A stretch of 39,987 nt of DNA, taken from positions 1 to 39,987 of IMG/VR virus record IMGVR_UViG_3300044530_000503; one strand, 5' to 3'. The position numbers and the translations under genes are program-made. Of the stretch, positions 1 through 39,987 are shown piece by piece. A model generated the notes under the pieces. That model was not told where the DNA came from. It saw only the letters and a list, made by a program, of their open reading frames with translations, and ran no database searches. The stretch's first letter is position 1. Every line of letters starts with the position of its first letter. This DNA is from a virus.

Positions 1-259
1 GGTGTAGCGGCCCAGTTCGCGGCTGTCAGGATTGAATAGGTTCTTCCAAGTCGGCCCTACGATGGCTTCGCAAAGCTCCGCAAGGCTGAAATCTTCAGCG
101 CGCAGGTGACGATCCTTAAGGATGCGATTGCCCGCAAAGTCCTTGTAGTCGTTGCCTGCCTTATCGCATAACCCAAGGCCATTCTTCATTTCGGTCAAGA
201 AACGAAGGCGGCCGTTAGATTGCTTTGATCGAGACTCAAACAGGTCGCGAAGCTTAATC
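1..259. repeat. Terminal direct repeat, left copy (circular overlap)
   Basis: Bases 1-259 repeat 39729-39987 with four substitutions, at 31, 34, 52 and 133. All four fall at third codon positions of the capsid gene and are synonymous. The simplest reading is an assembly overlap of a circular or circularly permuted genome, with the two ends drawn from slightly different strains. Confidence 0.93.
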
Positions 260-273
260 GTGTTAACACTCAT
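1..273 (-). CDS. Major capsid protein, N-terminal part (continues across the circle join)
   Basis: This is the 5' end of the major capsid gene. The ATG at 271-273 follows a good ribosome binding site (AAAGGGGA, about 6 nt upstream). The 91 codons run exactly to base 1 and are continued in the same frame by 38649-39728 at the other end of the contig. Joined, the protein is 450 residues. Its N-terminus starts MSVNTIKLRDLFESRSKQ and is rich in charged helix-like sequence, as in capsid N-arms. The assignment rests mainly on position (after the protease-scaffold and decoration genes) and size. The 259 bases duplicated at both window ends lie inside this gene. Confidence 0.75.
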   Translation of the reverse strand, partial: MSVNTIKLRDLFESRSKQSNGRLRFLTEMKNGLGLCDKAGNDYKDFAGNRILKDRHLRAEDFSLAELCEAIVGPTWKNLFNPDSRELGRYT

Positions 274-293
274 TCTATTCCCCTTTCGTTAAG

Positions 294-1109
294 TTAGGAT
301 CCGATGGTGGCGTACCACGCCGCTCCGTCGCAAAAGAAGATTCCGGTCTTGGTTGCCGCCACCGATCCGATGGTTGTTGCGCCTGCGTTTTTCACCGTGA
401 ATGCGTGAGTTGCGGCCGCATTGTTTACCACGTAGAACACCAAGCCCTTGGATGATGCGACGGCTGGGAGCGTCACAACACGGGTGCCAGTTGGGACACC
501 GACTTGAATGGAGGCGGAAGCCACGGTCAATGTGGTATCGGCAGCAGCGGCCAAAGTGCCGGGCCCTGCAACCTGACCGCTACCAACCTGTCGTGCGTTT
601 GGATTAGCAAAACTAACTTGGTTCTTTCCGAGCAGTCTCACTCGCACAAGTGTCGTTGCAGTCGAGTACTTGTTAACAACGTAACCGATTGCAAGATTTG
701 GCTGTGATACCGCTACCACAGATTGGTCTGCAATGTCACCCACGGCCCCTGTAGCAGCGGAAAGCACGCCGACTAGGTCTCCGCACTCAAACGTGGCCGA
801 GGCGCAGGTAGCCTCGTATACGACGTCTGTGCCGATCAGGATCCCAGTGATTGGAAAATCGGGATACCCAGTGGTTGTCTGAGCAGCAATGCGGCCCTGT
901 TGAGCGACTCCGACAAATGATGCGGCAATAGTTGCCTGATCAATTGCGGCCGTTCCCGAGCCGGTTGCTGCGCTAAGTGGCACGGCTGCTGTACCGTTCC
1001 AATAGAGCAGGTCGCCGATGCTAATCTGAGTCGAAGCAGGGACATTCAAAACAGTGGTTGTAATACCCGATGGCAAAACAAACCGACTTCCACCAAAAGT
1101 GCTGCCCAT
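294..1109 (-). CDS. Putative capsid decoration or head-fibre-like protein
   Basis: The 271-residue protein is rich in Ala, Gly, Thr and Val with predicted beta structure throughout and no catalytic motif. The N-terminal part (about residues 1-165) resembles a small beta-barrel cement protein. The C-terminal part (about 185-271) contains VVTLPAVASSKGLVFYVVNN and ends AAWYATIGS, a pattern seen in phage surface or fibre modules. The gene lies between the protease-scaffold gene and the major capsid gene, the usual place for a decoration protein. The ATG at 1109 follows AGGAG, which overlaps the stop of the preceding gene. The capsid gene starts 20 nt downstream. The role is inferred from place and composition. 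Confidence 0.6.
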   Translation of the reverse strand: MGSTFGGSRFVLPSGITTTVLNVPASTQISIGDLLYWNGTAAVPLSAATGSGTAAIDQATIAASFVGVAQQGRIAAQTTTGYPDFPITGILIGTDVVYEATCASATFECGDLVGVLSAATGAVGDIADQSVVAVSQPNLAIGYVVNKYSTATTLVRVRLLGKNQVSFANPNARQVGSGQVAGPGTLAAAADTTLTVASASIQVGVPTGTRVVTLPAVASSKGLVFYVVNNAAATHAFTVKNAGATTIGSVAATKTGIFFCDGAAWYATIGS

Positions 1110-1119
1110 TATTTACTCC

Positions 1120-3114
1120 TTAGGATCTGAGCCAGTTGAATACGTTGTCGCCCGTGTGAACCTTGCTTTCGGTCATTGGCATCATACTACCAGACGACTT
1201 TGGTTTGCGCGCCTTAGCTGCTAGTTTGATTCGCAAGATGCAACGTCGCTGTGCAATTTCAGGAAGCAACCGAAGATCTTTGTATAGGCCTTCGGTCAGC
1301 GTTACGCCATTGTTGCGACAGAATGTGTTTAATCGACGGCGCTTACTTTCCATGGGCATCCTATCCTCTTCGTTGTTGTCAACTGCTTCCTTAACTAAAG
1401 ACTTTGCCCGTTTTGCTGCATCTGGATAAGACAAGCCGCGATGCAAGCCTACGTTTATTGCGGATTGCATCTTAGGGGACTGCTTTTCAAAGTGCGCATC
1501 CCACTCCCTAGAAGTTTTACCTACGTTATCCGATGAGCCTTCCATGGCCATCTTTTCTTCGTCATCTGAGTATTCTTCTTCGGTGTAGCGGTCTTCTGCC
1601 TCAATTGCCAATTCGTCGTCGGCTTCGTCCATTGGCATATCGTCGGCTTCAGGCATCATTTCATCTTCGTCGTTTATTGACTCATCAATATCCCAATCGC
1701 CTGATTTGGCCGCAGACAAAGATTTTTCGGCGTCAAAACACTTTTGTTTTGAATCCGACAGCAAGTTGCCAATATTATTCAAATACTTCTTTAATTGTTT
1801 TCCGGAAACATGGTTGCTCAAATTCGACACTATCACTGAAGCATCATGCAACTTCTGCCTAGCCTCAGAAGCTAGGCTGTCTGCCTTTTGGACCAACGGC
1901 TTAACCTTGGCAGCGTACTCTTGCTTGCCGGAATCACTCGCTTCAGTCATCTCTTCTTCCGAAGGATCCTCTACGGGCATGTCTTCGGCTTCGGTCATCA
2001 TTTCATCTTCGTCGTTCATGTTTTCTTCCTCAGAAAAGTTTTCCGATCCATCGGCTCCGGGGTGCAGCATGTGAACAAGATCTGTTTTTACTTTGTTAGC
2101 AACGTTAATAGCATTGCTTAGGTCGCTTCTTATTTTCGTAAACTTTTGCTTAGTCTTTGGACCTACATCATTGCTTTTGATAAAGTCACTAACTCCAGCG
2201 TTTATGCTATGCATTTGCTTTACAGCGTTTTCAAATTGTTTTTCAAGGCTCACGATGCTACTAGATATTTGATTTGACTCAGTCATCTCTTTGTCTTCGT
2301 CGTTAGGCATGTCGGCCTCCTCTATTGTTTTTACAATCTTTCCTCCACTCCATTCATAATGCATTTTTGGAGAAGTCCCAAGAGTTGAGTAACTTCCCGA
2401 TTTTGGGCTTTTAGCAATAGCCAAAAGTAAGCCGTAATTGTTCACATTTTTTGTATCAGAAGTGCCACCGTTTGATGAGATGGTGGTTTCTGCTTCTTTT
2501 GATAAAACAAGGACTTTCTTGCCGCCTGAAATTTGATATGTTTTAAGATTCATCTTCCATACGTTTGCGCGTGAACTTTTATTGTCTTCGGCTTTTGATT
2601 CTTTAGCTTTCATGCGTGTGCGCGCCTCCCGTAGTGACTTTGTTGTGGCTGGGTCCGCTACTAAATCAACGTGTCGAACTTCCACGATTGAGTTTACCAC
2701 AAAACAGCCATCGTCGTCTTCTTGCCCGTCGCCCTGCGCATTGTGGGATAGTCCAAACGTGTCGTTCATGTCGTTGCGTTCTGCCGCTTCGCAGATGCGT
2801 TCAGCCATAGGGTGCGACTTGAGGAACATCAGGTCGCCGTAAAGCCCTTCGCCTTCGACATACTTGACGTTGATCAGTTTGCCAAAACGATCTTCTGCGT
2901 TGCGAACGTCGCCCGACTCAGCCGGGTGATTGATGTTTACCTTGATGCCTTCGTATAGGCTTTTAGCTTTTCGTACCGCTTCGGGCATATACTTGCGGTT
3001 GTTGTCGCTGACAAGACCTAGAATTTTGACGCCACGAATGATGCCTTCGTCTCGATCCACTTCCATGGCGGCGGACGATGTGACTGCCTCGATTGTGCGA
3101 ATGGTTCTTGCCAT
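1120..3114 (-). CDS. Prohead protease-scaffold fusion with modular insertions
   Basis: The 664-residue protein has an N-terminal capsid-maturation protease-like domain (about residues 1-170). Candidate catalytic residues are His in VNINHPAES and Ser in FGLSHNAQG, followed by SIVEVRHVDLVADPA, a layout like HK97-fold prohead serine proteases. The remainder looks like scaffold. Three acidic linkers containing the motif NDEDxxM (with E/A-D-M-P nearby) separate helical, Lys-rich modules, and a basic C-terminal segment follows. The inserted modules (roughly 1690-2580) are visibly richer in A+T than the protease part. The gene sits between the SPP1 gp7-like and decoration genes. Protease cleavage of the scaffold before DNA packaging is the expected role. 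The catalytic assignment is by eye. Confidence 0.72.
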   Translation of the reverse strand: MARTIRTIEAVTSSAAMEVDRDEGIIRGVKILGLVSDNNRKYMPEAVRKAKSLYEGIKVNINHPAESGDVRNAEDRFGKLINVKYVEGEGLYGDLMFLKSHPMAERICEAAERNDMNDTFGLSHNAQGDGQEDDDGCFVVNSIVEVRHVDLVADPATTKSLREARTRMKAKESKAEDNKSSRANVWKMNLKTYQISGGKKVLVLSKEAETTISSNGGTSDTKNVNNYGLLLAIAKSPKSGSYSTLGTSPKMHYEWSGGKIVKTIEEADMPNDEDKEMTESNQISSSIVSLEKQFENAVKQMHSINAGVSDFIKSNDVGPKTKQKFTKIRSDLSNAINVANKVKTDLVHMLHPGADGSENFSEEENMNDEDEMMTEAEDMPVEDPSEEEMTEASDSGKQEYAAKVKPLVQKADSLASEARQKLHDASVIVSNLSNHVSGKQLKKYLNNIGNLLSDSKQKCFDAEKSLSAAKSGDWDIDESINDEDEMMPEADDMPMDEADDELAIEAEDRYTEEEYSDDEEKMAMEGSSDNVGKTSREWDAHFEKQSPKMQSAINVGLHRGLSYPDAAKRAKSLVKEAVDNNEEDRMPMESKRRRLNTFCRNNGVTLTEGLYKDLRLLPEIAQRRCILRIKLAAKARKPKSSGSMMPMTESKVHTGDNVFNWLRS
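1654..1674. repeat. Direct repeat in scaffold acidic linker, copy 1
   Basis: A 21-base stretch encoding part of the linker NDEDEMM is identical to 1996-2016. The repeats flank one helical module of the protease-scaffold protein. A degenerate third copy of the linker lies near 2286-2310. Confidence 0.85.
1996..2016. repeat. Direct repeat in scaffold acidic linker, copy 2
   Basis: This is the partner of 1654-1674. Together the two copies bracket about 320 bp coding for a Lys-rich helical module, and they could allow module gain or loss by homologous recombination. Confidence 0.85.
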
Positions 3115-3146
3115 GTGTACTTTGTACCTCTATTGCAATAGCCGTG

Positions 3147-4526
3147 TCAACTTCTGCGACGTTTTTGGCCCTTCCTAGCCTTTATTTTTGATCGTACTAG
3201 GTCAGCGAACCTTGAGCCGGTTGTCGATCTGCTAGGCCGTTTCTTGGGCTCAGGACGTTTTCTTGTTGCTGGTTCGGCTGGAAGATATCCGTACGTAGTA
3301 ATTTGGCGATGCAATTCAGAACGGTCAGCAATAATGTCGCTGACACGTTTGATTCTGTCAACTCTGCGCCGTGGTGTCTCTGCGACTATTTCGTTGTGCG
3401 GTAACAGTGTTCCTGACCGTGGATCGACCATCGCTGCCCACCTGAGTGGTTCTCCGGGTTGCAACTTTTGACGGGCTGCGGCCATACGACGCGCGCCTAC
3501 GGCCCAACGCCTTTCCGCTTCGCTGGCGTGATCAAACCATCGGTCGTATGTTCGTGGATCAGGGATGACTGACCCAGCAACGTCGGCGAATAATGCTTTA
3601 AGTGCGGGATCATCTTCTACCGCTTTAGACGGCTGCATGACCGCTGATAATGTGCATCGGCAATTATACGCAACAGATCCATCTTCCTCGATTGGTGGCC
3701 GTGGCATTTGAAGCATAGACGGCTGACCGGGCTCCGGATTGCGATAGTAGATTGTGCCGTGTCGAGCCGCATGATGCGGGCGAACTCTCCAGTCTAGAAT
3801 TGCGTGAATCTGGTAACCGATGACAAGTGGCCCAAGATTCTCGTACATGGCTAGAGTTGCTTCGGTCGATGCGCGTAGTGATTCCGTGCGTGAAATCCTT
3901 CGGGCCGATGTCATGACATTATCGACTACTGGTGCCAGCCGAGCAGTCAATTGTTGTACCGATTCACCTTGGAGTAGCGCCAGCGACACTTGTGCGGCTA
4001 GTACGGCAGGCGGTGCCAATTCCGATTGAGAAGCAAATCGTTGTTCCCAGCTTGTGCCGTGTGTTGGCGAATACACAATGCGATCGACATCTTGCTCGTC
4101 GTCGTTTGGGAGCAGCATCGCTTCGATTTGTGCGCGCTCGGCTGGGGTAGCACGGCGGCCTTCAGTTACCGGCACAATTGTCCTGTTGGCTATGTTGGCT
4201 CTGTTGCCTGCCAACGCCAGATTGATGTATTCGACTGGCACTGATCCAACTAAGTCTTTGGCAGTTTGTATGCGCGATTGCTTTACGATGCGTCTAAGAG
4301 TGTCGCCTGTACCAGCGACTGCGGTCTTGTTGATCTCCGCTAGTAACCCAGCCAGCAAGTGTTGCGTATTAAGATTAATTGGTCGTTCAGCCAACAAGGC
4401 TTGAATCTTTTTCCAAATGCCTCGAATCTTTCTGTCAATAATGTCTGCGCGTTCGTCAGACTTTACAAGCGTATCTACACGCATGATTCCTTGTCGAGCC
4501 GCTATGCGTGATGAAACGTAATTCAT
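3147..4526 (-). CDS. SPP1 gp7-like head morphogenesis (minor head) protein
   Basis: The 459-residue protein carries the hallmarks of the phage Mu F/SPP1 gp7 minor head family. These are ARRISRTESLRASTEA, then WRVRPHHAARHGTIY, and a Cys-containing end AYNCRCTLSAV (about residues 210-300). Proteins of this family bind the portal and take part in head assembly or DNA ejection. The C-terminal 60 residues are strongly basic. The start overlaps the portal stop by 4 nt (ATGA), implying translational coupling. The gene order portal, gp7-like, protease-scaffold supports the call. Confidence 0.85.
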   Translation of the reverse strand: MNYVSSRIAARQGIMRVDTLVKSDERADIIDRKIRGIWKKIQALLAERPINLNTQHLLAGLLAEINKTAVAGTGDTLRRIVKQSRIQTAKDLVGSVPVEYINLALAGNRANIANRTIVPVTEGRRATPAERAQIEAMLLPNDDEQDVDRIVYSPTHGTSWEQRFASQSELAPPAVLAAQVSLALLQGESVQQLTARLAPVVDNVMTSARRISRTESLRASTEATLAMYENLGPLVIGYQIHAILDWRVRPHHAARHGTIYYRNPEPGQPSMLQMPRPPIEEDGSVAYNCRCTLSAVMQPSKAVEDDPALKALFADVAGSVIPDPRTYDRWFDHASEAERRWAVGARRMAAARQKLQPGEPLRWAAMVDPRSGTLLPHNEIVAETPRRRVDRIKRVSDIIADRSELHRQITTYGYLPAEPATRKRPEPKKRPSRSTTGSRFADLVRSKIKARKGQKRRRS

Positions 4527-6172
4527 AGCCGATCCCTGATTGTGAAGTCGCTTGCTTCTTCCGTGTTTTCTTCAGGCTGATCGTCTTGTTGTTTAGGCGC
4601 AACCTGCGGTGCAGGAGCAGGGTAATCGGTGCCGCTATCCTCCTGAGAAACGCTACTGGTGTTACCCATCTGCTCGGCATATTCCTGCTGATTTGTTATC
4701 TCGGTGTCCCAGTCAAGTCCTAGCTCTTGCGCAACAGTTTGGCGTGATTTGATGCCCAGCGTCACATAGGTCTGGTTTGCGCTAGCCGTGCCACTTGCGT
4801 CTTGAACCTCAAGCTGCGGAGCGGTTGCCACGATGTCAATGTATTTCATCGTGGCCTGCGGAAGCTTTCCAGCGTCGATTGCGTTTTGAATGACCGCACG
4901 AATCACTCGTAGGAAAGTTCGCTCGTACAGCTTTTGCAGCCGTTTGCAATGGCGCAGGAATGGCGACTCGGCCGTCATGCTGGAAGCATAATTGTTATTT
5001 GAGGCGTCGGCGCTGACTAGCCATTCTGGTGCGTTATGCCGATTCCCTGCGCTGCGTAGCAATGCCTGCATAATCTCAAGATGCCCGGATGAATTAGCGG
5101 CCGCTGGTGGTGGCACGTAGTTCATGCCTTTCGGAATGTCCATAAACGTGCCGGACTTGATCTGCTGAAAGTCTGTGCCCTTCTGTGTGACTGGGCTGTA
5201 CTGAGTGTAATCGGAAGCGGCATTGATGAACGTATCGACCTGCCCAACCGATGAAGCGTCGTGTTGTCGCACACCGGCAATTGCTGCTTGGACGGCTGCA
5301 CCCTCGCCTAGATTGGTTCGCAGTTTCGTGGCTGTAGCAAATGCGTCTAACGTGTCGTAAGAGAAGTCGGATAGGCCGCGTTTGATGTTTCGCTTGACGT
5401 TCACCTTCATATGGATCATTTCATCGGCTGGCACTTCCTCTGCTGACATTGGATTGCTCGATCCATCTTCGCCAGCAGATGCAACGTATGCGACCGAGTA
5501 GCCCAGAATGTTGCACACATCGTCAGGGTCGGTTTTGATGCCGTAAGAAAAGTCGTACAAGGAGCCGCCGGGCGGCATGAATACTTGCTCAGGCTCTACG
5601 ACCCGCACCATCGTGCTGCCGTCTTCTTGTGCAAATAGACGCAGGAAGAATTCGCCGTCTTCTCGTGAGCGAGTAAACAATTCCTGTTCCATTTCCGACC
5701 ATGCGTTTTCTTCGACAAACTTGTCGATCGTGTCTTGGATGCGAACCATGATGTTTTCGGGCACGTTGCGGTTTGGCTTTGCGACCACATCGTACTGATA
5801 CCCAGAACCAATCACGTATGAACAAAGGCCATTAACCAGCCCCTGAGCATTTGGGCTCATCGTGGCGATCAGGCGAGCTTGCGCACGAATCAATGACAGT
5901 TGCTGCTCGCTATACCAAAATGGAAAGTTTCCGCCGTAGCGTCGATCAGTTGGCTGTGTAATTGGGTAGGCCATCTGGCCGCCGTCTTTGTAGCGTGCCA
6001 GCAGGTCCACGTAGGACGACAACCAATAGTCTGAGTCGGCATACGATTCAGTGAGTTTTACCTTGCGCTGCAAGTGATTGATGCGGATTTGTTCTTCAAG
6101 GTTCTCACGGATTTGTCGCGGCGATTGTTGCTGCGGCCTGTTGCCGAACAGTCGCTCAAACCATGTAGTCAT
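4523..6172 (-). CDS. Portal protein
   Basis: The 549-residue protein has the size and sequence character of a phage portal. Examples are the early segment SLIRAQARLIATMSPNAQGL, the acidic segment GEFFLRLFAQEDGSTMVRVVEPEQV, and a clip/stem-like region followed by a low-complexity Pro/Gln/Glu C-terminus. Portals form the dodecameric channel through which DNA enters and leaves the head. It overlaps the large terminase by 4 nt (6169-6172) and the gp7-like gene by 4 nt, so the three are translationally coupled. The assignment rests on this context together with the sequence. Confidence 0.85.
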   Translation of the reverse strand: MTTWFERLFGNRPQQQSPRQIRENLEEQIRINHLQRKVKLTESYADSDYWLSSYVDLLARYKDGGQMAYPITQPTDRRYGGNFPFWYSEQQLSLIRAQARLIATMSPNAQGLVNGLCSYVIGSGYQYDVVAKPNRNVPENIMVRIQDTIDKFVEENAWSEMEQELFTRSREDGEFFLRLFAQEDGSTMVRVVEPEQVFMPPGGSLYDFSYGIKTDPDDVCNILGYSVAYVASAGEDGSSNPMSAEEVPADEMIHMKVNVKRNIKRGLSDFSYDTLDAFATATKLRTNLGEGAAVQAAIAGVRQHDASSVGQVDTFINAASDYTQYSPVTQKGTDFQQIKSGTFMDIPKGMNYVPPPAAANSSGHLEIMQALLRSAGNRHNAPEWLVSADASNNNYASSMTAESPFLRHCKRLQKLYERTFLRVIRAVIQNAIDAGKLPQATMKYIDIVATAPQLEVQDASGTASANQTYVTLGIKSRQTVAQELGLDWDTEITNQQEYAEQMGNTSSVSQEDSGTDYPAPAPQVAPKQQDDQPEENTEEASDFTIRDRL

Positions 6173-7410
6173 ACTCCAACCCTCTTAACGATTCTTGAGT
6201 GACGGCCGTTGTATAGGTCGATCATAACACGCAGCGCCATTTCAAGCGAATCGGGGCCGTCGTCGTGTTTGCCTGTCGGAAAGTCACGCAATTGAGAAAC
6301 GAGCAGCTTAGTGCCAATGCTATTAGATTTGAACCGGATCGTTCGCTGCGCCAAATATGGCCCAAGGCGACGGATACGAACTTGCTTGGACACCGTATTG
6401 ACAAGCTGAATGACGGGACAAGGCATGCCAGCAGTCCTAGCACGCTCTTGAATTTGAACAGCCAGCAGTTGTTGGAATTGATTTGATTCGACAGCCACAC
6501 CATCTGCCTTAAACTTTGTTTGTGTTTCAAGAACGGTGCTGACAATCTCTTCTGTACTGCGACGTTCTAGATTGGCTTCGCAGTAAAGTATCCCGTCAGC
6601 GTCCCTACCTAGTTTGACAATAGCGGAGTAGTCGCCGGACTTGCCGTCTGATCCTTTCGACGGATCAACGCCAATTGTTTTGATGACAACGGTGCTGGGC
6701 CACTCGTCGAACCAGATCGAATCGGCAAAGTATTCTGACGGCCACTCGCTTCCGTCCGGGTCAACGAATAACCCAGCAAGCTCTTGATCCGCAAACTTTC
6801 CAGCGTATTCGCCTTGCAAGTTCTTAATAAATTGCTGGCTTAGGAACGGGTTGGCATAAGTCGAACTGTGATGAAGCGACGACCCCGGTCTATTCTTGCC
6901 AAATGTTTCATATGTCCAATGACTTTGGCCCTTCGGCGTGAATGTGGCAGACAACCAGCCCGCGCTGGATTGTTCACGCAGGCCACCGATTGCGATTAGG
7001 TAGGCGTCGTGATCCATGATAGATGCTTCGTCTAGCCAGATGCCGGTTAGGTTAGGGCCGCGAAGACGTTCTGGTCGATCTGCTGATCGGAATAGGATTT
7101 CACTACCGCCGGGAAGTTTAATAGACGGCGGGCTGACACGCATCTTGGACGGATCAAAACAATGTAGTTGAATTGCGATTTGTTTAAACGATCTCAACGT
7201 CACATCGGCTAACACGTTGTAAGTAGGGGCGATAACCATATACAAACGGCCACGACCTTCAGGACGGGTGGCACGACGAATCATGTCGTATGCGCCGATG
7301 AAAGTTTTGCCTGCACCACGACCGCCCACGAATCCACGATACGGCTGCATGCAGGCAGTGAATTCAGCCTGTGTACGGTGCAACGGCACTGTCAGGCGTT
7401 TGTGGCGCAT
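6169..7410 (-). CDS. terL: Terminase large subunit
   Basis: This ATP-driven DNA packaging motor and nuclease has 413 residues. The Walker A motif GGRGAGKT is at about residues 29-36 and the Walker B IWLDEAS at about 124-130. The C-terminal RNase H-like nuclease is marked by IGVDPSKGSDGKSGDYSAI, an ESNQ segment, and HDDGPDSLEMA near the end. ATG at 7408-7410 was chosen over TTG at 7416 because GAGGAG lies 7 nt upstream. The start lies 47 nt inside the small-subunit gene, a usual arrangement. The stop overlaps the portal start. Confidence 0.95.
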   Translation of the reverse strand: MRHKRLTVPLHRTQAEFTACMQPYRGFVGGRGAGKTFIGAYDMIRRATRPEGRGRLYMVIAPTYNVLADVTLRSFKQIAIQLHCFDPSKMRVSPPSIKLPGGSEILFRSADRPERLRGPNLTGIWLDEASIMDHDAYLIAIGGLREQSSAGWLSATFTPKGQSHWTYETFGKNRPGSSLHHSSTYANPFLSQQFIKNLQGEYAGKFADQELAGLFVDPDGSEWPSEYFADSIWFDEWPSTVVIKTIGVDPSKGSDGKSGDYSAIVKLGRDADGILYCEANLERRSTEEIVSTVLETQTKFKADGVAVESNQFQQLLAVQIQERARTAGMPCPVIQLVNTVSKQVRIRRLGPYLAQRTIRFKSNSIGTKLLVSQLRDFPTGKHDDGPDSLEMALRVMIDLYNGRHSRIVKRVGV

Positions 7411-7747
7411 CAACAATCTCCTCTGCGATCTCTACCTGTATCGACTCGACCTGTTGATATTCTTGACGTTCAATGTAACCACGCTTCCTACCCTGCGTTT
7501 TAAGCAAGAAACAAACGGCCCATGCCTGCCCATTGCCAACTGCTTCGATTAACTTTGCCTCAGCGAAGTCAAGTACCCGATTGCGTTCCGTCTCAATGAT
7601 CTCACGAATAGCTGGTTTCTTTTGGGCACGGTGAAAGATCGTGGCGGGATCGCATCCTAAGTTTTGCGCCGCAAGATATACCAGTCCCCTCGCGCGGGTT
7701 ATTGCGGCGATCATTTGTTTGTCTGTGAACTTGGGCCTGTTTGCCAT
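7364..7747 (-). CDS. terS: Terminase small subunit
   Basis: The 127-residue protein has an N-terminal helix-turn-helix (LVYLAAQNLGCDPATIFHRA) and a helical segment (IIETERNRVLDFAEAKLIEA) followed by LLKTQGRKRGY, typical of small terminase subunits that recognise the packaging site and form the oligomeric ring. ATG at 7745-7747 (MANRPKF) was chosen because GGAAAC lies about 6 nt upstream. A longer reading starting at 7789 would run into the glycosyltransferase gene. It precedes and overlaps the large subunit. Confidence 0.88.
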   Translation of the reverse strand: MANRPKFTDKQMIAAITRARGLVYLAAQNLGCDPATIFHRAQKKPAIREIIETERNRVLDFAEAKLIEAVGNGQAWAVCFLLKTQGRKRGYIERQEYQQVESIQVEIAEEIVDAPQTPDSAVAPYTG

Positions 7748-7748
7748 G

Positions 7749-8684
7749 TTATTGTTTCCGCTTAGACGATGCAATTTTAGGCGTGGCAATATGTGGCGGA
7801 TTCTTTGCCTGCTTGCGAATCTCTTCGCGCAGGATCAAAGGGACCGCATCACGCCAACAAATCTTGTGATGAATCCTTCTATTAGTGGTATTCAGCATTG
7901 AAACTTTGACTGCGGATGGGCAAAGCATGACCGTATAGAAAGACTTTTGATACGTGCCCGACTCAAGATAGGCGTCGCTCATGCCACCGCTGCTTTGCTG
8001 TGTCGAAGCTTGATTCAACGAGAAGAACGGGATCGTGCAAAACAATTCTCCAATGTTGCCAAGCGCCACATACGTGTTCACATCTTCGTTCAGCCTTCCT
8101 CGAAACGTGAACGGGCGTTCAGAGTCGCAGAAGAATGAATTCATGCACTTGCGCCTCATCTTTGGCTCTGCGGCAAATGGTTTGTTGTTTTTGCCTCCGA
8201 TGAAATCTCCGCCTTGCGCCATGGCAACCGATGTGCAATTAGTCGCTTTCAAGAATTCAACGAACGCATGAAACACTTTGTTTAAGTATTTGGTGCCAAG
8301 TAAGTGATCTGGGTATTGGCCAGAGCCTGTTATTCTGAATTGAAAGTTAGTGTAGTCGTCGTCAAATTGTACAAACCATCTATACCCTAGTTCTTTAGCA
8401 ATACTGAACGATGCGTTTCGCGCATGCGCCGTGGTCCTACGTTTGTCAAAGTTGTCCATTTCATCTATCTTGTCTGCCCACGCCTTCTTGTCAAATATCT
8501 TTACTGCGTCACCGTAAAGCTTTTGATATTCAGCGATAGTATCGTCTTCGTTATCGACGATGTAAAAGATAGGCCCTGTGTACCCTGCATTGCGCACAGT
8601 AGTTGTGGTTTTGATATTGTTTGGCCTGCCGTGCGTGATAATAAAAACGGCAAAGTTGTCTGGGTGCGAATCACTCTTGCTCAT
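7749..8684 (-). CDS. Putative TET-associated-type glycosyltransferase (GT-A fold)
   Basis: The 311-residue protein has the layout of GT-A glycosyltransferases. FAVFIITHGRPNNIKTT at the N-terminus is the nucleotide-sugar binding strand, YIVDNEDD follows, then DNFDKRRTTAHARNAS, and the DxD-type metal site FVQFDDDY is at residues about 104-111. This pattern matches my recollection of the TAGT family found in phage operons for base hypermodification. No TET/JBP oxygenase, hydroxymethylase or thymidylate-synthase-like gene was recognised in this genome, so the acceptor is unknown. It overlaps the ParB-like gene by 14 nt. SD GAGGAAGAAC precedes the ATG. Confidence 0.68.
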   Translation of the reverse strand: MSKSDSHPDNFAVFIITHGRPNNIKTTTTVRNAGYTGPIFYIVDNEDDTIAEYQKLYGDAVKIFDKKAWADKIDEMDNFDKRRTTAHARNASFSIAKELGYRWFVQFDDDYTNFQFRITGSGQYPDHLLGTKYLNKVFHAFVEFLKATNCTSVAMAQGGDFIGGKNNKPFAAEPKMRRKCMNSFFCDSERPFTFRGRLNEDVNTYVALGNIGELFCTIPFFSLNQASTQQSSGGMSDAYLESGTYQKSFYTVMLCPSAVKVSMLNTTNRRIHHKICWRDAVPLILREEIRKQAKNPPHIATPKIASSKRKQ

Positions 8685-9447
8685 GTTCTTCCTCGAATAT
8701 CTGTGAAAGAGAATTGCTGATTTGAACGTAACCGTTTTCGATTGCCTTATTCATATCAATGATGACAAGTGCTGATCGTTCCATTAGGTCTTGGATATTA
8801 GCGGGCGAATGCGCATAGTAATCCGCGCACAATTCATAGTTGAACACAATGTGGCGAGTGGCTGCAAGCCTTAATAGATTTTTGCAAGCGTCGTCGATAC
8901 CTTCCGCAGCATTAATTTGAGCAATAAGCTGGTCGTACTTTTGCAATCCAACGATGGCTTTCTCGGAAGGCTTCTCATTCTTTGGTTCGTATACTGGCGC
9001 TTCGATTGTGCGCGTATACATTGGTTCCTCTTCGTCGCCATCAAGATTGTAATCCTGAGACAGCCCAGACAACATAGCAGCAAGCGCCTTGTTGTCGGTC
9101 TGCACGCTCTCCAAAATTGCGGAAAGTTTTTCAGAATCTGCGTCGGCCATGCAAGAAAGTGGGTCGTACGTTGCAAGTATCTTGTCGGCTTCTGTTTCGT
9201 TAACGTCAAGAATCAACACTGGGATGCTTGCGTTACCAACTGTTTCGGTTCGCAGGTGACCGTCAATCAGCATAAGCCCATTTGCGGTTTCACGCGCAAG
9301 AACTGCGCCAGCGAATCCAATCTCTGATAACAAACCCTGCAAAGCTTCCTGTTGCTCTTTAGGATGCTTGCGCCAATTCTTTGGGTTAGGCAACAATTCA
9401 TTAGCCGGAACGCGGCGAAACTCTTTGATGCGGTCTCTGATCTTCAT
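8671..9447 (-). CDS. ParB-like (sulfiredoxin-fold) domain protein
   Basis: The 258-residue protein has a ParB/Srx N-terminal domain (about residues 10-90). It shows VPANELLPNPKNWRKHP, the diagnostic GLMLIDGHLRTE box (DGHLR at 62-66), and an ADKILATYDPL segment. The C-terminal region (about 160-250) contains ELCADYYAHSPANIQDLMER and VIIDMNKAIENGYV, which I associate with phage ParB proteins linked to DNA-modification genes. It overlaps the RusA gene by 4 nt and the glycosyltransferase by 14 nt, so the two proteins probably act together. Nuclease, NTPase or adaptor activity cannot be decided from sequence. Confidence 0.78.
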   Translation of the reverse strand: MKIRDRIKEFRRVPANELLPNPKNWRKHPKEQQEALQGLLSEIGFAGAVLARETANGLMLIDGHLRTETVGNASIPVLILDVNETEADKILATYDPLSCMADADSEKLSAILESVQTDNKALAAMLSGLSQDYNLDGDEEEPMYTRTIEAPVYEPKNEKPSEKAIVGLQKYDQLIAQINAAEGIDDACKNLLRLAATRHIVFNYELCADYYAHSPANIQDLMERSALVIIDMNKAIENGYVQISNSLSQIFEEEHEQE

Positions 9448-9884
9448 GCGATTGTTTCTTTCAGTGCCTGTATGACAACGCGCATGGACGACGGGCCACG
9501 ACGCGGGATGAACTCCTGAGTGATCTTACGAATTACTTTGGTGTTGTCGTTTGCGATAATCTTTAGCTTCTGAAGCATATCAAGTGTAGGTTTCAGCGTG
9601 TTATCTAGGTCGCGCGAGTAAGACCATGAGTCGCCGCCGTAGATAGTTAAGTCTATAGACAATAGGCCTTCTACACGCCCTACGGTTGGCGCTACAAGGA
9701 ATGCACATTCGGTTAGCCAAGTCTTGTAAGATTTGGAAGAAACAATCCTCGGCCTTCGAGTAGCGTATCCCGGTCGAGGCTTAGGGGCAATAAGCGTTGT
9801 CATTTGATTAGCAGATGTTGGGACAGATAACTCAAGAACGACTTGATCAACTAACGCTCTGGTCTTGATCGTGAATCGTTTCAT
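9444..9884 (-). CDS. rusA: RusA-like Holliday junction resolvase
   Basis: The 146-residue protein matches RusA endonucleases in size and in the signature RDLDNTLKPTLDMLQKLKII followed by NDNTKVIRKI, which carries the metal-binding Asp residues. A second conserved Asp of the family is Asn-flanked here (ANDN). RusA dimers cut four-way junctions made during recombination or replication. SD GAGGA lies 6 nt upstream of the ATG at 9884. The start overlaps the preceding unknown gene by 38 nt, and the stop overlaps the ParB-like gene by 4 nt. It fits with the RecT annealase further upstream. Confidence 0.87.
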   Translation of the reverse strand: MKRFTIKTRALVDQVVLELSVPTSANQMTTLIAPKPRPGYATRRPRIVSSKSYKTWLTECAFLVAPTVGRVEGLLSIDLTIYGGDSWSYSRDLDNTLKPTLDMLQKLKIIANDNTKVIRKITQEFIPRRGPSSMRVVIQALKETIA

Positions 9885-10326
9885 AGCCAGTCCTCAGGAA
9901 TTCGATAGCGTCGCCTGAATGATAGTAATCTTTTACAATTCCAACCGCTATCCATCCGTGTGCTTTCATCCAGTATTGCTCCCTGACTGATCTTTCTGGC
10001 ACGTAGCATTGGAATATAGACGTGACTTCGTGATCGATTAGTGCGTTGTGCAAGTACGTTCCAAGCCGATCTTGAAAGCGTCCTTCTTCTGTGACGCATA
10101 ACCGTTCAAGCCTGTAGATGTTTCCGCGTCGCTTAGTCACGAAACCATATGCAAGTAAAACATTCTTGACGCTGAACCAAACGTTTAAACAAAGTCTTGA
10201 ATTAAGCATCTTGTCAATCATTTGACCGTTCAACGCGTCCGGTCCAAATTCGGCAATCTCATGTTCTAAGATTGCCGCTTTCAGGGCCGCTCGGGTCATT
10301 TGATTGACAGAGTTTTTATCTGTCAC
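9847..10326 (-). CDS. Protein of unknown function in the replication cluster
   Basis: I do not recognise this 159-residue protein. The first 70 residues look like a winged-helix-type domain (MTRAALKAAILEHEI, then NVWFSVKNVLLAYGFVTKRR). The rest is mixed alpha/beta with several aromatic residues. The GTG at 10324-10326 was chosen because GAGGG lies 8 nt upstream; TTG at 10341 has no clear SD, and the first ATG is at 10299. It overlaps the primase-helicase by 11 nt and RusA by 38 nt, so it is probably a replication or recombination accessory protein, by context only. Confidence 0.6.
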   Translation of the reverse strand: MTDKNSVNQMTRAALKAAILEHEIAEFGPDALNGQMIDKMLNSRLCLNVWFSVKNVLLAYGFVTKRRGNIYRLERLCVTEEGRFQDRLGTYLHNALIDHEVTSIFQCYVPERSVREQYWMKAHGWIAVGIVKDYYHSGDAIEFLRTGYETIHDQDQSVS

Positions 10327-12445
10327 CGGAATCGCCCTCAAGTTGAAGCGTCCAATACTTGCGGTTGTTGATCATTGACTCGGTGATAGTGTCTGGATCA
10401 GATCGCATGGCTCGATACAATCTGTCCATAGATATACCAATCGCTTCTGCCGCGTCAATGATGGGTTTCACTTGCGACACGCCGTCCTGACCCTGTAAGT
10501 GAGCAAGCAGCCATGCCTTGTCCGAGTCAATAAACGATGGGCGTCCGGGGCGGCGTTGCTGCTGATTGCGTCCGGGCTCGTCCATAGCTGGCGCACTACC
10601 GGGCGGCGTTTCATCGTATTCGTTACCATGGTCGCTCATGGTTACACCGAGTGCTACAGGCTTTTTAGCGTTAGTCTTATCGACCCAGAGTTTGCGCCGA
10701 TTAGGTTCTCCGTCAGGATCTGGGCAATCCAGTTTGATCACCTGCCTGCAAGCTCCCACAATGCGACGACCTAATGCTTCGCCACCCTTGTTTAGATGCG
10801 TAACAAGGATGATTGATGTGTTGCAGCGTGTGGCAATCTCAGCAAGAGGCTTAAAGAACAATTTTGCCTCTTCGGGCCGCGTTGTGTTGCGGTCCGTTGC
10901 GCTGCCGCATGTGTCTACAAACACAAACGCAGGCTGAATGCGCTTGATGCGTCGCTCAAGATTAGCTAAGTCTTCCACTGTGTCTAAGTTAGTCCCCGCA
11001 TAAGGATTTGATCGACGCGAGTTAAGCACAATCGCTTCGGGAAGGAAGTCAAATTCCTTTGGAAGTGCGCCTAATTCTGACCACTGGCTGTCCGCAGCGA
11101 TCCAGATTGCCCTGCTTCCTACGGGCAGGTTTGCAGGTGTTCCATCTGGCCATGGCAACCCAAGGAACACGCGCCGCAACAGGTCCGCACACAATCTGGT
11201 TTTGCCAACTCCCGGTTCGCTGGCTAGTGCGGTGATCGTGCCCTTCTGGATCCACCCCGGCCACGTCCATTGAACCTCTGCTTGCAGGGCTAGTAAGTCT
11301 GCAGCCGTAGCGTCGGGGTCTTCGTCATCTGTATCTGGTACATCTGTGGCAATTCTTTCCGGCCCTGTGTACAGCTCGACTGTTCTAGACCGTGGCGTTG
11401 ATGTTGGCTGCGCAGGCTTGGCTGCAACAAGCAGATGGCCAAAGTTGGTTCCAATCTTACGAGCGTCTCGGATCTTGTGCAGCAATTCCCGCTCTGACCA
11501 TTCAGGGGCGCAGCGTGAATTCCATTCAGCCATTGCGACAAGCGCGTCTGATTCCGAAAGGCCGAATCCTTCGACCGCAATCATTGCCGCATGAAATGCC
11601 CTGCTGTGACCGCTTTGGCCAGATATGGCTGGGGGTACTTTGGCAAGGTAAGCTTTGCACCTGCCGACTGTATCGGTTTGGCTTGAACCGCGCTGCCGAT
11701 CAAGGCTAGCCAGTGCGGCGTCCTGATGCTGCCACGCGGCCAATATTGTATTCAATGCCGCATTGTTGCCAAAAGTAGACGATGAGTCCTTTTGTTTTGC
11801 GGCAGTGGTAACCCATGCTAACCTATGTGGCCGCTCGGCGGTTGCGCCCCCTTTGCGCGCGTGCGTGCCGTACAACTTCCAGATGCGGCTTGCATTATAG
11901 GTTCGCGTGTCAACTTTGGCTCCTGCTGTCGAGCAGCGTTGATCAAGCCCTGATAGCAAAGATTTGATCTTATCGCGCGTAGGATCGTCGTTCGGCAAAA
12001 GTACTGGGTAACACAAATGCCAACCGTTTCCCGAACTTGCAACAATAGGATCGGCCCAACCAGATGCGGTCATTGTGGCCTGCACAGATGATAACACTCG
12101 CCACGCTTCCGCACGTTCGGTATCGGTAGCGGATACGTTAGCTGGGCGCGTTGGGTCAACGTCAATGAGTATCCAATGGCGTTTAAGCACATCAGCGTCT
12201 GTAGCGCATGTTCGCGCGGGTCCAATTCGATTGGTAACAGGCATCGCAATTGGCTGAGGCAAAAAGTACACGCCCCTGCTTGTTTGCATATCGGCGGCTG
12301 CGGCGGCCATCACATGAATGTGTTCATAATCAAATACACCGGAAAAACTTCCACCGTCCGTGAATGCTCGCAGTTCGGTGATAGTGCCCGGTTCAATAAA
12401 CAATTTCAAATACGATTCGATTGTTGCGGCCCTGTCCTGTGTCAT
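10316..12445 (-). CDS. Primase-helicase (PrimPol-like domain plus RepA-type RecA-fold ATPase)
   Basis: The 709-residue protein joins two replication activities. The N-terminal archaeo-eukaryotic primase-like domain has HWILIDVDP (Asp at about 95 and 97), SSGNGWHLCYP (His about 143) and KVDTRTYNASRIWKLYGT. The C-terminal helicase core has Walker A ASEPGVGKT (about 408-416) and Walker B AFVFVDTCGS (Asp about 511), followed by IILVTHLNKGG. The last 70 residues form a winged-helix-like tail. It overlaps the sigma-factor gene by 4 nt. It is the only replicative primase or helicase found, so it probably starts phage replication. Confidence 0.88.
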   Translation of the reverse strand: MTQDRAATIESYLKLFIEPGTITELRAFTDGGSFSGVFDYEHIHVMAAAAADMQTSRGVYFLPQPIAMPVTNRIGPARTCATDADVLKRHWILIDVDPTRPANVSATDTERAEAWRVLSSVQATMTASGWADPIVASSGNGWHLCYPVLLPNDDPTRDKIKSLLSGLDQRCSTAGAKVDTRTYNASRIWKLYGTHARKGGATAERPHRLAWVTTAAKQKDSSSTFGNNAALNTILAAWQHQDAALASLDRQRGSSQTDTVGRCKAYLAKVPPAISGQSGHSRAFHAAMIAVEGFGLSESDALVAMAEWNSRCAPEWSERELLHKIRDARKIGTNFGHLLVAAKPAQPTSTPRSRTVELYTGPERIATDVPDTDDEDPDATAADLLALQAEVQWTWPGWIQKGTITALASEPGVGKTRLCADLLRRVFLGLPWPDGTPANLPVGSRAIWIAADSQWSELGALPKEFDFLPEAIVLNSRRSNPYAGTNLDTVEDLANLERRIKRIQPAFVFVDTCGSATDRNTTRPEEAKLFFKPLAEIATRCNTSIILVTHLNKGGEALGRRIVGACRQVIKLDCPDPDGEPNRRKLWVDKTNAKKPVALGVTMSDHGNEYDETPPGSAPAMDEPGRNQQQRRPGRPSFIDSDKAWLLAHLQGQDGVSQVKPIIDAAEAIGISMDRLYRAMRSDPDTITESMINNRKYWTLQLEGDSGDR

Positions 12446-12927
12446 ATGCGTTCTCCAATGTATTGCCTGATGAAATTCAATCCCAATCGCAGCCTGTTTG
12501 AGGATGTGCTATAGCCTGTGCCACCAAGTAAACTTCTAAGGGGTATGCCAGAGAGTTTTAGTTTAACAAGAGAAGCTTGATCATCGGGCAACAAACCGAT
12601 TGCCTCGTGAACTTTTTCTCTTAGTTCTTGTTTGACTGCAAACTCTTCTGGCAGCAAGTCGCCACAGTAATGGTCAGTCTCGTCTTCGTGAATCGAGAAA
12701 GTTGGTGTGCATCGCTTAAGTGCTTGCGAACGATAGATGTATTCGATTCGCATTCGCGCTACGACGCATGTTACCCACGTTGAGAACTTTGATTTTGTCC
12801 TGTCGTATAGGTGTAGTTTTTGCAGGACACGCAGGAGAGTTTCCTGCACCCAGTCCTCGATATCCATCGATGCGATCGGGTGTCTATTAGCGGCCCACCT
12901 AGTCAGCCGGATCTGATCATTAGTCAT
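12442..12927 (-). CDS. Sigma-70 family (ECF-like) RNA polymerase sigma factor
   Basis: The 161-residue protein has sigma region 2 (DIEDWVQETLLRVLQKL, then KSKFSTWVTCVVARMRIEYI) at about residues 22-75. It also has a region 4-like helical segment (EAIGLLPDDQASLVKLKLSG followed by an HTH-like stretch) at about 110-155. Such a factor could redirect host RNA polymerase to phage promoters. The region 4 HTH is somewhat degenerate. ATG at 12925-12927 was chosen because GGAGG sits 6 nt upstream. The start overlaps the preceding stop by 4 nt (ATGA), and the stop overlaps the primase-helicase start. Confidence 0.78.
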   Translation of the reverse strand: MTNDQIRLTRWAANRHPIASMDIEDWVQETLLRVLQKLHLYDRTKSKFSTWVTCVVARMRIEYIYRSQALKRCTPTFSIHEDETDHYCGDLLPEEFAVKQELREKVHEAIGLLPDDQASLVKLKLSGIPLRSLLGGTGYSTSSNRLRLGLNFIRQYIGERI

Positions 12928-13184
12928 GCGCCACCTCCGCACTGGCAGGTCCACACGTCACCTAGATCTTCAAACTTGCGAAGCGAAACTAAATGCCTCT
13001 GAGAAGAATATTTGGGCATGTTAAATGTGATCTTTATGTATCGCATTTCTTTTCGTTTGCTTGCGTTGTAGGCGATTATCTTTGCTTCGGCCATGGTACT
13101 ACAACGGACAACAAACTTATTGATCTTGCCACAAGCGTGGCCCCAGCCACTCATAAACTTATCGGTCATGGTCACGTAATACAT
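12924..13184 (-). CDS. Small conserved phage protein, function unknown
   Basis: The 86-residue protein begins MYYVTMTDKFMSGWGHACGK and has the segment MAEAKIIAYNASKRKEMRYI. I recognise this pattern from small proteins in unrelated phages, but their function is unknown to me. It may be a small alpha/beta single-domain protein. A strong SD (AAGGAGG, 7 nt spacing) precedes the ATG. It is coupled to the sigma-factor gene by an ATGA overlap. Confidence 0.8.
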   Translation of the reverse strand: MYYVTMTDKFMSGWGHACGKINKFVVRCSTMAEAKIIAYNASKRKEMRYIKITFNMPKYSSQRHLVSLRKFEDLGDVWTCQCGGGA

Positions 13185-13212
13185 TTCAAACCTCCTTGAA
13201 TAAGTTAACTAA

Positions 13213-14730
13213 TCAAACGCCACAACTAGCGGCCAGATCCGCCATTTTGCCAAGCCACTCTTCATTTGAATCGCAGCCGTGATCGCCAACGATAATCAAA
13301 TCCTTCGTGGACCGGGTGATGGCGATGTACGCCAGATTGACTTCTTGGATGCAAGCCTGCGAAGTGCGGCCAAAGCGTCCGAGTTTCTCGGGGCATAGTA
13401 TGGCCACACGGCTTGACTGAGACCCCTTGGCGCGGTGAATGGATGACAACACTACTTGCTTGGACTCGTCTACAGCGTCGCCAAACATCGCATCGAGTGA
13501 ATGATGTAACCCATCAAGGCTTTCCACGTTGTCGATCATGACCGATAAGCAATCGCACTGATCGGTATGTTTTTGCATGACCGCTTCGGTCACATCCTTG
13601 GCAGATAACAACTCGGCCTGATTCTGACGATACTTAGCGAGCTTTCCGGCAAGGTCGTTTAGGTTTGTGGGCTTGAGGCGCTTGATCAGGTTGTACAGTC
13701 CAGCACCAATATCACGGCCGCGAATCTTGGCGGAGCGTCCTGAGGCAATCAGTCTGTAGGCCATGCCAAGAAGTGGCGCGTTAGTGCGGCAAATCACCAT
13801 GTCGCCTTCCTCGAGCATATTGGTTACGCCCTGCGAACTGGATTCGATCACCGATCCGGCTGGCGCGTTAGGTCTGTCCTGAATGGTGGGCACCAAAATT
13901 CTGGCAAGATCAAGGTGACTGCTAGGGCATCTCCAGCATACCGTCAGGGGCAAGCTGACAGACCCAAGCTGATTTGTCATATTGTGAAATGAGTCTGTGT
14001 CTGCGCCAGCAAATCCCATGATCGCCTGCCTAGGATCACCAACGTGCATGACGCGTGGCGCAAGCCGTGTGATCAGTTGCTGCTGCGCAGGATTGAAATC
14101 CTGAGCTTCGTCAGCAATTATCAAATCAGACTGATATCGAGTAAGGTTCAGATAGTGCGGCATCGTGATCATATCCGTGAAATCCATTGTGCGCTTGCAA
14201 TGAATCCCTTCGCCTACCGCAGCCTTGGCGATTGGGAACATCATCTGATGAACATCTAGGTTCTCTGGCGCTTCCCAGCCCATACTGGCTAGTGCGTCGC
14301 CAAGATTCTGAAGGTCTTGCTGAGAGGGGCTGAGCGGGATCAGTTGATTCCTCCACGCTTCAACGACCGTGAACACTGGTGTGTATTCGTCTTTAAGTCG
14401 TTTCGTCCTGCTGTCTACAAGATTAGGATTCTGCCGTGCGATAATATCGCGATACTTATCCTGCACAACCTGCCGCCTGCCACTGGACTGGACAAGACGG
14501 CATCCAATCGAATGCAGCGTTGATGCGGTCCCAGCACCGCCAAGTCGCTGATTAAGTTCTTCCGCAATGTGACGATTAAACGCTGTGAATTGAACTGATC
14601 CCTGTGCTTCTTTAGCGGAATCTACCGCTGTGTGCGTCTTGCCTGTCCCCGCTAATGCGTTGACCGCAATGTTGTTATCTGTACCCTTGATCGCATCATA
14701 AATAGCAATTTGTTCAACAGTATTCGCCAT
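13213..14730 (-). CDS. UvrD/Rep-like superfamily 1 DNA helicase
   Basis: The 505-residue protein shows the SF1A helicase motifs in order. These are Walker A NALAGTGKTHT (about residues 24-34), motif II IIADEAQDFNPAQ (about 204-216), motif III VMHVGDPRQAIMGFAGAD, SSIHRAKGSQ, and motif VI LAYIAITRSTKDL near the C-terminus. It is shorter than UvrD (about 720 residues), as phage versions often are. ATG at 14728-14730 was preferred to TTG at 14736 because GGAGG lies 8 nt upstream. The leader has a -10-like element and shares ATCACACGGAG with the leader of the gene at 19507. Confidence 0.9.
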   Translation of the reverse strand: MANTVEQIAIYDAIKGTDNNIAVNALAGTGKTHTAVDSAKEAQGSVQFTAFNRHIAEELNQRLGGAGTASTLHSIGCRLVQSSGRRQVVQDKYRDIIARQNPNLVDSRTKRLKDEYTPVFTVVEAWRNQLIPLSPSQQDLQNLGDALASMGWEAPENLDVHQMMFPIAKAAVGEGIHCKRTMDFTDMITMPHYLNLTRYQSDLIIADEAQDFNPAQQQLITRLAPRVMHVGDPRQAIMGFAGADTDSFHNMTNQLGSVSLPLTVCWRCPSSHLDLARILVPTIQDRPNAPAGSVIESSSQGVTNMLEEGDMVICRTNAPLLGMAYRLIASGRSAKIRGRDIGAGLYNLIKRLKPTNLNDLAGKLAKYRQNQAELLSAKDVTEAVMQKHTDQCDCLSVMIDNVESLDGLHHSLDAMFGDAVDESKQVVLSSIHRAKGSQSSRVAILCPEKLGRFGRTSQACIQEVNLAYIAITRSTKDLIIVGDHGCDSNEEWLGKMADLAASCGV

Positions 14731-14777
14731 GACCAAAACCTCCGTGTGATATCGAATGACAAAACGCCACCCGATAA

Positions 14778-14790
14778 GTTTAATATAAAC
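14778..14790 (-). promoter_or_regulatory. Palindromic -10-like element upstream of the helicase gene
   Basis: The 13-base palindrome GTTTAATATAAAC occurs identically at 19563-19575. On the minus strand it contains TATATT followed by AAAC. In both places TTTCA lies exactly 17 nt upstream (14805-14809 here). This looks like a duplicated phage promoter or operator. The -35-like TTTCA does not match the usual TTGACA, so recognition by a special sigma factor or regulator is possible. Confidence 0.5.
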
Positions 14791-14811
14791 ATTGTTGCGT
14801 CAAATGAAATA

Positions 14812-15168
14812 CTATTTTGACGAGTACCGCAAAACTTTTTCTAGCTTGGCAATTCTTTCTTCTAGATTGATAATTCGTTTTCTAATCATCAACGTGTGGT
14901 CAGTCCAAAACTTGCGCATGTTTTTAGCAGTTGCGTCCCGTAGTTGCTTTTTATGCTTAAGCTGCTTTAAGTGCGCAGTGACCTTTCGTGCCCCAACTCC
15001 ATGTAACGGGCGCGGGAATAGCTTTCGCACCATGCTGACATGCCACACATGCGGACTTCCTTCGCGCGCTGGACGTGGAATCAATCCACGTTTCAGCCAT
15101 CCTAATACAGTGGGTGTTCCAACCTTGACCAACTCGCCAATTGCTTCCGTCGTGACCCACGTCTTCAC
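14812..15168 (-). CDS. MerR-like/excisionase-type DNA-binding protein with coiled coil
   Basis: The 118-residue protein has an N-terminal helix-turn-helix (WVTTEAIGELVKVGTPTVLG, then WLKRGLIPRPAR), typical of MerR/AlpA-like domains. A basic linker follows, then a C-terminal helical coiled coil (MIRKRIINLEERIAKLEKVL). It probably binds DNA as a dimer and may be a regulator or a replication accessory. The start is GTG at 15166-15168, overlapping the csrA-like stop (GTGA), with AAGGAGG 7 nt upstream. The two are co-translated. Confidence 0.7.
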   Translation of the reverse strand: MKTWVTTEAIGELVKVGTPTVLGWLKRGLIPRPAREGSPHVWHVSMVRKLFPRPLHGVGARKVTAHLKQLKHKKQLRDATAKNMRKFWTDHTLMIRKRIINLEERIAKLEKVLRYSSK

Positions 15169-15365
15169 TTGCCAGCCTCCTTGCTTAATAAGCTTCGTCG
15201 CAAAACTTCTACGTTGCCGGGTGCGTCAATAATCACTTTGACCTGATTGCTGTGAAGTGGGTGCGGGATGATTCGCACCGTGAAGGTTTGGGTTTCCTTA
15301 TGACTGTGAACCTTAAAGAATAGATCGTCTTCGTCCTTATCCGGTCGAATCGAAAGGACTAACAT
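15165..15365 (-). CDS. CsrA/RsmA-like RNA-binding regulator
   Basis: The 66-residue protein resembles carbon storage regulator CsrA at both ends. It begins MLVLSIRP (family MLxLxRR), and its C-terminal strand VKVIIDAPGNVEVLRRSLL matches the family's IxAPxxVxVxRxEL. The key RNA-contact Arg in that strand (CsrA Arg44 equivalent, here Arg56) and the strand-1 Arg7 are present; CsrA Arg6 is Ile here. It is about 12 residues longer than usual, in the middle. CsrA dimers bind GGA motifs in mRNA leaders. Its own leader contains ACAAGGAG. It lies after the small membrane proteins and is coupled to the MerR-like gene. Confidence 0.65.
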   Translation of the reverse strand: MLVLSIRPDKDEDDLFFKVHSHKETQTFTVRIIPHPLHSNQVKVIIDAPGNVEVLRRSLLSKEAGK

Positions 15366-15380
15366 AAACTCAACTCCTTG

Positions 15381-15515
15381 TTATTCTATTTCAAAAAGCA
15401 TTTGAACCGCCCACATGGCCCAGTACAAAGAATAGCCTATCAAACTACAGACTATTCCTGCTCCGAACCATGCGAGCGTTTCGTCAAATCGAGTGGGTGG
15501 CAACCGCTCATCCAT
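15381..15515 (-). CDS. Small membrane protein (44 residues)
   Basis: This open frame is short (MDERLPPTRFDETLAWFGAG is the N-terminal half) and has one predicted transmembrane segment (WFGAGIVCSLIGYSLYWAMW). Charged residues are mainly N-terminal. The ATG at 15513-15515 overlaps the stop of the 23-residue membrane peptide upstream by 8 nt, and the stop lies just before the csrA-like leader. Tight coupling in a run of secreted or membrane genes supports it being real. Function is unknown; a holin-like or inner-membrane accessory role is possible. Confidence 0.6.
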   Translation of the reverse strand: MDERLPPTRFDETLAWFGAGIVCSLIGYSLYWAMWAVQMLFEIE

Positions 15516-15579
15516 TATCGTTGGCCCACATCATCATTATCAAAAACAAGACAAAAAGTATATATGTTGTGCCGCTCAT
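15508..15579 (-). CDS. Very small transmembrane peptide (23 residues)
   Basis: The ATG at 15577-15579 overlaps the stop of the secreted Cys-rich gene by 4 nt (ATGA). The peptide reads MSGTTYILFVLFLIMMMWAN then DNG, and consists almost wholly of one hydrophobic helix. Coupling on both sides suggests it is translated. No function can be assigned from sequence. Confidence 0.55.
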   Translation of the reverse strand: MSGTTYILFVLFLIMMMWANDNG

Positions 15580-15845
15580 CGGTACCTCACGCATGCGTAC
15601 CAGCCATTGCGGCCACGTACTACCGATTGCTCGACGATTGGCCGTTGACCGTAGTAGCAACAATTGCGAAGTGCTTGGCCTGCCGAACTGGAAGAGAACC
15701 CAACGCCCTCGTAACGATATGACCCGCCACGATGCGCCATGCGGCATTGTGCTGCGGACTGGCAGGCTGATTCGTGTGCGGTCAATCCACCAGCGGCTTG
15801 AGCCATCGGTGCAAACAGCAAGCAGGCAAACAAGGATCGAATCAT
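15576..15845 (-). CDS. Small secreted Cys-rich protein
   Basis: The 89-residue protein starts with a signal peptide (MIRSLFACLLFAPMAQAAGG, probable cleavage after the AQA). The mature part has five Cys, including a CC pair in ALRNCCYYGQRP, and ends VVRGRNGWYACVRYR. I recall this Gly/Ser-rich EGVGFSSSSA pattern from small exported proteins in phages and genomes of Planctomycetes-like bacteria, but their function is unknown. The SD TAGGAG precedes the ATG. It begins a coupled run of three small export or membrane genes. Confidence 0.75.
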   Translation of the reverse strand: MIRSLFACLLFAPMAQAAGGLTAHESACQSAAQCRMAHRGGSYRYEGVGFSSSSAGQALRNCCYYGQRPIVEQSVVRGRNGWYACVRYR

Positions 15846-16014
15846 AAGAAACTCCTACTCCTCACTATTGAGGATCGCACCAGCCGGGAGACGATCCCAG
15901 CCGCCACCAGAGTGGCGAACCCCATTGGTGCGAATCGTGGGTGCGAGGGCGGTTCCCACGATCACGGCGGATACTTCAGACGGGCATGAGTAGCCGTCCC
16001 CTCGCCTTCCGTGG
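15846..16014. other. Gap without a confident gene
   Basis: This 169-bp stretch lies between the SSB-like and secreted-protein genes. Two minus-strand frames are open across part of it. One (from GTG near 15957) would encode about 34 residues ending LPAGAILNSEE. The other ends ARLKYPP near 15961. Neither has a good ATG and SD, so no gene is called. The 3' part carries the SD of the next gene. Confidence 0.5.
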
Positions 16015-16467
16015 TCAGAACGGTAATGGTCCCTCTGTTGGCATATCGGAATTCCCAGCAATGCTGAGAATCTTTATGTTGTGATAAGTTTTAGACCCAT
16101 CAACCGATGTGGTCTTTTGTGCTCGAAAACGCACACCTGCCAATGTTTTTAACGCTCGTGGAAGCTCTTGAGAAAACATCTTGCCATTCGCTTCGGTCCA
16201 TGTGTTAGTGGCAACACCAAGTATCAACAAGTCCGATCCTAGAGCATTGGCATTCGCTTGTGACCGCAAAAAAGTTGCCGCTTCAATTGTATGAGCGCCT
16301 TCTACCATGTAGGACCAACGCACAATGTCGTCGCCTGTTCTTGCCGTCTTGGTTAGTTCCGCAGACAGTATAGTGAACACCCACGTGCCGTCTGCGATCG
16401 AATCCAAGCCCGGTGCAATACCGGATGCTTTGGGAGCAAATCCACGATCAAAATGCTCAAGACTCAT
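16015..16467 (-). CDS. Putative single-stranded DNA-binding (DUF669-like) protein
   Basis: The 150-residue protein resembles phage proteins encoded next to RecT annealases. It has a beta-rich core (GTWVFTILSAELTKTARTGD, then VRWSYMVEG) and ends EGPLPF, reminiscent of the C-terminal acidic-PF tip of SSB. It probably coats ssDNA for RecT-mediated annealing. It overlaps the recT stop by 4 nt. The similarity to DUF669 is from memory; SSB function is inferred from the neighbour and the tail. Confidence 0.6.
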   Translation of the reverse strand: MSLEHFDRGFAPKASGIAPGLDSIADGTWVFTILSAELTKTARTGDDIVRWSYMVEGAHTIEAATFLRSQANANALGSDLLILGVATNTWTEANGKMFSQELPRALKTLAGVRFRAQKTTSVDGSKTYHNIKILSIAGNSDMPTEGPLPF

Positions 16468-17267
16468 GCTGCACCTCCTTCGGTTTTGATAGCGTCACGT
16501 TCTTCGATGATTGAAACCATGTGCTTGATAACCTCGTCCGCTTGTGCGGCCGTTAGTTGATGCGTACGAGTCACATTGTATGCTGACAGTACATTCCGCC
16601 AAGCATCGGCATCGAGTCCAGACTGTTTGAATAGTTCTGAAATCCTAAGAATTGTTATAGGGGACAAACGCTCCTCGACAGCAGGCGTTGGCTCCGGTGC
16701 GGGTGTCGCATTGGGGACCACATGCGCTGTCAAATCGATAGGAATATCCTGCGCTTCTTCTCGCGTGATCAGCCCACGCAAGACATCTGGGAAAGCATCG
16801 CGCAGACAAAAGCCTCGCGCTCGCATTTGCAGCATCCGTTGTGGATACTGCGACCATGGACCAGACTTGCCCCACAACCCAGCACGCTTAGCATCGGCAA
16901 CGGAAAACGTTGTGATAGAGCACTCGGGATTGTTTTTGCGCTTGGCAATGCAGGTCGCTACCATTTTGTCGCCTTCGCCTGATATCGTTTCCGTCACATA
17001 TTCGCATGCGTGTGACGAACGAACAAGGGCAAGAGCCGCATCTCCGTATACCGAAGGACGGCCGTTGATGACGGCGATTGACTGTAGCGCCTGCATTGGC
17101 CCAAGACCAATTTCGGCACCGTGCTGCATTGCGAGCAAACACGATTCCGGTTTCTGCCGAAATTCCTTGGGAGCAAATTCGCTCCCTGCGACCATGGAAG
17201 CAAACCGCATCGCTTCGTCAAGATTGCCTAGTTGCAATCCATGATTAGAACGTGAAACAAGATTCAT
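16464..17267 (-). CDS. recT: RecT-family ssDNA annealing protein
   Basis: The 267-residue protein has the RecT signature blocks SCLLAMQHGAEIGLGPMQAL, SIAVINGRPSVYGDAALAL, and GPWSQYPQRMLQMRARGFCL followed by RDAFPDVLRGL. RecT proteins anneal complementary single strands in phage recombination and replication. No RecE or lambda-type exonuclease partner was recognised nearby, although two neighbouring genes are unknown. SD AGGAG is 7 nt from the ATG at 17267. It is coupled to the SSB-like gene. Confidence 0.92.
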   Translation of the reverse strand: MNLVSRSNHGLQLGNLDEAMRFASMVAGSEFAPKEFRQKPESCLLAMQHGAEIGLGPMQALQSIAVINGRPSVYGDAALALVRSSHACEYVTETISGEGDKMVATCIAKRKNNPECSITTFSVADAKRAGLWGKSGPWSQYPQRMLQMRARGFCLRDAFPDVLRGLITREEAQDIPIDLTAHVVPNATPAPEPTPAVEERLSPITILRISELFKQSGLDADAWRNVLSAYNVTRTHQLTAAQADEVIKHMVSIIEERDAIKTEGGAA

Positions 17268-17277
17268 GCTGATTCTC

Positions 17278-17397
17278 CTAGCGTGTTACCCGAACCGTTG
17301 CAGTCCCGTGTTCATGCTGGTAGGTCACCGAGACCTCCGTTCGCATGGACTGGCATCCTGCAACAGATGCCAGCACTAACAGAATAACCCACTTCAT
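17278..17397 (-). CDS. Small lipoprotein (39 residues)
   Basis: The peptide starts MKWVILLVLASVAGCQSMRT, an N-terminal signal with a lipobox (VAGC, Cys15). The rest is a short beta-like tail (EVSVTYQHEHGTATVRVTR). It would be exported and lipidated. The ATG at 17395-17397 overlaps the upstream stop by 4 nt (ATGA), and the stop lies 10 nt before the recT start. Its size is like an Rz1-type outer-membrane spanin, but no partner gene is beside it. A role in surface exclusion is equally possible. Confidence 0.65.
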   Translation of the reverse strand: MKWVILLVLASVAGCQSMRTEVSVTYQHEHGTATVRVTR

Positions 17398-17858
17398 ACA
17401 GTAGGCCAGTCTGACTGAGATTGTTTTTGAGATTCTTCGTAACGATCCAAGTGAGCCCAGCGAACTCTCTTTAGAATCAGGTCTACATCTAGGCACATGC
17501 TGCGATTGCACATGCGACCGGTGTATTCTCCGATAGTAATGTTTTCGTTGTCACACCACTTGACTAACGTTTCGAGGGCAAACATTAGCTCGTTTGCAGA
17601 CCAATGTCCTACCTCTCTTAGCGAGGACGGCAGGAATACTGGATGAATCAAATTCGACCAGATTCTACGCCTGCTTGCATCGCACCACATAGCGGTGATC
17701 TCTTTGTCACTAAATCGCTCTAGGTGCTGTTTTAAAGATCGCAATCCGTCAATCGGAATGTGGTCCTTAAGCGGAAAATCCAAGTATGAATATTTGCTGC
17801 GAAGGACATCTACGGCCTGCGCGACTTCCTCCGGCCTGCATGTGATTGGATCAGTCAT
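17394..17858 (-). CDS. Protein of unknown function
   Basis: I do not recognise this 154-residue protein. It is mostly helical, with no signal or membrane segment. Several Trp, Cys and basic residues are clustered (MWCDASRRRIWSNLIHPV, CNRSMCLDVDLILKRVRW). It overlaps its neighbours on both sides (8 nt with the preceding gene, 4 nt with the lipoprotein gene) and precedes recT by one small gene, so it may serve recombination. The start is ATG 17858. Confidence 0.6.
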   Translation of the reverse strand: MTDPITCRPEEVAQAVDVLRSKYSYLDFPLKDHIPIDGLRSLKQHLERFSDKEITAMWCDASRRRIWSNLIHPVFLPSSLREVGHWSANELMFALETLVKWCDNENITIGEYTGRMCNRSMCLDVDLILKRVRWAHLDRYEESQKQSQSDWPTV

Positions 17859-18162
17859 TTTGGCTAGCCTCCTGAATTGTGCGCAGGTGCTTGTGGGCTA
17901 ATACTTGCGCCGTAGCCATTGTTGTGAGCGCTAAAATCTGATGCAACCGATCAACAATTGATTCGGGGTCGCCTTGGACGCGAACAATTACATCCAAGTC
18001 CGTTAACTTAATTCGGATCGCATCCAGATTCGCGCGCAGGGCATGAGCGGTATCGCACATCCCTTCGTTGCAAAATTGATCAATTGCCGCCTGCTGCACA
18101 TCGCGCCAGCAAGTGTCCGGTCCGATAACCTTGACTGTTTTTTGATACGGAAAGCTACCCAT
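17851..18162 (-). CDS. Small helical protein of unknown function
   Basis: The 103-residue protein begins MGSFPYQKTVKVIGPDTCWR and is predicted helical after residue 20, with a long amphipathic region (NLDAIRIKLTDLDVIVRVQG, ILALTTMATAQVLAHKHLRT). ATG 18160-18162 was chosen because AAGGAGG lies 6 nt upstream; the reading could extend to 18219 but has no SD there. It overlaps the next gene by 8 nt. No function can be assigned. Confidence 0.6.
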   Translation of the reverse strand: MGSFPYQKTVKVIGPDTCWRDVQQAAIDQFCNEGMCDTAHALRANLDAIRIKLTDLDVIVRVQGDPESIVDRLHQILALTTMATAQVLAHKHLRTIQEASQND

Positions 18163-18195
18163 TCCAAACCTCCTTGATAAAGCCAGCCAACATGG

Positions 18196-18244
18196 CCGAC
18201 CCCAGTCCCCCATTGCCACGGGCGCAATGGGGTGATGGGGGCGG
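18196..18244 (-). ncRNA. Strong GC-rich hairpin in a gap
   Basis: The gap 18163-18244 holds a two-part hairpin. The inner 9-bp stem pairs 18208-18216 with 18224-18232 (CCCCATTGC), with a 7-nt loop. The outer helix pairs 18196-18204 with 18236-18244 with one mismatch. It starts immediately after the stop of the upstream gene. No U-tract follows in the transcribed direction, so it is not a standard terminator. It may protect, pause or process the transcript. Confidence 0.6.
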
Positions 18245-18436
18245 TCAGTTCTTGATAATCATCGTCGATCTGCCTTGTCGATAATAAACGTGAAGGGATT
18301 CGCCCTTGGGGGCATCTTCTTTATTGAGATAGGCACCGCACCCGATCACCAAGAAGTCCTTGCCTGCATTCCAGTCCTGCAAAACTTCGGATTTCTTAGC
18401 GTAGTCTCTACCGTAAGCTGGCTTAATCGGAATCAT
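18245..18436 (-). CDS. Small conserved phage protein, function unknown
   Basis: The 63-residue protein begins MIPIKPAYGRDYAKKSEVLQ and ends STMIIKN. I recognise this pattern as recurring in small phage proteins of unknown function. The ATG 18434-18436 was chosen because ACAAGGAGTGT lies 5 nt upstream (AAGGAG to ATG spacing 8). It is one of the five genes with the repeated leader. Confidence 0.7.
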   Translation of the reverse strand: MIPIKPAYGRDYAKKSEVLQDWNAGKDFLVIGCGAYLNKEDAPKGESLHVYYRQGRSTMIIKN

Positions 18437-18441
18437 TTCAA

Positions 18442-18452
18442 ACACTCCTTGT
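18442..18452 (-). promoter_or_regulatory. Repeated leader ACAAGGAGTGT, copy 1
   Basis: The Shine-Dalgarno sequence of the gene starting at 18436 is embedded in ACAAGGAGTGT on the minus strand. The identical 11-mer precedes the genes at 18729, 19087 and 20092, and the gene at 19507 has one change. The extension beyond AAGGAG resembles the CsrA binding consensus (RUACARGGAUGU). Confidence 0.75.
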
Positions 18453-18459
18453 TAGATAA

Positions 18460-18729
18460 TTACTTAGAAAAACGAGCCGCAAGTGCTTTTTCAGCAGTTC
18501 TACGAACAAGATCTTCCTGAGCGCGAAACTTTTGGCGCTCAAAATTCACCCTAACCCACTTAGCAGAATCACCAATCCATTCCAGTACTTCAACAGCATA
18601 GCCATTATCAACAGCAGTAACCCGGATATCCCACTGATACCCAGCACGCTGCTTAGCAACAGTTTCTTCTTGATGACGGACCGCAAAACGTCCGGTAACA
18701 GCAGCGAAATGTGTTTCAAAATTCTTCAT
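18460..18729 (-). CDS. Small protein of unknown function
   Basis: The 89-residue protein begins MKNFETHFAAVTGRFAVRHQ and has a beta-rich middle (YQWDIRVTAVDNGYAVEVLE) and a basic helical C-terminus. ATG 18727-18729 sits behind ACAAGGAGTGT. The frame stays open upstream to an ATG at 18774 inside a hairpin, but this alternative lacks an SD. Function is unknown. Confidence 0.7.
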   Translation of the reverse strand: MKNFETHFAAVTGRFAVRHQEETVAKQRAGYQWDIRVTAVDNGYAVEVLEWIGDSAKWVRVNFERQKFRAQEDLVRRTAEKALAARFSK

Positions 18730-18734
18730 GAGTA

Positions 18735-18745
18735 ACACTCCTTGT
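18735..18745 (-). promoter_or_regulatory. Repeated leader ACAAGGAGTGT, copy 2
   Basis: This is the same 11-mer as at 18442, 5 nt upstream of the ATG at 18729. It lies directly downstream of the palindromic hairpin at 18747-18778. Confidence 0.75.
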
Positions 18746-18746
18746 G

Positions 18747-18778
18747 AAAACATGCCGACCGTTGTGGCCGACATGTTT
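18747..18778 (-). promoter_or_regulatory. Leader hairpin A with adjacent TATAAT
   Basis: In minus-strand RNA, 18778-18766 pairs with 18760-18748 in a 13-bp stem with loop ACAAC, ending in UUUU. Two positions that mismatch in the DNA palindrome are G-U pairs in the RNA, so the RNA fold seems to matter. TATAAT lies immediately upstream (18784-18779). A near copy with a 14-bp stem is at 19533-19566. It could be a 5'-terminal stabilising hairpin, an operator or a weak terminator. The rest of the gap 18730-18850 holds a T-run near 18817-18824 and no gene. Confidence 0.6.
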
Positions 18779-18850
18779 ATTATAATGATTGTCGTGATTG
18801 TGTATACATCAGTTTGAAAAAAAACTTATCTCATTGCCAGTGCGGCACGT

Positions 18851-19087
18851 TCAATTTGAGAATCCTAAAGAATCGCGCCAAGCTTGAACGCGTCGGTTTG
18901 CAATTTCAGTACGAGCAGCATTGCGAACTTTGGCTAGTTTGCTGCATGCCCAATGTTCAAGCAAAGACTTGCCCGCTTCTGCATAGCGAGGGCTGTCATG
19001 TATTACCACATAGCCGCCAACCGTTACGTCAAGGCCTACTGGGGTAAAACGACCAAAATTAGAAATGTGATAGGTAATAGTTTTCAT
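18851..19087 (-). CDS. Small protein of unknown function
   Basis: The 78-residue protein begins MKTITYHISNFGRFTPVGLD, with a beta-rich first half and a helical, basic second half (LLEHWACSKLAKVRNAARTE). ATG 19085-19087 follows ACAAGGAGTGT preceded by a T-run. It lies directly downstream of the structured RNA at 19103-19199. The first part resembles small phage proteins of the form MKTITY(x)ISxFGR, which have no known function. Confidence 0.68.
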   Translation of the reverse strand: MKTITYHISNFGRFTPVGLDVTVGGYVVIHDSPRYAEAGKSLLEHWACSKLAKVRNAARTEIANRRVQAWRDSLGFSN

Positions 19088-19091
19088 CGAG

Positions 19092-19102
19092 ACACTCCTT
19101 GT
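19092..19102 (-). promoter_or_regulatory. Repeated leader ACAAGGAGTGT, copy 3
   Basis: This is the 11-mer leader 4 nt upstream of the ATG at 19087. It abuts the U-tract (19111-19103) that ends the structured RNA, so the SD would be the first sequence after the tract. Confidence 0.75.
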
Positions 19103-19199
19103 AAAAAAAAAACACCGAGTGGGATAGCCGTACAAAGAAGTCGTGCCCAATTCCCCCTGCCAGCAACGAGCTGACAGAAGACGACGTCCCACTCAGTGT
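19103..19199 (-). ncRNA. Structured RNA ending in a U-tract (terminator or small RNA)
   Basis: In minus-strand RNA a 13-bp outer helix pairs 19199-19187 with 19124-19112, with one G-U pair and no mismatch. Inside it, 19185-19181 pairs with 19144-19140 (5 bp), and 19177-19170 with 19164-19157 (8 bp, loop UCGUU). Nine U residues follow the outer helix. This is the form of an elaborate intrinsic terminator, but it is much larger than needed. It begins 24 nt after the cleavage site of the hammerhead. No open frame of note lies inside. It could be a discrete small RNA with a ribozyme-made 5' end. Confidence 0.75.
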
Positions 19200-19210
19200 G
19201 TCGGTTGCGT

Positions 19211-19281
19211 ATTAATGCTCCCGGACGGGTGGCGGTCCCCGTTTCGGCCCCTGCCGGGGCCTCGTCAGCGGGATAATCAAC
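19211..19281 (-). ncRNA. Type I hammerhead ribozyme
   Basis: All invariant core bases are present in order on the minus strand: CUGACGA (19268-19262), GAA (19245-19243), the A-U pair 19242/19225, and C at 19224 as the cleavage nucleotide. Stem II is 19261-19256 with 19251-19246 (6 bp, loop GGCA). Stem III is 19242-19238 with 19229-19225 (5 bp, 8-nt loop). Stem I pairs 19269-19273 with 19223-19219, then a 2x2 internal loop, then 19276-19281 with 19216-19211 (two G-U pairs). Predicted cleavage is between 19224 and 19223. The UGA stop of the upstream gene (19279-19277) lies within stem I. Confidence 0.92.
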
Positions 19282-19507
19282 CAATACCGCAATCCTCAAG
19301 CTGATAGATGCTTTGAGCGTAATCGCTATCCTTAGCAGGACGGCCACAAATGTACCATCGAAGATCAGGAGAAAGTCGTTTTAATACCGATTCCACCTGC
19401 TTAAAGGCACCTTTTTCGGTCTTTGCATACGCTATAACTTTTACATTCTTCATGAACGATTGGCCGCTAACTTCCGCACTTGCTGTAACCAAAAAAGACT
19501 TGTTCAT
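19277..19507 (-). CDS. Small protein of unknown function, upstream of the ribozyme
   Basis: The 76-residue protein begins MNKSFLVTASAEVSGQSFMK and has alternating strand and helix (VKVIAYAKTEKGAFKQVESV) and a C-terminal SIYQLEDCGIG. The ATG 19505-19507 follows ACACGGAGTGT, a one-base variant of the repeated leader. Its stop codon is inside stem I of the hammerhead, so ribosomes ending translation would disturb the fold. Function is unknown. Confidence 0.68.
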   Translation of the reverse strand: MNKSFLVTASAEVSGQSFMKNVKVIAYAKTEKGAFKQVESVLKRLSPDLRWYICGRPAKDSDYAQSIYQLEDCGIG

Positions 19508-19511
19508 CTTA

Positions 19512-19522
19512 ACACTCCGTGT
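19512..19522 (-). promoter_or_regulatory. Repeated leader, variant copy 4 (ACACGGAGTGT)
   Basis: This is the same leader 11-mer with one substitution (A to C), 4 nt upstream of the ATG at 19507. The preceding ATCACACGGAG is shared with the helicase gene leader at about 14741-14751. Confidence 0.65.
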
Positions 19523-19532
19523 GATCTTACTT

Positions 19533-19566
19533 AAAACATGCCGGACCAATGTGGCCCGACATGTTT
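19533..19566 (-). promoter_or_regulatory. Leader hairpin B
   Basis: In minus-strand RNA, 19566-19553 pairs with 19547-19534 in a 14-bp stem with loop ACAUU, ending in UUUU. The same two G-U wobbles as in hairpin A are kept, while the stem is one pair longer. The element TATATT followed by AAAC (minus strand, 19572-19563) directly precedes and overlaps it. Confidence 0.62.
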
Positions 19567-19575
19567 AATATAAAC
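19563..19575 (-). promoter_or_regulatory. Palindromic -10-like element, second copy
   Basis: GTTTAATATAAAC is identical to 14778-14790. On the minus strand TTTCA lies 17 nt upstream of TATATT (19594-19590), the same spacing as at the helicase leader. It may be a promoter for the genes from 19507 leftward. Confidence 0.5.
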
Positions 19576-19601
19576 GGCAGCGTAGAATTTGAAACCCCAG
19601 T

Positions 19602-19853
19602 CTAGGGATTTTGCTCAAAAATTTTGTCCATAGCGGAAGAATACTGATGACCAACGGTTCGAGCTTTTCGTCGCATGTAATCCAGATCAGGGATTTCTTT
19701 CAGCCAAATGCGCGCCTCAGCCCCGGAGCTAACGTATTCTGGTGGCAATAGCTCATCGCCCAAAGCGTCTAGCCACTCGCACATCCAAAGTTTAGTTTCC
19801 TTGTTGAACCAAACCCGCTTCATGATTTGATTGTGACGCTTGAATGTGATCAC
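19602..19853 (-). CDS. Small protein of unknown function
   Basis: The 83-residue protein begins MITFKRHNQIMKRVWFNKET and has a Trp-rich beta part (LWMCEWLDALGDELLPPEYV) followed by helix. The start is taken as GTG at 19851-19853 because it overlaps the upstream stop (GTGA); the alternative is ATG at 19823 with no SD. I do not recognise the family. Confidence 0.6.
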   Translation of the reverse strand: MITFKRHNQIMKRVWFNKETKLWMCEWLDALGDELLPPEYVSSGAEARIWLKEIPDLDYMRRKARTVGHQYSSAMDKIFEQNP

Positions 19854-20092
19854 TTTGCACCGCCCATCATCTGCAAGTGCGCTTCCGCTTGTTCCTGAGT
19901 TAGAACAATATCGGTGCGCAGCCTGTGGCTAGTCGAAAGCAGCATGTACGCGTGCTTTCTTCTGAAAGGATTAAAAACATACAGCAGCGTTACACCGGAT
20001 CGAGCCCGGAATGGAACCTCAGTGCCGCCGCATCCGGGCACCCAGTGATCCATATTATTGGCAACTGCCAAGTTGTATTCCAGCGTATTCAT
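19850..20092 (-). CDS. Small protein of unknown function
   Basis: The 80-residue protein begins MNTLEYNLAVANNMDHWVPG and ends QEQAEAHLQMMGGAK. ATG 20090-20092 follows ACAAGGAGTGT, itself preceded by a run of 13 T on the minus strand. It is coupled to the next gene by a GTGA overlap. Function is unknown. Confidence 0.65.
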   Translation of the reverse strand: MNTLEYNLAVANNMDHWVPGCGGTEVPFRARSGVTLLYVFNPFRRKHAYMLLSTSHRLRTDIVLTQEQAEAHLQMMGGAK

Positions 20093-20095
20093 GAG

Positions 20096-20106
20096 ACACT
20101 CCTTGT
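20096..20106 (-). promoter_or_regulatory. Repeated leader ACAAGGAGTGT, copy 5, with T13 tract
   Basis: This is the same 11-mer 3 nt upstream of the ATG at 20092. On the minus strand a 13-T run (near 20107-20119) precedes it, giving a U-rich 5' side as at 19103-19111. U-rich sequence next to an SD can aid ribosome binding. Confidence 0.72.
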
Positions 20107-20123
20107 AAAAAAAAAAAAACGAA

Positions 20124-20396
20124 TCAAAGTTTTTCAATGTTTCCGCCGCCTAAGCTCGATAACCTACTGCGATGAGTGTTAATTTCAGATTCTTCATCCC
20201 CGTCCCTAACTCCTTCCACCACAATATCCTGATACGTTACCTTTTCCTTGTTTTTCACATAGCCAGCGCCGCGAGCAACCATTTTAGTTGTTATTGGCCC
20301 AACCTGTACAACTTCGCAGTTATACCAGCCGTGAACCTTGACTTTTTGCCCAACCTTAAGTTCTCCGGGTCCGTAGTAACCTTCTTGCATATACAT
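20124..20396 (-). CDS. First leftward gene; small SH3-like protein of unknown function
   Basis: The 90-residue protein begins MYMQEGYYGPGELKVGQKVK. The following strands (VHGWYNCEVVQVGPITTKMV) suggest an SH3/KOW-like barrel. The C-terminal 25 residues are charged and probably flexible. SD GGAGG lies 6 nt upstream of the ATG at 20394-20396. It is the first gene left of the divergent control region, so it should be among the earliest transcribed. Confidence 0.65.
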   Translation of the reverse strand: MYMQEGYYGPGELKVGQKVKVHGWYNCEVVQVGPITTKMVARGAGYVKNKEKVTYQDIVVEGVRDGDEESEINTHRSRLSSLGGGNIEKL

Positions 20397-20485
20397 ATCG
20401 CACCTCCATAGACTAGGAACAAGCGGAACAATAATATATAATCAAATGGAACGATGGCTGTAAACATTAATTGGAGTCAAATTTC
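20397..20485. promoter_or_regulatory. Divergent control region with overlapping promoters
   Basis: Rightward: TATAAT at 20437-20442 with a weak -35 (TAGGAA, 20414-20419, 17-nt spacer). Leftward: TTTACA (minus strand, 20464-20459) and TATATA (20440-20435), with an 18-nt spacer. The two -10 elements overlap, so RNA polymerase can probably use only one at a time. The rightward gene's SD (GGAG) is at about 20473-20476. The promoters are predicted by eye. Confidence 0.6.
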
Positions 20486-20905
20486 ATGAGCCGCAAGGAA
20501 GTAGCAATGACTTATAGATCAATACTTATTTGCTCAATACCGTGGCGCATCAAGCTGGGGCTAGAAGAGCTTTCCAGAAGCAAGGGCGTTAACGTCAGCG
20601 ATCAAGTCAACGAGGCGTTGATCCAGTACGTGATTCACAACAACGTAGACATGTCAAAGTATGTCGATCCGCCCCAGCAAAATAAACTGATGCGCGGACG
20701 CAAGCCGTACATGCGAAACAAGATTGCCTCCGAAGTTCTTGAACTGCTTCTTGGAGGTTCTATGCTATCCAGTGAGATTATCGAAGCGATCAAAGGGCAT
20801 TCAGTGCGATCAATCAGAAGCGTATTGACATATCTAGAACGTGCCGAACGTATATTCCGCACCAAAGAAAATGGCAAGATTCGTTGGCACGCTTCCGGTG
20901 CCTGA
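20486..20905 (+). CDS. DNA-binding regulator, the only rightward gene
   Basis: The 139-residue protein has a ribbon-helix-helix-like N-terminal part (RSILICSIPWRIKLGLEELS, then NVSDQVNEALIQYVI). It has a C-terminal winged-helix domain (about residues 80-139: IASEVLELLLGGSMLSSEII, SVRSIRSVLTYLERAERIFR). It probably represses or activates the divergent leftward genes. ATG 20486 follows GGAG with 9-nt spacing; an in-frame TTG at 20471 is an unlikely start. It is unlike classic CI repressors and has no integrase partner. Confidence 0.75.
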   Translation: MSRKEVAMTYRSILICSIPWRIKLGLEELSRSKGVNVSDQVNEALIQYVIHNNVDMSKYVDPPQQNKLMRGRKPYMRNKIASEVLELLLGGSMLSSEIIEAIKGHSVRSIRSVLTYLERAERIFRTKENGKIRWHASGA

Positions 20906-20959
20906 TTAATTAAATAAATAATGATCCACCACACATATGGTGGATTAATTAATTAATCA
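20903..20959. terminator. AT-rich inverted repeat between convergent genes
   Basis: Just after the regulator stop, ATCCACCA (20924-20931) pairs with TGGTGGAT (20938-20945) around a 6-nt loop. The outer arms (TGATTAATTAA and TTAATTAATTAATCA) extend the inverted repeat. It lies between convergent transcription units and could terminate both. Its low GC and lack of a long T-run make it a weak classic terminator; an origin or protein site is also possible. Confidence 0.55.
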
Positions 20960-21212
20960 GGCATTGATCAGCAGCCAACTTATTATTGTTTATTCCTGCC
21001 CCCTAGGGTTTTTGGAATTAATCGAATTAATCAAGGTTGCGTTTGACATCACCGGGATGCCACAACCCGACCCCCAGAGTGTGCCGCCTTCTTAGTTCTT
21101 CTATTTTGCCATTGCTGCCCGGTGGGTGTGGGCAAGGTTGGGCTGCGGGTGCTGGGTCAGGCTCCCTGCTGATCTTGGACAATTCCTGCTCGCTTGGTTT
21201 CTTCAAAGTTTT
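20906..21212. other. 307-bp intergenic region
   Basis: After the inverted repeat the region holds several ATTAATC copies, including tandem GAATTAATC at 21015-21023 and 21024-21032, and CCCTAGGG followed by five T (about 21001-21013). On the minus strand a 19-codon frame starting with ATG at the gp88-like stop (ATGA) encodes MKNFEETKRAGIVQDQQGA, with no supporting SD. The right half (21040-21210) is GC-richer and otherwise featureless. The repeats could be iterons of a replication origin. Confidence 0.5.
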
Positions 21213-21899
21213 TCATACGCCGCCAAAACATCTACGGCAAGAGCCACATGCGCTTGTAATATCAGTTACGTGATTAAGCAAGCAAGTTTCAGGACCACTT
21301 ACTCCTATAGGAAGTTTGTAGTCGTGGCCAAATACTATATCTACTCCTGCTGGGTAGTGGCCCATCTCGTCGGGTGCGTACTGGTAGGAGAAGTGGTGTC
21401 GGTTCGTCCTCCACTCAATTCGCTCCCTGCGCTCCAGTGAGTCCCTGTCAAGCGAGAAGTGAACCCACACATTCGGCGCCTCCTCAATCAGCCCTGCCAT
21501 CTCCGGCTTTCGTGTTCTCACCCAGACAGGAACGTCCGGCGCAATCCTCCCGATGTGATTGATGGAGGCGACAGCCTCCGAGAATAGATCGCCTGCCCCA
21601 TTCCATGTGATGAAATCAGCCTTTCGGTGTTGTAGTACCAGCTCAGCAAAGGCGACAGGATCGGCAAGGCACGAGTTATACACCCGCATTTGCTTCAGTA
21701 AACTGGCGCTCCAAGTAATTGGACCACATGCCGCATAGCACGTTTGACAGCAAAGTTTAGACGGTTTGCATGTCTCGGCAATCGGGAAATTGATGCTTTC
21801 CCGTGTCACCATATTGCTTGAGAAGGGGCTTTCTTTATTGTTAAGCTTACTGGCATTGTTTACAGTTTTAAGGGCCAGCTTTGCGTATCTTGTTGTCAT
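21213..21899 (-). CDS. gp88-like Cys-rich phage protein
   Basis: The 228-residue protein resembles the mycobacteriophage 'gene product 88' family. It has an N-terminal Cys cluster (TCKPSKLCCQTCYAACG, about residues 41-57), a central alpha/beta part (DFITWNGAGDLFSEAVASIN, then PVWVRTRKPEMAGLIEE), and a C-terminal CGSCRRCFGG. The Cys could bind zinc or an iron-sulfur cluster. The biochemical role is unknown. SD GAGG is 9 nt upstream of the ATG at 21899. It overlaps the HNH gene by 32 nt and is the last leftward gene before the convergent boundary. Confidence 0.68.
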   Translation of the reverse strand: MTTRYAKLALKTVNNASKLNNKESPFSSNMVTRESINFPIAETCKPSKLCCQTCYAACGPITWSASLLKQMRVYNSCLADPVAFAELVLQHRKADFITWNGAGDLFSEAVASINHIGRIAPDVPVWVRTRKPEMAGLIEEAPNVWVHFSLDRDSLERRERIEWRTNRHHFSYQYAPDEMGHYPAGVDIVFGHDYKLPIGVSGPETCLLNHVTDITSACGSCRRCFGGV

Positions 21900-22212
21900 T
21901 GCCTAGCACCTCTTGGCACCGTGTCAGGAAGTACCGTGAATCTTCGACTACGCTTGGGTTTGTTTTGTCCCAGTGTTGCAGGTGGCCGATAAACCAATGG
22001 CAGTCTCGGCACAAAGCAATCAGATTAGACGGGTCTAATTCTAGGTCGGGATGCTCGTGAAACGCCTTGATGTGATGACACTCTAAATCTTTGTTAACAC
22101 CACAGGCTTGGCACGATTGACCTGCCATAAACCTTTTTCGCACCGTAGGCCATCTTGGACTTCTCGGAGTAGTAGCCCAAGATGGAAACAGCGCTGTAAT
22201 AAATTTCATCAT
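21868..22212 (-). CDS. HNH endonuclease
   Basis: The 114-residue protein has a complete HNH domain. It shows CQACGVNKDLECHHIKAFHE (metal-binding CxxC and HH), then DLELDPSNLIALCRDCHWFI with the second CxxC-H. HNH enzymes near phage terminases help packaging; here it lies at the far end of the late region, next to the gp88-like gene, so a free-standing or processing role is as likely. The start (ATG at 22210-22212 or 22207-22209) overlaps the upstream stop by 4 nt. Confidence 0.85.
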   Translation of the reverse strand: MMKFITALFPSWATTPRSPRWPTVRKRFMAGQSCQACGVNKDLECHHIKAFHEHPDLELDPSNLIALCRDCHWFIGHLQHWDKTNPSVVEDSRYFLTRCQEVLGNDNKIRKAGP

Positions 22213-22511
22213 GCCGCGTAACGAGCCAGCAGTTTAAGCATGATTGTCAAAACCAATCCCCATGGAAACAGCCCTTGGGTTACTTCAGACGCTGGCCCTT
22301 GCAGCAACGCCTGTTCAATCACCTCGACATCTGAATCGCCTGTAGCGCCCGTAATCGCTGGGCCAGATCCAATAGTTCGGGCTAGTGCGTAACCGGCAAC
22401 GTTCCAGCAGGCGTGAACCGCTTCTGGTGTTCCGGCAACCTTGCCGCGTGTCAGGTCTAGGACCATGATTAAAGCTTCTTGCGGGAATTCAGTCGGATAC
22501 GGTGTGAACAT
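22209..22511 (-). CDS. Putative small protein with C-terminal membrane segment
   Basis: The 100-residue protein begins MFTPYPTEFPQEALIMVLDL and ends with a hydrophobic stretch (GLFPWGLVLTIMLKLLARY) that could be a transmembrane helix. ATG 22509-22511 was chosen because GGAGG is 5 nt upstream and the start overlaps the protease stop by 1 nt (TGATG). Its place beside the protease and a holin-like gene suggests a lysis or envelope role, by inference only. Confidence 0.6.
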   Translation of the reverse strand: MFTPYPTEFPQEALIMVLDLTRGKVAGTPEAVHACWNVAGYALARTIGSGPAITGATGDSDVEVIEQALLQGPASEVTQGLFPWGLVLTIMLKLLARYAA

Positions 22512-23395
22512 CAGATCCTCCAATCTAGTCGTGCTGGGAAACCTTGGACCGTAGAAAATGCCCACGAATCGCCTTGCGCTAGCATATTGTCAACCACGCT
22601 GGCGTCAGCCCAGAATCCACAATCTGGATCGTCTGGCATATTCTTGGGACCGGTGTGCGCTGCCGGTCCCCACGAGTTTACGATGAATCCGCCTTGTCGT
22701 GGAGCAAGCTGATAACCAATCAGCGCCATGCAATGGTGCCATATTCCGGAAGCAGCAGCAAACCCATCCTTGTCTCGAGTCGTCTTAAATCCACGATTGC
22801 TGCATATCGCTATACCGTAGCCAGATGCCAAACACTTCTTTGCCGATTCCCAACTTTTTACTAGCGTCACCGTTTCGACTAATCGTTTTCTGCATTCGGG
22901 TTCAAGATCGTCTGGTATACCGGTGTTGCCCCAGTTTCTGCATCTTTCTGTTGAATATTGATTAAGATCATACGAACCATAAGTACCACGCGGGATCACG
23001 CCGTATTGCTGCACACACTTTGCGGCCCAAGCTCCAATAGATCCATCGTGCCCACTTAGTTTCTTTTTCCCAATCTCTACACGGCTGCCGCCGTAGATTT
23101 GTTCTTGCACTAGATGCGGAACATCTCCTTGGCTTTTAATTTGGCTTGCTAGGGTGGCCTGAATAGCGGACGCAGTGCCAAAACTAACGCACGACCCTAC
23201 AGTCCCCTGATTGTAAGACGGCCAAGGCTTGCCGGTCACTTGCTGATAAGTTTGCCACAACCCTACCCGCTCAGGAATGTCTTCTTCATACACGCCGTTT
23301 GCTAACGTGCCATCGAAAAACGGCACCGGAATCTCGGCCAGCACCGCATCAACTTCTTCTGGGAATGGGAACCATCCTTCTGGATACAAGCTCAT
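22511..23395 (-). CDS. Papain-like (C1A) cysteine peptidase
   Basis: The 294-residue protein has the papain catalytic set. These are the oxyanion Gln and nucleophile Cys69 in YNQGTVGSCVSFGTA, His221 in IWHHCMALIGY, and Asn240 in FIVNSWG. No signal peptide is visible. No muramidase, amidase or other endolysin was recognised anywhere, so this enzyme may serve exit from the cell, entry, or cleavage of virion proteins. It overlaps the secreted-protein gene by 4 nt and sits between that gene and a membrane-protein gene, which favours an envelope-directed role. Confidence 0.88.
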   Translation of the reverse strand: MSLYPEGWFPFPEEVDAVLAEIPVPFFDGTLANGVYEEDIPERVGLWQTYQQVTGKPWPSYNQGTVGSCVSFGTASAIQATLASQIKSQGDVPHLVQEQIYGGSRVEIGKKKLSGHDGSIGAWAAKCVQQYGVIPRGTYGSYDLNQYSTERCRNWGNTGIPDDLEPECRKRLVETVTLVKSWESAKKCLASGYGIAICSNRGFKTTRDKDGFAAASGIWHHCMALIGYQLAPRQGGFIVNSWGPAAHTGPKNMPDDPDCGFWADASVVDNMLAQGDSWAFSTVQGFPARLDWRI

Positions 23396-24033
23396 CGTAG
23401 TACCTCCAGTGCGGCAATTACTCTGTTAATAATCGACGCAGCTTTAAGTCTCGTGTCTGCTGTAAACGGTGCGCTAGGATCGTTGCCTAATGTGGCCCAT
23501 TCGTCCGATATCCTGTCCCTGATAGTAACTAGCCGTGAGTCGCCAACACGCGCCCTGCGCAAAGCAATCAGCGAAGCATTAAACGCACCTACGTCAAGAA
23601 TCTTTGGATCTGATGTTAATGCTAGCCCAGCTTTGTATGCTTGGACTAAACCTTCCTTTGACGCTAACTTCTCTGGTTCGTCTAAAGCTCCCCAGATTGC
23701 GGCAATGGATGTTGCTAATGGATCACTAGGGATCACCGGCGGTGCGGGCAAGGAGCCGACCGTAATGTCACATATGGCTGGTTCGCTGGGCACATCTGCG
23801 ATGGCTGTGTATGCCACTAGACGATACTTTCCCGGCTCCGTTGCCGAGAAGATTGCGCTCTTAGTGCTCTCCATGATTATCAGGTCTGCATCAGCAGGCG
23901 ACGACAAGAACCAGCGGACTGTCTTTGCATCGGTCTTGGCCACGATTTGAATTAGACGGCCCGGTTTTGCCTGTATAGACGGAGGCAAACTGATGGACGG
24001 GGCCTGCGCAAACACTAACAGCAGGATCAACAT
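23392..24033 (-). CDS. Exported protein with Ig-like and helical domains
   Basis: The 213-residue protein starts with a short signal peptide (MLILLLVFAQAPSISLPPSI, possible cleavage near residue 11). A beta-sandwich resembling Ig/PKD folds follows (about 15-95: IVAKTDAKTVRWFLSSPADA, GKYRLVAYTAI). The helical part is about 100-213. SD AGGAG lies 6 nt from the ATG. It lies between a holin-like gene and the cysteine peptidase, with which it overlaps by 4 nt, so it may partner that enzyme in the periplasm. Function is unproven. Confidence 0.65.
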   Translation of the reverse strand: MLILLLVFAQAPSISLPPSIQAKPGRLIQIVAKTDAKTVRWFLSSPADADLIIMESTKSAIFSATEPGKYRLVAYTAIADVPSEPAICDITVGSLPAPPVIPSDPLATSIAAIWGALDEPEKLASKEGLVQAYKAGLALTSDPKILDVGAFNASLIALRRARVGDSRLVTIRDRISDEWATLGNDPSAPFTADTRLKAASIINRVIAALEVLR

Positions 24034-24042
24034 GTAGGGCTC

Positions 24043-24288
24043 CTATTCCTGACGAGGGCATTTGATCATTCCAGAAACACGCTCTAACTCTGATGCTAGT
24101 GTTTTTTGAGTGTCAGCAATAGCGGATAGTGTCGATTCGAGCGAGGAAAGAAAAGCGAAGTGCCGATCCCTCAGTGGCACAATAACCTCTTTTGCAACCC
24201 ACGCCGTTCCTTGCCATATGCCATATCCAACAGCGACAAGCGTTCCAGTTGGAAGCCCGATATCACGAATAATGGCAATAGGGTCCAT
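24043..24288 (-). CDS. Holin-like membrane protein
   Basis: The 81-residue protein begins MDPIAIIRDIGLPTGTLVAV and has one likely transmembrane segment (PTGTLVAVGYGIWQGTAWVA). It is followed by a charged amphipathic, coiled-coil-like helix (LSSLESTLSAIADTQKTLAS). This layout resembles small phage holins and BhlA-type proteins. The place next to the protease block supports a lysis role. SD AAAGGT precedes the ATG. Confidence 0.6.
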   Translation of the reverse strand: MDPIAIIRDIGLPTGTLVAVGYGIWQGTAWVAKEVIVPLRDRHFAFLSSLESTLSAIADTQKTLASELERVSGMIKCPRQE

Positions 24289-24292
24289 GATG

Positions 24293-25819
24293 TTACCTTT
24301 CCTGAGATGACAAATAATCGTCGCACTTCCAGCAGTTCATTTCCACGGTGTTTCCGCTGACCCTACATTTACCATGAATAGCACACTTTCGCAAAACGCC
24401 TCCGCCTCCACATCCGCACGAGGCTTGGGTTTCCAGTGCCTCACCTAAATGGATGCAGGGATTGGTTTGAACTAGACGCATCTTTTCGATCATCGTCTTT
24501 GCTGCCGTACGCTCCGCTTTAGCAAGCGGTGGCTCTGACTGAATAGCCCTTTCTACGGGTGGCATCCCCTCGACCGGAATAGGCACGCACTCAGCAAGCA
24601 CGCCAGAAGGAAACTCCATGCCGTACACGACCACTTTGGGCGATCCAGAAACAGAGGAGAAACTTGCGCGCCTAACGTAGTGCCCAGTGTCAGCAAGTAT
24701 TGTTGCGTCCACGTTGTAGGATGTGTCAACTGTCCATGGATTACCGGCACCCGAAACTCTAATGGCAAGGCAAGGGTCGCCTTTGTTTACTGATTTTAGA
24801 ACGACCTCATACCCAGCCGCAGTTCCAAACTGTATCTGTTGTTTGTCGCCATTGACTGGGTCTTCGCCTGAGCAGCCGCAATTTAGTAGGTCCGCTACAG
24901 GCGGATATGCTGGCGACGGAGTCAGGCTAGCAGCCGCAACTGGTGAAACTGTTCTGGAGTTGGTGCCATTGTAGCATCGGTAATCCAGTGGCTTGTTCGT
25001 GCCCATTTGGATCCACTGGGCTGGCCAAGCGTTTGCCGTAATTGGTTCGACTAAGACGGACATACACGAATACGTTCGATACCCGGTGTCTAGTGAGCAG
25101 TCGGCTGGAGTGACGTTGTCAGCCATCCCGTTGCAACCCAACTTGAACGGAATTAACACTACGCTCATGGTCGCTGAGTGAATGTCTGTTTGGCAATAAG
25201 TGCCGCTTGGAACTACTGCAACTGAGGAAGAGTTTGTCATGGTCCAATTAATGTTGCGAGCGAGTGGATCCGCTCCCGGTGCCAGATACCGCACTAGGTT
25301 TTGCGACCACGTTGCGCAGGTAACGTAGACGTTTGATCCGTCTGACGGAGGGGGACTGAATTCAGAGTTTGGAACAAGTCTTTCCATGGTTACGGACACG
25401 GTCACGCTAGCGTCTAATTCGACAGTCATGACAGCCTGAAACCGAAACGACATGCCGTACTGAGGCGGCCCCGAAATTAGTACTGACGAGAAGAACGATC
25501 GACCTTGCCACACTCCTTCAGGCGATGGGTTGCCGGGAATACAGGCGAGCGGCAAAACAATTTGGCCCGGAATGTATAAAGACGAATGCACACCTGCTGA
25601 TGGGCACAGCGGGTCGTCGGTGTAAAAGTTCATTGTTAACACGCCCATTTGCATTGGCCAACCAATAGCCGTGCAAGCAAGCGAGCAATCAAACGTGACC
25701 GGAGTGCTGTATGTCGGAGCGATTGCGCATATGTCCTGCGCAACTTGAAACCGTTTGATAAACTGAATGGCTTGACCGTTTAGAATAAACGTGCCCTTAG
25801 CAGCAGTCATTGTTGGCAT
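24293..25819 (-). CDS. Putative minor tail protein with Cys-rich C-terminus
   Basis: The 508-residue beta-rich protein has many Thr, Ser, Pro and Cys residues, as in distal tail or receptor-binding proteins. The last 80 residues hold a Cys cluster: CIHLGEALETQASCGCGGGG, KCAIHGKC, and NCWKCDDY. These could bind metal or form disulfides. The CxHLG...CAxHGxC layout recurs at the C-termini of tail-region proteins I recall from phages of similar type. It overlaps the upstream gene by 1 nt (TAATG). It is the last tail gene before the holin-like gene. Confidence 0.6.
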   Translation of the reverse strand: MPTMTAAKGTFILNGQAIQFIKRFQVAQDICAIAPTYSTPVTFDCSLACTAIGWPMQMGVLTMNFYTDDPLCPSAGVHSSLYIPGQIVLPLACIPGNPSPEGVWQGRSFFSSVLISGPPQYGMSFRFQAVMTVELDASVTVSVTMERLVPNSEFSPPPSDGSNVYVTCATWSQNLVRYLAPGADPLARNINWTMTNSSSVAVVPSGTYCQTDIHSATMSVVLIPFKLGCNGMADNVTPADCSLDTGYRTYSCMSVLVEPITANAWPAQWIQMGTNKPLDYRCYNGTNSRTVSPVAAASLTPSPAYPPVADLLNCGCSGEDPVNGDKQQIQFGTAAGYEVVLKSVNKGDPCLAIRVSGAGNPWTVDTSYNVDATILADTGHYVRRASFSSVSGSPKVVVYGMEFPSGVLAECVPIPVEGMPPVERAIQSEPPLAKAERTAAKTMIEKMRLVQTNPCIHLGEALETQASCGCGGGGVLRKCAIHGKCRVSGNTVEMNCWKCDDYLSSQER

Positions 25820-26904
25820 TATGCACCTACCGCAAACTTAAGACCGGACAACGCCAGATACTGAGTCTTTGTAGCAAGATGCGTTGGGTTGTTGGCGTTG
25901 TCTAATAGCTGAAAAGTGATCGGAATCATAAGCGATGCGGCAATTCCTACGGTGGCGTTGAAAAACAGGTACGGGTCAAACGGTGAATTGCCGTCTCCTC
26001 GTGGGCGGGTGTAAGTCCAATACCGAACACGAGCAATACGAGGCGACTTGAACGACCCAGCAGTCGTTGGGTTAGCGGTCATGTAAATCCAGACCTCAAA
26101 GCTAAGGAGCTGTTTGAATGGGCTTAGTTTTGGAATTGGAATCGTTACTTGATCGACAGCATCGTTTGGTGGGTAACGTGGATCTTTAACTGCGGCAAGA
26201 TTCCAGAACACCATAAAGGCAAGACCATCAAATGTTCCAATAGATGTACCGGAAGCGTCGTAGACGTTTATTGCGTTACAGAATGGCATCCAATTTTGGT
26301 GTATCGTTGTGGCGCTTGTCCTGTCAACCGGGTTGAGTGGGTCAGTGCTTTTGCGGGCATCCTCCCAGTACGTTGTCCCATTCATTGGCTCTAATACGCC
26401 ACGATTAGTGTAGCACCATCCACCGGGCATAAGGTTTCCCAGCCAGTCTTGACCCCACGTTGTGTCTGTAGCGTCTACCCAATTGACGGCGCTAAGATTT
26501 TCAAATGGCGAAGTCGCCTGATCTCGCTTAGTCAGACGAATGTATGTAGACGGTGACTTAAAGCGAGGTCCGTAGAAAGTCACGGTGTATGCAGGCTGAC
26601 CGGGATACGGCGTTGTTACCACCGGATCCCATGTAGACACGTTGGCAAGGTCAAACTTCAAGGTTGAAAGTATGGAGATCGTGCTTGTATCGGTGCCGTA
26701 CACCACGGCGTCCATTGTGTCTGCGGCCGTCGAATACTCAGGGATCATTACGTTGCCGCAATACCCTGACTGATCAGTCACAGGCATGGTCGTTTCACGA
26801 CTTTGAATGAGAACGTGCATTGAGACGGAAGGAAACGCACTACCAGCCGTCACCTTGCGATAACAGTCTGCGGGCACTATTGCGTTAGCCGTAAATCCAT
26901 TCAC
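25819..26904 (-). CDS. Putative tail tip or minor tail protein
   Basis: The 361-residue protein is rich in beta strands and aromatic residues (TTPYPGQPAYTVTFYGPRFK, RYWTYTRPRGDGNSPFDPYL). It has no signal or catalytic motif. The start is GTG at 26902-26904, coupled by GTGA to the preceding gene. Position after the tape measure suggests a distal tail part; the family is not recognised. Confidence 0.55.
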   Translation of the reverse strand: MNGFTANAIVPADCYRKVTAGSAFPSVSMHVLIQSRETTMPVTDQSGYCGNVMIPEYSTAADTMDAVVYGTDTSTISILSTLKFDLANVSTWDPVVTTPYPGQPAYTVTFYGPRFKSPSTYIRLTKRDQATSPFENLSAVNWVDATDTTWGQDWLGNLMPGGWCYTNRGVLEPMNGTTYWEDARKSTDPLNPVDRTSATTIHQNWMPFCNAINVYDASGTSIGTFDGLAFMVFWNLAAVKDPRYPPNDAVDQVTIPIPKLSPFKQLLSFEVWIYMTANPTTAGSFKSPRIARVRYWTYTRPRGDGNSPFDPYLFFNATVGIAASLMIPITFQLLDNANNPTHLATKTQYLALSGLKFAVGA

Positions 26905-27353
26905 ATGCTCACCGAACTAAAGTCAATCCTCAGGACTTGCCCACCATTTTGGAGCGTGCCGCCAAGGACGAAATTGTACACGCCGCCAACAAACGAGCAG
27001 CCGTTACCTGTAGAGTCGGGCGTCCATATTCCGGGGCCGGGGCTTCCAAGGCTTCCAACAATCGCCCCTGTTGGCTCAGTGCAAAGTGATAGCGTGATGT
27101 TAATGTAAAAGTTGATACCAACGGCATTGTACAGATATACCGCCCCGCACAAATTGTTGCGTAGCAAAGTAAACGCAGTTGTTGTAGTCGGCTCTCCGCC
27201 GCACAGAAACGTGGGAGTAGATGTACACCGGTATGTGCCAGATAACGAGGCTGGAGGGTTAGCCCAGCCGCAACATGGCCAAGGTTTTGGCAACGCCGTC
27301 TCGCCTTGAGAGCCGGGAAAATTGTAGCATGTAAACGGCACTGTCGTTGGCAT
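26901..27353 (-). CDS. Cys-rich tail-region protein
   Basis: The 150-residue protein contains nine Cys, many early (PFTCYNF, WPCCGWANPP, TYRCTSTPTFLCGG), with a Gly-rich beta C-terminal half. It is probably a small structural protein at the tail tip. The Cys may form disulfides in mature virions. It overlaps the next gene by 4 nt. I do not recognise a family. Confidence 0.6.
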   Translation of the reverse strand: MPTTVPFTCYNFPGSQGETALPKPWPCCGWANPPASLSGTYRCTSTPTFLCGGEPTTTTAFTLLRNNLCGAVYLYNAVGINFYINITLSLCTEPTGAIVGSLGSPGPGIWTPDSTGNGCSFVGGVYNFVLGGTLQNGGQVLRIDFSSVSM

Positions 27354-27356
27354 AGG

Positions 27357-27782
27357 TCACCCGTAGGTCACGTAGAGGATATTGCCGACGCACTGGACGC
27401 TACTGACCGCCCCTCCGCTTCCACCACCCCCAACAGCAAATTCGTACATCGCCACTACTGATCCACCCGCTCCTAACGAAGTGGTATCTGCGATGATGCG
27501 TTTGTACAGGACTACGATGGTGTTTGTCGACACGCTGGACGAGCCATTGATTTCGGAGGCGTATGCGGCCGTAGACGTGCCAGTGCGCCCACCAGTGACG
27601 ACCTCGTAGCCTGAGCCGTCCAGCAATGCGCGCACTTCTGACCATGTGTAGAATGTAATAGCCCCAATTGTAAAGGAGCCATTAATTTTGGCGTGAATCT
27701 TTTCGTCTGGAACGTAACGAACGGAATATCCACCGGGGATTGTGTTGACAATTGTCTTTGGATCGGCGGATACAAGTCTCAT
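27357..27782 (-). CDS. Tail-region protein of unknown function
   Basis: The 141-residue protein begins MRLVSADPKTIVNTIPGGYS and becomes Gly- and Ser-rich toward the end (GGSVVAMYEFAVGGGGSGGA). ATG 27780-27782 was chosen because it lies 1 nt past the upstream stop; a longer reading from 27959 would overlap the upstream gene heavily. Probably a minor tail protein by context. Confidence 0.55.
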   Translation of the reverse strand: MRLVSADPKTIVNTIPGGYSVRYVPDEKIHAKINGSFTIGAITFYTWSEVRALLDGSGYEVVTGGRTGTSTAAYASEINGSSSVSTNTIVVLYKRIIADTTSLGAGGSVVAMYEFAVGGGGSGGAVSSVQCVGNILYVTYG

Positions 27783-27783
27783 G

Positions 27784-28860
27784 TTATTGATCCGGGTTGG
27801 CAAAAAGGAGCGAAAACGGGAACGCTGGGTACGTTGGCTTTCCCGTGTTTTGGTTGACGGCATAGTACCATTTGGCCGTCTGAGGATTAAACAGTAGGTT
27901 GTGGCCGTATGCCACATCGTTGCCGGTTGCGGCAGCGTAAGCGATGGCTGGAGGTTCATCTCGCTCTAGCATTTGAAACGTAATGTCGCACAGCTTTTGC
28001 TGACTCGGAATGTATCCACCACCCGCCGTCTCAATCCATTGAGGAAATATTGGAGTATAAACTCTGTCTACCGCCGCTCCTAGCATCAGGAGCGATCCAG
28101 CTTTGTGATTATTCCAGTCAAAGATGTTGACGTGACCAGTGGCCCGCGCAATAAACGAGTTAGGGCTTGTAATAAACGTATACGGCACCTCGTAAAACTT
28201 GTATTCAATCTGAGCTGACCGGATTAGCATACGGAGCTGTCCGCCAGCTACGGCTTTGTCTTGCAACGTAACTGTTGGTGGAGGTGTCGGGTTAGAGTCC
28301 ATCTTCCAGATCATCTGACCGTTTTCTGCGGTCAGAAACTCACTGGACGGTGTGCGTCTGTATTCGGTGTATCGTCGAAATTCCTCAGCGTATTCCTTGA
28401 TCTCGACAGCACCCGCCTCAGTAGTCCAAGTTTCGGTAAACGTCTTGATTGAAGAGTCGGGCAAAACGGCATACGGCCTAGCAGTAAAATCTAACGAAAG
28501 TTCGTAACGTTTGTATCGTGCGTAATAGGTCAAAGGTGGGGCTTCGGGCTGAGTGTCAAAGAAGACGTCTTCCTCAGTCGCATCAATCTTGCTGTCAAAT
28601 TCCACGCCCTCAATGTTGCTAATACGCTCACAGAACAACCATTGCCAGTGCGGATGCGCAACTGGAAGTTTGCGCTGAATTCCGGCTAGCAAAGGGATTG
28701 CTGACCCCATTGCTTCCTTGATTGCGGACTCCAGTTTGTTCTCTGTAACAATCAGTTTCATCGAGGCCCGTGCGCCCTCGCTCAGACTAAATCCTGAGTT
28801 GCTAACAGATCGGCTGGCGATCCTCTCTGTGGCAGCATTGATGTTGTCTAGTGGTGGCAT
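27784..28860 (-). CDS. Putative distal tail protein
   Basis: The 358-residue protein follows the tape measure, where siphoviruses encode the distal tail protein. It has beta-rich blocks (PPLTYYARYKRYELSLDFTA, YKFYEVPYTFITSPNSFIAR) and a conserved-looking end (LLFNPQTAKWYYAVNQNTGK). The SD AAGGT overlaps the tape-measure stop. The assignment rests on gene order; no family motif was recognised. Confidence 0.55.
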   Translation of the reverse strand: MPPLDNINAATERIASRSVSNSGFSLSEGARASMKLIVTENKLESAIKEAMGSAIPLLAGIQRKLPVAHPHWQWLFCERISNIEGVEFDSKIDATEEDVFFDTQPEAPPLTYYARYKRYELSLDFTARPYAVLPDSSIKTFTETWTTEAGAVEIKEYAEEFRRYTEYRRTPSSEFLTAENGQMIWKMDSNPTPPPTVTLQDKAVAGGQLRMLIRSAQIEYKFYEVPYTFITSPNSFIARATGHVNIFDWNNHKAGSLLMLGAAVDRVYTPIFPQWIETAGGGYIPSQQKLCDITFQMLERDEPPAIAYAAATGNDVAYGHNLLFNPQTAKWYYAVNQNTGKPTYPAFPFSLLFANPDQ

Positions 28861-28864
28861 GTTG

Positions 28865-30979
28865 TTACCTTGCGACCGCTGGTGCAGGAAGAGCTGGAGC
28901 TACTGGAGCAGGAGCCGCCACGGCTTGCTGCACTTCCATTGCGGCTTTCATTCCAGCTTGAACACCTTGGAGAATAATGTTTGGAAGATTGGCCACGTTA
29001 TCCACGGCTTTCTTGTTTTGCTGCTCCTTCATTTGAGCTTGGCTGCTAGTGGCCGTAAATGCCTTTAGGATCGTTTCTCGACTCAGGTCGGCTATGGACT
29101 TAAACGCAGGATTTTGCGCGGCTGCAAGGCCCTGTGCGGAGCCTTTGCCAGCCTGAGCCTGTATCATTCGATCCATCTCAGCGTCTAGCCCTCCCAGTGA
29201 GTCGGCTAAATCTTTCATTGCTGGGCCGAGATCAGAAGGCTTAACTCCAGCTTTTGCTTTGGTTTCCAAAGTAGCCGCCGCAATATCTGCTTTGTTCTTA
29301 GCTTCCGTGTACTTGGTATCTTTTGACGCCTCATCTGCCGGAACTGCCTTTAAGAATTCTGCACGCTTGTTTAATAATGGTTCGTTAAACAGTTTGTTTT
29401 GTAGCTTTCCAAGTGCCTCAAGTTCACCCATTTTCTTTTTGATCTCAGGGCTTTCCTCTCCTAATCCCTGTTTTTTTAACGCATCAATTTCTTTCATCAT
29501 TGGAACCTTGATGTCCCACTCAATTCTTACGGCCTCGTCTCTCCGATCAAACGTGCCACCAAGCATGCCTTTTTGTGGGGCCATTGCCGTTGCCGCACGC
29601 TTAAGCGTCTCAGACAATGGGTCGGCTTTCATCGTGGCTTTTTCTTGTTTTTGTCTTTGAAATTGAAGATCCATTTGCATACGATTCATGTACATTTCAA
29701 GCAGCGGGATTAGATTTTTGATAGCTTCGGCAAACTTGTCAATGTTCATCAGGAGGAAGTTGCCGATTGTGTTAGCAAGCTTTGCAAACACGGGTTCTAA
29801 CTTTTGCAGTATTGGTCGGAGCGTGTCGGCAAACTTGCGAATAACACCGGTAACAATTTTGACTACTGGGAGCAGGGCTTCGCCAAACACAGCCATCAGG
29901 TCGCGCATCGCCAAGTCAAACTCAATCATCGCTCCGGGGTTAAACGTGTCGATAGCTTCACGAATGCGGCTCATTAGGTCGGGAATGGCCCCCATCGGAT
30001 TGATTAGCAGGTCAGCGATGGTAGACTTGACGTTCTTAAAAGCGTCTTGAATCGCAACCTGAGGGGCTTTCATGGACTTAGCAATTGTGGCCACGTTGCC
30101 AAAGATTGACGCAAACACCTCAGCGATCATTTCGATCTGTATGGCGACGATCTCCATTGGTGTTCCAATAGATTCAATCACCTCTGCAATTGCGTCTACG
30201 ATCATGCCGAAACCGTTAACGATGGCAATAACCGGCTTCAAGATTGACGTAAGCAACTTGAGAAGACTTCCGAATACTTTAAGCACGCCCACGATAGGGG
30301 CCAATGCGACACTGAGCAGCACTTTAAACGCCTCTGCAATTGGACGAACCGCATCAGAAAGTGCGTCGAATACATCTTCTACTGGCTCAAGTGCAATTGC
30401 TACAGATTCGGCAGCAATAGCAAGCAGTTTTGCTTCCACGCCAACCGTGTTGAATATGCCCGATAGAGTCGTCAACGCTGTTTTTAACTCGGCCCCAATA
30501 CCTTTAAAAACGGAACCGAACTGGTCCATCACGTCTTTAATCGGATCAGCTTTTGATTCCTCTTTAGGGGCCTCTGTCTTTTCCTCTGTGAGAGCAGCGG
30601 TTACAGGAACGGTCGGTAGCACGGGTTGCGGCAGTTGCGGCGCTACAGCGGCCTCTGGCAGCACGGGAGCAGCAATAGGGGCGGGTGGCTCTGGTTTCGG
30701 CCCGATGCCAAGAGCGTAGTCTAGGTCTGGATTGTATCGTGGGTCCACTTTTGGCTGAGGCAACGGTACAGAAGGAGGCTGAGCTTTCTGTACAATCGTA
30801 GTGACCGGAGCCGCACTGCTGGCTGTAGTTGAACCAGCTAATGCGGCCGCTTCTTCAAGCGCACGGGACACAGCGTTGAGCTGCTGTTGGTATTTATCCA
30901 GTGCCGTAATTAATGGCTTGAGCCCACCTGATGCGGGTGGGCTTCCTCCGGCGGCAGATATGTCAACCCCTCCCGCCAT
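28865..30979 (-). CDS. Tail tape-measure protein
   Basis: The 704-residue protein is the longest helical tail-region protein. It has a Pro/Ala-rich linker (about residues 65-130), hydrophobic helices in the centre (SVALAPIVGVLKVFGSLLKL and GFGMIVDAIAEVIESIG), and long charged helices toward the C-terminus. It directly follows the frameshifted chaperone pair, the diagnostic siphovirus order. By the rule of about 1.5 angstrom per residue it would set a tail of roughly 105 nm. SD GGAG precedes the ATG. The chaperone frame overlaps its start by 17 nt. Confidence 0.85.
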   Translation of the reverse strand: MAGGVDISAAGGSPPASGGLKPLITALDKYQQQLNAVSRALEEAAALAGSTTASSAAPVTTIVQKAQPPSVPLPQPKVDPRYNPDLDYALGIGPKPEPPAPIAAPVLPEAAVAPQLPQPVLPTVPVTAALTEEKTEAPKEESKADPIKDVMDQFGSVFKGIGAELKTALTTLSGIFNTVGVEAKLLAIAAESVAIALEPVEDVFDALSDAVRPIAEAFKVLLSVALAPIVGVLKVFGSLLKLLTSILKPVIAIVNGFGMIVDAIAEVIESIGTPMEIVAIQIEMIAEVFASIFGNVATIAKSMKAPQVAIQDAFKNVKSTIADLLINPMGAIPDLMSRIREAIDTFNPGAMIEFDLAMRDLMAVFGEALLPVVKIVTGVIRKFADTLRPILQKLEPVFAKLANTIGNFLLMNIDKFAEAIKNLIPLLEMYMNRMQMDLQFQRQKQEKATMKADPLSETLKRAATAMAPQKGMLGGTFDRRDEAVRIEWDIKVPMMKEIDALKKQGLGEESPEIKKKMGELEALGKLQNKLFNEPLLNKRAEFLKAVPADEASKDTKYTEAKNKADIAAATLETKAKAGVKPSDLGPAMKDLADSLGGLDAEMDRMIQAQAGKGSAQGLAAAQNPAFKSIADLSRETILKAFTATSSQAQMKEQQNKKAVDNVANLPNIILQGVQAGMKAAMEVQQAVAAPAPVAPALPAPAVAR

Positions 30980-31301
30980 GTTTTGCTCTCCAAGAGGTTT
31001 CCAGTTCTTCCAGCTTGATCCCTAGCGCCAGACCCATGTTTAAGAATTGCGCCTTCTCGTCTACCAAGTGCGTCTCTCGCTGGCTCGATCCAAACGATCC
31101 GGGTATCGGGCGTGCCCTTCCGTTCTCGTCTCTGTCCTTGCCGTAAATCCTCCAGATCTGATAATCAGTCAGGTCACCAATCTGGTCGATGCTCAGTAAA
31201 TACGGCTCGTCTGTCAGGCTAGCAAAAATGGCCAGCGGATTGATTACGCGGATGCCTCGTCGCCCGGAAGAGGGTCCGCATTCTTCCGGGCTTTGGGGAA
31301 A
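30963..31301 (-). CDS. Tail assembly chaperone, -1 frameshift extension (GT-type)
   Basis: Downstream of the slippery site the -1 frame is open to a TGA at 30963-30965, and has no start codon of its own at the upstream end. Decoded after the shift it reads QSPEECGPSSGRRGIRVINP, then LAIFASLTDEPYLLSIDQIG and DLTDYQIWRIYGKDRDENGR, ending in RAKHGGRG. This is the lambda G/GT arrangement: a minority fusion of the chaperone with this extension recruits the tape measure. The frame overlaps the tape-measure start by 17 nt. Confidence 0.82.
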   Translation of the reverse strand, partial: FPQSPEECGPSSGRRGIRVINPLAIFASLTDEPYLLSIDQIGDLTDYQIWRIYGKDRDENGRARPIPGSFGSSQRETHLVDEKAQFLNMGLALGIKLEELETSWRAKHGGRG

Positions 31302-31699
31302 GATTCTGAGAACACCTGTCCGATAATTTGCCCGACTTCTTCGGCGTGTTCCATCAGCATGGAGCTTGCGTCCTCAGCCGGAATGTTTGCCAGCACTCGC
31401 AACAAGGCCTCAAGCCCGGAGCTTGAGGTCAGGAAGGTGCGGCAGATTACACCGCCAAACGAAAACGCACCGGAGCTGATTCTGTCCATGTAGGCACCGT
31501 ATGCGAGTCGGTACTCCTCGTCGCTCATGTCCTGTTTGCTGACGGCCAGTTCGTTTCTTACTCGATCTTGGATAATGCGCTCCAAGGCCGACTTTGACTT
31601 TTGCGTCAATAGTCCAAACTTGTACTGCTTGCCACCGATCGTCGCAAGGATCGGTGATGATTGACCGCCTAGACTTTGACTGACTGTCCCACCGCTCAT
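31244..31699 (-). CDS. Tail assembly chaperone (G-type)
   Basis: The 151-residue, largely helical protein (KSKSALERIIQDRVRNELAV, EYRLAYGAYMDRISSGAFSF) lies between the tail tube-like genes and the tape measure, as lambda gpG does. Its normal frame ends ESFPKARKNADPLPGDEASA then stop. ATG 31697-31699 was chosen because GAGG lies 5 nt upstream. The slippery heptamer near its 3' end yields the GT-type fusion. Confidence 0.8.
   Translation of the reverse strand: MSGGTVSQSLGGQSSPILATIGGKQYKFGLLTQKSKSALERIIQDRVRNELAVSKQDMSDEEYRLAYGAYMDRISSGAFSFGGVICRTFLTSSSGLEALLRVLANIPAEDASSMLMEHAEEVGQIIGQVFSESFPKARKNADPLPGDEASA
31295..31301 (-). promoter_or_regulatory. -1 ribosomal frameshift slippery site
   Basis: On the minus strand the heptamer T TTC CCC fits X-XXY-YYZ in the zero frame of the chaperone gene (codons for Phe-Pro). 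Slippage by -1 lets translation run into the downstream open frame instead of stopping at 31244-31246. Confidence 0.8.
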
Positions 31700-31706
31700 A
31701 CACACC

Positions 31707-32156
31707 TCAGAACATAAATGGTTCGGTATTCATATCCGTGCTAGTCGCATCAGTAAAGTTGCCGATGCATACTGCACTAATGGTACATTGTACGACGCCC
31801 TTGACATCAGTCGTCAGGTCCATTTTGTCGATCAACACCTGTAGCTGGTACGGAGGACATATTTCTTCTGTCTCATCAAGGTACAGAAACACCCTGATAA
31901 TGTGACCGGGCATGATGGAATATCCGACTGAGTTGCCCAGACCAATCACGTCCGTGCGAGTCGGGTACGGCCCACGCATGGTCACAGTTGCAGTACGCAT
32001 GCCGACTACGCCTCTGTAGGTGCGAGAGTCGTAGTCGCTAATGTCCACACGTTCGCCATCGACGGAGAGGGTCCACTCCGTCATGTTGCCGATCTGGGCC
32101 ACGTTGCTATCCTCTGAATAGATAACAACGGCAGCTTTGCGGCCAACGAAAAACAT
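31707..32156 (-). CDS. Tail tube-like protein 2
   Basis: The 149-residue protein is beta-rich (GNMTEWTLSVDGERVDISDY, VGMRTATVTMRGPYPTRTD), matching the style of phage tail-tube subunits and similar to the neighbouring 123-residue protein in segment order (DWSMDTKVDLIDVT versus EWTLSVDGERVDIS). The two may be paralogues. It overlaps the preceding stop by 1 nt (TAATG). Confidence 0.65.
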   Translation of the reverse strand: MFFVGRKAAVVIYSEDSNVAQIGNMTEWTLSVDGERVDISDYDSRTYRGVVGMRTATVTMRGPYPTRTDVIGLGNSVGYSIMPGHIIRVFLYLDETEEICPPYQLQVLIDKMDLTTDVKGVVQCTISAVCIGNFTDATSTDMNTEPFMF

Positions 32157-32527
32157 TACACTGTGATTCCGCTAAGGGTGCCGTTAGACGTTGCGCTGTA
32201 GCTGACCTTGGCCACGTCCTTGACGCTCTGATCAATTTTAATTGACGAGATGCGAGCGGTAACCGTAAACGATGGGGCGCCTACGACAGACGATACGGCC
32301 AATATAAACACAGCACTGTCGCCAGCAGCCGCTCCGGCGCTACCGTCATATGGACCGCTGGCTGATATTTCGGCGGAAGCAATTCCGGCCTCGTTGGCCG
32401 TTACGCCTGAGGAGCCAAAATTAGTTACGTCAATAAGGTCAACCTTTGTATCCATTGACCAGTCAGTCAACGGCTGCGTCGTGCCGGCAACAGAAACTGA
32501 CCCTAGCTTTCCTGAGTAAAAAGGCAT
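32156..32527 (-). CDS. Tail tube-like protein 1
   Basis: The 123-residue protein begins MPFYSGKLGSVSVAGTTQPL and carries the tube-like block TDWSMDTKVDLIDVTNFGSS, ending VSYSATSNGTLSGITV. ATG 32525-32527 was chosen because GGAGG lies 8 nt upstream; the longer reading starts at 32542. It lies between the tail terminator region and the chaperones. Tail-tube identity is inferred from size, fold character and order. Confidence 0.65.
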   Translation of the reverse strand: MPFYSGKLGSVSVAGTTQPLTDWSMDTKVDLIDVTNFGSSGVTANEAGIASAEISASGPYDGSAGAAAGDSAVFILAVSSVVGAPSFTVTARISSIKIDQSVKDVAKVSYSATSNGTLSGITV

Positions 32528-32528
32528 G

Positions 32529-33008
32529 TTACTGTCCTCCAATTAAGGCTAATTCATACGTCCCAGAAGCCGCACCACTTGCATTGGTGATTTTGATAGT
32601 TTTGGCTGAGCCCGAAACCGTAAAAGCAGAGCCATCACCGACCAAAAAGAAACCGCCAGCTTTTACTGTTAGAGTCGGAGACGTGCCACCTAGAAACCAC
32701 GTCAACCCGTTGGTGGCACCGGGTGAATAGATCATGTCCGTTGTCGTAGCTTTCATCATGATTGCAATAATGCCTGTTAGCGTCAACGATTGAGCAAGAT
32801 AATCCGTTACACCCTGCAAGTCGATGGTGACGCTTGCTGATGCGGCAAGCGTTCCTGAGACGGCGTAGATGCGATTAAATGTAGTAGTACTGGGTGCCAA
32901 AGACGCCGTTATCTTGTCCGGTCCCTGTTTGGTTTTGACAAATGCGGTGTTGGTCTTAGATTGCGACCAGTTGATCTCTCCAACGACTCCACTAATGTCT
33001 ACGCTCAT
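32529..33008 (-). CDS. Putative tail or neck structural protein
   Basis: The 159-residue beta-rich protein begins MSVDISGVVGEINWSQSKTN. It has a central GVTDYLAQSLTLTGIIAIMM and a C-terminal LTVKAGGFFLVGDGSAFTVS followed by KTIKITNASGAASGTYELAL. I recognise the GLTWFLGG...AGGFF pattern from phage structural proteins. Overlap of 4 nt with the upstream gene. Its exact place in the virion is unknown. Confidence 0.6.
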   Translation of the reverse strand: MSVDISGVVGEINWSQSKTNTAFVKTKQGPDKITASLAPSTTTFNRIYAVSGTLAASASVTIDLQGVTDYLAQSLTLTGIIAIMMKATTTDMIYSPGATNGLTWFLGGTSPTLTVKAGGFFLVGDGSAFTVSGSAKTIKITNASGAASGTYELALIGGQ

Positions 33009-33439
33009 GTTGTGCGCTCCTCTAGGACTTGGTAGGTGACGCTCATGCCAGAAACATCGTAGTTCGATGTGTTACCGGTGACTGTTTCAAACGCTGGCTG
33101 CATGTCCAGTTCCATGCCGATGATATTCTCAATATCGGGCAACGTTGGCTGATACAAAGCCTGCCTGATCTGCTGCCTCAGCAGGAGCCAGTCGCGCACG
33201 TCCTGCTCGAATAAACGATTGCCTGCTTGAACTAGGGTCACTTGCACCGTGTACGAGTAAGCGACCTGCCGGTTAAACGCTTCAAGATCAATCTTTTCGG
33301 CCGCTGGCGAGATGATAATCGTAGGAAGAGTGTCGGTTTCCAAGTAGATGGCACGTTTGCGAACTTTGATGTGATTGTCACCCATAACGCCCACAAGGCG
33401 TTGTTTGATGCTCATCAGGATGTCCCAGTAAACACTCAC
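33005..33439 (-). CDS. Putative tail terminator or tail completion protein
   Basis: The 144-residue protein has a helix-strand layout (WDILMSIKQRLVGVMGDNHI, DTLPTIIISPAAEKIDLEAF, VAYSYTVQVTLVQAGNRLFE) resembling tail terminators, which cap the tail tube. It is placed between connector and tube genes, as expected. It overlaps neighbours by 4 nt on both sides. Confidence 0.6.
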   Translation of the reverse strand: MSVYWDILMSIKQRLVGVMGDNHIKVRKRAIYLETDTLPTIIISPAAEKIDLEAFNRQVAYSYTVQVTLVQAGNRLFEQDVRDWLLLRQQIRQALYQPTLPDIENIIGMELDMQPAFETVTGNTSNYDVSGMSVTYQVLEERTT

Positions 33440-34056
33440 AATGCGTGCCCTGCGTCAGCCGTCGAACTGATCTCCCACATGTTTTGTACCACAGATTGTA
33501 CTACCGAATCAATTCGGTACCTGCGCCCATATGCATCAGTGATCAGGGCGTTAATTTCAGGCGCAGTAGGACACTCTTGAATCCACATGTTCCACTGAGT
33601 CGTTGTGCCGTATGCGGTCAACGCTCCGGCTCCTCCGGTGTCCAGATTAGCTGGCAGCCTAAACACTCGGAGAACGGTTGACGTGACGCCAGAAAGGTCG
33701 GTAATCGAAACGGTCTCTAGATTATCGAACACTAGATGATCGCCAGCAGGAGTCCAAAAGCTGGACGGCACCACCCGTGAGGTTAGCACCGTAAATCCAC
33801 CAGTGCGCGCCACCGTAGACGCTCCGGTGCTTTCCCAAACGTATGAAACCGAGCCAGCAGTTGCCGCCGTGTAATTAAGAGTGTAGCTGCCGACTGTAGG
33901 GTTATTCAACTCAGGATGAGTGCCGTAGACGTAAACAGTCGGCACTCCTGCCAGCGTAAACGTCAACGTCACCGTAGTAGGATCGACCAGAGCGTTTGCT
34001 GGATTGCGAAACGTGGCTGCAACTCGGATAGTGTCGCCGACGTAATAGGTGGACAT
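33436..34056 (-). CDS. Virion protein with Ig-like N-terminal domain
   Basis: The 206-residue protein begins MSTYYVGDTIRVAATFRNPA and continues TVTLTFTLAGVPTVYVYGTH, then SGYTLNYT-like strands, an Ig-like beta sandwich. The second half contains INALITDAYGRRYRIDSVVQ, resembling head-tail joining proteins. ATG 34054-34056 overlaps the upstream stop by 1 nt, with GGAG 8-9 nt upstream. A longer reading from 34236 overlaps the repeat gene and is rejected. Confidence 0.6.
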   Translation of the reverse strand: MSTYYVGDTIRVAATFRNPANALVDPTTVTLTFTLAGVPTVYVYGTHPELNNPTVGSYTLNYTAATAGSVSYVWESTGASTVARTGGFTVLTSRVVPSSFWTPAGDHLVFDNLETVSITDLSGVTSTVLRVFRLPANLDTGGAGALTAYGTTTQWNMWIQECPTAPEINALITDAYGRRYRIDSVVQSVVQNMWEISSTADAGHAL

Positions 34057-36512
34057 CAAGGCGTCTCCGAGTAGAGCGATGTGTAGTCGTGGCACGATCC
34101 ATCGCTGCCCAATCCAGAAGTCGATGATACCACAATCTCGCTCGTCGTGATCGGTGCAACCGTTGCCTCTCCTAACACGATGGAGCGGATGACGGGTGGA
34201 GGTGGGGCAATCAGGATGGCCCCGACCCCTGACCAAGCAAACTGTCCCGTCCCCACGCTAATTCCGCGAGCGTACGTAAACGCCGTCGATTGTCCGGTCA
34301 GCAAAAACTGGCCCGTTGCTCCCAATGCAACACGATTGCAATAGAGGCCAACTATTTCCCCAGATTCTGTAAAACTTCCTGAATTCGGTGCGACCCGCCT
34401 CGAAGTAATAGTGGGGGCTGAGATACCTGTAAGAGCGAAGGCTCCCGTGCTAGACGAAACGACATAGCCACGGGGGAAGTTAGTGGGCGTGCCCGTCAGC
34501 CCGAATGAACCACCACCACATACAAATTGACGACCGTAAACGAGCTGAGCTAAAACACCAGATAATGCAAAGCTTCCTTCCCCAGCCACAACAGCCCGTC
34601 CGGCTCGGAGGCCAGCCGCTATGCCAGTCAGAGCGAAGGCGCCAGAAGTGGCCGACATGTTGTAGCTGCGGGAAAGCGCCACCGTATTCCCGGTGAGCGC
34701 AAACGTGCCCCGTGCTGCCTCTATAGAACGCTCAACTCTCAAAACGGCTGGATACCCAACCAGACTAAAAGAGCCTGCCTGAGCGGTCGTAGTGCGCAAT
34801 AAAGCGGCATTGTTGCCGGTTAGCGTGAACGTTCCTTTGGCGCATACGACAAGGCGTTGAGTAGTTAGAGATGCCGCTACGCCTGTCAACGCAAACGGCC
34901 CAATAGTGGCCGTCAGGGCGCGTGTAGTTGCAAGTTGGGTGGATTGACCAGCAAGCGAGAATGTGCCTGCTGAGGACGAAACGACATAGCTGCGAAGGAA
35001 TTGATTTGCTATTCCTGTCAGGACAAAGTGCCCGGTAGCCGCAAACAGGGTCTTGGCTGTCGTCTTGACTAGGTTGGCATCGTATCCGGTCAGGGCAAAC
35101 GTTGCAGCCGATGCCGTAATCGTGCGAGTGGTAACTAAGCGGTTGGCAATGCCTGTCAAAGCGAAAGAGCGTACTGCACCGGTAATAGTGCGAGTGGCTT
35201 TGAGGCCCGCCGCTATGCCGGTCAGGGCAAATGATCCAGTCGTCGCTGTGACTACACGTCCAGCTTTTAGCCCAGTGGTTATTCCTGTCAGGCTAAATGC
35301 GCCTTGTGCGGCCGTTACCTTGCGTCCTAATGGCAACCCAGTCGATTGACCGACTAGGCTAAAAGATCCGACTGATGCGACAAGAGTGTAACTAGCGGCC
35401 GTTGATTTTGTTAATGTCGCATCAACACCCGTCAGCGCAAATGATCGAGTGTCCGCAGTTACTGTGCGTGTCGCCTTTAATCCCGATGCGATTCCTGTCA
35501 GTGCAAACGAGGCAACGTCCGCCGTCATGGAGTAGGCGTTTGATGCCGGATAGGACGTGGCTATATTGTAAACTAATCCGCCCGGAGAGGTGGGCGATGT
35601 GAAAACTGAGCCTATACCGGCAATAGTAAAAGGATATGCAAACAGATACGGAGACGTACTTTTTCCAAAAAAAACGGCGTCTTCCTCTTTGGCAAATGCG
35701 AAGGCGTTTGTGTTTGTTCCGCTTGTTGATGCCGTGCTAGTTCCAAACCCAAGTGACGACCATGCGTAAACCCTACCACCAATAGTACCTATGCTTGCAA
35801 ACCCTACAGCCGTCTTTGAAATTGCCATTTCTACGGAATAACTTCCGCCATTCATTAAGACGCCCGGATTAGCGTATTTAGTGCCAACACCTGTACTATC
35901 AGACCATTGATATACATGAGTATATGGGCTGCTTCCATGAGCTATGCTCATGTATTGATCATTTAAGTGAACCCCTCTAGTTCCGGTTCCACTTATTCCA
36001 CTAAAGGATGAGTATCGTGTTCCAAATCCAGATGCCGACCATGTGTAAATATTCGCAAAAGGTGATTGGCCAGATGTTACGGCGACAGCCGTAGAGGTGC
36101 CACCAAGGTTGTTGTAAGCAGAGGAGGACGCATTCGGTGGCAATGTAGCCGGATTAGAATACGCTGTGCCAAATCCCGTAGAGTTAGACCAAGGATATGC
36201 TGATATAAAAGGCGATCCATCGCCTGAGAAAAATACATTTGACCCGATTCTTGTTACCCCACGCCCAAATCCTAAACTGGGACTGGTAGCGCTAGTATAT
36301 TTAGTCCCAAAACCAGAAGCGACAGTCCACGCCCAAGCTTGCCCATTGTTGAGGTAAACTGTGGCGTTGTCTGGTGACGTGTCTACTGATACGCCTATCT
36401 GTGTAGATAGAGTTGCCGGGTTAGCATATTTAGCCCCCCAGCCGGATGCTGAAAAGGCATACCCCAAAATGTAAGGGGAGTTTGATGAGTTGCAAATTAC
36501 ATAATTGGCCAT
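34056..36512 (-). CDS. Large virion protein: predicted beta-propeller plus 20 tandem repeats
   Basis: The 818-residue protein has two repeat regions. Residues about 1-325 hold seven units at about 46-residue spacing, with SPYILGY, GQAWAW, SPFISAY, SPFANIY, SPYTHVY, GGRVYAW and SPYLFAY followed by GFGTKY-like ends, suggesting a seven-bladed beta-propeller. Residues about 327-766 hold twenty 22-residue units of the form A-x-x-G-x-F-x-L-T-G-x-x-A-x-L-x-x-x-R. The C-terminal 52 residues are Pro- and Ser-rich. It is probably surface-exposed (neck whisker, fibre or adhesion). The location between neck and tail genes is unusual for a fibre. Confidence 0.75.
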   Translation of the reverse strand: MANYVICNSSNSPYILGYAFSASGWGAKYANPATLSTQIGVSVDTSPDNATVYLNNGQAWAWTVASGFGTKYTSATSPSLGFGRGVTRIGSNVFFSGDGSPFISAYPWSNSTGFGTAYSNPATLPPNASSSAYNNLGGTSTAVAVTSGQSPFANIYTWSASGFGTRYSSFSGISGTGTRGVHLNDQYMSIAHGSSPYTHVYQWSDSTGVGTKYANPGVLMNGGSYSVEMAISKTAVGFASIGTIGGRVYAWSSLGFGTSTASTSGTNTNAFAFAKEEDAVFFGKSTSPYLFAYPFTIAGIGSVFTSPTSPGGLVYNIATSYPASNAYSMTADVASFALTGIASGLKATRTVTADTRSFALTGVDATLTKSTAASYTLVASVGSFSLVGQSTGLPLGRKVTAAQGAFSLTGITTGLKAGRVVTATTGSFALTGIAAGLKATRTITGAVRSFALTGIANRLVTTRTITASAATFALTGYDANLVKTTAKTLFAATGHFVLTGIANQFLRSYVVSSSAGTFSLAGQSTQLATTRALTATIGPFALTGVAASLTTQRLVVCAKGTFTLTGNNAALLRTTTAQAGSFSLVGYPAVLRVERSIEAARGTFALTGNTVALSRSYNMSATSGAFALTGIAAGLRAGRAVVAGEGSFALSGVLAQLVYGRQFVCGGGSFGLTGTPTNFPRGYVVSSSTGAFALTGISAPTITSRRVAPNSGSFTESGEIVGLYCNRVALGATGQFLLTGQSTAFTYARGISVGTGQFAWSGVGAILIAPPPPVIRSIVLGEATVAPITTSEIVVSSTSGLGSDGSCHDYTSLYSETP
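34215..35534 (-). repeat. Tandem 66-bp coding repeats (20 units)
   Basis: The repeats encode the FxLTG units of the large virion protein. They are degenerate at the DNA level but in frame throughout. Examples are SFALTGIAS, SFSLVGQST, TFALTGYDA, SFGLTGTPT and QFLLTGQST. Confidence 0.88.
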
Positions 36513-36520
36513 CGCTCACC

Positions 36521-36952
36521 TCATACTGTGGTGCGTGCGGCCTTTAGTTCAGCGATAATTGTGCGGATCTTGTTGATGTCAGTTGCGCTTGCCACGGCAG
36601 ACACTAGCATCATTTTCGACTTGTTGCACTCTATTTTTTCTGACCTAATGCGAAACCTAAGCTCATCCCGAAACGCTAGTTGACTCGCAAGATCAAGATC
36701 GTCATCGTCAGCAATCGCCTGCGCCAGTTGATCTCTTCCCATGCCACGATACGGAAGGAGTCGCTGGGGCCACGGGTCCTGAATACAGGCCGCAAGCATG
36801 GCGGAATAATTATTGATATTTGTTTGGTATTGGTAGACTTCCTGCTCGCGCATCTCAATAGCTTGAGCGAGGTTCTTGTCGTGTTCGTCCTGAGTGACGC
36901 CCCCGTTTGGAGCGTCAAACTGATTGCCGTTACCCATGTCGATCTCAGGCAT
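36521..36952 (-). CDS. Helical protein of unknown function
   Basis: The 143-residue protein is mostly helical (NLAQAIEMREQEVYQYQTNI, DDLDLASQLAFRDELRFRIR) and acidic in the middle. It lies before the large repeat protein gene with a 9-nt gap. SD GAGG lies 8 nt upstream of the ATG at 36952. Perhaps a tail or neck accessory factor; no family recognised. Confidence 0.6.
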   Translation of the reverse strand: MPEIDMGNGNQFDAPNGGVTQDEHDKNLAQAIEMREQEVYQYQTNINNYSAMLAACIQDPWPQRLLPYRGMGRDQLAQAIADDDDLDLASQLAFRDELRFRIRSEKIECNKSKMMLVSAVASATDINKIRTIIAELKAARTTV

Positions 36953-36976
36953 TACTTCGTCCTCTTTGCTTGTTTT

Positions 36977-37012
36977 CCTTATGTTACGCTTTGCATCATT
37001 TGCAACATAAGG
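36977..37012 (-). other. Hairpin in the gap upstream of 36952
   Basis: CCTTATGTT (36977-36985) pairs with AACATAAGG (37004-37012) with an 18-nt loop. In the transcribed direction A residues follow instead of U, so it is not a usual terminator. It may affect stability or ribosome access for the gene at 36952. Confidence 0.5.
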
Positions 37013-37028
37013 ACGGCAAAAAACAATC

Positions 37029-37451
37029 TTATGCGATTGTTAGCACGCCGTTGGAGGCGTCAAAGTCGATGGTAAAGGTTTCGGTGTCGGCCAGCGTGAT
37101 TGACGACCCGTAGTCGTAGTAACCGATGACGGCCCCTGATGCGGTTGAATTGTAAAGGACAACATAGCGGAATGGCCCAATACCGCCAGACGTCGCCGTA
37201 AATACGGTGTCGCCTAGCACAAGCTTGTACGTTCCAGAGGTCTGAGACGAACTGGTGATTGTAGGAGTATTACCTCCTGCCGTGTAACCGTTCGCAGCTA
37301 CGGGAGCCGGATAAACGGTTGTGTTCCAGACGGTGTCGGTCGCTGCTGGTGCCGTGTTAGTCAGGGCAACTTTTAACACGTCTGAGCCAAGATTGTGTAC
37401 CTTCTCGGCCACGTTTTCGACAAAAATATTGTACTTGTTAAACGTTGCCAT
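37029..37451 (-). CDS. Conserved phage structural protein
   Basis: The 140-residue protein begins MATFNKYNIFVENVAEKVHN, then LGSDVLKVALTNTAPAATDT, and ends SITLADTETFTIDFDASNGV. I recognise this pattern as common in head-tail gene blocks of many phages, without a known function. It follows the HK97 gp10-like gene and is probably a virion component. Confidence 0.72.
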   Translation of the reverse strand: MATFNKYNIFVENVAEKVHNLGSDVLKVALTNTAPAATDTVWNTTVYPAPVAANGYTAGGNTPTITSSSQTSGTYKLVLGDTVFTATSGGIGPFRYVVLYNSTASGAVIGYYDYGSSITLADTETFTIDFDASNGVLTIA

Positions 37452-37452
37452 C

Positions 37453-37914
37453 TCAGTCCCTCATAAGTTGTGTGGTAACAAAACGTAAAGGCATTCCAGC
37501 AATTGCCTGCAACTGTGGCAGCATATTCCTGAGTGTATGCGAAAGACCCAGTCGCTGGTAAACGACTTCTAGGTACGCGCCATACCATGCGCGCCTGCGA
37601 ATTCCTACTTTGATGTGAGCAGTTCGCATGACTTCTTCAAGAGTCGTTTTCGGATCGATTGTAATTGCGTTGCGTAGCATGCCGGTGTCTGCCCGTGGAT
37701 ATTCTCCGGGGCTTGAACGTCCTGTCACACGTCTGCCACCATTCCGCGTGCGGACGGCCACTACAGGCTTACTTAAAAGGACTTTGTGGCGGTTGACTAA
37801 CAGGACGGCAGCAGACAAGAATCTTGCCGCCTGCTCCTGAGTTAATCCGCCGTTAGTGCCGCCACCGGCAAGATCAGAAAGTGCTTGAGCAGCCCCGACT
37901 GAGATGTTAGCCAT
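37453..37914 (-). CDS. HK97 gp10-like head-tail joining protein
   Basis: The 153-residue protein has the basic block GEYPRADTGMLRNAITIDPK, followed by KVGIRRRAWYGAYLEVVYQR, typical of HK97 gp10/minor capsid neck proteins with Y-G-x-Y-L-E-like pattern. It overlaps the preceding stop by 1 nt. It probably forms part of the neck. Confidence 0.7.
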   Translation of the reverse strand: MANISVGAAQALSDLAGGGTNGGLTQEQAARFLSAAVLLVNRHKVLLSKPVVAVRTRNGGRRVTGRSSPGEYPRADTGMLRNAITIDPKTTLEEVMRTAHIKVGIRRRAWYGAYLEVVYQRLGLSHTLRNMLPQLQAIAGMPLRFVTTQLMRD

Positions 37915-38237
37915 TAGACGTTTACCATGACGTAGGTGAGATGCCCACCGATTACCCCAGCGGTGCTAGTAGTCGTCAGGATCAGATCTTCTCCCGCAAT
38001 AGTTTGCAGGACAGGCAACCCACCGGACGGCCAGTTGTCCCCAAGGTGGATTGCAATGTTGCCATTAGCACCCATGTGCATTTTGCCACTGAGTGCCGTG
38101 GTTGCAGAGAACCATTGCGCTTCAGCGGTCGTTGATGAACTCATGGTATACGCCAACACTCGTATTCGCTTTCCTGCAACGCCGGTAATGACTACGGTGC
38201 TAGCGTTGCCAGTGGTAGAAATGATAGCGGTGTTCAT
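37914..38237 (-). CDS. Small virion-type beta protein
   Basis: The 107-residue protein begins MNTAIISTTGNASTVVITGV, continues GKRIRVLAYTMSSSTTAEAQ, and ends GVIGGHLTYVMVNV. This layout recurs in small virion proteins encoded near capsid genes. It may be a decoration or connector protein. Overlaps neighbours by 1 and 4 nt. Confidence 0.62.
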   Translation of the reverse strand: MNTAIISTTGNASTVVITGVAGKRIRVLAYTMSSSTTAEAQWFSATTALSGKMHMGANGNIAIHLGDNWPSGGLPVLQTIAGEDLILTTTSTAGVIGGHLTYVMVNV

Positions 38238-38449
38238 GGGCGTATCCTTGAGATTCGCTGGTACGGCCCAGCGAGAGTTTGTTGCGTCTGTTGCAGCTTT
38301 GTAATCTGCTCAGTCAGCATGGATAAATAGGATGCCCAAGAGATTGACTGACCGTTGACGGAATAGTCCGGCTTAGGGTTTGCCGTAATATCCTTGATCT
38401 GCGCGGCGATCTGATTGATGGCCGCGCCAAGATCGTCAACGGCTGCCAT
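38234..38449 (-). CDS. Small helical protein, unknown function
   Basis: The 71-residue protein is helical (DDLGAAINQIAAQIKDITAN, SYLSMLTEQITKLQQTQQTL) and probably forms a coiled coil. It lies between capsid and connector genes and overlaps its neighbours by 4 and 14 nt. Confidence 0.6.
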   Translation of the reverse strand: MAAVDDLGAAINQIAAQIKDITANPKPDYSVNGQSISWASYLSMLTEQITKLQQTQQTLAGPYQRISRIRP

Positions 38450-38636
38450 TGGTCACCTTTTCCACAATGATTTCACGGGACGGGCATAGGTCAAACTTGT
38501 CCCTGTATTTGTTAGCAGCGTCTTCCTCGTTCCACGCTTCAAGCGTCACTTTTGGAAGGTACATGAACGAGGCACGATAAACGGACTGAGCCTGCTCAGC
38601 AGAGTCAGGCTCAAACGCTTGTTGTTTGCGCGACAT
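38436..38636 (-). CDS. Small protein after the major capsid gene
   Basis: The 66-residue protein begins MSRKQQAFEPDSAEQAQSVY and has a short beta/alpha core (LPKVTLEAWNEEDAANKYRD). SD AGGAGG is 5 nt upstream of the ATG at 38636. No family recognised; possibly a head-completion or regulatory factor. Confidence 0.6.
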   Translation of the reverse strand: MSRKQQAFEPDSAEQAQSVYRASFMYLPKVTLEAWNEEDAANKYRDKFDLCPSREIIVEKVTNGSR

Positions 38637-38648
38637 AGTCGCCTCCTA

Positions 38649-39987
38649 TCAAACCTTGTTGCGAACAATATGCCATGGGGACCAGACCGATGGAATGCCA
38701 CGCTCGTTGGCAAAGTAACTGGCCACAATGCCCCGATCCAGCATTTCATACTGGTTTGGCGCAGACTGAGCAACACTGAGTGGATAGTTCTGCATGTAAC
38801 GGAATGACTTTCCGCTTTCAAGCATCCACCAATATTCATCGGCATCCGACTGGCTGAGTGCGAGGCCACCATCAGCAGCAGACGCCGTGCAAACCTGCTC
38901 AAGCAGAGGGCTTGACAGGATCTGGAATTGACCAGAGTAAGGGTTGCTTCCGGTGACGCTGATGTTGAGCGGATTGCTACCCGTCTGAGTCGGCGATCCT
39001 GTTCCGGTCCTGCGCTCCGTGCTAGTAGCTTGCAGGATAAGGTTTGCCGTCGCAACCTTAGCGGGATTGACAAGGATCGTATTGGGCATGGTTAGGATGC
39101 GCTTGCCGGTGCCGGGGTCCTGCATGCGCGCAAACTTCAACATGTCAGCCTGAATGGCTGTCCAGTCGTTTAGTGGGTTGCTGAAGTCGTTGAAATACCC
39201 AAGGGCGCCCAGCGAAGTCGAGTAGGTGTTGTACGCTACACCGTTGTAATTGAAACTGTTGCTAGCTCCTACTACGAGTCCGAGGATTTCAAGCTCACGA
39301 CGGTACGCAAGTTCCTCTCCGACCGATCCGGCAACGTTCATCAGGTCGCCAGTAAGATCGTAGAAAATGGTCTCTTTGTAGACGTCAACAGCGAGTGCGT
39401 TTTCACGGGTTTCTGGTGTCTGCACCCATCGCTCGTTAAACTGAGCTCTGGTATGCGCTTCACCGGGCAAACGCTTCTTGCCACGGTCGCCCAGACGATT
39501 GACCCCGATAATCTTCTGACCGTTGAGCTTAGTCGGCTCTGCAGGGCAAAGTGCATCGCCGATAAACGCTGGGTTCTTAAACGCTTCCAAAATCTTTACT
39601 TCTACCAAACCGCCAACAACGGAGGTAAAAGTATTGATATTTAAGAACGCAGTTGGATCAACACCAACGCCCGTTGACTCAATCAGGGCCCTGCTGCCAC
39701 CGGCTGCTTCGACCAGCGAGCGAGCCGTGGTGTAGCGGCCCAGTTCGCGGCTGTCAGGGTTAAATAGGTTCTTCCAAGTTGGCCCTACGATGGCTTCGCA
39801 AAGCTCCGCAAGGCTGAAATCTTCAGCGCGCAGGTGACGATCCTTAAGGATGCGATTGCCAGCAAAGTCCTTGTAGTCGTTGCCTGCCTTATCGCATAAC
39901 CCAAGGCCATTCTTCATTTCGGTCAAGAAACGAAGGCGGCCGTTAGATTGCTTTGATCGAGACTCAAACAGGTCGCGAAGCTTAATC
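38649..39987 (-). CDS. Major capsid protein, main part (start lies past the window end)
   Basis: This covers all but the first few codons of the 450-residue capsid protein. Segments include TFTSVVGGLVEVKILEAFKN, RGKKRLPGEAHTRAQFNERW and KRILTMPNTILVNPAKVATA (HK97-like P-domain style). The C-terminal part is YEMLDRGIVASYFANERGIP. TTG at 39926 is not the real start; the frame continues upstream to the ATG seen at 271-273. Size, position after the protease and decoration genes, and the absence of other candidates support the call. Confidence 0.75.
   Translation of the reverse strand, partial: IKLRDLFESRSKQSNGRLRFLTEMKNGLGLCDKAGNDYKDFAGNRILKDRHLRAEDFSLAELCEAIVGPTWKNLFNPDSRELGRYTTARSLVEAAGGSRALIESTGVGVDPTAFLNINTFTSVVGGLVEVKILEAFKNPAFIGDALCPAEPTKLNGQKIIGVNRLGDRGKKRLPGEAHTRAQFNERWVQTPETRENALAVDVYKETIFYDLTGDLMNVAGSVGEELAYRRELEILGLVVGASNSFNYNGVAYNTYSTSLGALGYFNDFSNPLNDWTAIQADMLKFARMQDPGTGKRILTMPNTILVNPAKVATANLILQATSTERRTGTGSPTQTGSNPLNISVTGSNPYSGQFQILSSPLLEQVCTASAADGGLALSQSDADEYWWMLESGKSFRYMQNYPLSVAQSAPNQYEMLDRGIVASYFANERGIPSVWSPWHIVRNKV
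39729..39987. repeat. Terminal direct repeat, right copy (circular overlap)
   Basis: This is the partner of bases 1-259, with 255 of 259 positions identical. See the left copy for the four synonymous differences. Confidence 0.93.

Follow-up and report, generated by a model that had tools for sequence, protein, structure and literature searches.

What does a self-cleaving ribozyme do between two small genes of a phage? The question is raised by a 39,987-base IMG/VR phage record, analysed here at its full length (the window), in which the large reading frames, as well as those around the ribozyme, lie on the minus strand. Gene products of the window include a portal protein, a RecT-like annealing protein, a UvrD-type helicase and a tape-measure-like protein, and small genes without family matches run between the tail-side genes and RecT. 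The hammerhead ribozyme (HHR) is located between two of these small genes. An initial annotation had assigned it to the early region of a phage genome; the cluster of small genes that contains it is flanked by tail-side and recombination/replication genes. We give a probability of about 0.6 to the reading that an active type I hammerhead acts within a multi-gene phage transcript, most likely to separate two cistrons and thereby allow independent lifetimes of their RNAs.

The minus strand from 19273 to 19219 forms a complete type I HHR. Read 5' to 3', it consists of the stem I 5' strand UCCCG (19269..19273), the catalytic core CUGACGA (19262..19268), a six-base-pair stem II, GGCCCC-GGCA-GGGGCC, with a GGCA tetraloop (19246..19261), the core GAA (19243..19245), stem III, ACGGG-GACCGCCA-CCCGU, with an 8-nt loop (19225..19242), C17 (19224) and the stem I 3' strand CGGGA (19219..19223). 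The two strands of stem I are assigned from the sequence and a covariance model, the two core segments from the core pattern and the same model, stem II from folding and the model, and stem III, which holds A15.1-U16.1, from the pattern and the model. CUGANGA, GAA, A15.1-U16.1 and the NUH triplet, here GUC, are all present in type I order, and three helices are found, with loops closing stems II and III and stem I open. The initial annotation had recognized this hammerhead on the transcribed strand, with all core bases in order, and had placed its cut between 19224 and 19223; the type I core, together with established hammerhead chemistry, predicts the same site on the 3' side of C17. Hammerhead cleavage leaves a 2',3'-cyclic phosphate and a 5'-hydroxyl, and 19223 is the predicted 5'-OH end of the downstream product.

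In the folding ensemble of a stretch that begins shortly before the HHR and ends at the U-run described below, pair probabilities are approximately 0.7 for stem I, 0.99 for stem II and 0.6-0.8 for stem III. For the longer stretch, the lowest-energy fold predicted lacks the complete hammerhead, and the ensemble is dominated by hammerhead pairs. Outside the inner five base pairs, stem I could be extended by GUUGAU/AUUAAU or, alternatively, by UUGGUUG/CAACCGA. A conserved outer stem I helix is nevertheless ruled out, as such pairing is not kept in the closest relative, contig L003. A loop-loop contact is expected for fast hammerhead cleavage at physiological Mg2+, and none was identified between loops I and II, the outer stem I being different in L003. 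The proposal that an internal loop in stem I faces the stem II tetraloop for tertiary contact is therefore unsupported.

How well is the motif itself supported? The bare, loose core pattern occurs once in the window, as against 0.15 occurrences expected in the shuffled window. A hammerhead covariance search, which had been suggested as a check, gives a divided answer: at the gathering cut-off Rfam reports no hammerhead match at the locus, and when relaxed its sole hammerhead match is RF00008 (21.5 bits, E 0.064). Rfam under-scores some phage HHRs, among them that of contig L045, which falls narrowly below threshold (33.0 vs 34) and belongs to a second group of HHR-linked RNAs discussed below; for both reasons, Rfam was dropped as sole arbiter. 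Because of its silence at gathering and its weak relaxed match, IMG/VR was scanned for HHRs with a pattern in which part of stem III was fixed and stem I was left free. This matched 112 stretches, about 100 of which were distinct and readable, the window among them; in 96 of these readable matches stem I reaches at least 4 pairs, which random flanks manage in 2%. In a scan with a stem III/stem I pattern, four matches (L127, L128, L129 and L130) were rejected as chance, having no hammerhead core upstream. A search of bacterial genomes gave no HHR with the exact stem pattern of the window HHR.

A covariance model, R1, was then built from 40 of these phage HHRs, with the window and L003 left out. 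Its alignment is 99.5% paired, although stem I had been required beforehand to form at least 5 pairs and the search pattern had dictated stem III, so that only the covariation in stem II is unselected. R1 recovers the window HHR with 42.1 bits and E 4e-13, the next-best site scoring 13.6 bits; the HHR of phage PaP3, as a positive control, scores 23.7 bits (E 4e-6).

The related phages point in the same direction. Many proteins are common to L003 and the window, with identities of mostly 64-100%, and L003 carries the same HHR, in whose stem II a C-G to U-A and a G-C to G-U change distinguish the two contigs with pairing kept in both. Contigs L043, L069, L104 and L113 were recognized via their HHRs only, and share proteins with the window at up to 74% identity. 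Among the protein relatives, L003 and L043/G008 carry one HHR each, L069/G009 and L113/G011 two each, and G010 three plus a degenerate fourth, all at junctions of small genes; in L139 (G010:C1:27685-28346), successive small genes are separated by the three intact hammerheads and the degenerate fourth. The three intact G010 copies have different stem III sequences, all fully paired (covariation), and the stem II of one is identical to that of the window. One HHR of L113 has A in place of C at the cleavage site, and A at this position makes a permitted NUH triplet. Because relatives carry one to three each, with stem covariation, HHRs are, as judged from sequence comparison, a repeated feature of the lineage of the window phage, a recurrence absent from the initial annotation. 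Searches with the portal, a tail-region protein and the primase/helicase found no close named phage, and bacterial genomes gave no relative of the one protein tried.

These comparisons make it very improbable that the motif is a relic or a chance match that no longer cleaves. The degenerate fourth G010 copy shows that such motifs can decay, but the window core is intact and 94% conserved, with pair-keeping changes, while the adjacent coding DNA has diverged, and an E value of 4e-13 would hardly be expected of chance.

The position of the HHR relative to its neighbours suggests what it might be for. The upstream small gene (19277..19507, minus strand; 76 aa), defined by its reading frame, has no family match and shows no homology to its positional counterpart in L003. 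Its UGA stop codon (19279-19277) is separated by 8 nt from the CUGACGA core. The initial annotation had noted that stem I includes this stop; the placement is real, and is in fact general, but the codon lies in the non-conserved outer part of stem I and outside the conserved inner 5 bp. Of 96 phage HHRs, almost all of them on other IMG/VR contigs, 74 have the stop codon of an upstream frame of at least 60 codons within -12 to +3 nt of the CUGA core, as against a mean of 5 and a maximum of 11 for random positions on the same strands in 200 rounds; as the 96 come from one pattern and some are closely related, the count is not one of independent events. For 12 of the 96, the UGA inside the core itself serves as the stop. 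The next start codons called are mostly about 19-55 nt past the cut, by a crude start caller that took wrong starts in the window and L003. What had been a remark on one stop codon thus becomes a general rule; neither for it nor for the HHR-linked RNAs discussed below did we find a description in the open-licence papers covered by the literature search.

With the stop placed in this way, cutting puts the stop codon and the ribosome-binding site on separate, correct products, and the simplest reading of the placement is that cleavage leaves each on its correct half. The rule would mean that the cut is positioned so as to keep both genes usable, and it makes cistron separation a testable function. 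Cleavage in the cell is inferred, as are its effects on stability and expression. After passage of RNA polymerase through the HHR, the transcript would cut itself at 19224/19223. The upstream product would retain its complete gene with the stop codon, and its 3' end would be the ribozyme fold, carrying a 2',3'-cyclic phosphate; the downstream product would begin with a 5'-hydroxyl and a conserved folded leader, followed by the ribosome-binding site of the next gene. The folded RNA may then protect or control the downstream message.

The same placement could be read in terms of translation, as the initial annotation had done. A ribosome terminating at 19279-19277 would cover stem I and CUGANGA and delay the cut, so that heavy upstream translation would keep both genes on one RNA. 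Here and in the 74 of 96, the distance between stop and core is within a ribosome footprint, and the core UGA serving as stop in 12 fits as well, but the same placement is also expected from genome compactness and from the need for the 5' product to retain the stop. Moreover, the upstream gene differs in the nearest relative. Ribosome gating is possible, being compatible with the stop placement and not required by it, and we regard it as unlikely.

Between the cut and the next gene lies a further conserved RNA, which the initial annotation had not included. The downstream small gene (18851..19087, minus strand; 78 aa), defined by its reading frame and by comparison, has no family match; it is conserved in L003, and searches of IMG/VR for wider copies of it gave L003 only. 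The 136 nt from the cut to this gene comprise 24 nt of stem I strand and linker, a structured segment, a U-run and a ACAAGGAGUG start region. The linker, GCAUUAAUACGCAACCGAC (19200..19218, minus strand), is 94% identical in L003 (compared over 19203-19219), and with the CGG of the released stem I strand it is predicted to form a small hairpin in the products of both contigs. It is followed on the same strand by a structured RNA of about 90 nt (19112..19199) with a long closing helix and two hairpins, defined by folding and comparison with L003. A run of 10 U (19103..19112) abuts the closing helix and is either terminator-like or part of the translation start region. The ribosome-binding site ACAAGGAGUG (19093..19102), common to neighbouring small genes, follows.

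From the cut to the U-run, the predicted product has a folding z of -6.26 in the window and -5.57 in L003. Between the two, the HHR core and the linker are each 94% identical and the structured segment (19113-19202) is 91% identical, whereas the downstream gene is about 65% identical, with 45% at third codon positions among those aligned, and the upstream gene is unrelated to the one in the same place in L003. The HHR and the RNA outpace the flanking genes in identity, and the conserved unit is thus HHR plus RNA. All 34 of 34 consensus pairs are kept in the window and L003, with 4 one-sided and 0 two-sided changes; covariation is weak because one close relative alone carries the RNA. A model of the structured RNA, R2, found no copy in other relatives of the window phage, and IMG/VR pattern scans for it returned L003 only. 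ARAGORN called no tRNA for the RNA downstream of the HHR. A mir-9256 match there was rejected, as it is sub-threshold and reflects the closing helix only.

This RNA is also the basis of the main rival to cistron separation with a folded leader, namely that the locus makes an independently acting small RNA, about 120 nt long (from 19223 to about 19104), with its 5' end generated by the ribozyme and its 3' end by the helix and U-run, the downstream gene being expressed via read-through only. The block from the stem I 5' strand to the U-run is more conserved than either flanking gene, its fold is strong (z -6.3 and -5.6), and the closing helix adjoins the U-run in both contigs. As for termination, a helix and a U-run are present at 19199-19103, but the loop is large and branched, and a simple scan calls no terminator. 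Furthermore, a similar U-run with ACAAGGAGUG occurs at 20119-20097 without a closing helix in front, so that the U-run is possibly a part of the translation start region. In addition, only two contigs were found to carry the RNA. A discrete small RNA is, on balance, a real but clearly less probable reading than cistron separation.

It gains some further ground from a second HHR-RNA pair. In contigs L017, L020, L045, L077, L111 and L119, an HHR is followed directly by a different, unrelated conserved folded RNA (GACACGCACCGA...GGUGUAUCGGUGACG..., ending near UUAAACC); L017 equals L111 across this stretch and the two were counted once. L143 has the second folded RNA with an apparent 3' half of an HHR at the edge of the locus. 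An Rfam search of L017, L045, L077, L119 and L124 gave just tRNAs, HHRs and sub-threshold matches, with no family for the second RNA. Some contigs bearing this pair also contain tRNA clusters. It is conceivable, if rather doubtful, that some phage hammerheads are built-in 5'-end makers for small structured RNAs; the unit of HHR, ~90-nt RNA and U-run would then yield a functional RNA without host processing enzymes, and the second pair would be another case. In the conserved HHR and RNA block, specifically, the ribozyme may mature a phage RNA, either in place of separating cistrons or in addition to it.

HHRs flanking genes in phages have already been reported (Perreault 2011; PMC3088659), and the window ribozyme is therefore of a known kind. 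Three clustered HHR arrangements are reported there to self-cleave while being transcribed in vitro, and one of the three does so in E. coli as well; moreover, the PaP3 HHR is listed there among active core variants (PMC3088659). What prokaryotic hammerheads do biologically has been called an open question, and they are persistently linked to phage genomes (PMC6155905). The window HHR has the core, helix order and cleavage site of the type I HHRs of phages and prophages (Rfam clan CL00010; PMC3088659), which likewise flank individual small genes and are clustered in some relatives, but it differs from them in scoring below gathering in Rfam and in having a conserved folded RNA between the cut and the next gene. 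The hammerhead of Pseudomonas phage PaP3 (L144:44112-44035) matches the same R1 model, lies among same-strand small ORFs and directly follows the end of orf67; unlike the window HHR, it has a longer stem III region and a lower R1 score. Theta ribozymes beside gut-phage tRNAs (PMC10879173) are similar in that a small self-cleaving ribozyme adjoins a structured phage RNA, suggesting RNA maturation, but they have an HDV-like fold and cut at the 3' end of the tRNA, whereas the window ribozyme is a hammerhead with its predicted cut on the 5' side of the RNA. The folded RNA after the HHR, rather than the ribozyme, is the less ordinary part of the locus.

Finally, several other features of the window were observed. 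The contig ends, 1-259 and 39729-39987, are 98.5% identical over 259 bases (4 mismatches), as would fit a near-complete, terminally redundant or circular genome. A reading frame of about 132 aa (20507-20905, plus strand) with no Pfam match lies opposite the beginning of the run of small genes and may encode a regulator at a divergent promoter. Similar hairpins around ACATGTCGG...CGGCATGTTTT precede two small genes (19565-19538 and 18780-18742, minus strand), the second hairpin being followed directly by ACAAGGAGTG. In addition, a TET-associated glycosyltransferase-like gene (PF20691; 7749-8684, minus strand) suggests modified DNA bases in the window phage.
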